Origin: Zeimonas sediminis
GTDB lineage: Bacteria > Pseudomonadota > Gammaproteobacteria > Burkholderiales > Burkholderiaceae_E
Reading direction: 5' to 3'
DNA: 64,000 nucleotides
NCBI RefSeq assembly: GCF_023721795.1
Contig: NZ_JAMQYE010000001.1
Coordinates: 992,001-1,056,000 of the forward strand
The translations under genes and the position numbers were made by a program. Below the pieces are notes generated by a model. The model saw only the letters and a list, made by a program, of their open reading frames with translations, searched no databases and was not told where the DNA came from. Below are positions 1 through 64,000 of this stretch, piece after piece (position 1 is the first letter of the stretch; each line of letters starts with the position of its first letter).

Positions 1-1098
1 AAGGTTCGCCAGGTCGGCGCCCGAGAAGCCCGGGGTGCCGCGCGCGATCACGTCGGCGCGCACGTCGGAGCCCATCGGCACCTTGCGCATGTGCACGTTG
101 AGGATCTGCTCGCGGCCGCGGATGTCCGGCAGCGGCACGACCACCTGGCGGTCGAAGCGGCCCGGGCGCAGCAGCGCCGGGTCGAGGACGTCGGGGCGGT
201 TGGTCGCGGCGATCACGATGATGCCCTGGCCGGTCTCGAAACCGTCCATCTCGACCAGCAGCTGGTTCAGCGTCTGCTCGCGCTCGTCGTTGCCGCCGCC
301 CAGGCCGGCGCCGCGCTGGCGGCCGACCGCATCGATCTCGTCGATGAACAGGATGCAGGGCGCGTGCTTCTTGGCGTTCTCGAACATGTCGCGAACACGG
401 GCGGCGCCCACGCCGACGAACATCTCGACGAAGTCGGAGCCCGAGATCGAGAAGAACGGCACCTTGGCCTCGCCGGCGATCGCCTTGGCGAGCAGGGTCT
501 TCCCGGTGCCGGGCGAGCCGACCATCAGCACGCCGCGCGGAATGCGCCCGCCGAGCTTCTGGAACTTGGACGGATCGCGAAGGAACTCGACCAGTTCCTG
601 GACCTCTTCCTTGGCCTCGTCGCAGCCGGCCACGTCGGCGAAGGTGATGTTGTTGTTGCTCTCGTCGAGCATCCGGGCCTTCGACTTGCCGAACGAGAAC
701 GCGCCGCCGCGCCCGCCACCCTGCATCTGCCGCATGAAGAACACCCAGACGCCGATCAGCAGCAGCATCGGGAACCAGGACACGAAGATGTTGAGCAGCA
801 GCGACTGCTCCTCCTCGGGCCGCACGTTGACCTGGACGCCGTACTTCATCAGGTCGCCGACCATCCAGATGTCGTTCGGCGCGTTGACGGTGACCGGCCG
901 GCCATCCTTCGTGCGGGCGCGCAGGGTCTTGCCGTCGACGACGACGCTGTCGATGCGGCCGTCCTTGGCCTCGGCCATGAACTGCGAATACGGCATGTCG
1001 CCGCTGCGCGTCTGCCTCGTGTCGAACTGCTTGAACACGGAGAACAGCACCAGCGCTATGACCAGCCAGACCGCAGCCTTGGAGAACGCGTTGTTCAC
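1..1098 (-). CDS. ftsH: FtsH AAA+ membrane zinc metalloprotease, N-terminal 366 residues (cut by window edge)
   Basis: Degrades misfolded and regulatory membrane and cytosolic proteins at the inner membrane. The reading frame runs off the left edge, so the zinc site (HExxH) is not visible. Seen: a first membrane helix near residues 8-23, a periplasmic domain, a second helix near 103-121, Walker A GSPGTGKT at 194-201 (Ser where Pro is usual), Walker B FIDEID at 251-256, and an intact AAA arginine-finger region near the cut end. The start is GTG with AAGGAG six bases upstream (1105-1110), and the N-terminus matches betaproteobacterial FtsH. It lies downstream of rlmE on the same strand, the conserved rlmE-ftsH order. 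Confidence 0.97.
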
Positions 1099-1113
1099 TA
1101 ACCACTCCTTATC

Positions 1114-1147
1114 GGGGCCCAGGGCCCTCTCAGGGCCTTCCAGGGCC
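1114..1147. repeat. Short GGGCC-rich direct repeats in the ftsH leader
   Basis: Copies of CAGGGCC start at 1120, 1131 and 1141, with a related GGGGCCC at 1114. They lie between the rlmE stop and the ftsH start. The spacing of 10-11 bases is about one helical turn. The repeats can fold with themselves and could influence ftsH leader structure. No function can be assigned from sequence. Confidence 0.35.
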
Positions 1148-1308
1148 CGCCAGCACGCCTCGATTCTACGCCGATTGGCCGGCACGCCGGCCCGATCCCT
1201 TTCTGGGTCAGCGGCACGCCCGTCGCCTTTCAGCGGCCTCCGATCGATCGGCCCGCCAGGCGCCCGGTTCGGCGGCCGGCGACGGGCCGGCCAGCCCCGC
1301 CGCCCGGT

Positions 1309-1983
1309 TCAGTCGTCCGCCACCGGCTCGATCGGCCCGGCCTGCTTGAGCCCCCTGCCCAGCAGGTAGGTCTCGGCCGACTTGTCGCGCGAGGCCTTCG
1401 GCTTGCGGCTCGCCACCTTCACGAAGGTCTTCCTGAACAGCTCGACGAGCTGGCTGTAGCCGCTGCCGTGGAAGCACTTGACCAGCAGCGCGCCTTCGGG
1501 CCTGAGATGCTCGCCGGCGAATTCGACTGCCAGCTCGATCAGGTCGGCCATTCGCGCGGCATCCGCCATCGCGACACCGCTCAAGTTGGGGGCCATGTCT
1601 GAAACCACAAGATCGGCCTTGCGCCCGCCGAGCGCCGCCTCGAGCCGCGCCAGCACCGCGTCGTCGCGGAAGTCCCCCTGGATGAATTCGACCGACTCGA
1701 TCGGCTCCATGGGCAGCAGGTCGAGCGCGACGATCCGCCCGTCGATCCCGCCGCCGTCGGCGGCCGGCCTCGCGAGCCGCTCGCGCAGCACCTGGCTCCA
1801 GGCGCCGGGTGCCGACCCCAGGTCGACGACCGTCATGCCGCGCCGCAACAGCTTGTCCTGGTCGAGGATCTCGATCAGCTTGAAGGCCGCGCGCGAGCGA
1901 TACTGGTGCTTCTGCGCGAGCTTCACGTACGGATCGTTGATATGCTGCGCGAGCCAGGCGCGATCGACCTTGCGTTTCTTCAT
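1309..1983 (-). CDS. rlmE: 23S rRNA (uridine-2552 2'-O) methyltransferase RlmE/FtsJ
   Basis: Methylates the 2'-OH of U2552 in the A-loop of 23S rRNA at a late step of 50S assembly, using S-adenosylmethionine. The 224-residue product has the usual family length. Seen: the N-terminal YRSRAAFKL motif with the conserved Lys, the SAM-binding [12 protein letters not shown] motif, [11 protein letters not shown] with the catalytic Asp, and LLVKCFHG with the catalytic Lys. I chose the ATG at 1983 because it gives the family N-terminus; an open frame continues upstream but lies antisense to yhbY. It is upstream of ftsH and only 15 bases from the divergent yhbY start. Confidence 0.97.
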
Positions 1984-1998
1984 GAGACCACCGAGAAC

Positions 1999-2676
1999 AT
2001 GACATCCGACCCGAATTCCGCGGCCGCCCGTCGCCCCGCGCCCGAACTGAGCCCCGCCGAGCGCAAGGCGCTGCGGGCCCAGGCCCACCACCTCGACCCG
2101 GTCGTGGCGGTCGGCGACGCGGGCCTGACGCCCGGCGTGCTGGCCGAGACCGGCCGTGCGCTGGCGGCCCACGGCCTGATCAAGATCCGCGTGCACGGCG
2201 ACGACCGCGAGCGCCGGCTGGCCATTCTGGACGAAATCTGCGCCAGCCTGGGCTGCGCGCCGGTGCAGACGATCGGCAAGCTGCTGGTCGTGTGGCGCGA
2301 GAAACCCGAGACCGGCACCGGCGGCGATGCGGGCACCGCGCGCCGTCGCGCAGGCCGGCAGACCAAGAAGGCCGCCGGCTCGGGCCAGAAGGCCTCGGCC
2401 GCGAAGCGCAAGCCCGCCGCGAAGGCGCCTTCGCGGGCCAGGCCCGCCACGGCCGGCGCCTCGCCGGCGCGCAAGGCTCCCGGAACCGGGCCGGCACGCC
2501 AGGCCGCTGGCGCTTCGCCCGCGCGCAAGGCCCCGGCCGCCACGTCCGGCGGCACCGGCGCCCGAAAGCCGGCCGCCAAGGCCGCCACCGGCGGCGCGCG
2601 CAAGCCGGCAGCCGCCGGCCTCACTCGTAGCGCACGTCCAGGATCTGGTACTCGCGCACGCCGCCGGGCGCCTTGA
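1999..2676 (+). CDS. yhbY: YhbY-type CRM-domain RNA-binding protein with a long basic tail
   Basis: YhbY proteins associate with pre-50S ribosomal particles. Residues 15-105 form the CRM domain (start [20 protein letters not shown], then [10 protein letters not shown] and the HELIKIRV-like [12 protein letters not shown]). From about residue 110 to 225 the protein is a low-complexity tail rich in Ala, Lys, Arg and Pro with recurring ARKAP-type units. E. coli YhbY is only about 97 residues, so the tail is an addition of more than 110 residues. The last 56 bases overlap the convergent greA 3' end. The ATG at 1999 begins right after the divergent rlmE start. The pairing rlmE/yhbY is common in proteobacteria. 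Confidence 0.9.
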
Positions 2677-3097
2677 CCTCGGCCACGTCGTCGGCGCTCT
2701 TTCCGATCAGCGCGCGCGCGATCGGGCTGGAAACCGAGATCCGGCCGGCCTTGATGTCGGCCTCGTCGTCGCCGACGATCTGGTAGGTCACGGTATCGCC
2801 GGACTCCATGTCCTCGAGGTCCACGGTCGCGCCGAACACGACGCGACCGTCGGCGTCGAGCTCGGCCGGGTCGATGACCTGGGCGTTGCCCAGCTTGGCC
2901 TCGATCTCGGCGATCCGGCCCTCCACGAAGGCCTGCCGCTCGCGCGCGGCGTCGTATTCGGCGTTCTCCGACAGGTCCCCTTGCGCGCGGGCCTCGGCGA
3001 TCGCGTTGATCACCGCCGGCCGCTCCACCGACTTGAGCCTCTGGAGCTCTTCCTTGAGCAACTCCGCGCCGCGGCGCGTGAGCGGAATCGTCGCCAT
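2621..3097 (-). CDS. greA: Transcription elongation factor GreA
   Basis: Stimulates transcript cleavage by stalled RNA polymerase. The product has 158 residues, the same as E. coli GreA. Seen: the N-terminal coiled coil with the acidic tip motif [12 protein letters not shown], where the Asp and Glu act in the polymerase secondary channel, and a C-terminal FKBP-like domain ending in DVRYE. Start ATG at 3097 with GAGGGGA a few bases upstream. It follows carB on the same strand after 86 bases that contain a strong hairpin. The 3' end overlaps convergent yhbY by 56 bases. Confidence 0.98.
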
Positions 3098-3120
3098 TTG
3101 AAATCCCCTCAAAAGAATTC

Positions 3121-3150
3121 GGACCGCGGGCCCTCGCAGGCCCGCGGTCC
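3121..3150 (-). terminator. Strong hairpin between carB and greA
   Basis: A 12-base-pair perfect inverted repeat (GGACCGCGGGCC / GGCCCGCGGTCC) with a six-base loop lies between the carB stop and greA start. Read on the minus strand it is followed by GAATTCTTTT, a weak T-tract, so it may be a leaky terminator or attenuator that separates greA from carAB transcription. It could also stabilise the upstream mRNA. Confidence 0.6.
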
Positions 3151-3183
3151 GATCGAATTGCCCCGATTGTAACGCCAAGCGGC

Positions 3184-6405
<3,222 letters not shown>

Positions 6406-6444
6406 GTTGCCTCGGTATTCAATGCTGTTCGTGGGCCGCGCCGT

Positions 6445-7692
6445 TCAGGCCCGTGTGCCGGACGACTGCTTCGCCCGGTCCTGCGCGCCCTCGCCCTGCT
6501 TGCCCTGCTCCATCAGCTCGATGAAGCGGTCGAACAGGTAGTGGATGTCCTGCGGCCCGGGGCTGGCCTCGGGGTGGCCCTGGAAGCAGAAGGCCGGCCG
6601 GTCGGTGCGCTCGAGGCCCTGGATCGAGCCGTCGAACAGCGACACGTGGGTGACCCGCAGATTGGCCGGCATGCTCGACGCATCGACCGCGAAGCCGTGG
6701 TTCTGGCTGGTGATGTGCACCTTGCCGCTGTCCAGGTCGCGCACCGGATGGTTGGCGCCGTGATGGCCGAACTTCATCTTCATCGTGCGCGCGCCCGAGG
6801 CCAGGCCCATGATCTGGTGGCCGAGGCAGATGCCGAAGGTGGGCAGCCCGCGCTCGATCAGCTCGCGGCTGGCGGCGATCGCGTAGTCGCAGGGTTCGGG
6901 ATCGCCGGGGCCGTTCGACAGGAAGATGCCGTCGGGCTGGTGGGCCAGCGCGTCGGCCGCGCTGGCCTGCGCCGGCAGCACGATCAGCTCGCAGCCGCGG
7001 TCGGCCAGCAGCCGCAGGATGTTGCGCTTGACGCCGAAGTCGAACACGACGACCTTGAAGCGGCGCGTGGGGGACGACACGAAGCCGGTGCCCAGCCGCC
7101 AGGAGCCCTCGGTCCAGTTGTAGGGCTCGGTGGTGGACACCACCTTGGCCAGGTCCATGCCCGCCAGGCCCGGGAAGGCGCGGGCCGCCGCGATCGCCGC
7201 CTGCTCGTCGATCGTGTCGCCGGGCCGGGCGGCCGCCACCAGGCAGCCGTTCTGCGCGCCCTTGTCGCGCAGCAGCCGGGTGAGCTTACGGGTGTCGATG
7301 CCGGCGATCCCGGGAACGCCCTGGGCGACCAGGTAGTCGGTCAGCGTGCCGGTGCTGCGCCAGTTCGACAGCCGCGGCGGCACGTCCTTCACGATCAGGG
7401 CCGCCGCGTGAACCCTCGCCGCCTCGACGTCCTCGTCGTTGACCCCGTAGTTGCCGATGTGCGGATAGGTCAGCGTGACCAGCTGCCGGCAGTAGCTCGG
7501 GTCGGTGAGGATCTCCTGGTAGCCGGTCATCGCCGTGTTGAACACGACTTCACCGACCGCCTGCACCGGCGCGCCGATCGAACGGCCACGGAACACGGTG
7601 CCGTCGGCCAGGGCCAGCAGGGCGGGAGCGGACTCGGGGATGAGACCCGCGCCGTCGGGCCGGGCGGGGTCGTTCTTCAGGTCGGGTGACAA
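6445..7692 (-). CDS. carA: Carbamoyl-phosphate synthase small (glutaminase) subunit
   Basis: Class I glutamine amidotransferase subunit that feeds ammonia to CarB. Seen: the N-terminal CPSase domain ([13 protein letters not shown]), the nucleophile motif GICLGHQ, and the His/Glu motif GHPEASPG. No ATG or GTG exists near the expected N-terminus. I chose TTG at 7692 because AGGAG lies six bases upstream (7699-7703); another TTG at 7698 touches that AGGAG and is less likely. Either choice gives about 25 residues before the conserved ALLALADG segment, a longer N-terminus than most homologues. Confidence 0.96.
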
Positions 7693-7859
7693 CGGCAACT
7701 CCTGGGGCGGAATTCACCGGCGCACCCCTCGTCCGACCAACCCGATCGACATCGGTACCCCGGCCATGCGGCGTCGGTCGACGTCGGGCGGAGCGGGTCG
7801 GCGGAGTGTGAAATGACTGGAGGCAGGCGCTAGCCGGTGGGCATCGGTTAAACCTTCGA

Positions 7860-7865
7860 ATTATA
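7860..7865 (-). promoter_or_regulatory. Candidate carAB -10 element
   Basis: A perfect TATAAT on the minus strand, in an otherwise extremely GC-rich stretch, lies about 170 bases upstream of the carA start. No -35 close to TTGACA is present at 16-18 bases, so the promoter would be of the extended or activator-dependent kind, if real. Confidence 0.4.
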
Positions 7866-7951
7866 TCACCCGCGGGACCCTTCCCCGGGGCGCGCCGCCG
7901 CCGCCGCCCGCCGCGCCGCCTTGTCGCGCGCCCCCCGCGGCGGGCCCTGGC

Positions 7952-7987
7952 TCACCGCTTCGGTGCGGCAACGCACCATCGACGCGC
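7952..7987 (+). promoter_or_regulatory. Two NtrC-like enhancer sites
   Basis: The NtrC consensus is GCACC-N5-GGTGC. Site 1 (7952-7966) reads TCACC-GCTTC-GGTGC, nine of ten conserved positions. Site 2 (7973-7987) has a perfect left half GCACC, then ATCGA and a poor right half CGCGC. Their centres are 21 bases apart, two helical turns. They sit about 75-100 bases upstream of the predicted sigma-54 start, a normal enhancer distance. The match is by eye only. Confidence 0.45.
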
Positions 7988-8029
7988 GATCGATCCGTTC
8001 CGACCCGGTTCCGACGGCCCTTTTCCGCA

Positions 8030-8044
8030 TGGCACAAATGTTGC
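8030..8044 (+). promoter_or_regulatory. Sigma-54 (RpoN) promoter for the ABC importer/allophanate hydrolase operon
   Basis: TGGCAC at 8030-8035 and TTGC at 8041-8044 give the invariant GG-N10-GC spacing of -24/-12 promoters (consensus TGGCACG-N4-TTGCW). Transcription would start near 8056, about 46 bases before the start codon at 8102. No convincing sigma-70 pair was found in the same region. The NtrC-like sites upstream support nitrogen control. Confidence 0.65.
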
Positions 8045-8050
8045 GTACCG

Positions 8051-8063
8051 GTCTGTATACCGC
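8051..8063 (+). promoter_or_regulatory. Candidate GntR operator at the transcription start
   Basis: GTCTGTATACCGC contains the self-complementary core GTATAC (8055-8060). FadR/VanR-type GntR regulators commonly bind short palindromes with a central GTATAC or similar. It overlaps the predicted sigma-54 start, so a bound repressor could block initiation. The GntR gene at 15197 ends the same operon. Single copy, so the evidence is weak. Confidence 0.35.
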
Positions 8064-8101
8064 CCTGGATGCGGTCGACCGCTCAACCGAAAGGAGTAGA
8101 G

Positions 8102-9715
8102 ATGAAACGTCGCGACCTGCTGAAGTCTTCGGGCGCCCTGCTGGGCGCTGCCGCGTTGCCGATGCTGAAGACCTCGGCCGCCTGGGCCGCTCCGGCCGAC
8201 ACGGCCGTGATCCTGATCGGCAACACGATCAACAGCCTGGACATCCATCGGCCCGGCACCAACCGTCCCAGTTACCAGGTCGCGGTCAACTGCTACGACC
8301 GGCTGGTCACCTTCGGCACGAAGACGCTCGCCGACGGCACGCTGGTCTACGACTACGACACGATCGAGCCCGAGCTGGCAGAGAGCTGGACGATCGCGCC
8401 GGACCGCAAGTCGATCACCTTCAAGCTCAAGCCGACCGCCAAGTTCTGGGACGGCACGCCGGTGACCGCCGAGGACGTCAAGTGGTCCTTCGACCGGGCG
8501 CTCGCGCTGGGCGGCTTTCCGAAGGTGCAGATGGGCGCGGGCGGCTTCGTCGAACCGGCGCAGTTCGTGGTCGTCGATGCGCAGACCTTCCGGATCGACC
8601 TGAAGAAGCCGTCCAAGCTGTCGCTGCCGAACCTCGGCGTGCCGGTGGCGGTGATCATCAACTCGAAAGCGGCGAAGGCGAAGGCCACGGCCAGCGACCC
8701 CTGGGCCGCGGAGTTCCTGCACAAGACCCCGCTGGGCAGCGGCGCCTACAAGGTCGAGCGCTGGGACTCCGGCCAGCAGCTGGTCTACGTGCGCAACGAC
8801 GACTGGGTCGGCGGACCCAAGCCGGCCCTTCGCCGCGTGATCATCCGCGAGGTGCCCTCGCTCGCCACGCGGCGCGCGCTGATCGAGCGCGGCGACGTCC
8901 ACCTGTCCTTCCAGATCCCGAACAAGGACGCGCAGGAACTGACTGCCAACAAGAAGGTCAAGGTGGTCGGCGCGCCGATCGACAACTGCATCTACGTCGC
9001 CTGCCTGAACCAGAACTTCGAGCCCTTCCGCGACGCGAAGGTGCGACAGGCGATCGCCCACGCGATCCCGTACGAGCAGATCCACAAGCAGGCCGCCTAC
9101 GGGCGCGGCGTGCCGATGTGGGGCGGCAAGTCGGCGAAGCCGACCGAGGCGGTCTGGCCGCAGCCCTTCCCGTACACGACCGACCTCGACAAGGCGAAGG
9201 CCCTGCTCGCGCAGTCGGGCTTCGCCAAGGGATTCGAGGTCCCTCTGTCCTACGACCTGGGCGAGGCCGACTGGGGCGAGCCGGCGGCGCTGCTGATCCA
9301 GGAGAGCCTCGGCAAGATCGGCATCAAGGTCACGCTCGACAAGATCCCCGGCGCGAACTGGCGCACCGTGGCGCTGGTCGAGAAGAAGCTGCCCTTCCTT
9401 CTTGAGAACTTCGGCGGCTGGCTGAACACGCCCTGCTACTACTTCTACTGGGCCTACATCAAGGGCAACCTGTTCAACGCGTCGAACTACGACGACGCGC
9501 AGGTCAAGGCGCTGGTCGAAGAGACGCTGCACATGGAGAAGTCGGACCCCGCCTACGCGCCGAAGATCCTGCAGCTGATCGAGAAGGCCTTCGTAGACCT
9601 GCCGCGCATCCCGCTGTGGCAGCCCACGCTCGAGTCCGCGATGAGCCCGGCGCTGGGAGGCTACGAGACCTGGTTCCATCGCCAGGTGGATGCCCGCTCG
9701 ATGAAGCTCTCCTGA
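8102..9715 (+). CDS. ABC transporter periplasmic substrate-binding protein, peptide/nickel (SBP_bac_5) family
   Basis: Binds the solute in the periplasm and delivers it to the two permeases encoded next. 537 residues. Seen: a signal peptide with a twin-Arg-like MKRRDLLKSSG start and a hydrophobic stretch ending near AWAAPA (residue 30), followed by the family signature WDGTPVTAEDVKWSFDRAL. The ATG at 8102 has AAAGGAG five to six bases upstream; an in-frame upstream ATG lacks this. First gene of a five- or six-gene operon that includes allophanate hydrolase. The substrate cannot be read from sequence; family members bind peptides but also opines, nickel and other small compounds. Confidence 0.93.
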   Translation: MKRRDLLKSSGALLGAAALPMLKTSAAWAAPADTAVILIGNTINSLDIHRPGTNRPSYQVAVNCYDRLVTFGTKTLADGTLVYDYDTIEPELAESWTIAPDRKSITFKLKPTAKFWDGTPVTAEDVKWSFDRALALGGFPKVQMGAGGFVEPAQFVVVDAQTFRIDLKKPSKLSLPNLGVPVAVIINSKAAKAKATASDPWAAEFLHKTPLGSGAYKVERWDSGQQLVYVRNDDWVGGPKPALRRVIIREVPSLATRRALIERGDVHLSFQIPNKDAQELTANKKVKVVGAPIDNCIYVACLNQNFEPFRDAKVRQAIAHAIPYEQIHKQAAYGRGVPMWGGKSAKPTEAVWPQPFPYTTDLDKAKALLAQSGFAKGFEVPLSYDLGEADWGEPAALLIQESLGKIGIKVTLDKIPGANWRTVALVEKKLPFLLENFGGWLNTPCYYFYWAYIKGNLFNASNYDDAQVKALVEETLHMEKSDPAYAPKILQLIEKAFVDLPRIPLWQPTLESAMSPALGGYETWFHRQVDARSMKLS

Positions 9716-9724
9716 GCGGGCGCC

Positions 9725-10744
9725 GTGTCGACCTTCGTCGTGATCCTGGGCCGCCTGCTGCAGGCGGTCCCCACGCTGTTCGGCATCGTGGCGGTCGTGT
9801 TCCTGATGACCCGGGCCCTGCCCGGGGATCCGGCGGTCTTCTTCGCCGGTCCGGCCGCCACGCCCGAATCGATCGCCGAGATCCGGGCGCAGCTCGGGCT
9901 GGACCAGAGCCTCGCCACCCAGTTCGTCCAGTACCTGGGCGCGCTGGCGAGCGGCGACCTGGGCCAGTCGCTGTCGACCGGACAGCCGGTGGCCGACGAG
10001 CTGATGCGGCGGCTTCCGGCCTCGCTCGAGCTGACGCTGGTCGCGCTGCTGATCTCGGTGTCGATCGCGGTGCCGCTCGGCGTGCTGGCGGCGGTCCGGC
10101 AGGACAGCTGGATCGACCAGCTCTGCCGCTTCGTCGTGACCGCCGGGGTCAGCCTGCCGACCTTCTTCACCGGCCTTCTGCTGCTCTACGTCTTCTACTT
10201 CCTGCTCGGCATCGCGCCCGCGCCGCTGGGCCGGCTGGACATCCTCTTCGTGCCCCCGCCGCACGTGACCGGCTTCTACCTGGTCGACGGCGCGCTCGCC
10301 GGGCAATGGGACGTGGTCGGATCGGCCGCCGCCCAGATCGCGCTGCCCAGCGTCACGCTCGCGCTGTTCACGCTCGCCCCGCTCGCGCGGATGACGCGGG
10401 CCGCGATGCTGCAGGCGCTCGGCTCCGAATACATCCGCACCGCCCGGGCGGCGGGACTGTCGCGGGCGCGCGTGCTGTTCGTGTACGCCTTCCGCAACGC
10501 GCTGCTGCCGGTCGTGACCACGCTCGGGATGGTGTTCTCTTTCTCGCTCGGCGCGAACGTGCTGGTCGAGAAGGTGTTCAGCTGGCCGGGGATCGGCTCG
10601 TTCGCGATCGAGGCGCTGGTCGTCTCCGACTACGCCGCGGTGCAGGGCTTCGTGCTGTCGATGGCGGTGCTGTTCGTGCTGCTCAACCTGTGCGTGGACC
10701 TGCTCTACACGCTGATCGACCCGAGGGTGCGACTCGATGCCTGA
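9725..10744 (+). CDS. ABC transporter permease, DppB-like
   Basis: Inner-membrane channel subunit of the importer. 339 residues with an N-terminal helix, the family motif ALPGDPAVFF after it, about six membrane segments, and the cytoplasmic EAA loop (EYIRTARAAGLSRARVLF) that contacts the ATPase. GTG start nine bases after the binding-protein stop, without a strong ribosome site, consistent with translational coupling. Overlaps the next permease by eight bases. Confidence 0.94.
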   Translation: MSTFVVILGRLLQAVPTLFGIVAVVFLMTRALPGDPAVFFAGPAATPESIAEIRAQLGLDQSLATQFVQYLGALASGDLGQSLSTGQPVADELMRRLPASLELTLVALLISVSIAVPLGVLAAVRQDSWIDQLCRFVVTAGVSLPTFFTGLLLLYVFYFLLGIAPAPLGRLDILFVPPPHVTGFYLVDGALAGQWDVVGSAAAQIALPSVTLALFTLAPLARMTRAAMLQALGSEYIRTARAAGLSRARVLFVYAFRNALLPVVTTLGMVFSFSLGANVLVEKVFSWPGIGSFAIEALVVSDYAAVQGFVLSMAVLFVLLNLCVDLLYTLIDPRVRLDA

Positions 10745-11591
10745 ACGGTTCTCCTGGTGGCGCCACCTGCGCTACGTGATGGCCTCGAACCCGGTCACGA
10801 TGCTGGCCTTCGGCCTGTTCGCGCTGATCGCGATCGTCGCCGTGTTCGGGCCCTGGCTCGCCCCGTACGACCCTCTGGCCTCGTCGCCGGAGAAGGCGCT
10901 GCAGCCGCCGAGCGCCGCGCACTGGTTCGGCACCGACCAGCTGGGCCGCGACGTGCTGTCGCGGGTCATCGTGGCCACCCGGCTCGACCTCGCGATCTCG
11001 CTCAGCGCGGTGGCGATGTCCTTCGTGTTCGGCTCCGCGCTGGGCGCGGTGGCCGGATTCCGGGGCGGCTGGCCCGACCGCGTGCTCGGCCGGATGCTCG
11101 ACACGATCATGGCCTTTCCGCTGTTCGTGCTGGCGATGGGCATCGTGGCGGCCGCGGGCAACTCGGTGCAGAACGTCGTGATCGCCACCGCGATCATCAA
11201 CCTGCCGTTCTACGCGCGGGTCGCCAGGGCCGAGGTCATGGTGCGCCGCGACCTGGCCTGGGTGCAGGCCGCGCGCCTGGCCGGCAACCCGCCGGCGCGC
11301 ATCCTGTTCGGCCGGATCCTGCCGAACGCGCTGCCGCCGATGATGGTGCAGATCTCGCTGAACATGGGCTGGGCGATCCTGAATGCGGCCGGGCTCTCCT
11401 TCATCGGCCTGGGCGTGCAGGCGCCGACCGCCGAGTGGGGAATCATGGTGGCGGAGGGCGCGAGCTACATCGTATCGGGAGAGTGGTGGCTCGCGATGTT
11501 CCCGGGCCTCGCGCTGATGCTCGCGGTCTTCACCTTCAATCTCCTCGGCGACGGTCTGCGCGACCTGGTCGACCCCCAGCGCAGGACCTGA
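10737..11591 (+). CDS. ABC transporter permease, DppC-like
   Basis: Second membrane subunit of the importer. 284 residues. Seen: the N-terminal helix followed by the DppC-family motif HWFGTDQLGRDVLSRVI, and the EAA loop near VQAARLAGNPPARILFGRI. The start overlaps the end of the first permease by eight bases, and the ATPase gene begins one base after the stop. It should form a heterodimer with the DppB-like protein. Confidence 0.95.
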   Translation: MPERFSWWRHLRYVMASNPVTMLAFGLFALIAIVAVFGPWLAPYDPLASSPEKALQPPSAAHWFGTDQLGRDVLSRVIVATRLDLAISLSAVAMSFVFGSALGAVAGFRGGWPDRVLGRMLDTIMAFPLFVLAMGIVAAAGNSVQNVVIATAIINLPFYARVARAEVMVRRDLAWVQAARLAGNPPARILFGRILPNALPPMMVQISLNMGWAILNAAGLSFIGLGVQAPTAEWGIMVAEGASYIVSGEWWLAMFPGLALMLAVFTFNLLGDGLRDLVDPQRRT

Positions 11592-11592
11592 C

Positions 11593-13359
11593 ATGAGCAC
11601 GCAAGTACCCCTGCTGCGGGTCGACGACCTGGCCGTCGACTTCCGGACCCGGCGCGGCACCGTGCACGCGGTGCGCGGCGTTTCCTTCGAGCTTCACAAG
11701 GGGCGCACGCTGGGCATCGTGGGCGAATCCGGCTCGGGCAAGTCGGTCACCTCCTACGCGGTGATGAAGATCCTCGACCGGGCGGCCCGGATCGCCGGCG
11801 GCGCGATCGAGTTCGGCGGCATCTCGATCGCCGGCGCGAGCGAGGCCGTGATGGGCGACCTGCGCGGCCGCGAGATCTCGATGGTGTTCCAGAACCCGCG
11901 CGCCGCGCTGAACCCGATCCGGCCGATCGGCCGGCAGATCGAGGACGTCCTGATCCGCCATGCGCAGGCGACGCGGGCCACGGCCCGGGCGCGGGCGATC
12001 GAGACGCTGGAGAAGGTGCGGATCCGCGACGCCGCCGCGCGCTACCACGCCTATCCGTTCGAGCTCTCCGGCGGCATGTGCCAGCGCGTGGTGATCGCGC
12101 TGGCGCTGGCCTGCCGCCCGCAACTGCTGATCGCGGACGAGCCCACCACCGGGCTGGACGTGACGACACAGAAGGCGGTGATGGAGCTGATCCGCGACCT
12201 GATCCGCTCCGAAGGCATGGCGATGGTGCTGATCACCCACGACCTGGGGCTGGCCGGCGAGTACTGCGACGACATCGTCGTGATGGAACGTGGCCTGGTG
12301 GTCGAGGCGAAACCCGCGCGAGCACTGTTCACCGAACCCGAGCACCCGTACACCCGGCGGCTGATCAGGGCCACCCCGCACGGCGCGGCGAGCGTCGCCG
12401 ACCTGCTGCCCGTCGACGACGAGCCGCGGGCCGCCGTCGAGCACCCGCAGGCCGCCGCCCCGACACGATCCTCGGCTGCGGCCGCGGAAGCGCGGCCGGC
12501 GGTCCCTCTGCTCGAGGTCGTCGACCTGTCCCGGCACTACCCGGCGCCGGCCACGCTGCGCACCATGCTGAAGAAGCGCTCCGAGCGGCCGGTCTACAAG
12601 GCGGTCGACGGGATCAGCTTCTCGATCATGCCGGGCGAGAGCGTCGGGCTGGTCGGCGAATCGGGCTGCGGCAAGTCGACGACCTCCAGCATGCTGATGA
12701 GGCTGCTCGAGCCGTCGGGCGGGAGCATCCGCTTCCAGGGCAAGGACATCAGCCTGATCCGCGCCGCCGATTTCGCGCGCTCGCCCTTGCGCCGGGAACT
12801 GCAGATGGTCTTCCAGGACCCGACCGAGAGCCTGAACCCGCGCTCGACCGCGTTCGACGCGATCGCGGACCCCTTGCGCAGCCTGCTCGCAATGCGCGAC
12901 GAGGCGGCGGTTCGAGCCCGGGTCGGGGAACTGGCCGCGCAGGTCGGCCTGCCCGGCGAACTGCTCGACCGGCTCCCCCACCAGCTCTCCGGCGGCCAGA
13001 AGGCGCGCGTGGGCATCGCGCGAGCGGTCGCCACGCAACCATCGCTGCTGGTGCTCGACGAGCCGACCGCCGCGCTCGACGTGTCGGTGCAGGCGGTCGT
13101 GCTGAACCTGCTCGCCGATCTGCGCCGCCGCTACCGGATGAGCTACCTGTTCGTGAGCCACGACCTGGAGGTGGTCCGCCTGCTCTGCGATCGGGTGATC
13201 GTGATGCGCGCCGGCCGCATCGTCGAGCAGGGACCGGCCGCCGAGGTGCTGTCCAATCCCGCCGATCCGTACACGCGGGCGCTTCTCGAAGCGATCCCGC
13301 GCCCGCCCTTCCTTCGCCGGGCCGCCCCCGAACCACTCGCGCTGCGAGCCGCCTCATGA
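11593..13359 (+). CDS. Double ABC ATPase (DppD-DppF fusion)
   Basis: Powers the importer. 588 residues hold two complete nucleotide-binding domains. Domain 1: Walker A GESGSGKS at 44-51, signature LSGGMCQRV at 159-166, Walker B ending in ADEP near 181-184. Domain 2: Walker A GESGCGKS at 355-362, LSGGQ at 465-469, Walker B LVLDEP. Both halves end with the oligopeptide-family C-terminal segment (PYTRRLIRATP and PYTRALLEAIP). A short Ala-rich linker near 275-302 joins them. The fusion replaces the usual two separate ATPases. The stop overlaps the allophanate hydrolase start (ATGA), implying coupling. Confidence 0.95.
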   Translation: MSTQVPLLRVDDLAVDFRTRRGTVHAVRGVSFELHKGRTLGIVGESGSGKSVTSYAVMKILDRAARIAGGAIEFGGISIAGASEAVMGDLRGREISMVFQNPRAALNPIRPIGRQIEDVLIRHAQATRATARARAIETLEKVRIRDAAARYHAYPFELSGGMCQRVVIALALACRPQLLIADEPTTGLDVTTQKAVMELIRDLIRSEGMAMVLITHDLGLAGEYCDDIVVMERGLVVEAKPARALFTEPEHPYTRRLIRATPHGAASVADLLPVDDEPRAAVEHPQAAAPTRSSAAAAEARPAVPLLEVVDLSRHYPAPATLRTMLKKRSERPVYKAVDGISFSIMPGESVGLVGESGCGKSTTSSMLMRLLEPSGGSIRFQGKDISLIRAADFARSPLRRELQMVFQDPTESLNPRSTAFDAIADPLRSLLAMRDEAAVRARVGELAAQVGLPGELLDRLPHQLSGGQKARVGIARAVATQPSLLVLDEPTAALDVSVQAVVLNLLADLRRRYRMSYLFVSHDLEVVRLLCDRVIVMRAGRIVEQGPAAEVLSNPADPYTRALLEAIPRPPFLRRAAPEPLALRAAS

Positions 13360-15179
13360 CCGACAGACCCTTGCCCCACACGATCCGGGAGTCCCTGCAG
13401 TCGGGCCCCCCTGCCTGCGAAGAAGTCGCGCGCCGGATCCGCGCCCGCTGGCAGGCGATCCTGGCGCTGAAGCAGGCGCCGGGCGGCGATCCCGCATGGA
13501 TCCACGTGGCCACGCCGGAGCAGATCGATGCCCAGCTCGAGGCGCTGGCGAGCCGGGACCCGGCCAACTGCCCGCTCTACGGCATCAGCTTCGCGGTCAA
13601 GGACAACATCGACGTGGCCGGCTGGCCCACGACCGCCGCCTGCCCGGGCTTCGCGCACGTCGCCGAGCGCACGGCCGAGGTGGTCCGGGCGCTGCTCGAG
13701 GCCGGCGCGATCCTGCTCGGCAAGACCAACCTCGACCAGTTCGCGACCGGCCTGGTCGGCACCCGCTCGCCGTACGGCGCGGTGCCGAATGCCTTCTCGC
13801 CCGACCATGTCAGCGGCGGCTCCAGCTCGGGGTCGGCCTCGGTGGTGGCGCGCGGGCTGGTGCACTTCTCGCTGGGCACCGACACCGCGGGGTCCGGGCG
13901 CGTGCCGGCGGGCTTCAACAACCTGGTGGGCCTCAAGCCGACGCCCGGGCTGGTGAGCAACGAAGGCGTGCTGCCTGCCTGCCGGACCCTCGACTGCGTG
14001 TCGGTGTTCGCGCTGACCGCCGACGATGCGGCGCTGGTCTTCGAGCAGATCGAGGGGAACGAGCGAACGCTGGCCGCGACGCCGCGCTTCCACCCGCCGG
14101 TCGTGCCGCGCCTGGACTTCGGCCCGGCGCCCAGGCTCGGCGTTCCCGATGCGCCGGTCTTCGGCAGCGAGGCCTGGCGCGAAGCCTTCGGCGAGAGCGT
14201 TGCCAGGGCGAGCGGCCTGGGCCTGCCTGTCTCGCAGTTCGAGATGGCGCCGCTCTCCGAGGTCGCCCGCCTGCTGTACGAGGGCCCCTGGGTCGTCGAG
14301 CGCCGGATCGTGGCCGGCGACGCGATCGTCCGCGGCGCCGACGGGATCGACCCGGTCGTGGCGAAGGTGATCTCCGCGGGCGGCGCCTACACCGCCGCCG
14401 ACGCGTTCTCGGCCCTGTACCGGGTCCGCGAGATCGGCGCCTCGCTGGCCGGGCTGTGGGACCGTTTCGATGCGCTGATGGTGCCCACCGCGCCGGGGCT
14501 CCCCACGATCGCCGCAGTCGCCGCCGAGCCGATCGCCCGCAACAGCGAGCTGGGCTTCTACACGAACTTCGTCAACCTGCTCGGCTGGTCGGCAGTGGCC
14601 GTGCCGGCCGGCTTCACCCCCGACGGGCTGCCCTTCGGCGTGACCTTCATCGGACCGGGCGGCGCCGACCGCGCGCTGCTCGCGCTGGCGGCGCGCTGGC
14701 AGCGCGCGCTCGGCCTTCCGCTGGGCCGCCGGCTGGCGCCGATTCCGGCCGCGCCCGACGAGGCCCCGCCGTCGGCGGCACCGGCGCCGCGCGGCACGGT
14801 CCGCCTCGCGGTGGTCGGCGCCCACCTGCGCGGCATGCCCCTGCACTGGCAGCTGGTCGAGGCCGGCGCCGCCTTCGTCGCCGAGACCGCCACATCGGCC
14901 CGCTACCGGCTGTACGCGCTGGCGGGCACGGAGCCGGCAAAGCCCGGGCTGGTCCGCACCGCCGAGGGCGGCGTGCCGATCGCGCTGGAGCTCTACGACG
15001 TGCCGCTCGGGCGCTTCGGGGCCTTCGTGGCGCAGGTGCCGCCGCCGCTGGGGATCGGCAACGTCGAGCTCGCCGACGGCAGCTGGGTGAAAGGCTTCGT
15101 CTGCGAGCCCTGGGCGCTGGCCGCGGCCAGCGACATCTCGGCGCACGGCGGCTGGCGAGCCTGGCTGGCCGCGCGCTGA
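13356..15179 (+). CDS. atzF: Allophanate hydrolase
   Basis: Hydrolyses allophanate to ammonia and carbon dioxide, the last step of urea-carboxylase, biuret, cyanurate and carboxyguanidine degradation. 607 residues. The amidase-signature triad is visible: Lys82 (FAVKDNID), cis-Ser156 (SGGSSSGS) and Ser180 (GTDTAGSGR), with the same spacing as Lys91/Ser165/Ser189 of AtzF from Pseudomonas ADP. The C-terminal domain (about 464-607, GTVRLAVVGAHLRGMPL onward) is the allophanate-hydrolase-specific domain, which sets it apart from plain amidases. No urea carboxylase, biuret hydrolase or cyanurate hydrolase gene is in the window, so the upstream step is unknown. Confidence 0.96.
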   Translation: MTDRPLPHTIRESLQSGPPACEEVARRIRARWQAILALKQAPGGDPAWIHVATPEQIDAQLEALASRDPANCPLYGISFAVKDNIDVAGWPTTAACPGFAHVAERTAEVVRALLEAGAILLGKTNLDQFATGLVGTRSPYGAVPNAFSPDHVSGGSSSGSASVVARGLVHFSLGTDTAGSGRVPAGFNNLVGLKPTPGLVSNEGVLPACRTLDCVSVFALTADDAALVFEQIEGNERTLAATPRFHPPVVPRLDFGPAPRLGVPDAPVFGSEAWREAFGESVARASGLGLPVSQFEMAPLSEVARLLYEGPWVVERRIVAGDAIVRGADGIDPVVAKVISAGGAYTAADAFSALYRVREIGASLAGLWDRFDALMVPTAPGLPTIAAVAAEPIARNSELGFYTNFVNLLGWSAVAVPAGFTPDGLPFGVTFIGPGGADRALLALAARWQRALGLPLGRRLAPIPAAPDEAPPSAAPAPRGTVRLAVVGAHLRGMPLHWQLVEAGAAFVAETATSARYRLYALAGTEPAKPGLVRTAEGGVPIALELYDVPLGRFGAFVAQVPPPLGIGNVELADGSWVKGFVCEPWALAAASDISAHGGWRAWLAAR

Positions 15180-15196
15180 TCGCCCCGTACCCTGCG

Positions 15197-15931
15197 ATGA
15201 ACCCGATGCACGCGACGAGCCCGCCACTGTCCGGCGCCCCGCAGGCCCGGCGCCTGGCCGACCAGGCCTACGCCACGCTGAAGTCCTGGCTGTTCGCGTT
15301 CTCGCTGATGCCCGGCGACCGGCTCTCCGAGACCGAGCTCGCCTCGAAGCTCGCGGTCAGCCGAACGCCGCTTCGCGAGGCGCTGCATCGCCTGCAGCAC
15401 GAAGGCCTGGTGCAGACGCTGCCCAAGGCGGGCTGGATCGTCGCGCCGCTGGACTTCGCGAGGATCGACCAGCTCTACGACTTCCGCATCCTGATCGAGC
15501 GCCATGCGGTGTCGCGCCTGTGCGCGCTGGGCGGCGCAGGCCTGCCCGTGGAGATCGACGCACTGGAAGCGATCTGGGCCTGCGCGCCCGGCGATCGGCA
15601 GACCGATCCGCGGGTCGTCGGCGAGCTCGACGAGGGCTTTCACGCCTCGCTGGTGGCCACGCTGCGCAACGACGAGATCCTGAAGTCGCACCGCGAGATC
15701 ACCGACCGGATCAGGATCGTGCGGCGCCTCGACTTCACCCAGCCCGAGCGCGTCGCGGCGACCTACGACGAGCACGCCCGGGTCCTGTCGGCGGTCCGCG
15801 CGGGGCAGGCCGACCTCGCCGAAGGGCTGATCGGCGCGCACATCGAGCACAGCAAGCGCGAGGTGCGCAAGATCACGCTCGAGATGCTCGACCGCGCGCG
15901 GGTCAGATCTTTTCCGTCTCCCCGCTCTTAG
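15197..15931 (+). CDS. GntR-family transcriptional regulator (FCD-type)
   Basis: Probably senses a substrate or product of the adjacent pathway. 244 residues. Seen: a winged helix-turn-helix near residues 18-85 with ETELASKLAVSRTPLREAL and LQHEGLV, followed by an all-helical FCD effector domain with conserved acidic and His residues (ELDEGFHASL, HIEHSKREV). ATG 17 bases after the atzF stop; a second ATG at 15206 is possible. A GTATAC palindrome near 8055 is its candidate operator. The last 29 bases overlap the convergent permease gene. Confidence 0.9.
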   Translation: MNPMHATSPPLSGAPQARRLADQAYATLKSWLFAFSLMPGDRLSETELASKLAVSRTPLREALHRLQHEGLVQTLPKAGWIVAPLDFARIDQLYDFRILIERHAVSRLCALGGAGLPVEIDALEAIWACAPGDRQTDPRVVGELDEGFHASLVATLRNDEILKSHREITDRIRIVRRLDFTQPERVAATYDEHARVLSAVRAGQADLAEGLIGAHIEHSKREVRKITLEMLDRARVRSFPSPRS

Positions 15932-16715
15932 GCTGCCACTTCATCAGCCGCTTCTCGACCACCCCCACCACCCAGTCGAGCACCAGCGCGAATCCGGTCA
16001 GCACGACGATGCCGGCCATCACGGTGTTCATGTCGAAGGTGCCCTCGGCCTGCAGGATCAGGTAGCCGACACCCGCGGCCGAGCCGAGGTATTCGCCGAC
16101 GACCGCCCCCACGAAAGCCAGCCCGACCGACGTGTGCAGGCTGGAGAACACCCAGCTGGTGGCGCTCGGCAGGTACACGTGGCGCAGCAGCTGGCGCTTG
16201 TTGGCGCCGAGCATCCGCGCGCTGGCCAGGATGTTCGGGCTGACCTCGCGAACGCCCTGGTAGACGTTGAAGAAGACGATGAAGAAGACCAGCGTGAAGC
16301 CGAGCGCGACCTTGGACCACACGCCCAGGCCGAACCAGACCGAGAAGATCGGCGCAAGGATCACCCTTGGCATCGAGTTCATCGCCTTGATGTACGGGTC
16401 GAGGATGGCCGCGGCGGTAGGCGACAGCGCGAGCCACATGCCGACCGCCAGGCCCGACACGGTGCCGATCACGAAGGCCGCCATCGTCTCGAAAAGCGTG
16501 ATGCCCAGGTGACGGTAGATCTCGCCGCTGACGAACCACTCGACGACGCGGCCGAACACCTTCAGCGGCTCGCCGAAGAAGAACGCGGCCTGGTTGGGGT
16601 TGTCGAAATAGAAAGGCGGCAGCAGCGTGGGGCTGGTCATCACGTGCCAGAAGCCGAGCACTCCCGCGAGCACCAGCGCCTGCCACACGCGCAACTGGAA
16701 AGAGGAAATCTTCAT
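15903..16715 (-). CDS. ABC transporter permease, taurine/nitrate (TauC/SsuC) type
   Basis: Membrane subunit of a second importer. 270 residues with about six membrane segments and the BPD_transp_1 EAA loop region (SARMLGANKRQLLRHVYLP). Motif AMNSMPRVILAPIFSVWFG is typical of the TauC/SsuC/NrtB group. It is the last gene of a binding protein-ATPase-permease unit on the minus strand. The 3' end overlaps the GntR regulator gene by 29 bases. Confidence 0.93.
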   Translation of the reverse strand: MKISSFQLRVWQALVLAGVLGFWHVMTSPTLLPPFYFDNPNQAAFFFGEPLKVFGRVVEWFVSGEIYRHLGITLFETMAAFVIGTVSGLAVGMWLALSPTAAAILDPYIKAMNSMPRVILAPIFSVWFGLGVWSKVALGFTLVFFIVFFNVYQGVREVSPNILASARMLGANKRQLLRHVYLPSATSWVFSSLHTSVGLAFVGAVVGEYLGSAAGVGYLILQAEGTFDMNTVMAGIVVLTGFALVLDWVVGVVEKRLMKWQPKSGETEKI

Positions 16716-16766
16716 CTGCCTGGACCGGAAATCGTTCGATGCAGGGGCGCCCGGGCGGGGCCCCGC

Positions 16767-17581
<815 letters not shown>

Positions 17582-17582
<1 letters not shown>

Positions 17583-18613
17583 CACTTCGCGCGCGCGAGC
17601 GCCTTGCGGACGAAGGCGTTGGTGTAGGTCTTCGACAGGTCGATCGCCTTGCCCTGCAGATTCTTGTCGAAGGCCTGCAGCGTGCGCAGCGCCGTCTTGC
17701 TGCCGGCCTCGGGGATCAGGCCGTCGGGCGACATCGCCTCGCGGACCTTTGTCCAGGCGGCGAGGTAGAGCGCGCGGTCGCCGAGCAGGAAGGACTCGGG
17801 CACCGTCTTCACGATGTCCGAGGGCCCGGCCTGCTGGAGCCACTTGAGCGCGCGGACCATCGCGCTGGCCAGCGCCTGCGCGGTGTTCGGGTTGTTCTTC
17901 ACGAAGGCCTCGGGCGCGTACAGGCAACCCGCCGGCATCGGGCCGCCGAACACCGCCTCGGTGTCCTTCAGCGTGCGGGTGTCGGAAACGATCTTCAGCA
18001 GGCCCTGCGCATCCAGCATCGAGATGACCGGATCGAGGTTGGCGATCGCGTCGACCTGGCCGGACTGGACCGCCGAGATCGCGCCCTTGCCGGCACCCAC
18101 CCCGATGAAGGAAACGTCGGTGGGCTTGAGCCCGCCCTTGGCGAGCACGAAGTTGGCCATCATGTTCGTGGACGAGCCCGGCGCGGTCACGCCGATCTTC
18201 TTGCCCTTCAGGTCGGCGATCGTCTTGTACCCGGGCATCGTCTTCGTGGACACCGCCAGCACGATCTGCGGCGCCCGGCCCTGCAGCACGAAGGCGGTGA
18301 AGATCTGGCCCTTGGATTGCAGGTTGATCGTGTGCTCGTAGGCGCCGGAGACGACGTCGGCCGAACCGCCCACCACCGCGCGCAAGGCCGCCGAGCCGCC
18401 GGCGAAGTCCACGATCTCGACGTCGAGGCCCTCGTCCTTGAAGTAGCCGAGCTGCTCGGCGATCGTCAGCGGCAGGTAGTAGAAGAGGTTCTTGCCGCCG
18501 ACGGCGATCGTCACCTTCTTCTTCTCGATGCCCTGGGCGAGCGCCGAAGCGGGCAGCGCGGCGATCGCTGGCACGGCCGTCATCGCGGCCAGGACTGTTC
18601 TGCGTTGGGTCAT
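17582..18613 (-). CDS. ABC transporter substrate-binding protein, NMT1/TauA-like
   Basis: Periplasmic receptor of the second importer. 343 residues. Seen: a signal peptide ending near ALPASALAQG (residue 28), then an NMT1/SsuA-like domain with GYFKDEGLDVEIVDFAGG, DLKGKKIGVTAPGS and the hinge-strand segment SGQVDAI. The family binds sulfonates, nitrate, cyanate, hydroxymethylpyrimidine and other small solutes; the ligand is not readable. The convergent position next to the atzF operon suggests, but does not prove, a linked nitrogen-source role. Start ATG at 18613 with GAGGAG upstream. Confidence 0.93.
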
Positions 18614-18694
18614 CTCGTTCTCCTCGTTGTTCGTCGACGGCTCTCGCGGCCGGCAAGCGGGTCCATGCGTGGCCGGAAGGTTAACCGATCGGCC

Positions 18695-19951
18695 TCAGAT
18701 CACGCCATCGGCCCTCAAGGCAGCGATCCGCGCCGCGTCGTAGCCCAGCTCCGCAAGCACCGCGTCGGTGTGCTCGCCCAGCCGCGGCCCGGGCCAGCGG
18801 GTGGCGCCCGGCGTGTCCGACAGCTTGGGCACCGCGGCCGGCATCGCCAGCGGCGTGCCGTCGGCGAGCACGGCGCGCTCGATCATGCCGCGCGCCCGGT
18901 ACTGCGGATCGTCGACCATGTCGGCCACGCTGTAGATGCGGCCGCTGGGCACATCGGCCGCTTCCATCACGGCCAGCCCTTCGTCGAGCGTATGGGCCGA
19001 GGTCCAGGCCGCGATCGCGTCATCGACCTCCTGCGCGCGCGCCGCGCGGCCCGCGTTGTTCGCGAGCCCCGGGTCGTCGGCGAGATCGTCGCGGCCGATC
19101 GCGCGCATCAGCCGCTTGAAGATCGAGTCGCCGTTTCCGCCGATCACGATGTGCCTGCCGTCGGCGGTCGGATAGGTGTTCGACGGGACGATGCCGGTCA
19201 GGTTGGTGCCGGTGCGCTCGCGCACGATGCCGTAGCGGTCGAACTCGGGCAGCGTGCTCTCCATCATGTTGAACACCGCCTCGTAGAGCGCCACGTCGAC
19301 CACTTGCCCCTTGCCGGTCTCTCGCCGGTGGTGCAGCGCCATCAGCGCACCGATCACCGCGTGCAGCGCGGCCAGCGAGTCGCCGATCGACAGGTTCATC
19401 CGCACCGGCGGGCGGTCCGGAAAGCCGGTCACGTAGCGCATGCCGCCCATCGACTCGGCGATCGCGCCGAAGCCGGGCCGGTCGCGATAGGGCCCGGTCT
19501 GGCCGTAGCCCGACAGTCGCACCAGGATCAGGCCCGGGTTCGCGGCCGACAGCTGCTCGTAGCCCAGCCCCCATTTCTCGAGCGCCCCGGGCCGGAAGTT
19601 CTCGACCACGATGTCGGCGCGCGCGGCCAGCTCGCGCACGATCTGCTGGCCGGCCTTCGCCTTCAGGTCGACGGTGACCGAGCGCTTGTTGCGCGCCTGC
19701 ACCGACCACCACAGCGAGGTGCCCGACGGATCGTCGGGGTGCAGCTTGCGCCACTTTCGCAGCGGGTCTCCACCCTCGGCGCCCGCGCGGGCCGGCGGCT
19801 CTACCTTGATCACGTCGGCGCCGAAGTCGGCCATCATCCGGCCCGCGAAAGGCCCGGCGATCAGCTGGCCGAGTTCGAGCACGCGCAGGCCGGCCAGCGG
19901 GCCGGCGGCGGACGCCCCGGGTGTCGCGGGGCTCGCGACCTTCTCGTTCAT
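18695..19951 (-). CDS. Class III (CaiB/BaiF) CoA-transferase
   Basis: Transfers CoA between an acyl-CoA and a free carboxylic acid. 418 residues. Seen: the N-terminal Rossmann-like segment GLRVLELGQLIAGPFAGRMMADFGADVIKVEPP, the motif NKRSVTVDLK, and SIGDSLAALHAV with the Asp expected to carry the acyl intermediate. Start ATG at 19951 has AGGAG about nine bases upstream and lies 16 bases after recR. It sits between recR and the TauABC-type genes on one strand, so it may belong to either transcript. The acid substrate is unknown. Confidence 0.92.
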   Translation of the reverse strand: MNEKVASPATPGASAAGPLAGLRVLELGQLIAGPFAGRMMADFGADVIKVEPPARAGAEGGDPLRKWRKLHPDDPSGTSLWWSVQARNKRSVTVDLKAKAGQQIVRELAARADIVVENFRPGALEKWGLGYEQLSAANPGLILVRLSGYGQTGPYRDRPGFGAIAESMGGMRYVTGFPDRPPVRMNLSIGDSLAALHAVIGALMALHHRRETGKGQVVDVALYEAVFNMMESTLPEFDRYGIVRERTGTNLTGIVPSNTYPTADGRHIVIGGNGDSIFKRLMRAIGRDDLADDPGLANNAGRAARAQEVDDAIAAWTSAHTLDEGLAVMEAADVPSGRIYSVADMVDDPQYRARGMIERAVLADGTPLAMPAAVPKLSDTPGATRWPGPRLGEHTDAVLAELGYDAARIAALRADGVI

Positions 19952-19967
19952 CGAAGGAATCTCCTGG

Positions 19968-20564
19968 TCACACCGAGCGCCGATCGCGCATCGCCTGCGC
20001 GATCGTGCTCGGGTCCACGTATTCGAGCTCGCTGCCAACCGGCACCCCGCGCGCCAGCCGGGAGACCTTGAGCCCCCGCGCGCGCAGCAGCTCGCCGATG
20101 TAGTGCGCGGTGGCCTCGCCTTCCTGCGTGAAGTTGGTGGCCAGGATCACCTCGCGAAGCGCGGGGTCGGCGGCCCGCTCGAGCAGGCGGGCCAGGCCGA
20201 TCTGCCTGGGCCCGATGCCGTCGAGCGGCGACAGCCGCCCCATCAGCACGAAGTACAGGCCGTTGTAGGCCATCGTCTGCTCGACCATCAGCTGGTCGGC
20301 GGGCGTTTCCACCACGCACAGCTGCGAGGGATCGCGGCGCGGCGACGAACAGGTCTCGCAGACTTCGAGCTCGGTGAAGGTGTTGCAGCGGCTGCAGTGA
20401 CGGATACGCCCCACCGCCTCGGACAGGGCACGCGCGAGCAGCGCCGCGCCCTCGCGGTCGTGCTGCAGCAAGTGGTAGGCGAAGCGCTGCGCGGAGCGCG
20501 CGCCCACGCCGGGCAGCCTGCGCAGGGCTTCGGTCAGCGCTTCGAGCGGAGCCGGCGCCTTCAT
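19968..20564 (-). CDS. recR: Recombination mediator protein RecR
   Basis: With RecFO loads RecA at gaps. 198 residues, the usual length. Seen: the helix-hairpin-helix [20 protein letters not shown], a C4 zinc finger ([16 protein letters not shown]), and the Toprim domain with [15 protein letters not shown]. Start ATG at 20564 is 28 bases after the ybaB stop. Part of the conserved dnaX-ybaB-recR block. Confidence 0.98.
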
Positions 20565-20592
20565 CGGGCGTCGCGGACGCGGCCGGCCTTGC

Positions 20593-20919
20593 TCAGAACG
20601 GCATCTTGAAGCCGGGGGGCAGCGGCAGGCCGGAAGTGACCGAACCCATCCTCTCGGCGGCGGTCTGCTCGGCACGGCGCAGCGCGTCGTTCATGGCGGC
20701 CACGACCAGGTCCTCGAGCATGTCCTTGTCGTCGGCGAGCAGGCTGGGGTCGATGCTGATGCGCTTGACGTCGTTGCGGCAGGTGACGACGACCTTGACC
20801 AGGCCAGCGCCGGACTGGCCCTCGACCTCGACCTGGGCCAGCTGCTCCTGCATCTTCTTCATGTTTTCCTGCATCTGCTGGGCCTGCTTCATCAGGCCCG
20901 CGAGCTGGTTCTTCATCAT
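20593..20919 (-). CDS. ybaB: YbaB/EbfC nucleoid-associated DNA-binding protein
   Basis: Small dimeric DNA-binding protein of 108 residues. Seen: the N-terminal coiled-coil helix rich in Met, Gln and Lys ([20 protein letters not shown]), the central [15 protein letters not shown] strand region, and the C-terminal [12 protein letters not shown] tail typical of the family. Starts four bases after the dnaX stop, so almost certainly co-translated with it. Confidence 0.98.
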
Positions 20920-20923
20920 CGCT

Positions 20924-22678
20924 TCATTCTCCTGGGGTTGGATTGCCGGCGGCCGGCCGGACCGAGCCGGGCACGATCGTGCCGCCGAAATCCTTCAACA
21001 AGGTCTGGACGAACGGGTCGGCATCGATCGCCGCCTCGGCCTCGGCCTGCTTCTCGGCGCGCAGGCGGCTGGCCACCGCCGCGGCGGTCGGCCCCTGGAC
21101 CGCGCCGACCTCGACGCTGAGCCGCACCTCGGCTCCGAAGTGGGCCGCGAGGGCCTCGCGCGCCCGGTTGACGGTCGCCGGTTCGGCGAGCGGACGGATC
21201 GGCACCTTCAGCCTGAAATGCAGCCCTTCGTGGGCCACCAGCGCGCTCTGCTGCAGGAACTGGGCGGCCATGCCGCCGGCCCTCACCTGCGCGACCAGCG
21301 CCGGCCAGTCGCCGTCGAAGGCGGCGGCCGAGTCGGCGACCGCCGCCCGGGGCTGCGCGGCCCGGCCGGACACATCGCCCGCGCGTTCTCCCGGCGGCGC
21401 GCCGGCAGCGCGATCTGCCGGCGAAGCCGCCGGCCGCGCCGCGAACTCGGCACGCGCAGGCGGCGGCGCCTTCAGCGCCGCGCTGCGGGGCGTGGCCTGC
21501 GGCCTCGGAGACGCCGCGATCGCGGGTGCGGCTGCGGGGCCGGGTGCTGGCGCACCCGGCCTTGCGGCACGGCCCCCGGCCTCGGCCGGTCCTCCGGCCG
21601 CGTCGTCGGGCCGGAAGGCCAGCATCCGCAGCAGTGTCATCGTGAAGCCGGTGTGCGGGTCCGGGGCGAGAGGCAGGTCGCGCTGCGCGTGGATCGCGAT
21701 CTGGTAGTGGACCTGCACCTCCTCGGGCGGCAGCTTCTCGGCAAGGCGCTCGAGCAGCGGCGCCTCGTCTCCCGGCACCGCCACGCCGGCCTGCACCAGC
21801 GCGACCCGCTGCAGCAGCACGGCCAGCTCGGAGAGCGCCGTCTCGAACGGCGCGTTGGCCTCGAGCATCGCGTCGGCCTGGCCGACCAGCGCGGCACCGT
21901 CTCGCATCGCCAGCGCGTCGAGGATGCGCTCGAGCCAGGCGCGGTCGACGACGCCGAGCATCTCGCGCACCGCCGCCTCGGTGAGCACGCCCCCCGAGAA
22001 GGCGATCGCCTGGTCGAGCAGCGACAGCGCGTCGCGCATGCTGCCCGCAGCCGCCCTGCCGATCTGCGCCAGCGCGCCGGGCTCGCCGTCGATGCCCTCC
22101 GCCTGCAGGACCCGCTGCAGGTGCGCGGCCACGGTGGCCGGCGGCATGTTCTTCAGGCTGAACTGCAGGCATCGCGAGAGCACCGTGACCGGCACCTTCT
22201 GCGGGTCGGTGGTGGCCAGCACGAAGACCACGTGCGGCGGCGGCTCCTCCAGCGTCTTGAGCATCGCGTTGAACGCGTGGTTGCTCAGCATGTGGACTTC
22301 GTCGATCACGTAGACCTTGTAGCGGCCCACGGTCGGCGCGTAGACCGCGTTCTCGAGCAACTGGGTCATGTCCTCGACGCCGCGATTCGAGGCGGCGTCG
22401 AGCTCGATGCAATCGACGAAGCGCCCGGCGTCGATGCCGGTGCACGCCGAGCAGGTTCCGCAAGGCCTGGAGCCCACCCCGGTCTCGCAGTTCAGCGCCT
22501 TGGCGAGGATGCGCGCGATCGTGGTCTTGCCGACGCCGCGGGTGCCGGTGAACAGGTAGGCGTGGTGCAGGCGCCCGCTGTCGAGCGCGTGCGCGAGGGC
22601 CCGCACGACGTGCTCCTGCCCGACGAGCGAGCCGAAGTCTCGCGGGCGCCACTTGCGGGCAAGCGCCTGGTGGGTCAT
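20924..22678 (-). CDS. dnaX: DNA polymerase III subunit tau (gamma/tau)
   Basis: Clamp-loader ATPase that couples polymerase cores to the helicase. 584 residues. Seen: [12 protein letters not shown] start, Walker [10 protein letters not shown] near residues 45-53, the four-Cys zinc module ([16 protein letters not shown]), [22 protein letters not shown], and sensor SRCLQF. Residues from about 370 form an Ala/Pro-rich linker, followed by the tau-specific C-terminal domain. No A-rich slippery heptamer like that in E. coli is visible, so a frameshifted gamma form is not predicted. The ATG at 22678 is chosen from the family N-terminus. Confidence 0.97.
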
Positions 22679-22731
22679 CGGCAGTCGGTGCTCTGGTGGC
22701 GCGTGGCGGAAAGCCGCATTGGAGAAATCGG

Positions 22732-22831
22732 GGGGCGAGCCGGAACCCCGGCACACGCGGGGAAAGGCTATGGCTGCTTCCTTCCGGACCTGACCAGGTT
22801 CACCCGTCCGCGCTGCGGGGAGGCCCGCCCG
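22732..22831 (-). ncRNA. ffs: 4.5S signal recognition particle RNA
   Basis: RNA component that binds Ffh and targets membrane proteins. The minus strand holds the nearly invariant SRP core GGTCAGGTCCGGAAGGAAGC at about 22776-22795. The flanks pair into one long hairpin: 5' GGGCGGGCC (from about 22830) with 3' GGCTCGCCC (to about 22733), and CCCCGC with GCGGGG-like segments inside. The length of about 100 nt fits the small bacterial form. Ends are estimated from pairing. It lies just upstream of dnaX, a common location. Confidence 0.95.
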
Positions 22832-22837
22832 GCCCGG

Positions 22838-22843
22838 ATTCTA
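22838..22843 (-). promoter_or_regulatory. Candidate ffs -10 element
   Basis: TAGAAT on the minus strand, one mismatch from TATAAT, ends six bases before the predicted 5' end of the 4.5S RNA. No clear -35 was identified. Confidence 0.45.
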
Positions 22844-22989
22844 TCAGCCGGAGCGGCGACGACCCCGACGCGCCTCCGGTCGCCCGCGCGAAACCCGGCG
22901 CCGACGGCGTTATCATCCGGTTTCCGACGACGCAGCCGGTGCGTGCAACCGATCTCGATGGGCGAGCGGGCGCGCCGGCGGGAGCCAGA

Positions 22990-23310
22990 ATGTCCATCCA
23001 GCACATCTCCGACGACAGCTTCGAGCAGGAAGTCCTGAAATCCGACCTGCCGGTCCTGGTCGACTACTGGGCCGAGTGGTGCGGCCCCTGCAAGATGATC
23101 GCGCCCATCCTCGACGAGGTCGCCCGCGACTACGGCGAGAAGGTCCGCGTGGTCAAGGTCAACGTGGACGAGAACCAGTCGGTGCCGGCCAAGTACGGCA
23201 TCCGCGGCATCCCGACGCTGATGCTGTTCCGCAACGGCGCGGTCGTCGACACCAAGGTCGGCGCGCTGTCCAAGTCGCAGCTCACGATGTTTCTGGACAG
23301 CCATCTCTGA
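22990..23310 (+). CDS. trxA: Thioredoxin
   Basis: Cytosolic dithiol-disulfide oxidoreductase of 106 residues. Seen: the active site [10 protein letters not shown] (WCGPC), the buried Asp in VLVDYWA, and the cis-Pro loop [11 protein letters not shown]. Start ATG at 22990 has GGGAG seven bases upstream. Upstream, TATCAT at 22911-22916 is a possible -10. The gene precedes rho, the classical trxA-rho order. Confidence 0.98.
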
Positions 23311-23323
23311 TTCGTTGTAAAGT
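23294..23323 (+). promoter_or_regulatory. Candidate rho promoter
   Basis: TGGACA (23294-23299), an 18-base spacer and TAAAGT (23318-23323) straddle the trxA stop. Transcription would start near 23330 and give a leader of about 255 bases. Long, autoregulated leaders are known for rho in enterobacteria. A GCCGCCGG-GCTT-CCGGCGGC hairpin at 23327-23346 lies right at the start of this leader. Confidence 0.4.
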
Positions 23324-23584
23324 CGCGCCGCCGGGCTTCCGGCGGCCGGCCTGACGCCTTTCCGGGCCGGAGCCGTCCAAGCCTCCGGCCTCGGCGGCAA
23401 ATTCATCGGCAGCGGCCCTGCTTTCCCGGCCAGCGCCCAGCCCGCCGGCCCCGGATCCTCGCGATCCGCCGAATTCCCGATCAGGCCATCCCCGGCGGTC
23501 GTCGCGCCGCCCAGCCAATCGTCCGACTTTCCTTCATCCGACGCACTTCCGTTCGTCCACGTCCCCAGCGGGGAGCCCGTCTAC
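23311..23584 (+). other. trxA-rho intergenic leader
   Basis: 274 bases without a supported gene. It contains the eight-base-pair hairpin at 23327-23346 and a C-rich, pyrimidine-biased stretch (about 23400-23570), the kind of unstructured C-rich RNA that Rho binds. This would allow rho autoregulation, but only as an inference. Confidence 0.4.
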
Positions 23585-24850
23585 ATGCATCTGTCCGAAC
23601 TGAAAGCTCAGCACGTCTCGCAGCTGATCGAACTGGCCGCGAGCCTCGACATCGAGAACGCCAATCGCCTGCGCAAGCAGGAGCTGATGTTCGCGATCCT
23701 CAAGCGGATGGCGAAGACCGGAGAGCAGATCTTCGGCGACGGCGTGCTCGAGGTGCTGCCCGACGGCTTCGGCTTCCTGCGTTCGCCCGAGACCTCCTAC
23801 CTGGCGAGCACCGACGACATCTACATCTCGCCCTCGCAGATCCGGCGGTTCAACCTGCACACCGGCGACTCGATCGAGGGCGAGGTGCGCACGCCGAAGG
23901 AAGGCGAGCGCTACTTCGCTCTGGTCAAGGTCGACAAGATCAACGGCGCGCCGCCCGAGGCGAGCAAGAACAAGATCCTGTTCGAGAACCTGACGCCGCT
24001 GCACCCGAACAAGCCGCTGGTGCTCGAGCGCGACATCAAGGCCGAGGAGAACATCACCGGCCGGATCATCGACATGATCGCGCCGATCGGCAAGGGCCAG
24101 CGCGGCCTGATCGTTGCGCCGCCGAAGGCCGGCAAGACGGTGCTGATGCAGCACATGGCGCACGCGATCACCGCCAACCACCCCGACGTGGTCCTGATCG
24201 TGCTGCTGATCGACGAGCGCCCCGAGGAGGTCACCGAGATGAGCCGCTCGGTGCGCGGCGAGGTCGTTGCCTCGACCTTCGACGAGCCGGCCACCCGCCA
24301 CGTGCAGGTCGCCGAGATGGTGATCGAAAAGGCCAAGCGCCTGGTCGAGCACAAGAAGGACGTGGTCATCCTGCTCGACTCGATCACCCGCCTGGCCCGC
24401 GCCTACAACACGGTGGTGCCGGCCTCGGGCAAGGTGCTGACCGGCGGCGTCGACGCCAACGCGCTGCAGCGGCCCAAGCGCTTCTTCGGCGCGGCGCGCA
24501 ACATCGAGGAAGGCGGCTCGCTGACCATCATCGCCACCGCCCTGATCGACACCGGCAGCCGGATGGACGAGGTGATCTACGAGGAGTTCAAGGGCACCGG
24601 CAACATGGAGCTGCACCTGAACCGCCGGATGATGGAGAAGCGCGTCTACCCCGCGATCGACATCAACCGCTCGGGCACCCGTCGCGAGGAGTTGCTGATC
24701 AAGCCCGACGTGCTGCAGAAGATCTGGATCCTGCGCAAGCTGCTGCACGACATGGACGAGCTCGAGGCGATGGAGTTCCTGCTCGACAAGGTCCGCCAGA
24801 CCAAGAGCAACCAGGAATTCTTCGAGATGATGCGCGGATCCTCTCGCTGA
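23585..24850 (+). CDS. rho: Transcription termination factor Rho
   Basis: Hexameric RNA-dependent ATPase that ends transcription. 421 residues, about the E. coli length. Seen: N-terminal [18 protein letters not shown], the cold-shock-like primary RNA site ([14 protein letters not shown]), Walker A APPKAGKT near 178-185, Walker [15 protein letters not shown], and the Q/R-loop regions ([25 protein letters not shown]). Start ATG at 23585 with GGGGAG upstream. Confidence 0.99.
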
Positions 24851-24851
24851 C

Positions 24852-24881
24852 TTGCCAGAACGGTCCCGGATTTCCTATAAT
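24852..24881 (+). promoter_or_regulatory. Sigma-70 promoter of the L31 gene
   Basis: TTGCCA (24852-24857), an 18-base spacer and a perfect TATAAT (24876-24881) follow the rho stop directly. The start would be near 24888, about 100 bases before the L31 start codon. Confidence 0.7.
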
Positions 24882-24989
24882 TCAAGGCTTTGCTGAACGG
24901 ATTCGCTCGCTGAAAAGGGCGAAGCGGCCGGAAACCTCGTGCGGCGCGATCCCGACGCCGCGCGAGCCAGCCCAACAGAGGTACTCCCG

Positions 24990-25244
24990 ATGAAAGAAGG
25001 CATTCACCCCGACTACCGCGAAGTCGTGTTCCAGGACATGGCCAGCGACTTCCGCTTCATCACGCGCTCGACCGTGAACACCCGCGAGAAGATCACGATC
25101 GACGGCAAGGAATACCCGCTGTTCAAGCTCGACGTGAGCTCCGAGTCGCACCCGTTCTACACGGGCGCGCAGCAGCGCGTCAGCGAAGCCGGCCGGGTCG
25201 AGAAGTTCCGCCAGAAGTTCGCCCGCTCCGGCAAGGCGGGCTGA
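24990..25244 (+). CDS. rpmE2: Ribosomal protein bL31, zinc-independent type B
   Basis: 50S subunit protein of 84 residues. The sequence [19 protein letters not shown] and the ending with [12 protein letters not shown] are typical of type B L31. It contains no Cys, so it lacks the zinc-binding motif of the C+ paralogue and can replace it under zinc shortage in organisms that carry both. Start ATG at 24990 with GAGGTACTCCCG upstream; an in-frame earlier start lacks family similarity. It has its own promoter and terminator. Confidence 0.97.
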
Positions 25245-25307
25245 GCCCGGGGGAAAGCCGCTCCGGGCACCGCCCCGTGGCCGAGGCCCGGGCGGGTTTC
25301 CGGAAAC

Positions 25308-25337
25308 CGAAAAGGGCAGCTTCGGCTGCCTTTTTTC
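25308..25337 (+). terminator. Intrinsic terminator after the L31 gene
   Basis: A GGCAGC-TTCG-GCTGCC hairpin, extended by flanking A/T pairs and capped by a UUCG tetraloop, is followed by six T residues (25331-25336). This is a canonical Rho-independent terminator. Confidence 0.93.
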
Positions 25338-25370
25338 GTTGCGGCGGCCGGCGTTAACCTTCGCTCGAGC

Positions 25371-27146
25371 ATGCGTCCGTTCATCGTCACCGACATCGAG
25401 GCCGGCAAGCTGCCCCGCTGGGGGCTGCTGCTGCTGTGCGTGCTGTACGTGGCGCCCGGCTTCGTGGGCCGCGACCCGTGGCGCACCGACGACGCCGCAG
25501 GCTTCGGCATCGCGCTGACGATGGCGCGCGGCGGCGCCGCCGACTGGCTGATGCCGAACATCGCCGGCGACGCCATGCCCGGGCAGGGACCCCTGCCCTT
25601 CTGGATCGCCGGCGCCTTCGCGAAGCTTGGCGTGCCCTGGTCGGCCGACGCGCTGCTGACCGAACACCTGATGGTCAGGCTGGCGACCGCGCTGCTCCTG
25701 GCGGCCACCCTGTCGCTGGTCTGGTACGCGAGCTTCTCGCTGGCCCGCCGGCCGGGGGTCCAGCCCTCCGACCCGTTCGGCGCGTCGGCCGGCAGCATCG
25801 ATTTCGCCCGCGCGATCGCCGACTCGGTGCTGCTTGTGCTGATGGCCAGCTTCGGCCTGATCTTCCGGATGCACGAGACCACCGGCGACGTCGCGCAGCT
25901 GACCTGGGTGGCGGCCTTCCTTTTCGGCTGCGCGCTCGCGCTCGAGCGCCCCGGGCGGGGCGGCGCGATCGCCGGCGCCGCGATCGCGGCCACGCTGCTG
26001 ACCCGCGGCCTGCCGCTGGCGATCGCGCTGCTGGCGGCGCTGGTCGCGCTGCCGTTGCTGGTTCGCGAGTTCCGCCTGGTCGCTGCCCGGCTGCTTCGCA
26101 GCGCGTTGCCGGTCGCGCTGCTCGGCATGCTCGCCTGGCCGCTGGCGCTGCTCGCCGGCGACGACGCCGCCCGCGCGCACCTCGCGGCCTGGCTCGCCGC
26201 GCAGGCCCATGCCGCCTCCGGGCCCACGCTCGAGGGGATCGCCTACTTCGTCCAGACCACGCCCTGGTTCTACTGGCCTGCCTGGCCGGTGGCCACCTGG
26301 GCGATCTGGCGCTGGCGGGGCCGCTGGGCCGAGCCCGCAGTGGCCTTGCCGATACTGGCGGCTGCAGCCTTCAGCGCGCAGGCACTGATCGCCCCCAGCG
26401 GCGCCGAGGGCCGGCTGTTGCCCGCGGCCGCGCCGCTCGCCCTGCTGGCGGGTATGGGCCTGCCGACCCTGCGGCGCGGCATCGTGAGCCTGATCGACTG
26501 GTTCGCGGTCACCAGCTTCACGCTGTTCGGAATCGCGATCTGGGCATGGTGGATCGCGCTGATGACCGGCTTCCCGCCGCGCATGGCCTATCGTGCCTCG
26601 CGCCTGGCGCCCGGCTTCGAGCCGTCGTGGATCGTGATCGACATCGTGCTCGGCGGCCTGGCGACCGTCGCCTGGCTGGCGCTGGTGCGGTGGCGGATCT
26701 CGCGCCGGCCGCGGATGATCTGGCGCGCGATGGCGCTGTCCTGCGGCGGCCTGGTCCTCGCCTGGTTCCTGCTGATGACGCTGTGGCTGCCGGTGTTCAA
26801 CGAGCGCAACACCTATCGCGACGTGGCGATCGGCCTGGGCGCGGCGCTGGCCGCCGCGCCGCACGACTGCGTCGCGACGCGCAACCTGGGTTCGGCCCAG
26901 CGCGCGAGCTTCCTGTACTTCGCGGGCCCGAGGTTCGGCCCGACCGTCGGCGCGATGCCCGACGAGGGCGCCGCGGCGGCCGGCGACCGGGCTTCCTGCG
27001 GATGGCTGCTGGTGCAGGACACCGGCCCGATCGCCCAGACCCGGACGTCGCCGCTGGCCGGCGCCGAGCTCGCCTGGGAGGGCCAGCGGCGCGCCGAGCG
27101 CGGCGAGCGCTTCCGGCTCTACCGCCTGCGCTCGCCCGGGCGGTGA
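25371..27146 (+). CDS. Polytopic membrane glycosyltransferase, GT39/ArnT-like
   Basis: 591 residues with a dozen or so hydrophobic segments. Near the N-terminus RDPWRTDDAAGFGIAL resembles the first periplasmic-loop acidic motif of the ArnT/PMT fold, where Asp residues bind the lipid-linked sugar donor. A hydrophilic C-terminal segment (about residues 490-591) follows the last helix. It probably transfers a sugar from an undecaprenyl carrier to an envelope acceptor. Donor and acceptor are unknown. GTGA overlap with the next gene suggests coupling. No clear ribosome site precedes the ATG. Confidence 0.8.
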   Translation: MRPFIVTDIEAGKLPRWGLLLLCVLYVAPGFVGRDPWRTDDAAGFGIALTMARGGAADWLMPNIAGDAMPGQGPLPFWIAGAFAKLGVPWSADALLTEHLMVRLATALLLAATLSLVWYASFSLARRPGVQPSDPFGASAGSIDFARAIADSVLLVLMASFGLIFRMHETTGDVAQLTWVAAFLFGCALALERPGRGGAIAGAAIAATLLTRGLPLAIALLAALVALPLLVREFRLVAARLLRSALPVALLGMLAWPLALLAGDDAARAHLAAWLAAQAHAASGPTLEGIAYFVQTTPWFYWPAWPVATWAIWRWRGRWAEPAVALPILAAAAFSAQALIAPSGAEGRLLPAAAPLALLAGMGLPTLRRGIVSLIDWFAVTSFTLFGIAIWAWWIALMTGFPPRMAYRASRLAPGFEPSWIVIDIVLGGLATVAWLALVRWRISRRPRMIWRAMALSCGGLVLAWFLLMTLWLPVFNERNTYRDVAIGLGAALAAAPHDCVATRNLGSAQRASFLYFAGPRFGPTVGAMPDEGAAAAGDRASCGWLLVQDTGPIAQTRTSPLAGAELAWEGQRRAERGERFRLYRLRSPGR

Positions 27147-28606
27147 ACCGCGACATCCTGAAGCTCGCCTGGCCGGTCTTCGTCGGCCAGGTGGCGGTGA
27201 TGCTCAACGGCGTCATCGACACGATGATGGCCGGCCGGCTGTCGGCGGTCGACGTCGCCGCGGTCGGGCTCGGGGCCAGCATCTACATCTGCGTCTACGT
27301 CGGCCTGATGGGCGTGCTGCTCGCGCTGGCGCCGATCGCCGCCCAGCACTGGGGCGCGGGACGCCACGACCGGATCCGGGAAGCCGCCGGCCAGGCGATC
27401 TGGCTGGCCCTTGCGCTGGCCCTCCCGGGCTGCCTGGCCCTGGGCTGGACCGAGCCCTGGCTCGCGTTCGCGCAGGCGCCCGACGAGGTCGCCGCAGTCG
27501 CCCGCGGCTACCTGGTCGCGGTGGCGGCCGGGCTGCCGGCGGCGCTGCTGTTCCGGGTCTTCTACGCGCTGTCGAACGCGATCGCGCGGCCCGGCACGGT
27601 CATGGCGATCAACGTCGCGGCGGTCGCCGCGAAGCTGCCGCTCAACGCGCTTTTCATGCAGGGCTGGCAGACGGACGCTGGCACGACGATCGTGCCCGCG
27701 CTGGGCGGCGCCGGCGCCGGCGTGGCCACCGCGATCGTGCTGTGGCTGTCGCTGGCGCTCTCGATCGTCGCGCTGCGCGCGATGCCGGTCTACCGCGCGC
27801 TGCGCATCCGGTGGCCGATCCGCCCCGACACCGCGCAGCTGCGCGAGCTGCTGAGGTTCGGCCTGCCGATCGGCGGCGCCTACCTGGTGGAGGTCACTTC
27901 CTTCGCGTTCATGGCCCTGTTCCTGGCGCGCCTCGGCGCCACGGTGGCGGCCAGCCACCAGATCGCGGCCAACCTCGCCGCGCTCGCCTACATGGTGCCG
28001 CTCGCGCTCGCCAACGCCACGAGCACGATGGTCGCGCAATCGATCGGGGCCGGCCGCCCGGATCGGGCGCGCGACTACGGCCGCCGCGGCCTGCGCCTCG
28101 CGATCGCGATCGCCTGCGCGGTGTCGGCCGCGCTGTGGCTGGGCCGCGAGGGGATCGTGCGCGCCTACACGACCGATGCCGCGGTGATCGCCGCGGCCTT
28201 GCCGCTGGTCGCGCTGGTCGCGGCCTTCCACCTGTTCGACGCGATCCAGGCCACCGCCACCTTCGTGCTGCGCGCGCACCGGATCACCACGCTGCCGATG
28301 CTGGTCTACCTGGTCTGCCTGTGGGGCATCGGGCTCGGCGGCGGCTGGTGGCTCGCCTTCGTGGCCGGCGCCGGCGATTCGCCGCTGGCGCAGGCGGTCG
28401 CCGGTGCGAAAGGGTTCTGGATCGCGGCCGGGGCGAGCCTGCTCGCCGCGTCGGCGCTGCTGGCGGCGATCGTGGGCCGCGTCTGGAAGGAATGCGAGGC
28501 GCCCGCGCCAGGCGCCGCCCCGCCCCTTCAGACGGGCGGCGGCAGGCCGCTGGCCGCGGCGCCTTCGCCGGGCTCGCCGGACATCACGAGGAATCGGTCG
28601 CGGTAG
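27143..28606 (+). CDS. MATE-family multidrug/toxin exporter
   Basis: 487 residues with twelve predicted membrane helices in two similar halves. Seen: the N-terminal [26 protein letters not shown] and the second-half motif [24 protein letters not shown], both typical of NorM-like MATE proteins. It would expel cationic compounds in exchange for Na+ or H+. GTG start overlaps the glycosyltransferase stop (GTGA). The last 26 codons lie antisense to the orn 3' end (79-base overlap) and encode a Pro/Gly-rich tail not typical of the family. Confidence 0.93.
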
Positions 28607-29178
28607 TAGCGCAACTCGTCGATCGATTCGAGGATGTCGGCCAGCGCGGTGTGCGCGCCACGCTTGGCGAAGCCCTTCGCGAGCTCGGGGCGCCAGCGCC
28701 GGCACAGTTCCTTCAGCGTGCTGACGTCGAGGTTCCTGTAGTGGAACCAGCCCTCGAGCGCGGGCATGTAGCGGGCCATGAAACGCCGGTCCTGGCAGAC
28801 CGAATTGCCGCACATCGGCGACTTGCCGGGCGGCACCAGCGGGGCGAGGAAGGCGAGCATCGCCTGCTCGGCCTGGGCCTCGCTGCAACGCGAGGCGCGC
28901 ACCCGCTCGAGCAGGCCGGAACGGCCGTGCGTGGACTTGTTCCACTGGTCCATCGCGTCGAGCACCGTGTCGGGCTGCGCGATCGCGATCGCGTCGCTCT
29001 GCGCCACCGGGTTCAGCGCACTGTCGGTGACCACGATCGCGATCTCGATGATCCGGTCCACGCCGGGATTCAGGCCGGTCATCTCCATGTCGACCCAGAT
29101 CAGGCGGGTCTCGTCGGGCGCGGCGACGCGCGTCGCCGGGCCGGGATGCGCGTAAGTCTGCGGGGAGGGCTGTGACAT
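28528..29178 (-). CDS. orn: Oligoribonuclease
   Basis: 3'-5' exonuclease that degrades 2-5 nt RNAs, including pGpG from c-di-GMP turnover. 216 residues, with an N-terminal extension of about 25 residues before the DEDDh core. Seen: Asp and Glu in [12 protein letters not shown], Asp in [12 protein letters not shown], and His/Asp in [13 protein letters not shown]. Start ATG at 29178 with GGAG upstream. Divergent from the M48 peptidase gene with 79 bases between the starts. The C-terminal tail beyond VMSGEPGE overlaps the MATE gene. Confidence 0.97.
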
Positions 29179-29257
29179 AATTTTCTCCGGCCGGCATTGT
29201 CCCACAGGCCTTCTTCCTGCCATCCGCCCCGACCCGCCCCCTCCAGCCCGCAGCGCC

Positions 29258-30538
29258 TTGACCGACTCCCCCGCACCCCTGCACCCGTTCACGATCCTGT
29301 TCGTCGCGGCGCTGCTGCTGTCGGTCGGCCTGCGCTTCTGGCTGGCCTCGCGGCAGGTCCGGCACGTCGCCCGCCACCGCGATGCGGTCCCGGCCGGCTT
29401 CGCCGACCGGATCGGCCTGGCCGCGCATCGCCGCGCGGCCGACTACACGATCGCGCGCGTGCGGCTGGGCATCGTCGAGACCGCGATCTCCGCCGCGCTG
29501 CTGATCGCTTTCACGCTGCTCGGCGGCCTGCAGTGGCTGATGCAGGCCGCGCTCGCGGTTGCGCCCGGCTCGCCGTTCGCGGCAGCCATCGTCTTCGTGG
29601 CACTGGTGGTGCTCGTCGGGGCGATCGTCGACCTTCCGATCGAGGCCTGGCGTCGCTTCAGGCTCGAGCAGCGATTCGGCTTCAACCGGATGACGCCGGG
29701 CCTGTTCGTCGCCGACACGCTGAAGGCGGCGCTGGTCGGCGCCGCGCTCGGCCTGCCGCTGCTCGCGCTGGTGCTGTGGCTGATGCGCGCGAGCGGCGAG
29801 CTCTGGTGGCTCTGGACCTGGCTCGCCTGGATGGCTTTCAACCTGGCGGTCATGGTGCTGTTCCCGACGGTGATCGCGCCGCTGTTCAACAAGTTCGAGC
29901 CGCTGCCCGAGGGCGAGGTGCGCGAGCGCGTGCAGGCGCTGCTCGCGCGCTGCGGCTTCCGCAGCCGCGGCCTGTTCGTGATGGACGGCAGCCGCCGCTC
30001 GGCGCACGGCAACGCCTACTTCACCGGCCTGGGCAAGGCCCGGCGGATCGTCTTCTTCGACACGCTGCTCGCGCGGCTCGACGCCGACGAGATCGAGGCG
30101 GTGCTCGCGCACGAGCTGGGCCACTTCAGGCTCAGGCACATCCCGAAGCGGATCGGGCTCACCTTCGCGATCAGCCTGGCCGGGCTGTGGCTGCTCGGGT
30201 GGCTGTCGCGACAGCCCTGGTTCTACCAGTCGCTGGGCCTGACCCCCGATCCGTCGATGGCCGACGCGGCAGCGCTCGTCCTGTTCTTCCTGGCGCTGCC
30301 GGTGTTCGCCTTCCCGCTGCAGCCCCTTCTCGCTCTGGCGTCGCGACGCCACGAGTTCCAGGCCGACGCGTTCGCGGCGGCCCAGACCGACCCGAAGCAC
30401 CTGGCCAGCGCGCTGGTCAAGCTCTACGAGGACAACGCGTCGACGCTGACTCCCGACCCGGTGTATTCGGCCTTCCACGACTCGCATCCGCCCGCCGTCC
30501 AGCGCATAGGACGGCTGTCGGCCGCGCACGCAACCTGA
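29258..30538 (+). CDS. M48 family (Ste24-like) membrane metalloprotease
   Basis: 426 residues. Seen: an N-terminal Peptidase_M48_N membrane domain (about residues 30-210), the zinc motif HELGH at 285-289 and the third ligand Glu366 in RHEFQADAF. The layout matches CAAX prenyl protease 1/Ste24, widespread in Burkholderiales although these bacteria lack protein prenylation; a role in membrane protein quality control is likely. TTG start; no ATG is available near the family N-terminus and no strong ribosome site is visible. It lies in the orn-M48-phhB-rsgA cluster. Confidence 0.93.
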
Positions 30539-30548
30539 AGCCGCAGCG

Positions 30549-30902
30549 ATGAAACCTGCCCTGACCCGCCAGCAACTCGTGTCGCGCAAGTCCCGCCCGA
30601 TGGAGGGCGAGCGCGCCTACACCGACAGCGAGATCGAAGTGCAGCTCTCCGAGCTCGCAGGCTGGTCGCACCGGGACGGCGCGATCGAGCGAAGCTACGC
30701 GTTCCGCGATTACCACGACACGATCGCCTTCGTGAACGCGCTGGCCTGGATGGTCCACGGCGAGGACCACCATCCCGACCTGCAGGTCGGCTACAACCGC
30801 TGCACGGTGCGCTGGAACACGCACTCGGTGGGCGGCATCTCCGAGAACGACTTCGTCTGCGCCGCGAAGTCCGACGCGGTCTTCACCCGAGCGCTCGGCT
30901 GA
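30549..30902 (+). CDS. phhB: Pterin-4a-carbinolamine dehydratase
   Basis: Regenerates the tetrahydropterin cofactor of phenylalanine hydroxylase. 117 residues. Seen: the motif HGEDHHPDLQVGYNRCTVRWNTHSVGG with the conserved His residues and Pro-Asp of the active site, and LAGW near the start of the domain. Ten bases after the M48 gene and eight bases before rsgA, so an operon is likely. Confidence 0.96.
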   Translation: MKPALTRQQLVSRKSRPMEGERAYTDSEIEVQLSELAGWSHRDGAIERSYAFRDYHDTIAFVNALAWMVHGEDHHPDLQVGYNRCTVRWNTHSVGGISENDFVCAAKSDAVFTRALG

Positions 30903-30910
30903 GCGGCGCG

Positions 30911-31843
30911 ATGGGCGCTCCGGCCCGGGCGGCCGAGCCCGCTCTGGTCTCGGCCAGCTACGGCCGCCACTACCTTGTGCGGCCTTCGGGCGGCGGCGAG
31001 CTCGTGGCCGTAACCCGCGGCAAGCGCACCGACGCATGCGTCGGCGACCGCGTCGGCATCCGCCGCACCGGCGACGGCCAGGCGGTCATCGAGCAGATCG
31101 CTCCGCGCGACAACGAGATACGCCGCACCGACCAGTGGCGCAGCAAGCTGCTGGCAGCCAACGTCGACCAGGTCGCGATCGTGATCGCCGGCGACCCGCC
31201 CTTCTCCGAGGAATTGCTGCTGCGCATCCTGGCCGCGGCCGCGGTCGCCGGCGTGCCGGCCGCTCTGATCGCCAACAAGTGCGACCTCGCCGCGCCGCAC
31301 GCGTCGATCCGCGCGCGGATCGACGCGCATCGCGCGCTCGGCCTGCCGGTGTTCGAGATCGCGGCCAAGGGCGACCCCTCGCAGGTGCGGGACACGCTTC
31401 GCGACTTCCTCGCCGGGCGCACCACGCTGCTGGTCGGGCAGTCCGGAATGGGCAAGTCGACGCTGGTGAACACGCTGGTCCCCGACGCTGACCTGCGGAC
31501 CCAGGCGATCTCGACCGCGCTGGCGACCGGGCGCCACACGACGACCTTCACCCGCCTGTTCGATCTGCCGGAGTCGGTCGCGCCCGACGCGCGGCTGATC
31601 GACACGCCGGGCTTCCAGACCTTCGGCGTGGCGCATCTTTCGGCCTCGCAGCTCGCGCACGCGATGCCCGAGTTCGCGCCGTTTCTCGGCCGCTGCCGCT
31701 TCAACGACTGCACCCACCGCGACGAGCCCGGCTGCGCGGTCCGGGACGCGGTGCAGGCCGGCCGGATCGACGCCCGTCGCTTCCAGCTCTACGGGCGCCT
31801 GGTCGACGAGACGCTCAGCGCCCCATCCAGGCAGAGACCGTGA
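30911..31843 (+). CDS. rsgA: Small-subunit ribosome biogenesis GTPase RsgA
   Basis: Circularly permuted GTPase that checks late 30S assembly. 310 residues. Seen: an N-terminal OB fold, G4 NKCD near 119, then G1 GQSGMGKST and G3 DTPGF in permuted order, and a C-terminal zinc knuckle with CRFNDCTHRDEPGC. Start ATG at 30911 follows phhB by eight bases. The 3' end overlaps the convergent CobD-like gene by 29 bases. Confidence 0.97.
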   Translation: MGAPARAAEPALVSASYGRHYLVRPSGGGELVAVTRGKRTDACVGDRVGIRRTGDGQAVIEQIAPRDNEIRRTDQWRSKLLAANVDQVAIVIAGDPPFSEELLLRILAAAAVAGVPAALIANKCDLAAPHASIRARIDAHRALGLPVFEIAAKGDPSQVRDTLRDFLAGRTTLLVGQSGMGKSTLVNTLVPDADLRTQAISTALATGRHTTTFTRLFDLPESVAPDARLIDTPGFQTFGVAHLSASQLAHAMPEFAPFLGRCRFNDCTHRDEPGCAVRDAVQAGRIDARRFQLYGRLVDETLSAPSRQRP

Positions 31844-32852
31844 TCAGCGCGAACAGGCCCAGCCACAGCAGCAGCGAGCGCCAGACCAGGCCCGCCGCCG
31901 CCGGCAGGCTGCCGGGCTGGGCCTCCGCGCCGGGGCATTCGAAGGCGCGGGGCGCGGCCGCCCAGCGCGCTTCGAGCGCGGGGTCGGCGAGCCGCACGCC
32001 GATCGCCCCGCTGCCGACCGCCATCAGCACCGAGCGCGAATCCCAGGGTCCAACGGCAGCGGTCGCAGCGCGCCAGCAGTAGACCGCGTCCTCGAAGTTG
32101 CCGACGATCGCGAAGCCGGCGGCGGTCAGTCTCGTGGGCACCCAGTCGACGACCGCGAAAGCCCGGTTGGCGAAAGCAGGCCACGGCGACCGGGCGGCGG
32201 AGTCGCTGCCCGGCGCCGCTTCGCCCGGACCTTCGCCCGGACCTTCGCCCGGACCTTCGCCCGCGCCTTCGCCCGCCCCCTCGCCGCGCCGCTGCCAGTG
32301 CCGGGCCAGCATTTCGGTGACCCGGTACAGGACCGGCCCCAGCGCGCCGGGCAGCACCACGTAGCAGAACAAGGGCCCGAGCACGTGGCGGTGGGCAGCC
32401 AGCAGCGCGTGGGCGATCGACTGCCGGCAGGTCTGGCCAACCGACGCGCCGGACTCGGCAGCTGCCTCCTCGGCCGGGTCCTCGCCGCGCAGCCATCCCG
32501 ACAGCACCCGTCGCGCGCCTTCGGCGTCATCGGCAGCGAGCGCCACCCTGATCTCGGTGAAGGACTCGCTGAACTGCCGGAAGCCGACGGTGCAATAGAG
32601 CACGAAGACGTGCAGCGCGAACAGCAGCAGCGGATGGATCGCCCCGGCGATCCGCTCCGCGAGCGCGACCACGGCGAGGCTCGCGGCGACGACGATCGCC
32701 CAGCCGATCGCGCCCTGCCGCCGCTCGCCGCCGTCGAAGTTACGGCGGATCATCGCCGCAAAGCCGGCGAATGCCGCGTGGACCCGGTTGCCGGGCCGCA
32801 GTGGTCGGGCCTGCTCGATCAGCAGCGCCAGGACGAGTGCGAAGAAACCCAT
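31815..32852 (-). CDS. CobD/CbiB-like integral membrane protein
   Basis: 345 residues with four to five hydrophobic segments. The N-terminus (MGFFALVLALLIEQARPLRPGN) and RQFSESFTEIRVAL resemble the CobD/CbiB (and AmpE) group common near rsgA in Burkholderiales. No cobalamin gene is nearby, so a cobinamide-synthase role is unlikely, and the function remains open. The middle carries a Gly-Glu-Gly repeat insert (about residues 188-212) from a 12-base tandem repeat. Convergent overlap with rsgA is 29 bases. Confidence 0.82.
   Translation of the reverse strand: MGFFALVLALLIEQARPLRPGNRVHAAFAGFAAMIRRNFDGGERRQGAIGWAIVVAASLAVVALAERIAGAIHPLLLFALHVFVLYCTVGFRQFSESFTEIRVALAADDAEGARRVLSGWLRGEDPAEEAAAESGASVGQTCRQSIAHALLAAHRHVLGPLFCYVVLPGALGPVLYRVTEMLARHWQRRGEGAGEGAGEGPGEGPGEGPGEAAPGSDSAARSPWPAFANRAFAVVDWVPTRLTAAGFAIVGNFEDAVYCWRAATAAVGPWDSRSVLMAVGSGAIGVRLADPALEARWAAAPRAFECPGAEAQPGSLPAAAGLVWRSLLLWLGLFALITVSAWMGR
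32219..32290 (-). repeat. 12-base tandem repeat within the CobD-like gene
   Basis: Three perfect copies of CTTCGCCCGGAC (32219-32254) are followed by three degenerate copies up to 32290. The unit is a multiple of three, so the frame is preserved and the protein gains GEGP/GEGA units. It is a probable length-variable site. Confidence 0.9.
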
Positions 32853-32880
32853 CTCCCTGTCTCCATCGAACGGGGTCGCG

Positions 32881-33600
32881 TCAGGCGCTCAGCAGGCGAT
32901 ACAGGTTCCTGAGCATCGCTGCCGTGGCGCCCCAGATGAAATACTCGTCGGCGGCCGGGTGCGGCCGCCAGGGCATCGCCCAGAAGATGCGCTGCGCGCC
33001 GCCCACCTCGACCAGGCGGCGCTGGTGATGGCGGGGATCCATCAGGAAGCCGAGCGGCACCTCGAAGACGTCGGCGACCTCCTGCGGATCGGGGCGCAGT
33101 TCCAGGCCCGGCGCGACCAGCCCGACCACCGGCGTCACCTGGAAACCGGTGCCGGTCAGGTAATCGGGCAGGCGCCCGATCACCTCGACCCGCGCCGGGT
33201 CCAGGCCGACTTCCTCGTGCGCCTCGCGCAGCGCGGTGTGCACCGGGGTGCGGTCGGCCGGCTCGTAGCGCCCGCCGGGAAAGGCCACCTGGCCCGAGTG
33301 CTGGCGCAGGTGCAGCGTGCGCTGGGTCAGCAGCACCGACGGAGCCCCGGCGTGCGCGACGATCGGCACCAGCACCGCCGCCGGCCTGGGCGGCCCGGCG
33401 TGCAGGCGGATCCGGTCGCCGGTCATTTCGGGCGCCCACTGCGGCGGCTTGCTGAATCGCTCGCGCAGCCGCTCCGGCGCGAGCGCCTCCCCCGCCACCG
33501 CGGGCAGGACCTGCGTGTCGTCGGCCACCAGCGGCGAGAGGCGCGGATCGAAGGCCGGCCCGCGGGGACTTTCAGATGCTGGTCCGATCGACGAGGTCAT
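32881..33600 (-). CDS. CoA pyrophosphatase, Nudix hydrolase (NudL/YeaB type)
   Basis: Hydrolyses CoA and derivatives to phosphopantetheine and adenosine 3',5'-bisphosphate. 239 residues from the ATG at 33600. Seen: the UPF0035 signature LLTQRTLHLRQHSGQVAFPGG directly before the Nudix box, whose core is REAHEEVGL. The box Glu at the G-x5-E position is replaced, as in NudL relatives. An upstream start at 33753 would add 51 Arg-rich residues across the rplS terminator and was rejected. Located downstream of rplS, as in related genomes. Confidence 0.93.
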   Translation of the reverse strand: MTSSIGPASESPRGPAFDPRLSPLVADDTQVLPAVAGEALAPERLRERFSKPPQWAPEMTGDRIRLHAGPPRPAAVLVPIVAHAGAPSVLLTQRTLHLRQHSGQVAFPGGRYEPADRTPVHTALREAHEEVGLDPARVEVIGRLPDYLTGTGFQVTPVVGLVAPGLELRPDPQEVADVFEVPLGFLMDPRHHQRRLVEVGGAQRIFWAMPWRPHPAADEYFIWGATAAMLRNLYRLLSA

Positions 33601-33674
33601 CCTGGATGGCACGCGAGGAAGCGAAAGCGGGACGAACGAGAAGGCGGAACGAACGAAACGAGGCTCGCACGACG

Positions 33675-33712
33675 AAAAAAGGGGCGCAAGACTGCGCCCC
33701 CTTCTTTTGCCA
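33675..33712 (-). terminator. Intrinsic terminator after rplS
   Basis: GGGGCGCA-AGAC-TGCGCCCC (33681-33700) is flanked by A6 on the left and CTTCTTTT on the right. Read on the minus strand, the stem is followed by six T residues, ending the rplS transcript 120-140 bases past its stop and before the Nudix start. It could also work weakly on the plus strand. Confidence 0.9.
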
Positions 33713-33822
33713 CGTTCCTGCGCCCGTTTCGCGCGCCGCGTGGCAAGGCGCACGCAAGCGCCTGCACCGGTCGTCGCGCCGGCCGCCGCTCGCGCGACGG
33801 CCCGGCCCGACCGGCCCGACCG

Positions 33823-34203
33823 TCAGGCCGCGGCGTTGCCCGACGACTTGCCGGGCAGCTTTTCCTTGATCCGCGCCGACTTGCCCGAGCGCGCACGCAG
33901 GTAGTAAAGCTTGGCGCGACGGACGTCGCCGCGGCGCTTGACCTCGATCGAGGCGATCAGCGGCGAATACAGCTGGAAGGTGCGCTCGACGCCCTCGCCC
34001 GACGAGATCTTGCGGACGATGAACGAGGAGTTCAGGCCGCGGTTGCGACGGCCGATCACCACGCCCTCGAAGGCCTGGACGCGCTTGCGGCTGCCCTCGA
34101 CGACGTTGACGTTGACGACCACGGTGTCCCCGGGGGCGAACTCGGGGATGGTCTTGCCGAGCCGGGCGATCTCTTCCTGCTCGAGCGTTTCGATCAGATT
34201 CAT
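33823..34203 (-). CDS. rplS: Ribosomal protein bL19
   Basis: 50S protein at the subunit interface. 126 residues. Seen: [51 protein letters not shown] and the basic end [20 protein letters not shown]. Start ATG at 34203 with AAGGAG upstream. Usually the last gene of rpsP-rimM-trmD-rplS; here trmD is 5 kb away and rplS has its own promoter at the end of the tctA-like gene. Confidence 0.98.
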
Positions 34204-34292
34204 GCTTGCTCCTTGGCCATCGTGCGCCGGGGGGTTCGAGGAGTATTGACCCGGGCAGAGGATGGGGTTCGCGGATTCCCGCAAAGCCGTCG

Positions 34293-34322
34293 ATTATAGC
34301 CGTTCGGCGCGTTTCCTGCCAA
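34293..34322 (-). promoter_or_regulatory. Sigma-70 promoter of rplS
   Basis: On the minus strand TTGGCA (34322-34317), an 18-base spacer and a perfect TATAAT (34298-34293) overlap the stop codon of the tctA-like gene. The start would lie near 34286, leaving a leader of about 83 bases before rplS. This explains how rplS is expressed after separation from trmD. Confidence 0.75.
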
Positions 34323-35793
34323 GCAGGGCGAGCAGGCGCGGCGCGACCAGCAGCAGCGCCGCGATCGCCAGCAGGGTCCCGGACAGCGGCCGGGTGGCGA
34401 AGGTGGTCCAGTCGCCCTGCGCGATCGTCAGGGCCTGGCGCATCGACTGCTCCATCATCGGCCCGAGGATCAGCCCGACGACCAGCGGCGCGACCGGGAA
34501 GCCGAAGCGGCGCATCGCGTAGCCGAGCGCGCCGAAGGCGTAGAGCAGGCCGACGTCGAACAGCGAGTTCCCGGCGCCGTACACGCCGACGGTCGAGATC
34601 ACGACGATGCCGCCGTACAGCAGCGGCGCCGGAATCGACAGCAGCCGCACCCAGATGCCGACCAGCGGCAGGTTGAGCAGCAGCAGGATCACGTTGCCGA
34701 TGTACAGGCTGGCGATCAGCGTCCAGACCAGGCCCGACTGCTGGGTGAACAGCATCGGCCCCGGCTGGATTCCGTAGCTCTCGAAGGCCGACAGGATCAC
34801 CGCCGCGGTGGCCGAGGTCGGGATGCCGAGCGTGAGCAGCGGCATCAGCACGCCGGCGGCCGAGGCGTTGTTGGCCGCCTCGGGGCCCGCCACCCCCTCG
34901 ATCGCGCCGTTGCCGAACTCCTCGGGATGGCGCGTCAGCTTCTTCTCGGTGTAGTAGGACAGCAGCGTGGGCAGCTCGGCGCCGCCGGCCGGCAGCGCCC
35001 CGATCGGGAAGCCGAAGGCCGCGCCCCGCAGCCAGGGCTTCCAGCTGCGGCGCAGGTCGTCGCGAGTCAGCCATACCCTGCCGCCGACCTTCAGCACCTC
35101 GTCCTTGCCGGTGCGGCCCTGCCAGGCGAGGAACAGCGCCTCGCCGACCGCGAACAGGCCGACCGCCGCCGCGGTGAACTCGACGCCGTCGAGCAGCTCG
35201 GCCGCGCCGAAGGTGAAGCGCGGCTGGCCGCTCTGAAGGTCGATGCCGGTCAGCCCGACGAGCAGCCCGAGCGCGAGCGCGACCAGGCCGCGCAGCACCG
35301 AGTCTCCCAGCACCGCCGACACCGCGACCAGCGACAGCAGCATCAGGCTGAAGTATTCGGCCGGGCCGAACTTCAGCGCCGCCTCCACGACCAGCGGCGC
35401 GACGAAGGTGAGCGCGATCGTCGCGATCGTGCCGGCCACGAAGCTGCCGATCGCCGCGGTGGCCAGCGCCGCCCCCGCCCGGCCCCGGCGGGCCATCCTG
35501 TAGCCCTCGAGCGCGGTGACCACGGTGGCCGACTCGCCGGGCGTGTTGATCAGGATCGAGGTGGTCGAGCCGCCGTACATCGCGCCGTAGTACACCCCGG
35601 CGAACATCACGAACATCGCGGCGGCGGGCACCTTGAAGGTCAGGGGCAGCAGCAGCGCGATCGTGAGCGCGGGACCGATGCCGGGCAGCACCCCGACCAT
35701 CGTGCCGAGCAGGCAACCGAGGAAGCCGTAGAGCAGGATCGACGGCTCGAGCGCCGCCGCGAAGCCGCCCATCAGGGCGTTCAGCGCCTCCAC
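34294..35793 (-). CDS. tctA: Tripartite tricarboxylate transporter, large membrane subunit (TctA family)
   Basis: Main channel of a secondary transporter that works with a periplasmic receptor. 499 residues with about 12 hydrophobic segments. Seen: the two TctA signature regions, [20 protein letters not shown] near residue 37 and [18 protein letters not shown] near 325, plus [15 protein letters not shown]. It starts one base after the TctB-like stop. The stop codon overlaps the rplS -10 element. The solute is a carboxylate by family analogy. Confidence 0.96.
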
Positions 35794-35794
35794 C

Positions 35795-36289
35795 TCAGCC
35801 GCCCAGCCTCAGGAAGGGGCCGAGCTGGACGCCGAGCAGGCGGTCGAACACGAACCAGATCGCAAAAGCGAAGATCGCGCCCGCCACCGCGTCGCGCAGC
35901 CAGCGGCGACTGTCGAAGGCGCGCGCCACCAGCACGAAGCACGCCGCGCTCGCCGGGCCGATGCCGGCCGCCGGCAACAGGCCCAGCATCGCCGCGAGCC
36001 CCGCGGCGAGCCAGGCCAGGCGCCCCCTGGCGCCGGGCAGCGGGCCCTCGACCGGGTCGCGCGCGGCGTCTTCGGCATCGCCGCGCCACGCCTGAACCAG
36101 GTAGGCGAACGACAGCGCAGCCAGCAAGCCGGCGAGCGCGCCCGGCATCGTGCTCGGCCCGACGTCGGAAGCGACCGGCGGTGGCGGGATCAGCCAGACC
36201 TGCCAGCCCGCGACCGCGGCGAGCGCGAGCAGGGCCGCGGCCATTGCGAGCGGGCCGCGCCGGCCGCCGGGCGCCGGGCGATTCGGCAT
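35795..36289 (-). CDS. tctB: Tripartite tricarboxylate transporter, small membrane subunit (TctB family)
   Basis: 164 residues with four predicted membrane segments: residues about 13-33, 50-65, 88-120 and 135-150. The sequence is poorly conserved, as is usual for TctB. The C-terminal [13 protein letters not shown] resembles the family end. Position between the TctC-like receptor and TctA-like channel supports the call. Confidence 0.87.
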
Positions 36290-36317
36290 CGTTCGAAGCG
36301 CGTCGGGCGCGGCCGGA

Positions 36318-37292
36318 TCAGGCCAGCCCCAGGTCCTTCATGACCGCCTCGGTGTCGGCGATGTCGGTCGTGAGCACCTTGGCGAACTCGTCGCCGGCGA
36401 GGAACACGTCGGTCCACTTGCGCTGCGCGAGCAGGTCCTTCCAGCCCTGCGCGTCGTGCATCTTCGTGAGCAGCGCGACGAGCTGGTCGCGCTGCGCGGT
36501 CGAGATGCCGGGCGCGCCGAACACGCCGCGCCAGTTGGCGGCGGTGACCGGCAGGCCGAGCTCGGTCAGCGTGGGCACGTCCACGCCCGGGATGCGCCGG
36601 TTGCCCGAGACCGCGAGCGGGCGCATGCGACCCGCCTGGATCTGCTCGGCGAACTCGGAGTAGCCGGAGATGCCGGCCGTGACCTGTCCGCCGATGATCG
36701 CCGCATTGGCCGGGCCGCCGCCAGCGAAGGCGACGTAGGCGGCCTCGCGCGGATTGCGGCCCAGCGCCTTGACGATCTTGCCGAGCAACTGGTGATCGGT
36801 GCCGCCCGACGAGCCGCCGGCCACGCTGACCGCCTTCGGATTTTCCTTGATCGCGGCCTCGAGGTCCTTCCAGGTCTTGTGGGGGCTCGACGACGGCACG
36901 ACGATGACGCCGGCCTCCTCGGTGAGCCGCGCCAGCGGGACCACGTCCTTGATCGTGACCGGGCTCTTGTTCTGGATGCCGGCGCCGACCATGACCGAGC
37001 CGCCGACCATCATCGCGTTCGCCATGCCCTTGCGCTGGTTGACGAAGCGCGGCAGGCCGACCATGCCGCCGGCCCCGCCCACGTTCTCGAACTGGAAGGC
37101 GCCGACCAGGCCGGCGCCCTTGCAGGCCTGCTCGATCGCGCGACCGGTGCCGTCCCAGCCGCCGCCGGGCGCGGCCGGCACGAACATCAGGATCGATTCG
37201 AAGAGCTGCTGCGCGAGCGCCACGCGCGGCAGCGAAGCGGCAATCGGAGCCGCGGCGGCAGCCGCGATCAGGTTGCGACGCGAGATCGTCAT
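36318..37292 (-). CDS. tctC: Tripartite tricarboxylate transporter receptor (TctC/Bug family)
   Basis: Periplasmic solute-binding protein of 324 residues. Seen: a signal peptide (MTISRRNLIAAAAAAPIAAS, processed near VALAQQ), the Bug-family segments FVPAAPGGGWDGTGR, FENVGGAGGMVG and SGGTDHQLLG. First gene of the tctCBA-like operon, start ATG with GAGGAG upstream. A CATAAT at 37316-37321 on the minus strand is a possible -10. Bug proteins bind carboxylates such as citrate, or nicotinate; the ligand is unknown here. Confidence 0.94.
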   Translation of the reverse strand: MTISRRNLIAAAAAAPIAASLPRVALAQQLFESILMFVPAAPGGGWDGTGRAIEQACKGAGLVGAFQFENVGGAGGMVGLPRFVNQRKGMANAMMVGGSVMVGAGIQNKSPVTIKDVVPLARLTEEAGVIVVPSSSPHKTWKDLEAAIKENPKAVSVAGGSSGGTDHQLLGKIVKALGRNPREAAYVAFAGGGPANAAIIGGQVTAGISGYSEFAEQIQAGRMRPLAVSGNRRIPGVDVPTLTELGLPVTAANWRGVFGAPGISTAQRDQLVALLTKMHDAQGWKDLLAQRKWTDVFLAGDEFAKVLTTDIADTEAVMKDLGLA

Positions 37293-37346
37293 GGGGGTCT
37301 CCTCGGTGATGCCGGATTATGGGCCCGGGAAGACCGCCCTGACTAC

Positions 37347-38834
<1,488 letters not shown>

Positions 38835-39224
38835 GGAGACCTCTGGAACATCAACGGAATGACGCGCGGCGATCGGCTCGATCGCCGCGAGGCGTCGGGC
38901 ATCGGCGCCAGACGGATTCCGGATGGCCCGGCCAGACAGGCCGGATCGCTAACAGAGGTCGGGGGACGATGAACGAATGAGCGAGGCAGCGCAAGCCCGG
39001 TCGCGACGGAGATCGGTTTCCCCGCGCACGCCGGTTGCTGCAACGCACAATCGGACTATACCGGCAATCCGTCGCCGGCGCGAGCGAAATCTGCAGGGGG
39101 CGAGATCGGCAGCCGATGCCTGGAGGACGAACCTGGAGGGGAGACCTGGGGAAAATACCGTGCGCGGATGCCCCGAGCGGACGCAAGCAGCGACGGCCGG
39201 CGCCGAGCCGAGCGGCGCCGCTCT
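38835..39224. other. Intergenic region between rhlE and trmD
   Basis: 390 bases without a supported gene. On the minus strand TATAGT near 39054-39059 is a possible rhlE -10, giving a leader of about 215 bases; no -35 is clear. Open frames on the plus strand are Arg/Ser-rich and lack family features. A GC-only hairpin at 39198-39220 lies directly after trmD. Confidence 0.4.
39198..39220 (-). terminator. GC-rich hairpin just downstream of trmD
   Basis: CGGCGCCG-AGCCGAG-CGGCGCCG forms an eight-base-pair stem with a seven-base loop, starting four bases past the trmD stop. There is no T-tract, so it is either a processing or stabilising hairpin, or a weak terminator of rpsP-rimM-trmD. Confidence 0.4.
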
Positions 39225-40001
39225 CTACCCTTCCCCCTTCCCCCTTCCCGCATCCCCTCCCTCAGCCCCTGCTGCCAGCGACGCGAGAAACGCCTCGTCC
39301 TGCCGGTCGAGCAGGCCCCGCCTTCTCGCCTCGTCGATCAGGTCGGGGCGCCGCCTCAGCGTCGTTTCGAGCGAGCGATCCCGCCGCCAGCGCGCGATGC
39401 GCGCGTGATGACCGGAAAGCAGCACCTCGGGGACCGGCAGGCCCTCGAAGACCTCGGGCCGCGTGTAGTGGGGGCAGTCGAGCAGCCCGTCGGCGAAGGA
39501 ATCGTGCGCCGCCGAAGCCTCGTCGTTCATCGCCCCGGGCAGCAGCCTGACGACTGCGTCGATCAGCATCATCGCCGGCAGCTCCCCGCCGGACACGACG
39601 AAGTCGCCGATCGAGATCTCCTCGTCGACGTGGCGATCGAGCAAGCGCTGGTCGATCGCCTCGTAGCGGCCCGCGACCAGCACCATGCCGGGCAAGGCGG
39701 CGAGCCGGCGGACCTTCGCGTCGTCGAGCGGCGCGCCCTGCGGCGACAAGGCGATCACGGGTCGCCGCCCGGCGGCGAGCGCCGCGCCGATCGCGTCGGC
39801 CAGCGGCTGGCCGAGCATGACCATTCCCGGGCCGCCACCGTAGGGCCGGTCGTCGACCCGCCGGTAGGCGTCGGTGGTGAAGTCGCGCGGGTTGTGGACG
39901 GCGAACTGCCACAGGCCCCTCTGCAGGGCCCGTCCGGTGATGCCGAAGCGGGTGAGCGCGTCGAACATCTCGGGGAAGATCGAAACGACGTCGATGCGCA
40001 T
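39225..40001 (-). CDS. trmD: tRNA (guanine-37 N1) methyltransferase
   Basis: Methylates G37 of tRNAs and prevents +1 frameshifting. 258 residues. Seen: [25 protein letters not shown], the trefoil-knot SAM loops ([12 protein letters not shown] and [13 protein letters not shown]), and [21 protein letters not shown] with the catalytic region. The last 15 residues are Gly/Glu-rich. Forty bases after rimM. It is not followed by rplS here. Confidence 0.98.
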
Positions 40002-40040
40002 GTCGGAACGAAGGCCGGGCCGCGCGGTGCGGCGGCCTCT

Positions 40041-40754
40041 CTAGAAGTCCGGGTCCCAGTCGGCGACGATGCGCCGGCCGACCAGGTCCACCTCGGGCAC
40101 GTGCGCCTCGACGAAGGGAATCAGGCGCTCTCGCCCCTCGCGATCGCGAAGCCGCAGCAACGGATGCGCGCCGTGGTCGTCGACCGCCTCGACGCTTCCG
40201 AGGCCGACGCCCGACGGCGTGACGACCTCGCAGCCGATCAGGTCGACCCAGTAGTACTCGCCTTGGGCGGGCTCGGGAAAATCGGCCCGGCTGACCGCGA
40301 CCTGGCAGCCACGAAGGGCGTCGGCGACCTCCTTGACCTCGATGCCGGTCACGGTGGCCACCAGGCTTCCCCCGTGCGCGCGGCAGCGAGTCACGCTGAC
40401 CATGGCAGGCAACGGAAACGGCCGCTCGACGCGACCGGGCGCGCGAACGCCGGGGTCGGCGGACGGGGCGCTCAGGTACCAGCGACGCGCCGTCAGCAGC
40501 ACCGAATCCTCCGGCTCGTTGAACGGCTCGATCCGGAGCGCGCCGCGCACGCCCCAGGAGCCGCCGACACGGCCGACGACGACGCTGTCCTGCGGCAACG
40601 CAGGAACGGTGACGATGTCGGAGCCCGCTCCGGCGGCGATCGCCGCGCGGCGCGAGGAGGAGGGAGGGCCCCCCGGTGAAGAGGACCCTGACGCCGGGCG
40701 GCGAGACGAGGCGGAACCGCGCCCGGAATGCCGGGTTTCAGATCCGCCGGCCAC
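40041..40754 (-). CDS. rimM: Ribosome maturation factor RimM
   Basis: Binds S19 and helps 30S head assembly. 237 residues from the GTG at 40754, 20 bases after the rpsP stop. Seen: the N-terminal barrel (VVVGRVGGSWGVRGALRIEPF), then the PRC barrel with EYYWVDLIGCEVV and the end RIVADWDPDF. The first 50 residues are Ser/Gly/Arg-rich and poorly conserved; betaproteobacterial RimM often has such an extension, but a later start (TTG at about residue 54) cannot be excluded. Confidence 0.93.
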   Translation of the reverse strand: MAGGSETRHSGRGSASSRRPASGSSSPGGPPSSSRRAAIAAGAGSDIVTVPALPQDSVVVGRVGGSWGVRGALRIEPFNEPEDSVLLTARRWYLSAPSADPGVRAPGRVERPFPLPAMVSVTRCRAHGGSLVATVTGIEVKEVADALRGCQVAVSRADFPEPAQGEYYWVDLIGCEVVTPSGVGLGSVEAVDDHGAHPLLRLRDREGRERLIPFVEAHVPEVDLVGRRIVADWDPDF

Positions 40755-40774
40755 CTGGCGCCCGCCGGGAAGCG

Positions 40775-41044
40775 TCAGGCCGCAGCGGCCGTGGCAGCCT
40801 GCGCCTTGGTGTACTGGCGAACCAGGCGCTCGACGGTCGGCGACAGCTGGGCGCCGTTCTGCTGCCAGTAGCCGATGCGATCCATCGACAGCACGAGACC
40901 GTTCTCGTTGGCGGCGGCAACCGGGTTGTAGAAGCCGATCCGCTCGATGAAGCGGCCGTCGCGGCGGCTCTGTTTGTCGGTGGCGACGATGTGATAGAAG
41001 GGGCGCTTCTTGGCGCCGCCGCGCGTGAGGCGGATGACGACCAT
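40775..41044 (-). CDS. rpsP: Ribosomal protein bS16
   Basis: 30S assembly protein of 89 residues. Seen: [33 protein letters not shown] and [16 protein letters not shown], followed by an Ala-rich end. Start ATG at 41044 with AAAGGA upstream. First gene of rpsP-rimM-trmD, with a strong promoter directly upstream. Confidence 0.98.
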
Positions 41045-41079
41045 ATCGGTATCCTTTGTCCGTGGGCGGAAAACCCTAA

Positions 41080-41108
41080 ATTATAGCCGGGCCCGGGCTT
41101 CGGGGCAA
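41080..41108 (-). promoter_or_regulatory. Sigma-70 promoter of rpsP-rimM-trmD
   Basis: On the minus strand TTGCCC (41108-41103), a 17-base spacer and a perfect TATAAT (41085-41080). The start would be near 41073, about 29 bases before rpsP, suitable for a highly expressed ribosomal operon. Confidence 0.8.
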
Positions 41109-41170
41109 TCGAACGACCCGGCCGCGTCGGCCGGACGTGCCCGGGGCCCCGGCGGGCCGCTCCCGGGATC

Positions 41171-42352
41171 TCAGAACAGACTGCCCTGCGCCTGCTGGGC
41201 CTCGGGCTCGGCGAACGCACGCCCGGCCCGCTTTCTCTCGGGCGGCACGAACAGGTCGGTGCGAAGGACCAGCCGGTCGCGGTTCAGGCCGAGCCGCCGG
41301 ATCGCGAGGTCGTAGCGCAGGCGCAGCAGTTCGGCCCACGCGCCCTGGCCCTTCATCCGATGGAAGAACCTGGGGTCGTTCAGGCGACGTTCCCTGCCCG
41401 CCGCGGCCGGGCGCATGTCGCCGAGCCGGTTCATGATCCTGGCTGCGCGATCCGGATGGACCGAGCGCAGCCAGTCGACGAAGACCTCCCGCAACTCGTG
41501 CGGAAGCCTGAGCACCGTGTAGAAAGCCGACGTGGCCCCTGCGTCGCGCGCCTGCTCCAGCACGCTCTCGAGTTCGGGTTCGTTCAGAAAGGGGACGACC
41601 GGCGCCACCGCCACGCCGACCGGAATGCCCGCGTCGGCGAGTCGGCGGATCGTGCGCAGGCGCCTCCACGGCGCGGCGGCGCGCGGTTCCCATGCGCGGG
41701 CGAGATCCGGGTCGAGCGACGCGAGCGACACGTGGACGGACGCGAGCCCGCGCCTTGCCATCGGGGCCAGCAGGTCGATGTCCCGCTCGACGAGCGCGGA
41801 CTTGGTGACGATGGTCAGCGGGTGCGAACACTCGGCCAGCACTTCGAGGATGCCGCGGGTGATTCGCCTTTCGCGCTCGATCGGCTGGTAGGCGTCGGTG
41901 GCGGAGCCGATGTTGACCGGCTCGCAGCGATAGCCGGGCGCGGCAAGCTCGGCGCGCAGGCGCTCGGCAGCGTTGACCTTGGCACGCAAGCGGGTCTCGA
42001 AGTCGAGGCCCGGCGACAGCCCCAGCCAGGCGTGGGTCGGCCGGGCGAAGCAGTAGGTGCAGCCGTGCTCGCAGCCGCGATAGGGGTTGATCGCCCGGTC
42101 GAAGGGAACGTCGGGCGAATCGTTGAAGCTCAGGATTCGGCCGGCCCGTTCTTCGGTGACCTCGGTCCTGGGGAGATCGGGCTCCCGGTCGTCCTGGAAC
42201 CAGCCGTCGTCGATCGTTTCGCGGGCCAGCTTCTCGAAGCGACCCGCGGGGCTCGACACTGCGCCGCGACCACCGGGAGGCCGCACGCCGGAGCGCGCCG
42301 CGCCGGACACGACCGCCGACGGCTGGGAGCGAGTGCGCCGGATACTGTTCAT
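41171..42352 (-). CDS. PA0069-family radical SAM protein
   Basis: 393 residues from the ATG at 42352. Seen: the radical SAM cluster motif CEHGCTYC (CxxxCxxC) in INPYRGCEHGCTYCFARPTH, and SATDAYQPIERE with the SAM-binding region. The group is related to spore photoproduct lyase (SplB), but the substrate is unknown. A start at GTG 42391 is possible, but a TTGCCA-N17-GATACT promoter lies inside that extension and would place the transcript start on the ATG at 42352. Confidence 0.92.
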   Translation of the reverse strand: MNSIRRTRSQPSAVVSGAARSGVRPPGGRGAVSSPAGRFEKLARETIDDGWFQDDREPDLPRTEVTEERAGRILSFNDSPDVPFDRAINPYRGCEHGCTYCFARPTHAWLGLSPGLDFETRLRAKVNAAERLRAELAAPGYRCEPVNIGSATDAYQPIERERRITRGILEVLAECSHPLTIVTKSALVERDIDLLAPMARRGLASVHVSLASLDPDLARAWEPRAAAPWRRLRTIRRLADAGIPVGVAVAPVVPFLNEPELESVLEQARDAGATSAFYTVLRLPHELREVFVDWLRSVHPDRAARIMNRLGDMRPAAAGRERRLNDPRFFHRMKGQGAWAELLRLRYDLAIRRLGLNRDRLVLRTDLFVPPERKRAGRAFAEPEAQQAQGSLF

Positions 42353-42358
42353 TGTTAC

Positions 42359-42387
42359 AGTATCGAACGGAAAGGCCTCCGTGGCAA
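42359..42387 (-). promoter_or_regulatory. Promoter suggesting a leaderless radical SAM transcript
   Basis: On the minus strand TTGCCA (42387-42382), a 17-base spacer and GATACT (42364-42359). Six bases separate the -10 from the ATG at 42352, so transcription would begin at or within one base of the start codon. No ribosome site precedes this ATG. Confidence 0.5.
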
Positions 42388-42428
42388 GCACATCGCGCTA
42401 TCCTCGCCGACGCGAGGAGGTTCGAACG

Positions 42429-43202
42429 ATGATCGTCAGCTGTCCGGCCTGCGGGGGCGGCAATCCGCCTTGGGCGAAGCGTTGCGCGAAGTGCGGCGCA
42501 TTGCTCGGCGAGCAGAAGCGCCAGGTCTTCGGCACACCCGATGACGACGCGACGGCCGACAATCGCACGGTAGCGCCGCGTCACGCACAGACCTCCCCGC
42601 CAGCGAGCCGGATCCCGACAGGCGCCGATGGCCGCCAGCCGACGCTCCCCTCCGGGGCCCGGAACCCGCCGCCCCGGCAGGCGCCGGCTCCCGGCACGCA
42701 GGAGCCGTTTCGCGAGCGGGCGCTGCCCCCCGGATCCGCGGCCGCGCTGGCGGAACTCCTGGCGAGGCGCAGGCCGGCCGACGATCCGCTGTCCCGGCTG
42801 TCCCCGCCCGAGGAGGCCGAGCCGCGACTGCCGGAGCACTTCGACGAAGAGGACTGGCTCGACGAACCCGCGCTGACCCGCGCGACGGTCGACGCCGAGC
42901 CCAAGCGCTCACCGACGCCCGCCATGCCGAGTCCGGCCGAAAGGCCGCCCGGCCTGCGGCACCGCAACGAACGTCCGGCCAGGCCAACTCTGCGAAGCGC
43001 TGCGATCGAGATTCCCGTCACCCCGCGCCGCCGTGGCTGGCTTGCGGCGCTGGCCATAGTGCTCGTGCTGGCGGCCGGCGTCGGGGCCTTCCTGGCAGTC
43101 TGGATGACCGCGCCGGAGCGGCCGGTGGCAGGCATCGACGTCGGCGAGATCGCCGACCGCGTCCGCGACCGGCTCGCCGACTGGGGCTGGCTGGCGCGCT
43201 GA
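42429..43202 (+). CDS. Zinc-ribbon membrane protein of unknown function
   Basis: 257 residues. Seen: an N-terminal zinc ribbon with CPAC and CAKC pairs (residues 5-23), a long Pro/Ala/Arg-rich disordered region, one membrane helix near residues 202-223 (LAALAIVLVLAAGVGAFLAV), and a short acidic end. The zinc ribbon would be cytoplasmic and the C-terminal 30 residues periplasmic. GAGGAGG lies eight bases before the ATG. I recognise no function; divergent from the radical SAM gene with 76 bases between the starts. Confidence 0.75.
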   Translation: MIVSCPACGGGNPPWAKRCAKCGALLGEQKRQVFGTPDDDATADNRTVAPRHAQTSPPASRIPTGADGRQPTLPSGARNPPPRQAPAPGTQEPFRERALPPGSAAALAELLARRRPADDPLSRLSPPEEAEPRLPEHFDEEDWLDEPALTRATVDAEPKRSPTPAMPSPAERPPGLRHRNERPARPTLRSAAIEIPVTPRRRGWLAALAIVLVLAAGVGAFLAVWMTAPERPVAGIDVGEIADRVRDRLADWGWLAR

Positions 43203-43271
43203 GCGTCGCGGCACGCGCGCCGGCCCGGGCCCGGGATCTTCCAGGCTCGGGTCCGCTCGGCGCCGGCCTCA

Positions 43272-43304
43272 GCCCAGGACCGGCCTCCGCCCAGGACCGG
43301 CCTC
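43272..43304. repeat. Two 16-base direct repeats with 17-base period
   Basis: GCCCAGGACCGGCCTC occurs at 43272-43287 and again at 43289-43304, just outside the acyl-CoA dehydrogenase stop. No role is evident; probably replication slippage in a non-coding spacer. Confidence 0.8.
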
Positions 43305-43310
43305 AGGGCC

Positions 43311-45116
43311 TCAGAACAGCTCGGCTTCCAGCGCCATGACCCCGGCGGCGCCGTCGACGATCGAGCTGGCCAGGCCGGGCGCCTGGCTCAGGATGTGGTC
43401 GGCGTGGAAGCGCGCGGTCGCGATCTTGGCCGCCATGAAGCCGGCGTCGCCGCTGGCCGCCTCGCGCAGCGCCGCGGCGGCGAGCGCCGCGCGCCCCATC
43501 TGCCAGCCCGACAGCACGATGCCGGCCAGCTTCAGGTAGGGGACGCTGCCCGCGAAGACCGCGCGGACGTCGGACTTCATGCTGGCCACGACGAAGTCGA
43601 CCGCCGACTCGAGCGCGTCGCAGCCGGCCGCCAGCCGGCGCCCGATCGCCTGCAGGTCGGCGTCGGACGCGCCGGCCAGCTCGGCGGCGGTGCCGCGCGC
43701 CTGGCCGATCAGCCCCTTCGCGACCGCGCCGCCGTCGCGCGCTGTCTTGCGCCCGACCAGGTCGTTGGCCTGGATCGCGGTGGTGCCCTCGTAGATCGTC
43801 AGGATGCGCGCGTCGCGGTAGTACTGCGCCGCGCCGGTCTCCTCGATGAAGCCCATGCCGCCGTGCACCTGCACGCCGAGCGAGGTGACCTCGAGCGACA
43901 TCTCGGTCGACCAGCCCTTGACGATCGGCACCAGGTATTCGTAGGCGGCCATGCTGCGCTGGCGCTCGGCCTCGTCGGCCGCGTGATGGCCGGCGTCGGA
44001 CAGCGCGGCCGCCACGTAGGCCAGCGCGCGCGCGGACTCGGTGCAGGCGCGCATCGTCATCAGCATCCGGCGAACGTCGGGGTGGTTGACGATGGCGACC
44101 GGACCGCTGGAGCCGGCCACGTCGCGGCTCTGCACGCGGTCCTTCGCGTAGGCCGCGGCCTTCTGGTAGGCGCGCTCGGCGATCGCGATGCCCTGCATGC
44201 CGACCGCGAAACGGGCCGAGTTCATCATGATGAACATGTACTCGAGGCCGCGGTTCTCCTGGCCGACCAGGTAGCCGATCGCGCCCTCGCCGACCTCGCC
44301 CTTGCCGTCGCCGTAGACCAGCACCGAGGTCGGGCTCGCCTTGATGCCGAGCTTGTGCTCGATCGACGTGCACCAGACGTCGTTGCGCTTGACCGGCTCG
44401 CCCGCATCGTCGAACAGGAACTTCGGGACGATGAACAGCGAGATGCCCTTGACCCCCTCGGGCGCGTCCGGCGTGCGAGCCAGCACGAGGTGGACGATGT
44501 TGTCCGCCATGTCGTGCTCGCCGAAGGTGATGAAGATCTTCTGGCCGAAGATCCGGTAGCTGCCGTCGCCCTGCGGCACCGCCTTGGCGCGCACCAGCGC
44601 GAGGTCGGAGCCGGCCTGCGGCTCGGTCAGGTTCATCGTGCCGGTCCACTTGCCCGAGATCAGGTGGGGCACGTAGCGCATCTTCTGCTCGTCGGAGCCG
44701 GCGGTGAGCAGCGCCTCGATCGCGCCGTCGGTCAGCAGCGGGCACAGCGCGAACGACAGATTGGCCGCGTTCAGGATCTCCACGCAGGGCGTGCCGATCG
44801 ACTTGGGCAGGCCCTGCCCGCCGAACTCGAGCGGGTGCTGGACGCCCTGCCAGCCGCCGTCGGCGAACTGCCGGAAGGCCTCGCGGAAACCGGGCGTGGT
44901 CGTGACGACGCCGTTGCTGAGCGTCGAGGGTTGCGTGTCGCCGGTCCAGTTCAGCGGGGCGACCACGCCCTCGTTGAACTTCGCGCATTCCTCGAGCACC
45001 GCCTGCGCGGTGTCCAGGCCGGCGTCCTCGAAGCCCGGCAGCTTCGCGACCGCTTCGAGGTTCGCGACGTGCTCGAGCGTGAACAGCATGTCCTTGAGCG
45101 GGGCTTTGAACGACAT
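43311..45116 (-). CDS. Acyl-CoA dehydrogenase, long type with C-terminal extension (DmdC-like)
   Basis: FAD enzyme that oxidises an acyl-CoA to the 2-enoyl-CoA and reduces ETF. 601 residues, longer than the ~380-residue short-chain enzymes. Seen: the N-terminal extension (MSFKAPLKDMLFTLEHV), MNLTEPQAGSDLALVR (FAD/substrate region), MGFIEETGAAQYYRD and the catalytic Glu region ILTIYEGTTAIQANDL. This type includes 3-methylmercaptopropionyl-CoA dehydrogenase and broad FadE-like enzymes; the substrate is undecided. Downstream of etfBA, its electron acceptor. Confidence 0.93.
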   Translation of the reverse strand: MSFKAPLKDMLFTLEHVANLEAVAKLPGFEDAGLDTAQAVLEECAKFNEGVVAPLNWTGDTQPSTLSNGVVTTTPGFREAFRQFADGGWQGVQHPLEFGGQGLPKSIGTPCVEILNAANLSFALCPLLTDGAIEALLTAGSDEQKMRYVPHLISGKWTGTMNLTEPQAGSDLALVRAKAVPQGDGSYRIFGQKIFITFGEHDMADNIVHLVLARTPDAPEGVKGISLFIVPKFLFDDAGEPVKRNDVWCTSIEHKLGIKASPTSVLVYGDGKGEVGEGAIGYLVGQENRGLEYMFIMMNSARFAVGMQGIAIAERAYQKAAAYAKDRVQSRDVAGSSGPVAIVNHPDVRRMLMTMRACTESARALAYVAAALSDAGHHAADEAERQRSMAAYEYLVPIVKGWSTEMSLEVTSLGVQVHGGMGFIEETGAAQYYRDARILTIYEGTTAIQANDLVGRKTARDGGAVAKGLIGQARGTAAELAGASDADLQAIGRRLAAGCDALESAVDFVVASMKSDVRAVFAGSVPYLKLAGIVLSGWQMGRAALAAAALREAASGDAGFMAAKIATARFHADHILSQAPGLASSIVDGAAGVMALEAELF

Positions 45117-45141
45117 TTCGTCACTCCATGCGGATGTGGAA

Positions 45142-45168
45142 ACGGCCGATCCGTTGCCGGTCGGCCGT
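45142..45168 (-). other. Hairpin between etfA and the acyl-CoA dehydrogenase gene
   Basis: ACGGCCGA / TCGGCCGT with an 11-base loop sits in the 108-base spacer. No T-tract follows, so it may tune transcript stability between the genes rather than terminate. Confidence 0.35.
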
Positions 45169-45224
45169 TCGTGCGTCTGTTCGCCGGACCGGCGCGCGCT
45201 GGCGCGCGAGCCCGGCGTCGGGCA

Positions 45225-46157
45225 TCAGCCCAGCTTCTCGGTCAGCTCGGGAACGGCCTGGAACAGGTCTGCGACCAGTCCGTAGTCGGCCACGCCGAAG
45301 ATCGGCGCTTCCTCGTCCTTGTTGATCGCGACGATGACCTTGCTGTCCTTCATGCCGGCCAGGTGCTGGATCGCGCCCGAGATGCCGATCGCCACGTAGA
45401 GCTGCGGCGCGACGATCTTGCCGGTCTGGCCGACCTGCCAGTCGTTCGGCGCGTAGCCGGCGTCGACCGCCGCGCGCGAGGCGCCCATCGCGGCGCCCAG
45501 CTTGTCGGCCAGCGGCTCGAGCAGCTTGAAGTTCTCGGCCGAGCCCATGCCTCGGCCGCCCGACACGACGACCTTGGCGGCGGTCAGCTCGGGGCGGTCG
45601 CTCTTGGCGATCTCGCGGCCCACGAAGCTCGACTTGCCCGAATCGGCGACCGCGTCGATCTTCTCGACGGCGGCCGAACCGCCGCTGGCAGCGGCGGCAT
45701 CGAAGGCGGTGCCGCGCACCGTGATCACCTTGACCGCGTCGGCCGACTGCACGGTGGCGATCGCGTTGCCCGCGTAGATCGGGCGGGTGAAGGTGTCGGG
45801 CGACTCGACGCTGGTGATCTCGGAGATCTGGGCCACGTCGAGCAGCGCCGCCACGCGCGGAAGGATGTTCTTGCCCGAGGCGCTGGCCGGGGCGAGGATG
45901 TGCGAGTAGCCGCCGGCCACCGCTACGACCTGCGCCGCCACGTTCTCGGCGAGCTGGTCGGCAAGGTGCGGGGCGTCGGCCACCAGCACCCTGGCCACGC
46001 CCGCCGCCTGCGCGGCGGCCTGGGCCGCGGCGTCGCAGCCGGAGCCGGCGACCAGCACGGTGACGTCGCCGCCGCACTGCGCGGCCGCGGTGATCGTGTT
46101 CAGCGTCGCCGGCTTCAGCGTCGCGTTGTCGTGTTCGGCGATAACGAGGACTGCCAT
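45225..46157 (-). CDS. etfA: Electron transfer flavoprotein alpha subunit
   Basis: Carries FAD and passes electrons from acyl-CoA dehydrogenases to ETF-quinone oxidoreductase. 310 residues. Seen: [22 protein letters not shown], and the C-terminal FAD-binding region [45 protein letters not shown] and [12 protein letters not shown]. Fourteen bases after etfB. Confidence 0.98.
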
Positions 46158-46171
46158 GTCGTGCCCCTTGT

Positions 46172-46921
46172 TCAGATCACTTTCGCTTCGTTCTTCAGCT
46201 TGTCGACCAGCGCGGCGACGTCGGCCACCTTGATGCCGGCCTTGCGACCCGGCGGCTCGCTGACCTTCAGCGTCTTCAGGCGCGGCGCCGGGTCCACGCC
46301 CAGGTCGGCCGGCTTGACGTTGTCGAGCTGCTTCTTCTTGGCCTTCATGATGTTGGGCAGCGTCACGTAGCGCGGCTCGTTCAGGCGCAGGTCGGTGGTG
46401 ACCACCGCGGGCAGCGAGATCTCGACCGTCTCCAGGCCGCCGTCGACCTCGCGGGTGACCTTCGCCTTGCCGTCGGCGATCTCGACCTTCGACGCGAAGG
46501 TGGCCTGGGGCATGCCGGCCAGCGCGGCCAGCATCTGGCCGGTCTGGTTGGCGTCGTCGTCGATCGCCTGCTTGCCCAGGATCAGCAGCTGCGGCTGCTC
46601 CTTGTCGACCAGCGCCTTCAGCAGCTTGGCCACGGCCAGCGGCTGCAGCTCGGCGTCGGTTTCGACCAGGATGCCGCGGTCGGCGCCGATGGCCATCGCG
46701 GTGCGCAGCGTCTCCTGGCAGGCCGCCGGGCCGCAGGACACCGCGACGATCTCGGTCGCCACGCCCTTCTCCTTCAGGCGCACGGCCTCTTCGACAGCGA
46801 TCTCGTCGAACGGGTTCATCGACATCTTGACGTTGGCGATGTCCACACCGGTCTGGTCGCTCTTGACGCGAACCTTCACGTTGTAGTCCACCACTCGCTT
46901 GACGGGGACGAGAATCTTCAT
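46172..46921 (-). CDS. etfB: Electron transfer flavoprotein beta subunit
   Basis: AMP-binding partner of EtfA. 249 residues, the usual length. Seen: [38 protein letters not shown], the AMP loop [19 protein letters not shown], and [20 protein letters not shown], which includes the dehydrogenase recognition loop with Leu/Pro. Start ATG at 46921. It is read from a promoter with two inverted-repeat operators shared with the MarR gene. Confidence 0.98.
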
Positions 46922-46996
46922 CGAGGCCTCACGAAGTCGGTTGGAGGGGAAAGGGTCGATTTTACAGGCGGCGGCCCTGCCGACGGGTCCCGGCGG

Positions 46997-47012
46997 CGTC
47001 AACCCTGGTTGA
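46997..47012. promoter_or_regulatory. MarR-type operator 1 (downstream of the etfB promoter)
   Basis: GTCAAC-CCTG-GTTGAC, a perfect inverted repeat (seven bases per arm if the inner CC/GG pair is counted). It covers the predicted etfB transcription start and contains the TTGACA of the plus-strand marR promoter (47008-47013). Confidence 0.7.
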
Positions 47013-47018
47013 CAGTTC

Positions 47019-47047
47019 GATTATCGCGGTGCAACATCCGCATGTCA
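47019..47047 (-). promoter_or_regulatory. Sigma-70 promoter of etfBA
   Basis: On the minus strand a perfect TTGACA (47047-47042), a 17-base spacer and GATAAT (47024-47019). The start would be near 47012, about 90 bases before etfB. The -35 lies in operator 2 and the start in operator 1. On the plus strand TTGACA (47008-47013), 17 bases and CAACAT (47031-47036) form a mirror-image, weaker marR promoter. Confidence 0.75.
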
Positions 47048-47058
47048 ACCAAAGTTGA
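47043..47058. promoter_or_regulatory. MarR-type operator 2 (on the etfB -35)
   Basis: GTCAAC-CAAA-GTTGAC has the same arms and spacer length as operator 1, with a centre-to-centre distance of 46 bases. It contains the etfB -35 hexamer and would cover the marR transcription start. Confidence 0.7.
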
Positions 47059-47142
47059 CGCAAAGAGCACGAACACCGGGAAGGATCAGCCGATTCCGGA
47101 CCGGAGACCGCCGCCCCCTTTCCGGAAGCAGCCCCGCCCGCC

Positions 47143-47553
47143 GTGTCCGCCAACCTGAAACAGCTGCTGATCGCGCGCTCGGACTGGTTCGCGCGCGAAA
47201 TCATGCGCGCGGTGAAGGCCGGCGAGCACGCGTACATCACCCCGGCGCAGAGCCGCCTGCTCGCCCACATGGCCGGGCGGCCCGCCAGCATGGCGGAACT
47301 CGCGCGCCAGCTGGCGATCTCGCGCCAGGCGGTGCACAAGACCGTGGCGGAACTGGTGCGCCGGGGAATCCTCGAAGTTCGCGACGACCCCGGGCGCGGC
47401 AATGCCAAGCTGGTCGTCTACACCGAGAAGGGCCGGCAGGTGAACCGGGCCGGCGCGAAGATCATCGAGCAGATCGAGCAGCGCCTCGCCCGCCGGCTCG
47501 GGCCCGACGGCGTCGAGAAGCTCAGGGAGCTGCTTTCGGCCGACTGGGAATGA
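47143..47553 (+). CDS. MarR-family transcriptional regulator
   Basis: 136 residues with a winged helix-turn-helix: MAELARQLAISRQAVHKTVAELVRRGILEV, wing RDDPGRGNAKLVVYTEKG, flanked by dimerisation helices. GTG start, ribosome site weak. Divergent from etfBA across a region with two matching inverted repeats, so it probably represses etfBA and itself, with an acyl-CoA or similar effector as a likely but unproven signal. Confidence 0.88.
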   Translation: MSANLKQLLIARSDWFAREIMRAVKAGEHAYITPAQSRLLAHMAGRPASMAELARQLAISRQAVHKTVAELVRRGILEVRDDPGRGNAKLVVYTEKGRQVNRAGAKIIEQIEQRLARRLGPDGVEKLRELLSADWE

Positions 47554-47634
47554 GCCGCCCGCCGGGCGTTCGGTCGCCCTCGCGTTCCCTTGCCCGGGCC
47601 GGCTCCCTGCCGGCGTCCGGCGCCGGCGCAGGCC

Positions 47635-48447
47635 TCAGCCCGGCTTCCAGTCCGGTGCCCGCTTCTCGATGAAGGCCTGCACCCCCTCGAGGGCGGCCTC
47701 GTCCATCATGTTGCAGGCCATCGTCTGGCCCGCAAGCTGGTAGGCCGCCTCGATGCCCATCTCCAGCTGCCGGTAGAACAGCCCCTTGCCGGCGGCGATC
47801 GCCACGGCGGGCTTCGCGCAGATCGAGGACGCGATCCGCGTGATCTCGGCATCGAGGTGGTCGGGCGGCACGACCGCGTTGACCAGCCCCTTGTCCTTCG
47901 CCGCCCAGGCATCGATGAACTCGCCGGTGACCAGCATCTCGAAGGCCTGCTTGCGGCCCAGGTTGCGCGACAGCGCCACCGACGGCGTCGAGCAGAACAG
48001 CCCGAGGTTGACCCCGGACACCGCGAACCGGGCGCCTTCGGCGGCCACCGCCAGGTCGCACATCGCGACAAGCTGGCAGCCCGCCGCGGTGGCGATGCCG
48101 TGCACCCGCGCGATGACCGGCTGCGGCATCCGCTGGATCGTCATCATCATCCGCGAGCACTGCGCGAACAGCTTCTGGTAGTAGTCGAGCGACGGCTGCG
48201 CGCGCATCTCGCGCAGGTCGTGGCCGGCGCAGAAGGCCTTGCCCGCCGCCGCGATCACGACGACCCTGACCGCCGGGTCGGCAGCAGCCCGCTCGAGCTC
48301 GATCTGGAGCGCGGACATCAGCTCCGACGACAGCGCGTTGAACTGCGCCGGGCGGTTCAGCGTCAGCGTCAGCACGCCGCCGTTGCGCGAGGCGAGCACC
48401 GGCGCGTCGGCCGGCGCGCCCTGCCCTGCTGAAGGTACTGCGGACAT
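47635..48447 (-). CDS. Enoyl-CoA hydratase/isomerase family protein (ECHDC3-like)
   Basis: Crotonase-fold protein of 270 residues. Seen: the oxyanion-hole segments GKAFCAGHDLREM and HGIATAAGCQLVAMCDLAVA. At the position of the second catalytic Glu of true hydratases the sequence is GLFCSTPSVALSRNLG, as in the ECHDC3 group, so classical hydratase activity is uncertain. Start ATG at 48447 with AGGAGA upstream. Divergent from the MoxR gene. Confidence 0.92.
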   Translation of the reverse strand: MSAVPSAGQGAPADAPVLASRNGGVLTLTLNRPAQFNALSSELMSALQIELERAAADPAVRVVVIAAAGKAFCAGHDLREMRAQPSLDYYQKLFAQCSRMMMTIQRMPQPVIARVHGIATAAGCQLVAMCDLAVAAEGARFAVSGVNLGLFCSTPSVALSRNLGRKQAFEMLVTGEFIDAWAAKDKGLVNAVVPPDHLDAEITRIASSICAKPAVAIAAGKGLFYRQLEMGIEAAYQLAGQTMACNMMDEAALEGVQAFIEKRAPDWKPG

Positions 48448-48661
48448 TCTCCTGTCTCCCTGTTGGCTGGATTGCGGACCAGGTGCCGGCGCCCGGGCGC
48501 GCCTTGCGCCGTCGCCACGACGGACTGCCGCTCGCACCGGTCATCGCACCGATTATCGGCGCGCCGCGGCCAATGGCCAACCCGCGAGACCCGCGGCACG
48601 ATTCGCGCCGCCGCCGCGGTTTACACTCGCCCCGACTCTCCCCACTCAGGAACTTCCCCGG

Positions 48662-49585
48662 ATGCTCGAGCGGATACAGGCGGTCGCCGCCCAGGTCGGC
48701 TCGGTCGTCGTGGGCAAGCAGGCCCAGATCCGGCTCGCGCTGGCCTGCCTGCTCGCGCGCGGCCACCTGCTGATCGAAGACCTTCCCGGCGTCGGCAAGA
48801 CGACGCTGGCCCACGCGCTGTCGATCTCGCTGGGGCTTCAGTTCAAGCGCGTGCAGTTCACGAACGACCTGCTGCCGGCCGACGTGGTCGGCGTCACCGT
48901 GTTCGACCGGGACAAGTCGGCCTTCGTGTTCCACCCGGGGCCGGTCTTCTCGCAGGTGCTGCTCGCCGACGAGATCAACCGCGCCTCGCCCAAGACGCAG
49001 TCCTCGCTGCTCGAGGCGATGGAGGAGCGCCAGGTGTCGATCGAGGGCAGCCCGCACCCGCTCCCCGACCCGTTCTTCGTGATCGCCACGCAGAACCCGC
49101 AGGACCAGATCGGCACCTTCCCGCTTCCCGAGTCGCAGCTCGACCGCTTCCTGATGTGCATCGAGATCGGCTATCCGGACCCGAAGTCCGAGCGCGCGAT
49201 CCTCGAGGGGCAGGACCGCCGCGCGATGCTCGACACGCTCGCGCCCGCGATGACGCCCGCGCAGCTGCTCGACGCGCAGCGCCTGGTGCGGCAGATCCGC
49301 TGCGCGCCGCCGCTGATCGACTACATCCAGAACCTGCTGACGCACAGCCGCCGCAGCGCCGCGCTCTCCGAGGGCCTGAGCCCCCGCGCCGGCCTCGGCC
49401 TGATCCAGGCGGCGCGCGCCTGGGCCATGCTCGACGGCCGCAACCACGTGCTGCCCGAGGACGTGCAGGCGGTTCTCACCTCCGTGGCCGGCCACCGGCT
49501 CAGGCCGGCCCGCGGCGTTGCGACCTCGCACCGCGCCCGCGCGGAGCTGGTGGCCGAGCTGATCAAGGCGGTGCCGGTTCCGTGA
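48662..49585 (+). CDS. MoxR-family AAA+ ATPase
   Basis: 307 residues. Seen: Walker A EDLPGVGKTTLA, the MoxR motif FKRVQFTNDLLPADVVG, Walker B LLADEINRASPKTQSSLLEAMEE, and sensor IATQNPQDQ. It acts as a chaperone-like ATPase with the DUF58 and transglutaminase proteins encoded next. The ATG at 48662 gives the family N-terminus. The stop overlaps the next GTG (GTGA). Confidence 0.95.
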   Translation: MLERIQAVAAQVGSVVVGKQAQIRLALACLLARGHLLIEDLPGVGKTTLAHALSISLGLQFKRVQFTNDLLPADVVGVTVFDRDKSAFVFHPGPVFSQVLLADEINRASPKTQSSLLEAMEERQVSIEGSPHPLPDPFFVIATQNPQDQIGTFPLPESQLDRFLMCIEIGYPDPKSERAILEGQDRRAMLDTLAPAMTPAQLLDAQRLVRQIRCAPPLIDYIQNLLTHSRRSAALSEGLSPRAGLGLIQAARAWAMLDGRNHVLPEDVQAVLTSVAGHRLRPARGVATSHRARAELVAELIKAVPVP

Positions 49586-50592
49586 CGACGGCCCGGTCGT
49601 CCGACCCGGCGAGCCAGCCGGGCTGGCTCGCCCGGCTCGTCGCCGCCAGGCATCGCCCGGTGGCCGGCGACCACCGGCTCGGCCAGCGAAACGTGTACGT
49701 GCTGCCGACCCGCGCGGGGCTGCTCTTCGGCGCGGTCGTGTTCACGATGCTGGTCGCCTCGATCAACTACCGGCTTTCGCTGGGGTACGCGCTGAGCTTC
49801 CTGGTGGCCGGCGTCGCGATCGTGGCGATGCTGCAGACCTGGCGCAACCTGTCCTCGCTGGTGCTGCGCCCCGGCCGCGCCGAGCCGGTGTTCGCCGGCG
49901 ACTTCGCCACGCTCACCGTGATCGTCCGCAATCCGGGCAAGGTCGAGCGCTTCGCGCTCAGCTTCGTCGCGCCCGGCATGGCCAGCCCCGAGGACTTCGA
50001 CGCCAGCCCCGGCGCCGAGCAGATCGTCTCGCTCGCGCTGCCCGCCACGGAGCGCGGCTGGCATCCGGTGCCGCGGCTGCGGCTGGAAACGCGCTTCCCG
50101 CTGGGGATCTGGCGCTCCTGGACCTGGTGGCAACCGGCCTTGCGGGTGCTGGTCTACCCGAGGCCCGAGCCCCCGGGCGCCCCGCTGCCGGCGCGGCTGG
50201 CCAGCTCCGGCGACGGCCAGGCGCGCGGCGGCGGCGAGCAGGACCTCGCCGCGCTTCGCCCCTGGCAGGAGGGCGACTCGCCTCGCCGGATCGCGTGGAA
50301 GGCGATGGCGCGCACGGCCTCCGAGGACCTGATCGTGCGCCAGTACGAAGGCGGCGACCTCGGCGAGCTGGCCCTCGAGTGGTCGCAACTGCCTGCCGGC
50401 TGGGACGACGAGCGCAAGCTCTCGAGGATGACCCGCTGGGTGCTCGACGCGGACGCGCTGGGCGTGCCCTGGGCGATGCTGCTGCCGGGCGTCTCGATCG
50501 GTCCCGACGCGGGCCCGTCGCATCGCGAGCAGTGCCTGCGCGCGCTGGCCACCTGGGGGCTGCCGGGCGGCGGGCGGGAGTCGGCAAGGTGA
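49582..50592 (+). CDS. DUF58-domain protein
   Basis: 336 residues. Two membrane helices near residues 47-85, then a periplasm/cytoplasm-facing segment, and the DUF58 signature with DLAALRPWQEGDSPRRIAWKAMART near the middle of the second half. The domain resembles a von Willebrand factor A fold. It belongs to the MoxR-DUF58-TgpA module; function unknown. GTG start overlaps the MoxR stop; the stop overlaps the next GTG. Confidence 0.93.
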   Translation: MTTARSSDPASQPGWLARLVAARHRPVAGDHRLGQRNVYVLPTRAGLLFGAVVFTMLVASINYRLSLGYALSFLVAGVAIVAMLQTWRNLSSLVLRPGRAEPVFAGDFATLTVIVRNPGKVERFALSFVAPGMASPEDFDASPGAEQIVSLALPATERGWHPVPRLRLETRFPLGIWRSWTWWQPALRVLVYPRPEPPGAPLPARLASSGDGQARGGGEQDLAALRPWQEGDSPRRIAWKAMARTASEDLIVRQYEGGDLGELALEWSQLPAGWDDERKLSRMTRWVLDADALGVPWAMLLPGVSIGPDAGPSHREQCLRALATWGLPGGGRESAR

Positions 50593-52682
50593 ACCGCTGG
50601 ATCGGGTTTCGGCTCTCGCTGCGCGCGCTGGGCGGACGCCTGGGCGACCAATGGGAGCGCGACCGCCGCGACACGCTTTTCCTGATGCTGCCGGTGTTCG
50701 TGGCGGTGCTGCCCCACTTCGGGTGGATGCCCTGGTGGGTCGGCGCCGGCTTCGTCGTGCTGTTCGCGTGGCGGCTGGGCCTGCTGTTCTCGGGTCGCGG
50801 GCTGCCAGGGGCCCCGGTGCGCTGGGCGGGCGCGGTGGCCGCCACCGCCGCGGTCTGGGCGCACTACGACACGCTGGTCGGGCGCGAACCGGGTGTCGCG
50901 CTGCTGATCCTGTTCCTCGGCCTGAAGCTGATGGAGATGCGGGCCCGCCGCGACCTGTTCGTCGTGATCTTCCTGTCGCTGTTCCTGCTGCTGGCCGCCT
51001 TCCTGGATTCGCAGTCGATCGGCACCGCCGCGCTGGTGCTGGCCGGTTTCGCCGGGCTGCTCGCGGCGATGCTCACGATGCAGTACCGCCGGCACGAGGC
51101 CCCGATCGCCGGGCGAATGAAGGCGGTCGGCGTGCTCCTGCTGCAGGCGCTGCCGCTCGCCGCGGTCTTGTTCGTGCTCTTTCCGCGCCCCGGCGGCCCG
51201 CTGTGGGGCATGCCCTCGGACGCGGCCCGCGCCCGAACCGGGCTCAGCGAGACGATGACGCCCGGCGAGTTCTCGGAGCTCGGCGAGTCCCCGGAAATCG
51301 CGTTCCGCGTGCGGTTCGAGACGGCGATGCCGGCGCCGGCGCAACTGTACTGGCGCGGCCCGGTGTTCGGCGACTTCGACGGCAAGACCTGGCGAGCGCT
51401 GGGTCCCGGCTCCGCCGCGCAGGTCGTGCCGCCGCCCCGGCCGCAGGTCCGCCACGCGCCCGACGCCACGGTGACCTACGAGATCACGCAGGAGCCGTCG
51501 GCGCGCAACTGGATGTTCCCGCTCGAGATGCCCGTCTCGGTCGAACCGCCTCAGGGCCTGGCCGCCTCGCTGCTGCCCGACCTGCAGTTGGTCGCTTCGA
51601 GGCCGCTCGGCGCGCGGACCCGCTATCGCGTCGAGTCCTCGCTCGCGTGGCAGGCCGGCCTGAACGAAACGCGCACCTCCCTGCAGAACTGGCTCGGCCT
51701 GCCGCCCGGATTCAACCCCCGCACGCTGGAGATGGCCGCGCAATGGCGCGCCGAAACGCTCGCCGCCGCCAGCCGGGACGGGCGCGTGCCGGCGCGCGGC
51801 GAGCCCGCGCTCGACCGCCTGCTCGTCGACCGGGCGCTCGCGATGTTCCGGGAGCAGGACTTCCGCTACACGCTGCAGCCCCCGCTGCTGGGGCGCGACA
51901 GCGTCGACGACTTCCTGTTCGGCACGAGGGCCGGCTTCTGCGAGCACTTCGCCGGCGCCTTCGTCGTGCTGATGCGCGCGCTGGACATCCCGGCGCGCGT
52001 GGTCACCGGCTACCAGGGCGGCGAGCGCAATCCGGTCGACGGCTGGTGGCTGGTCCGGCAGGCCGATGCGCACGCCTGGGCGGAGGTCTGGCTCGCGGGC
52101 AGCGGCTGGACGAGGGTCGATCCGACCGCCGCGGTCGCGCCCGAACGGATCGAGCGCGGCGTGCGGCTCGAGGCGCAGTTCGCCGGCCTGCCCGGGCTCG
52201 ACGCCGCCACGCCGCTGGTCGACGCACTGCGCTTCCGGCTCGATGCGCTGGGCAATGCGTGGAACCAGTGGCTGCTGTCCTACGACCGCGGCAAGCAGCG
52301 CCGCCTGCTCGAGCGGATCGGCCTGGAGGCCGACGACTGGCGCGCGATCGCCGGTCTGCTGGCCCTGTCGCTGACCGCGATCGTGGGCGCGATCGCCGTG
52401 CTCACGCTGCACCCGCGCCGCGCGCGCGATCCGGTCGAGCGTGCCTGGGACGACTTCTGCCAGCGGCTCGCGGTGACCGGCCTGCCGCGGCAGCCTCACG
52501 AGACGGCCAGCGCCTACCTGGGGCGGGTCGAGCGCCTGGTCGAGCCCGAGCGGATCGGCGAGGCGCGCCGCATCGTGGCGCTGTACAACCGCCTGCGCTA
52601 CGGTATCGCCGAAGGCGCGGAAACTGCTCCGCGCGAGCACGTGCGACACTTGCAGCAATGCGTACGCCGGTTCAGACCCTGA
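50589..52682 (+). CDS. Transglutaminase-like membrane protein (TgpA family)
   Basis: 697 residues. Six or so helices within residues 30-200, a large periplasmic part, and a C-terminal helix near 368-388 counted from VNRW... at about 562-584. The transglutaminase-like triad is visible: Cys451 (TRAGFCEHFAGAF), His495 (DAHAWAEVW), Asp511 (RVDPTAAV). A C-terminal cytoplasmic DUF4129-like segment follows. TgpA of Pseudomonas aeruginosa is essential; substrate unknown. Overlaps mltB by 25 bases. Confidence 0.93.
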   Translation: MNRWIGFRLSLRALGGRLGDQWERDRRDTLFLMLPVFVAVLPHFGWMPWWVGAGFVVLFAWRLGLLFSGRGLPGAPVRWAGAVAATAAVWAHYDTLVGREPGVALLILFLGLKLMEMRARRDLFVVIFLSLFLLLAAFLDSQSIGTAALVLAGFAGLLAAMLTMQYRRHEAPIAGRMKAVGVLLLQALPLAAVLFVLFPRPGGPLWGMPSDAARARTGLSETMTPGEFSELGESPEIAFRVRFETAMPAPAQLYWRGPVFGDFDGKTWRALGPGSAAQVVPPPRPQVRHAPDATVTYEITQEPSARNWMFPLEMPVSVEPPQGLAASLLPDLQLVASRPLGARTRYRVESSLAWQAGLNETRTSLQNWLGLPPGFNPRTLEMAAQWRAETLAAASRDGRVPARGEPALDRLLVDRALAMFREQDFRYTLQPPLLGRDSVDDFLFGTRAGFCEHFAGAFVVLMRALDIPARVVTGYQGGERNPVDGWWLVRQADAHAWAEVWLAGSGWTRVDPTAAVAPERIERGVRLEAQFAGLPGLDAATPLVDALRFRLDALGNAWNQWLLSYDRGKQRRLLERIGLEADDWRAIAGLLALSLTAIVGAIAVLTLHPRRARDPVERAWDDFCQRLAVTGLPRQPHETASAYLGRVERLVEPERIGEARRIVALYNRLRYGIAEGAETAPREHVRHLQQCVRRFRP

Positions 52683-53692
52683 GAGCTTTCCTGCCCCGCC
52701 TCTTCGCCGCCGCCTGCATGGCGCTCGCAGCGGGTTGCGCGAGCCCGCCCGAGGCCGTGGCGCGCGACTACCCGGCGCGGCCCGAGGTGCGCGCGTTCAT
52801 GGAGGCGCTGGCCGAGCGCCACGCCTTCGACCCGTCGGCGCTCGACGAGATCTTCGCGCGAGTGCGCCGCAGCGATGCGGCGATCCGCCTGATGACGCCC
52901 GCCCCGCCCACGGTCAAGCGCTCCTGGAAGGTCTACCGCTCGCGCTTCATCGACGACACCCGGATCTCCGCGGGCGTGCGTTTCTGGCGCGAGCACGAGG
53001 ACGTCGTCGCGCGCGCCTCGAAGCGCTACGGCGTTCCCGAGGAGATCATCGTCGCGATCATCGGCGTGGAAACGGTGTTCGGGCGCATCACCGGCGACCA
53101 CCGGGTCATCGACGTGCTCACGACGCTGGCCTTCGACTACCCGAGGCGCGCCGACTACTTCCGCAGCGAGCTCGAGCAGTACCTGCTGCTGACGCGATCG
53201 GAAGGGCTGGACCCGCTGTCGGTGCGCGGCTCCTACGCCGGCGCGATCGGCCTGCCGCAGTTCATGCCCGGCAGCATCCGGCGCTGGGCGGTCGACTTCG
53301 ACGGCGACGGCCGGATCGACCTGCGCGAGAGCCCGGCCGACGCGATCGGCAGCGTCGCGAACTTCCTGGCCGAGCACGGCTGGGTCGCCGGCGAGCCGAT
53401 CCGCTACGCGGCCCGGATCGCGGACCCCGACCGGCTGTCGCCTCTGATCGAGGCGGGCATCACGCCGGTGTTCACGATCGAATCGCTGCGCGACTACGGC
53501 GTGACCAGCCGCGACCCGGTCTCCTTCGACACGAAGCTCGCGCTGATCGACCTGCCCAACGGCGACGAGGCCCCGGACTTCTGGCTTGGCGCGAAGAACT
53601 TCTACGTGATCACCCGCTACAACCGCTCGAGCTTCTACGCCTCGGCGGTGATCGAGCTGGCCGAGGCGCTGCGCGACGCGATCGGCCGCTGA
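52658..53692 (+). CDS. mltB: Membrane-bound lytic murein transglycosylase B
   Basis: Cleaves peptidoglycan glycan strands with formation of 1,6-anhydro ends. 344 residues. Seen: a lipoprotein signal with lipobox LAAGC (Cys27), catalytic Glu138 in IIGVETVFGR, the motif GSYAGAIGLPQFMPGSIR, and DFDGDGRIDL. Its start lies inside the end of the transglutaminase gene (25 bases), so it is probably translationally coupled. Confidence 0.97.
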   Translation: MRTPVQTLRAFLPRLFAAACMALAAGCASPPEAVARDYPARPEVRAFMEALAERHAFDPSALDEIFARVRRSDAAIRLMTPAPPTVKRSWKVYRSRFIDDTRISAGVRFWREHEDVVARASKRYGVPEEIIVAIIGVETVFGRITGDHRVIDVLTTLAFDYPRRADYFRSELEQYLLLTRSEGLDPLSVRGSYAGAIGLPQFMPGSIRRWAVDFDGDGRIDLRESPADAIGSVANFLAEHGWVAGEPIRYAARIADPDRLSPLIEAGITPVFTIESLRDYGVTSRDPVSFDTKLALIDLPNGDEAPDFWLGAKNFYVITRYNRSSFYASAVIELAEALRDAIGR

Positions 53693-53739
53693 GGCCTCGC
53701 GCCGGGGCCGCTGCCGCGCGCAAGGCGCGCCCTCCCCCG

Positions 53740-55653
53740 CTACTCCTCGAGCGCGCGCACCGGCATCCGGTTGCGGATCGCCATGACCACGCCGGTCGAG
53801 ACGATCAGCGCGAGCCCGAGCAGGGCCGGCAGGTCGGGGAACTGGCCGAAGAAGACGAAGCCGAAGACCAGCGCGGACGCCGCGTGCGCGTAGCCGTAGG
53901 GCGCCAGCGAGGAAGCCGACGCGATCTCGTAGGCGCGCACCAGCATCAGGTGGCCGAGCGCGCCGATCGCGCCGGTGGCCACGAACATCAGCGCGTCGAG
54001 CGGGCTGGTCGGCAGGCTCCACGCGCCGGGCGCGAACAGCGACAGCAGCGCGGCCGCGACCGCGCCGCCGATGAACAGCGTGGCCAGGCCGTTGTCGACG
54101 CCGCTCAGTTGCCGCGTCAGCAACTGGTAGCCCATCGCGAACACCGCGGTGAGCACCGGCAGCAGCGCCGCCCAGCCGAACAGCGCGCTGCCCGGCCGCA
54201 CGATCAGCAGCACGCCGGCGAAGCTCGCCGCCAGCGCCCACCAGGTCCCCGGCGGGGTGCGCTCCTTCAGCCACCAGACCGCCCCGGCGGTCACCAGCAC
54301 CGGTGCGATCGCGACGATCGCGGTCGCCTCGGCGAGCGGCAGGAAGGCAATGCTCGAGAAGAAGCAGATCGACGACATCCCCAGGCAGAGCCCTCGCGCC
54401 ACCTGCAGGCCGGGGCTGCGGGTCACGAACAGCCTGCGCCCCATCGTCGGCGCGAACACGGCGACCATGATGACCACGTGGAACACGTAGCGCGCCCAGG
54501 CGACCATCATCGGCGAGTGGGTCTGCGACAGGTGCTTGGCGATGCTGTCGAGCAGCGAGAACATCACGCAGGCCCCGACCGCCAGCAGCACGCCGCGCAG
54601 GGGCGCGCGAAGCGGCGCGCCGATCGCAGCGGCGGCCGGCGCCGGTTGCGCCGGCGCCTCGGCGCGCGCGACCGCCTCGGCCGGCAGCGCGGGCGCGCCA
54701 TCGGGCGCGAGCACCGGGCCCGCGATCGCGGCGGCGCGCTCCTCGACCTGCGGCGCCTCGCGCTCGACCGCCGGCGCAACCGGCGCCGCCCGGCCGCGCA
54801 GCGCCATCGTCACGCCGGTCAGCGCGATCAGCCCCATGCCGGCCAGCGCGACCAGGTCCGGGAAGTTGCCGAACACCAGCCAGCCCAGCGTGAGCGCCGC
54901 CACGATCTGCAGGTAGATGAAGGGCGCGAGCAGCGAGGCCGGCGCCCGCTCGAACGCGCGCACCAGCAGCAGGTGGCTGAAGGCGCCCATCGCGCCCATC
55001 GCCAGGAACAGGCCCGCGTCGGCCCAGCTGCGCGGCCACTCCCAGAAGAACGGGGCGACGAAGCTCGCGAGCACGGTCGCGACCAGCGCGCCGATGAACA
55101 AGGTCGACAGGCCGTCGTCCAAGCCCGCCAGCTTGCGGGTGAGCAGCTGGTAGCCGGCGAAGCAGAAGGCGGTGGCCAGCGGGAACAGGGCCGCCACGCT
55201 GAACACCTGCCCGCCGGGGCGCACGATCAGCAGCACGCCGGCGAAGCTGACCGCCAGCGCCCACCAGGTGCCCGGCGGCGCGCGCTCGCGCAGGAAGCGG
55301 CGCGCGAGCAGGGTCAGCAGGATCGGCGCGATCATCGTGATCGCCGAGGCCTCGGCCAGCGGCATCAACGAGATGCCCGACACGAAGAACAGCGTGGACA
55401 TCGCGAGCACCACGCCGCGCGCGACCTGCAGGCCCGGACGCTTCGTGGCGACCAGCCGGGGCCCCATCCGCGGCCACAGCAGCGCGACCATGATCGCCAC
55501 GTGGAAGAAGTAACGCGCCCAGATGACCAGCGGCAGCGGGTAGGTCTGGGTCAGGTGCTTGGCGAACGAATCGAGGATGGAGAACGACGAGACCGCGGCG
55601 ACGACCAGCAGGATGCCGACGAAATGCCGGCCGCGTTGCGCGGCGTCGCTCAC
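53740..55653 (-). CDS. Double-length EamA/DMT exporter with four EamA domains (internal tandem duplication)
   Basis: 637 residues with about 20 hydrophobic segments, against about 290 residues and ten for a normal EamA transporter. Residues 1-290 and 351-637 are two complete transporters joined by an Ala/Pro/Glu-rich linker (about 290-350). The halves align without gaps at a constant offset of 341: LDSFAKHLTQT/LDSIAKHLSQT, PPGTWWALAVSFAGVLLIVRP/PPGTWWALAASFAGVLLIVRP, GYQLLTRKLAGLDDGLSTLF/GYQLLTRQLSGVDNGLATLF. GTG start overlaps the cysM stop (GTGA). E. coli EamA exports cysteine and O-acetylserine, so export of such metabolites is a fair guess. Confidence 0.92.
   Translation of the reverse strand: MSDAAQRGRHFVGILLVVAAVSSFSILDSFAKHLTQTYPLPLVIWARYFFHVAIMVALLWPRMGPRLVATKRPGLQVARGVVLAMSTLFFVSGISLMPLAEASAITMIAPILLTLLARRFLRERAPPGTWWALAVSFAGVLLIVRPGGQVFSVAALFPLATAFCFAGYQLLTRKLAGLDDGLSTLFIGALVATVLASFVAPFFWEWPRSWADAGLFLAMGAMGAFSHLLLVRAFERAPASLLAPFIYLQIVAALTLGWLVFGNFPDLVALAGMGLIALTGVTMALRGRAAPVAPAVEREAPQVEERAAAIAGPVLAPDGAPALPAEAVARAEAPAQPAPAAAAIGAPLRAPLRGVLLAVGACVMFSLLDSIAKHLSQTHSPMMVAWARYVFHVVIMVAVFAPTMGRRLFVTRSPGLQVARGLCLGMSSICFFSSIAFLPLAEATAIVAIAPVLVTAGAVWWLKERTPPGTWWALAASFAGVLLIVRPGSALFGWAALLPVLTAVFAMGYQLLTRQLSGVDNGLATLFIGGAVAAALLSLFAPGAWSLPTSPLDALMFVATGAIGALGHLMLVRAYEIASASSLAPYGYAHAASALVFGFVFFGQFPDLPALLGLALIVSTGVVMAIRNRMPVRALEE
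53740..55653 (-). repeat. Intragenic tandem duplication, unit 1,023 bases
   Basis: Unit 1 is 54631-55653 and unit 2 is 53740-54630 on the minus strand, the second lacking the linker part. Corresponding residues are always 341 apart from residue 28 to at least residue 265, which indicates a duplication of a whole gene plus linker with no later indels. Confidence 0.85.
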
Positions 55654-56564
55654 GCCGGGAACACGCCGGTCGACAGGTAGCGGTCCCCGCGGTCGCAGAC
55701 GACGAAGACGATCGTCGCGTTCTCCACCTCTTCGGCGATGCGCAGCGCGATGCAGCAGGCGCCGGCCGCCGAGATGCCGCAGAAGATGCCCTCCTCGGCG
55801 GCCAGCCTGCGCGCCATCTGCTCGGCGTCGGCCTGGGTGACCGACTCGGTCCGGTCGACGCGCGCGTGGCGGTAGATCTTCGGCAGGTACTCGACCGGCC
55901 ACTTCCGGATCCCGGGGATCGACGAACCCTCTGCCGGCTGCGCGCCGACGATCTGCACCGCCGGGTTCTTTTCCTTCAGGTAGCGCGACACGCCGGTGAT
56001 CGTGCCGGTGGTGCCCATCGCCGACACGAAGTGGGTCACCTGGCCCCGTGTCTGCTCCCAGATCTCCGGGCCGGTGGTCTCGTAGTGCGCCGCCCAGTTG
56101 TCGTCGTTCGAGAACTGGTCGAGCACCTTGCCCTTGCCCTCGGCCTGCATCCGGTCGGCCAGGTCGCGGGCGCCTTCCATGCCCTCCTTCTGGCTGACCA
56201 GGATCAGCTCGGCGCCGTAGGCCTTCATCGATTGCCTGCGCTCGACCGACAGGTTGTCCGGCATGATCAGCACCATCCGGTAGCCGCGGATCGCCGCCGC
56301 CATCGCGAGCGCGATGCCGGTGTTGCCCGAGGTGGCCTCGATCAGCGTGTCGCCGGGCCGGATCTCGCCGCGCGCCTCGGCGCGCGCGATCATCGCCAGC
56401 GCGGGCCGGTCCTTCACCGAACCGGCCGGGTTGTTGCCCTCCAGCTTGCCGAGGATCAGGTTGCCGCGCGCCTCGTTGGCGGCGCCGGGCAGGCGCTGCA
56501 GGCGCACCAGCGGGGTGTGGCCGATCGTGTCTTCGATCGTCGGATAGCGCGGGCGTTCGATCAT
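55650..56564 (-). CDS. cysM: Cysteine synthase B (O-acetylserine sulfhydrylase)
   Basis: PLP enzyme forming cysteine from O-acetylserine and sulfide or thiosulfate. 304 residues. Seen: the PLP Lys in NNPAGSVKDRPAL, phosphate/substrate loop EATSGNTGIALAMAAA, and the SAMGTTGTITGVSRYL loop. The short length, the NPAGSVKDR spelling and the MIERPRYPTIEDTIGHTPLV start fit CysM rather than CysK. Start ATG at 56564. Its stop overlaps the EamA-exporter start. Confidence 0.95.
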   Translation of the reverse strand: MIERPRYPTIEDTIGHTPLVRLQRLPGAANEARGNLILGKLEGNNPAGSVKDRPALAMIARAEARGEIRPGDTLIEATSGNTGIALAMAAAIRGYRMVLIMPDNLSVERRQSMKAYGAELILVSQKEGMEGARDLADRMQAEGKGKVLDQFSNDDNWAAHYETTGPEIWEQTRGQVTHFVSAMGTTGTITGVSRYLKEKNPAVQIVGAQPAEGSSIPGIRKWPVEYLPKIYRHARVDRTESVTQADAEQMARRLAAEEGIFCGISAAGACCIALRIAEEVENATIVFVVCDRGDRYLSTGVFPA

Positions 56565-56608
56565 GTTGGAAATCCGTTCTCTCGCCGCCGACCCGACGGG
56601 GCGGCGGT

Positions 56609-57553
56609 TCAGTGACTGACGGCCGGCTCGCCGGGCAGCATGGACACGCCCGGCAGCCCGGCCTGCAGGATGGCCTTGCGAAGCGCCTCGATCGCCGCGC
56701 GCCGCGAGTAGCTCTTGCGCCAGACGAGCGACACGCGCCGGTAGGGCTCGGGGCGCTCGAACGGCAGGTAGGTGAGCAGCCCGTCGTCGCTCAGGTCGGG
56801 CCGGGCCATGCGAGGCAGCACGGTGACCCCGATGCCCGAGGCGACCATGTGCCGGATCGTCTCGAGCGACGAGCCCTCGAAGGTCTTCTGGATGCCGGCG
56901 CTCGCCTGCGAGAAGCGCGACAGCTCGGGGCAGACCTCGAGCACGTGGTCGCGGAAGCAGTGGCCGGTGCCCAGCAGCAGCATCGTCTGCTCCTTCAGCT
57001 CCTCGGACCGGATCGACTTTCGCTTCGCCCACGGGTGGCTCTTCGGCACGGCGACGATGAAGGGCTCGTCGTAGACCGCCTGGGTGACCAGGCCCGCGTC
57101 GTGGAAGGGGTCGGCGAGGATCGCGACGTCGATGTCGCCCTGCCTGAGCAGCTCGAGCAGCTTGGTGGTGAAGTTCTCCTGCAGCAGCAGCGGCATCTGC
57201 GGCGCGTCCTCGATCATCCGCTTGACCAGGTGCGGCAGCAGGTAGGGACCGATCGTGTAGATGACGCCAACGCGCAGCGGGCCGGCGAGCGGGTCGCGCC
57301 CCTGCGCGGCGATCTCGCGGATCGCGTTGCTCTGCTCGAGCACGTGCTGCGCCTGCTCGACGATCTGCTCGCCGACCGGCGTGACGGTGATCTCGCCGCC
57401 CCCGCGCTCGAACAGTTGCACGCCGAGCTCGTCCTCGAGCTTCTTGATGGCGACCGAAAGCGTCGGCTGGCTGACGAAGCAGGCTTCCGCGGCGCGGCCG
57501 AAGTGGCGCTCGCGCGCCAGGGCCACGATGTACTTGAGTTCGGTGAGCGTCAT
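56609..57553 (-). CDS. oxyR: Hydrogen peroxide sensor/activator OxyR (LysR family)
   Basis: 314 residues. Seen: MTLTELKYIVALARERHFGRAAEACFVSQPTLS helix-turn-helix, and the redox pair Cys199 and Cys208 in GTGHCFRDHVLEVC, at exactly the E. coli positions. The disulfide switch should be functional. The ATG at 57553 gives the family N-terminus; a longer open frame upstream is antisense to dgoK. Forty-four bases upstream of cysM on the same strand. TATCAT at 57566-57571 is a possible -10. Confidence 0.96.
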   Translation of the reverse strand: MTLTELKYIVALARERHFGRAAEACFVSQPTLSVAIKKLEDELGVQLFERGGGEITVTPVGEQIVEQAQHVLEQSNAIREIAAQGRDPLAGPLRVGVIYTIGPYLLPHLVKRMIEDAPQMPLLLQENFTTKLLELLRQGDIDVAILADPFHDAGLVTQAVYDEPFIVAVPKSHPWAKRKSIRSEELKEQTMLLLGTGHCFRDHVLEVCPELSRFSQASAGIQKTFEGSSLETIRHMVASGIGVTVLPRMARPDLSDDGLLTYLPFERPEPYRRVSLVWRKSYSRRAAIEALRKAILQAGLPGVSMLPGEPAVSH

Positions 57554-57614
57554 GGGGTTGCGGCGATGATAGCAAGCCGCCCGGCCGGGCCCGTGGCTCG
57601 GGCATACTTTGGCC

Positions 57615-58604
57615 ATGGATCCGGAACAGCCCCTCGCAGCGCTGCCGGCCGCCCTGGCGGCCCGCGCGAAACTGATCGCCCTCGACTGGGGCACCACCTC
57701 GCTGCGCGGCTGGCTGCTCGACGATCGCGGGCAGGCGCTCGATCGGCGCGAAGCGCCGCTGGGCATCCTGAACGTGCGCGACGGCCGCTTCGCCGAGGCC
57801 TTCGAAGCCCTCTGCGCGCCGTGGCTCGCCGCCCGCCCCGACCTGCCGGCGATCGCCTCGGGCATGATCGGCAGCCGCCAGGGCTGGCGCGAGGCGCCCT
57901 ACGTGGCCACGCCTGCCGGCTTCGACGCGCTGGCCGCCGGCCTGCTCGCCCTCGACGATGCGGCCGGGCGGCGTTTCCGGATCGTTCCCGGGCTGGTCGA
58001 CCGTCCGCCCGGCGGGTCGCCCGACGTGATCCGGGGCGAGGAGACCCAGGTGTTCGGCGTGCTCGGCGCAGCCGCCACGCAGAGCGAAGCCGGGGACCGC
58101 CGGCTGTTCCTGCTGCCCGGCACGCACAGCAAGTGGGTCGAGACCCGCGGCGCGTCCGTGGCCGGGTTCCGCACCTGCATGACCGGCGAGCTCTACGCGG
58201 TGCTGCGCCAGCATTCGATCCTGGGCAGGCTCTGCGAGGAGCCCGAGTCGCCCGACGCCCCGGGGCCGCTGTCGGCCTTCGACGACGGCGTCGAGCGCGG
58301 GCTGGCCGACCCGGGTGCGCTGGGTCACCTGCTGTTCACCGTGCGCTCCGAGGGGCTGCTCGGCCAGCGACCGCCCGATCACCTGCCCGGCTACCTGTCG
58401 GGCCTGCTGATCGGCGCCGAGATCGGCGACGCGCTGAAGGCCTTCGCGAGCGCCGGCCCGCCCTGCGTGATCGCTTCGCCGGCGCTGGCCGCGCGCTACC
58501 TCCGGGCGCTGCACCGCGCCGGGGTGCCCGCCACCGCCGCCGAAGGCGAACCCGCCCGAGCCGGCCTGTTCGCGATCGCGGCGCACGCCGGGCTCGCGGG
58601 CTGA
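57615..58604 (+). CDS. dgoK: 2-dehydro-3-deoxygalactonokinase
   Basis: Phosphorylates 2-keto-3-deoxygalactonate in the D-galactonate (De Ley-Doudoroff) pathway. 329 residues. Seen: the kinase start LIALDWGTTSLRGWLL, GILNVRDGRFAEAFEAL, IRGEETQVFGVL, LLPGTHSKWVE and FRTCMTGELYAVLRQHSIL. ATG at 57615; a TTG two codons upstream is also possible and no ribosome site is visible. Next to dgoA; no galactonate dehydratase or transporter gene is in the window. Confidence 0.94.
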   Translation: MDPEQPLAALPAALAARAKLIALDWGTTSLRGWLLDDRGQALDRREAPLGILNVRDGRFAEAFEALCAPWLAARPDLPAIASGMIGSRQGWREAPYVATPAGFDALAAGLLALDDAAGRRFRIVPGLVDRPPGGSPDVIRGEETQVFGVLGAAATQSEAGDRRLFLLPGTHSKWVETRGASVAGFRTCMTGELYAVLRQHSILGRLCEEPESPDAPGPLSAFDDGVERGLADPGALGHLLFTVRSEGLLGQRPPDHLPGYLSGLLIGAEIGDALKAFASAGPPCVIASPALAARYLRALHRAGVPATAAEGEPARAGLFAIAAHAGLAG

Positions 58605-58671
58605 TCCCCCCGCCTTGCTTCGCCGCCGCCCCGCCTCGCCTGCCCCCTACCGACCCGAGACGAGACCGACC

Positions 58672-59325
58672 GTGACGACCGCCGACCATCCGCAACTGCG
58701 CGACGCGCTCGAAGCGCTGCCGCTGGTCGCCATCCTGCGCGGCCTCACGCCGGCCGAGGCGCCTGCGATCGGCGACGCCCTGCGCGAGGCCGGCTTCCGG
58801 CTGATCGAGGTGCCGCTGAACTCGCCCGAGCCGCTGGCCAGCATCCGGCTGCTGGCCGAGCGCCTGCCCGACTGCGTGGTCGGCGCCGGCACCGTGCTGC
58901 GGGCCGCCGAGGTGCGCGCGGTGCGCGAGGCCGGCGGCGGCCTGATCGTGTCGCCGAACTTCGATCCGGAGGTGGTCGAAGAGTCCGTGGCCCTCGAGCT
59001 GCCGTCGGTGCCGGGCGTGGCCACCCCGTCCGAGGCCTTCGCGGCGATCAAGGCCGGCGCGGCGGCGCTGAAGGCCTTCCCGGCCGAGGGCATCCCGCCC
59101 GAAGTGCTGAAGGCCTGGCGCGCGGTGATCCCGGCCAGTGTGCCGATCCTGCCGGTCGGCGGCATCGTGCCCGAGAAGCTGGCCGCCTATCGGGTGGCCG
59201 GTGCTTCGGGCTTCGGCCTGGGCTCGGCGCTGTACCGGCCCGGCGACGACGCGCGCGCGGTCGGCGAGCGCGCCCGCCGCTTCGTCGCCGCCTGGGATGC
59301 GGCCAACGGCCGGTTCACCGCCTGA
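58672..59325 (+). CDS. dgoA: 2-dehydro-3-deoxy-6-phosphogalactonate aldolase
   Basis: Splits KDPGal into pyruvate and glyceraldehyde 3-phosphate. 217 residues. Seen: LVAILRGLTPAEA with the catalytic Glu region IEVPLNSPEPL, GAGTVL, GLIVSPNFDPEVV, the Schiff-base Lys in GAAALKAFPAE and VGGIVPEKLAAY. The DgoA spelling (NSPEP, FGLGSALYRPG) separates it from KDPG aldolase Eda. GTG start, weak ribosome site. 67 bases after dgoK. Confidence 0.93.
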   Translation: MTTADHPQLRDALEALPLVAILRGLTPAEAPAIGDALREAGFRLIEVPLNSPEPLASIRLLAERLPDCVVGAGTVLRAAEVRAVREAGGGLIVSPNFDPEVVEESVALELPSVPGVATPSEAFAAIKAGAAALKAFPAEGIPPEVLKAWRAVIPASVPILPVGGIVPEKLAAYRVAGASGFGLGSALYRPGDDARAVGERARRFVAAWDAANGRFTA

Positions 59326-59331
59326 AGCGGG

Positions 59332-59826
59332 TCATCCCCGGCGGTTGCGCTGCTCGATCTCGTCGTGGCGCCGGCGCACCTCGTCGGGCCAGGTCGACCT
59401 GATCCACGCGAGCACCGCCCAGATCTCCGCGTCCGACAGCCTGCCTGCGTAAGCCGGCATGTCGCTCTCGTAGCCGGCCGGCGCGTAGGCCTGCACGCCG
59501 TGCTTGACGATGCCGAACAGCACCGCCGAAGGGTGGTGCCAGGTGTGGCCCGACGCGTCGTGCGGCGGCGCCGGCAGGCGCCCGTTCGGCAACCGCCGCT
59601 GCCAGTCGGGCTGGCCTTCGAGCTGCGCGCCGTGACAGCTCGCGCAATCGCGGCGGTAGACGTCCTCGCCCAGTGCGAGCACGCGCGGATCGGTCGTGTC
59701 CATCGCGCTCGCGGCGGTGCTGCCGAACTGCCACCAGCCGAGCCCGGCGACCGCCGCGACCAGCAGGCCGCCGGCCGCCAGTCGCAGGACCTTGCCCCCC
59801 AGGCGTCCTCGAGTTCCGTCGTTCAT
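59332..59826 (-). CDS. Membrane-anchored monohaem cytochrome c
   Basis: 164 residues. One N-terminal membrane helix (about residues 15-33, LRLAAGGLLVAAVAGLGWW), the haem motif CASCH near residue 61-65, and a likely axial Met in SDMPAYAGRLSDAEIWAVLAW. Periplasmic electron carrier anchored in the inner membrane. It follows copA by 97 bases on the same strand and converges with dgoA six bases away. A role in copper or respiratory electron transfer is not determined. Confidence 0.9.
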   Translation of the reverse strand: MNDGTRGRLGGKVLRLAAGGLLVAAVAGLGWWQFGSTAASAMDTTDPRVLALGEDVYRRDCASCHGAQLEGQPDWQRRLPNGRLPAPPHDASGHTWHHPSAVLFGIVKHGVQAYAPAGYESDMPAYAGRLSDAEIWAVLAWIRSTWPDEVRRRHDEIEQRNRRG

Positions 59827-59923
59827 CGATTCGTCTTTCCGTGAATTGCGGGGGCCGCTGCCCCCGCCCGGCCCGCCGTCGCCAGCCGATCGAGCGGTGC
59901 CGCCAGCCGATCGAGCGTCGCAG

Positions 59924-62116
59924 TCATCCGGCGCGCCGGAGACGCAACGCGTTCCCGACCACCGAGACCGAGCTGAAGCTCATCGCCAGCGCCGCGATCA
60001 TCGGCGACAGCAGCCAGCCGAACACCGGATAGAGGACGCCGGCCGCGATCGGCACGCCGAGCGCGTTGTACACCAGCGCGAAGCCCAGATTCTCGCGCAT
60101 GTTCCGGACGGTCTGCTCGGAGATCGCTCTCGCCCGGGCGATCGCCCGCAGGTCCCCCTTCACCAGCGTGACATGGCCGGCATTCATCGCCACGTCGGTG
60201 CCGGTGCCCATCGCGATGCCGACGTCGGCGCGCGCAAGCGCGGGTGCGTCGTTGATGCCGTCGCCGGCCATCGCGACGCGGCTGCCGCTCGACTGCAGCC
60301 GTTCCACCAGCGCCACCTTGTCCTCGGGCCTGACTTCGCCGTGGACCTCGTCGATCCCCAGCCTCTCGGCGACCGCGCGCGCGGTCGTCCATCCGTCGCC
60401 GGTCGCCATGACCACCTTCAGGCCGGCCTCGTGCAGCAGGGCGAGCGCCTCCGGGGTCGACGCCTTGAGCGGATCGGAAACCGCCAGGAGCCCGGCGAGC
60501 TCGCGGTCGACCGCCAGGTGCATGACGCTCGCGCCCTGCCCGCGAAGCGCCTCGGCCTGCGCCGACATCGACTTCCACGAAACGCCCTCGTCGTCCATCA
60601 GGGCGCCGTTGCCCAGCGCGACCCGCCGCCCGGCCACCCGGCCGCGCACGCCGACGCCGCTCGACGATTCGAAGCCTTCGACCGCGTCGAACGCGAGGCC
60701 GCGTCGCCGCGCCTCGGCCACGATCGCCTGCGCGAGCGGGTGCTCGGCGCCCTGGTCGAGGCTTGCCGCGATCCGCAGCACCTCCTGCTCGTCGCGCCCC
60801 GGCGCGGGCACGACGCGATCGAACGCCGGCCGACCTTCGGTCAGCGTGCCGGTCTTGTCGACGACCAGCGTGTCGATCCGCCGGAACGATTCGATCGCCG
60901 CCGCGTCCCGGAACAGGATTCCCTGGCGGGCGGCGTTTCCCGTCGCGACCATGATCGACATCGGCGTGGCCAGCCCGAGCGCGCAAGGGCAGGCGATGAT
61001 CAGCACCGCCAGCGCGTTCAGCGTGGCGAAGACCCACGCAGGCTCGGGACCGAGCCAGCCCCAGGCCAGGAAGGTCGCGACCGCGATCGCGACGACCGCC
61101 AGCACGAACCAGCCGGCGACCCGGTCGGCCATCCGCTGCATCGGCGCCCTGGAGCGCTGCGCCTGGGCGACCATCGCCACGATCTGGGAGAGCATGGTTT
61201 CGGCGCCGACCCGCTCGGCCTTCATCGTCAGCGTCCCGCTTGTGTTCAGCGTCGCGCCCACCACCTTGTCGCCGGCGCGCTTGGCGACGGGAATCGGCTC
61301 GCCGGTCAGCATCGATTCGTCGACCGGGCTCTCGCCGTCGACGACGGTGCCGTCGACCGGCACCTTCTCGCCCGGGCGCACGCGCAGCACGTCGCCGACG
61401 TGGACGTGGCCAAGGGGCACGTCTTCCTCGCTGCCGTCGGGCGCGATCCGGCGCGCGGTCTTCGGCGCCAGCCCCAGCAGGGCCTTGATCGCGGCCGAGG
61501 TCTGCCCGCGGGCCTTCAGCTCCAGGACCTGGCCCAGCAGCGTGAGCGACACGATGACCACCGAGGCCTCGAAGTACACCGCGACCCGCCCGTGGGCCTG
61601 GAAGGACGCCGGGAACAGCCCCGGCGCGACCTTGGCCGCGACGCTGTAGACGAAGGCCGCGCCCACTCCGAGCGCGATCAGCGTCCACATGTTCGGGCTG
61701 ACGTTGCGGATCGACTGCGCGCCGCGAACGAAGAACGGCCAGGCGGCCCAGAGCACGACCGGCAGCGACATCGCCAGTTCCACCCACGAGCGCATCGACG
61801 GGGACGCGAGCGCGAAGCGGTGGCCGAACATCGCGAGCACGGCCACCGCCACGGTCAGCGGCAGCGTCCACCAGAAGCGGCGAGAGAAATCGCGCAGCTC
61901 GGGATCGTCGTCCTCCCCGAGGGCGGGCAGCAGCGGCTCGAGCGCCATGCCGCAGATCGGGCAGCTCCCGGGTCCGGGTTGCCGGATCTGCGGGTGCATC
62001 GGGCAGGTGTAGACCGCCGCGGCGGCCTGCCCCGCCGCGTCGCCGCCCGCCTCGCCCTGGCCCCTGGAACCACCGGTCGAGGCGCGCGGGCCCGTTCGAT
62101 GTCTGTGCTCGGTCAT
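59924..62116 (-). CDS. copA: Copper-exporting P1B-type ATPase with N-terminal HMBD/YHS-like metal domain
   Basis: Exports Cu(I). 730 residues. Instead of the usual ferredoxin-like HMA domains the N-terminus carries a Cys-Met-His metal-binding module at 36-61 (YTCPMHP and [11 protein letters not shown]). Seen further: phosphatase motif TGE 271-273, the intramembrane CPC at 376-378, the phosphorylated Asp420 in DKTGTLT, the HP dipeptide in GAEHPLAQ, and GDGINDAP. Start ATG at 62116; an upstream ATG at 62185 is possible but lacks similarity. Divergent from the Met-rich protein genes. Confidence 0.95.
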
Positions 62117-62389
62117 GGCCTTTTCACCTTGCGCCCCAAGCCGACAAGGATCAAGATTGACGCTTTCGACAGTGATTGTCATCACGAGCCCGCGTACCCG
62201 GCGATGGCCTTCGGCCGGCGTCCCGCCTTCAAGGCTCGTTCCGCTCTGGCGACGCTTCCACTGGCGCCAGACGCCCGTCCCACCTTCCGACTGCCGGCGG
62301 GACCGCGCTCACTCCTCCCAGGCAGTCGCGGCGACTCGAGCCGGTCCGTGCCTGTTCCGGCGACTCGGGGCGCCCTACAGGAGACGAAC
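62117..62389. other. Divergent copper intergenic region
   Basis: 272 bases between copA and the Met-repeat protein. A CCTTG-N13-CAAGG dyad near 62121-62143 (minus strand) resembles a MerR/CueR operator half-sites pair, but no -10 at the required 19-20-base spacing was found. No convincing promoter on the plus strand was identified. Confidence 0.3.
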
Positions 62390-63160
62390 ATGAAACGCTT
62401 GTTCCTTGCATCGGCGCTCGCGCTGGCCGCCGGCATTGCCGCCGCCCAGCCCGCGCCGGATGCTCAGGCCCCCGGAATGATGGGTGGCTACGGACCCGGC
62501 TACGGCATGGGCCCCGGCATGATGGGCGGCTACGGGCCCGGTTACGGCATGGGCCCCGGCATGATGGGCGGCTATGGCCCGGGTTACGGCATGGGCCCGG
62601 GCGCGCGCGGCGGCTACGGCCCCGGCTACCACATGGGGCCCGGCGGTCGCGGTGGCTGGGGACCGGGAATGATGGGCGGCTACGGCCCAGGTTGGGGAAT
62701 GGGGCCCGGCATGATGGGACCGGGAATGATGGGCGGCTGGGGCGCCGGCATGATGGGCCCCGGCATGATGGGCGGCTGGGGCTCCGGCATGATGGGCGGG
62801 GCCGGCTTCGGGATGATGGGGCTCGGTGCGGGGCGCGCGCTGTGGCTGCCCGATCTGAACGACAAGCAGCGCGCCGAGCTCTCGAAGATCCAGGACGAGA
62901 CCCGCCGCAAGCAGTGGGAGATCGCCGGCAAGATGCAAGACGAGATGGCGAAGATCCGCGACGCGATGGACGCCTCGGGCAAGCGCGACCGCGCCGAAGT
63001 GATGGCGGCGTTCGACCGCATGACCGCGCTGCGCAAGCAGCGGCTCGAGATCGCGCTCGACACCGCCGAGCGCGTCGACCAGGTGCTCACGCCGGAGCAG
63101 CGCGAGAAGCTGCGCCGCTGGGGTCCGTGGTGGGGTCCCGACGGCGAGGGTCGCCAATGA
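62390..63160 (+). CDS. Periplasmic Met/Gly/Tyr-repeat protein with Spy/CpxP-like C-terminal domain
   Basis: 256 residues. Signal peptide 1-19 (cleavage AAA-QPAP). Residues 29-146 are repeats: three exact copies of GMMGGYGPGYGMGP (29-70), then degenerate copies with Trp for Tyr. This part has about 25 Met, no Cys and one His. The C-terminal part (150-256) is charged and helical with LTxxQ-like LTPEQREKL (232-240), as in Spy/CpxP/ZraP proteins. Met clusters suggest Cu(I)/Ag(I) binding. ATG with AGGAG seven bases upstream. Stop overlaps the next gene (ATGA). Confidence 0.85.
   Translation: MKRLFLASALALAAGIAAAQPAPDAQAPGMMGGYGPGYGMGPGMMGGYGPGYGMGPGMMGGYGPGYGMGPGARGGYGPGYHMGPGGRGGWGPGMMGGYGPGWGMGPGMMGPGMMGGWGAGMMGPGMMGGWGSGMMGGAGFGMMGLGAGRALWLPDLNDKQRAELSKIQDETRRKQWEIAGKMQDEMAKIRDAMDASGKRDRAEVMAAFDRMTALRKQRLEIALDTAERVDQVLTPEQREKLRRWGPWWGPDGEGRQ
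62474..62827 (+). repeat. 42-base tandem repeat encoding GMMGGYGPGYGMGP
   Basis: Three near-perfect 42-base units at 62474-62599 are followed by degenerate units and shorter GMMGP and GMMGGW blocks up to about 62827. The unit keeps the reading frame. The synonymous differences between copies show that the repeat is maintained at protein level or is not very recent. Confidence 0.9.
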
Positions 63161-63408
63161 TGTGGGGCGGCGGCATGTACGACGGCGGCTGGGGCATGGG
63201 CTGGGGCATGATGGGCATGCTCCACGGCCTGCTCTGGCTGGTGCTGATCGTGCTGGGCATCTTCGTGCTGGCCCGCTGGCTGCGCAGCGATTCCGCTTCG
63301 CCGGGCGGCGGGTCGGAGAGCGCCCTGGACATCCTGAAGAAGCGCTATGCGCGCGGCGAGATCGGCAAGGAAGAGTACGAGGAGAAGAAGCGCGACCTGA
63401 GCGCCTGA
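63157..63408 (+). CDS. Met/Gly/Trp-rich SHOCT-domain membrane protein
   Basis: 83 residues. N-terminal 1-22 is Met/Gly/Trp-rich (MMWGGGMYDGGWGMGWGMMG), then a membrane helix (about 23-42), and a C-terminal SHOCT motif (about 55-82: LDILKKRYARGEIGKEEYEEKKRDL). The Met-rich part would face the periplasm if the SHOCT part is cytoplasmic. Start ATG overlaps the preceding stop. Such small SHOCT proteins often accompany copper-resistance genes. Confidence 0.88.
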   Translation: MMWGGGMYDGGWGMGWGMMGMLHGLLWLVLIVLGIFVLARWLRSDSASPGGGSESALDILKKRYARGEIGKEEYEEKKRDLSA

Positions 63409-63436
63409 GCAGGCGCGGCCCGTGCGGCAGCGCCCC

Positions 63437-64000
63437 TCAGGCCTTCAGGAACTCCTCGCGCCCGCCGAGCCAGCGCTCCAGGTGGGCGTCGACCGCGGCC
63501 GGATCCTCGCGCAGCATCCGGTCGGCCGTCTCCCGGGCGATCGCGACCAGCTCCGAATCGCGCTCCAGGTCGGCGAAGCGCAGCAGCATCTGGCCCGACT
63601 GGCGCGCGCCGAGCAGCTCGCCGGGCCCGCGCTGGACCAGGTCGCGGCGCGCGATCTCGAAGCCGTCGGTCGTCTCGTACATCGTGCGCAGCCGCTCGCG
63701 GGCGGTCGCCGACAGCGGGTTGCGGTACATCAGCACGCAGAAGCTCTCGGTGCTGCCCCGGCCCACCCGCCCGCGCAGCTGGTGCAGCTGCGCGAGGCCG
63801 AAGCGCTCCGCATGCTCGATTATCATCAGCGACGCGTTCGGCACGTCGACGCCGACCTCGATCACGGTCGTGGCCACCAGCACCTGGATCTCGCCGCGCA
63901 CGAAGCCGTCCATCACCGCCTGCTTGTCCGCGGGCGCCATGCGGCCGTGCACCAGCCCCACCCGGATCGGCGCGAGCTCCTCGGTCAGCCGGGCGTGCGT
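63437..64000 (-). CDS. recG: ATP-dependent DNA helicase RecG, C-terminal part (cut by window edge)
   Basis: Replication-fork reversal helicase. Only the last 187 residues are visible; the frame is open through the right edge. Seen: GLVHGRMAPADKQAVMDGF, motif V VLVATTVIEVGVDVPNASLMIIEHAERFGLAQLHQLRGRVGRG (motif VI), the TRG region FEIARRDLVQRGPGELLGARQSG, and a C-terminal EEFLKA. Adjacent to the SHOCT gene, converging. Confidence 0.97.
   Translation of the reverse strand, partial: THARLTEELAPIRVGLVHGRMAPADKQAVMDGFVRGEIQVLVATTVIEVGVDVPNASLMIIEHAERFGLAQLHQLRGRVGRGSTESFCVLMYRNPLSATARERLRTMYETTDGFEIARRDLVQRGPGELLGARQSGQMLLRFADLERDSELVAIARETADRMLREDPAAVDAHLERWLGGREEFLKA

Follow-up and report, generated by a model that had tools for sequence, protein, structure and literature searches.

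A predicted sigma-54-type promoter with NtrC-like sites and a probable GntR operator at its predicted start precedes an importer-allophanate hydrolase operon in Zeimonas sediminis

The window analyzed here is a stretch of 64,000 nucleotides from Zeimonas sediminis (contig NZ_JAMQYE010000001.1, positions 992,001 to 1,056,000). It contains a six-gene operon that encodes an ABC importer, an allophanate hydrolase and a GntR/FCD regulator, and that lies next to the divergent carA gene in this genome (Table 1). The allophanate hydrolase reported in the initial annotation is firmly AtzF, its TIGR02713 score being well over the cut-off. AtzF matched 19 places in the genome, yet its C-terminal domain was covered only by AtzF itself, and the next best match shared 40% identity with residues 67-467. 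Family searches retrieved neither atzG, atzE nor atzH among the six operon genes.

Table 1. Features of the allophanate hydrolase operon and its control region (positions in the window).
Feature	Position	Strand	Basis
Probably inserted segment, approximate extent, carA leader to 3' end of resident permease gene	7870-15905		Same-genus comparison
NtrC-like dyad CTCACC-GCTTC-GGTGCG, 9/12 to TGCACC-N5-GGTGCA, centre -97	7951-7967	+	Sequence; support from 16 spacers
Second, weaker NtrC-like site, 8/12, centre -76, 21 bases from the first	7972-7988	+	Spacing recurs in L025 and L073
Predicted sigma-54 -24/-12 element TGGCACAAATGTTGC	8030-8044	+	Sequence, conservation and permutation controls
Imperfect 30-base dyad GC(A/G)T-N8-GTATAC-N8-ATGC, centre +2/+3; probable GntR/FCD operator	8043-8072		Symmetry and conservation
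Predicted transcription start	8056	+	Inferred from box position
Ribosome-binding site AAAGGAG	8090-8096	+	Sequence
Substrate-binding protein, SBP_bac_5 family	8102-9715	+	Pfam PF00496, 269.6 bits
Importer permease 1 (Dpp/Nik/Opp type)	9725-10744	+	Best NF045470, 293.9 bits, below cut-off 350
Importer permease 2	10737-11591	+	Without equivalog over cut-off
Importer ATPase, two fused ABC domains	11593-13359	+	Family searches
Allophanate hydrolase AtzF (amidase and AH_C domains)	13356-15179	+	TIGR02713, 739.4 bits (cut-off 511); PF21986
GntR/FCD transcription regulator (final operon gene)	15197-15931	+	PF00392 and PF07729 over cut-off

The letters of the predicted sigma-54 box, its GG-N10-GC spacing and the 46-base leader were all found in the window as initially annotated. 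TGGCACAAATGTTGC agrees with the sigma-54 consensus in 10 of 10 scored positions and reads TGGCAC-N5-TTGC, with exactly 10 bases between the GG (8031-8032) and the GC (8043-8044). Transcription would start 12 bases past the C of the -12 element (8044), 46 bases before the ATG (8102). When the window's 300-base spacer was shuffled 500 times, a score of 10/10 was never reached. A sigma-70 scan of positions 7690-8110 returned nothing on either strand, and had little power, as the carA promoter likewise went undetected.

To compare this region among relatives, named genomes were scanned with the binding protein; 107 loci were found, the best 80 of which were taken. Sixteen of these form a beta-type group, set by identity (73-82%) and record title, and the other 64 are referred to as non-beta. 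One beta-type locus, L032, begins inside the gene and was excluded for want of a spacer, so that the 15 readable beta-type spacers and the window's make up a set of 16. Conservation of the GG-N10-GC pair in orthologous spacers had been proposed as a test of the promoter, and the box was indeed kept: all 15 readable spacers carry one that scores 8-10/10 and starts 67-92 bases before the start codon. T-26, G-25, G-24, A-22 and the TTGC are unchanged in 16/16 spacers. The best box scores of the set sum to 148, compared with 113.1 ± 2.8 in shuffles (maximum 123 of 500), and none of 400 permuted box patterns reached this value (best, 134). Furthermore, the sum of 148 was obtained with a gap of N5 only, gaps of N0-N4 and N6-N10 giving at most 119. 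With one spacer per close group (n = 10), the box sum was 93 and that of the best permuted pattern 84. The weakest box belongs to L027 (8/10, shuffle P 0.18), where a second site at -273 also scores 8/10.

Outside the beta-type group, 7 of the 64 non-beta loci (L034, L070, L085, L090, L092, L096 and L099) have a 9-10/10 sigma-54 box less than 200 bases from the gene, where 0.7 would be expected, and the promoter type may thus recur there. Gene order also differs among non-beta loci: in L035-L037, L040, L042, L043, L046, L050 and L081-L084, atzF directly precedes the binding-protein gene instead of following the ATPase gene. Among L025, L029, L050, L051 and L056, some of the organisms named (Bordetella parapertussis, Mesoflavibacter, Oceanobacillus, Anaerolineae) are at odds with the kinship of the operon, which may reflect mislabelled assemblies or transfer.

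NtrC sites follow the consensus TGCACC-N5-GGTGCA. The two NtrC-like sequences initially placed upstream of the box, TCACC-GCTTC-GGTGC (7952-7966) and the half-site GCACC (7973-7977), 21 bases apart, are correct in letters and position. Taken by itself, the window's NtrC site is weak: the first dyad (9/12) has a shuffle P of 0.068, with three mismatches it falls outside the 283 places in the genome that have two or fewer, and the same pattern scores at least 9 at 38 positions of the window. It becomes convincing only across relatives. The best NtrC scores of the 16 spacers sum to 150, compared with 122.9 ± 2.9 in shuffles (maximum 132 of 500), and TGCACC ranked first among 240 half-sites of the same composition, the runner-up reaching 135. 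A gap of 5 bases gave the highest sum (150), a gap of 2 bases being almost as high (144). Phased pairs of sites scoring at least 8/12 occur in 10 of the 16 spacers against 0.32 expected, for distance ranges (20-22 or 30-33 bases) picked after the positions had been seen. Three spacers (L020, L022 and L080) have no NtrC site better than 8/12. The half-site gained some support from the recurrence of the 21-base pair in the spacers of two relatives (Table 1). Between the carA leader and the NtrC-like sites, positions 7885-7950 are very GC-rich and contain overlapping inverted repeats with 26-base arms that are 73% complementary.

The most conserved new features of the locus, both missed by the initial annotation, are a dyad at the predicted start and the operon's own gntR gene. 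The dyad overlaps the -12 GC, which its left arm includes, and the predicted start. Its core GTATACC (8055-8061) is invariant in 16/16 spacers and always lies 25 bases after the start of the box, an offset that stays fixed even though the boxes start anywhere from 67 to 92 bases before the ATG. T-10 and C-8, two positions outside the sigma-54 consensus, are also invariant in 16/16 spacers. A repeat finder also revealed the palindrome around GTATACC, and the best symmetry centre of the 16 sequences is +2/+3, where on average 9.4 of 15 pairs match compared with 3.8 ± 0.96 over all centres scanned. One relative, L038, breaks the right arm, and the outer arms showed no covariation beyond column composition in the 16 sequences. 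A genome search for TTGTATACCGC with at most two mismatches returned 233 places (reversed control, 185), and among the six with no more than one mismatch only the window's keeps GTATACCGC. No clear second target of the operator core, and hence no wider GntR regulon, emerged from this search.

GntR orthologues (50-58% identity) follow AtzF in 12/12 beta-type loci long enough to show the gene, the contigs of L022, L024, L029 and L030 stopping before its position. Dyad and gntR occur together in 11 relatives and the window, L032 having gntR but no spacer. Conversely, the 300 bases upstream lack GTATACC in all 64 non-beta loci, some of whose contigs end early, and GTATAC without the final C is present upstream in one of them, L053. 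None of the 64 has a GntR match of at least 50% identity, several contigs (e.g., L057, L060 and L098) ending before that place, and 40 carry a gene that we take, from its sequence, to be LysR-like. This co-occurrence is confined to one clade, and descent alone could therefore produce it.

The dyad is probably the operator of the operon's GntR/FCD regulator. A different interpretation keeps sigma-54/NtrC control but has the dyad read by another protein, or regards it as belonging to the promoter itself or to the leader RNA, with GntR acting elsewhere. The dyad is indeed tied to the promoter by the fixed 25-base offset and the shared -12 GC, and a CCGC...GCGG stretch could pair in the leader RNA. 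However, the symmetry is centred on GTATAC, the core is found only in the beta-type group of the 80 loci, and gntR follows atzF wherever the contig is long enough. Furthermore, GTATAC has the palindrome form GT-N2/3-AC in 16/16 spacers; the GT-N2-AC variant is reported for several FadR-subfamily regulators, although N3 is the more frequent spacing, in the accessible part of one study (PMC4494728), and the operator of Atu1419, an FCD regulator of known structure, is ATGTATACAT, which has the same core, according to the portion available of another (PMC7797058). We therefore consider a different reader, or none, unlikely. It is distinctly unlikely that GntR is an activator or co-activator, or that the dyad serves autoregulation only, either of which would leave no AND gate by derepression. 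Some FCD regulators do activate, CitO being the example given in the part of the literature at hand, but a dyad centred at +2/+3 over the -12 element would occupy a blocking position.

The genome encodes the machinery that such a promoter would need. It has a single RpoN (equivalog score 760 bits, cut-off 621) and an NtrC (TIGR01818, 680 bits, cut-off 558.6). Its only perfect NtrC dyad lies 281 bases upstream of a gene that, from its sequence, is presumably glnA, which has a candidate sigma-54 box (8/10) at -123; the operon box (10/10) is nearer to the consensus. Ten matches to the sigma-54 activator domain were found in the genome, six of them strong, including NtrC, which leaves five strong enhancer-binding proteins as rival activators at the box. 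Nevertheless, NtrC-type dyads were the best of the 240 patterns in the upstream spacers, and allophanate hydrolysis yields ammonia, both of which make activation by one of these five very unlikely. The activator of the operon is, very probably, NtrC.

Comparison with 17 other genomes of the genus suggests how the operon came to lie beside carA. The binding protein had no match at E 1e-60 in any of the 17, and matches in the rest of the family were at most 49% identical. In four of them (L184, L186, L189 and L190), the permease gene found at 15903-16715 in the window lies directly upstream of carA. Two further genomes have genes there that match later parts of the window, at about 19.9-20.6 kb for L185 and about 18.7-19.2 kb for L197; upstream sequence is missing for L198, and the last 10 gave no clear match in the 1.5 kb upstream. 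The carA leader can be aligned to about 7870 in same-genus genomes, after which the window diverges until the 3' end of the permease gene at about 15905. At this right junction, gntR (+) and the resident permease gene (-) share 29 bases at their 3' ends (15903-15931), and the last part of gntR seems to extend into resident sequence. These observations suggest that the operon and its whole control region were probably inserted between carA and the permease gene; loss in all other genomes is less likely, and insertion is the simplest reading.

This comparison also bears on the proposal, made in the initial annotation, that the spacer shared with carA couples arginine and pyrimidine synthesis to nitrogen status. 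Although the two are divergent neighbours in this genome, carA is in the flank of none of the 80 orthologous loci (best 80 of 107; a few flanks are under 1 kb), and the operon was probably inserted beside a resident carA whose leader remains alignable in same-genus genomes without it. The proposed link was not supported: coupling through carA was rejected on the strength of the empty-site comparison and is most improbable.

TGGCAC-N5-TTGC occurs eight times in the 3.86 Mb genome (both strands) compared with three times for a reversed control pattern, so that rarity of the box alone is modest evidence. Two of the other seven exact boxes, at C1:464651 (L001) and C1:1388034 (L003), lie near genes for enhancer-binding proteins, one of which is a NorR equivalog, and several others fall within long open frames. 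That the box is a chance match in a GC-rich genome with eight of them, some in open frames, and that the operon is read from an ordinary sigma-70 promoter, is scarcely credible for a box kept in 15/15 readable relatives with TGG, A and TTGC invariant. As judged from sequence, the operon promoter is almost certainly of the sigma-54 type, and the initial prediction, in which NtrC sites lie upstream of such a promoter and an importer-allophanate hydrolase operon follows it, is supported.

The imported substrate may be allophanate itself or a ureide, biuret for example. The allophanate hydrolase of the operon, and biuret-hydrolase-like genes in 7 of the 64 non-beta loci, hint at such a ureide; of these genes, only the one in L061 was scored against the family, at 415 bits (cut-off 370). 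Going by the title of the TrzF paper, biuret can reportedly be hydrolyzed by allophanate hydrolase itself. Two observations argue against biuret. In the genome, neither a biuret hydrolase (best 82 of 370 bits) nor a urea carboxylase (best 537 of 1304 bits) was found over the cut-off, and both were rejected as sources of allophanate. In addition, the growth of a Burkholderia cenocepacia ntrC mutant on biuret was improved rather than impaired, according to the accessible part of that study (PMC5491218), which also counts against the NtrC reading.

The reading that we regard as quite probable, from sequence comparison, combines an NtrC~P-activated sigma-54 promoter and a GntR-repressed six-gene operon in an AND gate. 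When nitrogen is scarce, NtrC~P bound at the paired sites at -97 and -76 would remodel RNA polymerase-sigma-54 bound at -24/-12, and the promoter would drive the six genes for the importer, the allophanate hydrolase and the GntR regulator. The operon's GntR/FCD protein would most likely bind the GCAT-N8-GTATAC-N8-ATGC dyad and keep initiation blocked until it is released by a ligand that stems from the imported compound. The ligands of FCD regulators are often carboxylates, and allophanate itself may for this reason be the inducer. Expression would then require both a shortage of nitrogen and the presence of the substrate, and we are inclined to favor this substrate-relieved repression and its AND logic. 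More tentatively, and with some doubt, we propose that the 30-base operator, whose palindrome ends in the -12 GC, sets ligand-controlled GntR and sigma-54 polymerase in competition with NtrC at a distance, and that the whole forms a self-contained travelling cassette, in a place that a LysR-like partner occupies in most non-beta versions.

The locus offers a sharply defined, testable case in which global nitrogen status (NtrC/sigma-54) and a local substrate signal (GntR) may join on one promoter. The regulatory cassette seems to have moved as one unit beside an unrelated housekeeping gene, and for importers linked to allophanate hydrolase the arrangement points to a regulator and to a probable class of inducer. 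Among the titles and opening abstract lines returned by a mostly open-access literature search, none concerned this promoter, and the available text of PMC12316311 did not mention allophanate or GntR.

Control of nitrogen-scavenging genes by NtrC and sigma-54 is textbook knowledge. Among the closest known systems is the proteobacterial NtrC/sigma-54 regulon (glnA, amtB, urea and nitrate uptake), which has the same -24/-12 box, upstream NtrC dyads and a nitrogen-scavenging target; the operon described here differs by the probable GntR operator over the -12 element and start. In Rhizobiales, atzF has been predicted to be under NtrC control, betaproteobacterial atzF not being named in the accessible part of that work (PMC5343134). 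In gene content, the operon resembles the Burkholderiales atzF clusters near atzGEH and the atzDGEHF operon of Pseudomonas sp. ADP, where AtzF also lies beside ABC-transporter genes, but it does not contain atzG, atzE or atzH by family searches and ends in gntR. For Burkholderiales, the portion of the report at hand proposes that AtzF and the ABC transporters serve the uptake and breakdown of nitrogenous compounds, and does not describe their promoters (PMC6219798).

As for the regulator, solved homologues of the operon's GntR are only distant (best E 1.3e-17). The FCD-GntR repressor Atu1419 shares with it the FCD domain and, in its operator ATGTATACAT, the GTATAC core. In the part of the Atu1419 paper available, the operator overlaps a promoter element, as here, and the SRTPxR segment of the operon's GntR can be equated with the DNA-contacting residues named there (PMC7797058). 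In contrast to Atu1419, the target promoter here would be a sigma-54 rather than a sigma-70 promoter, and the dyad has outer GCAT/ATGC arms. NtrC/sigma-54 control of nitrogen scavenging being already known, the start-site operator is the part of this system most worth testing.
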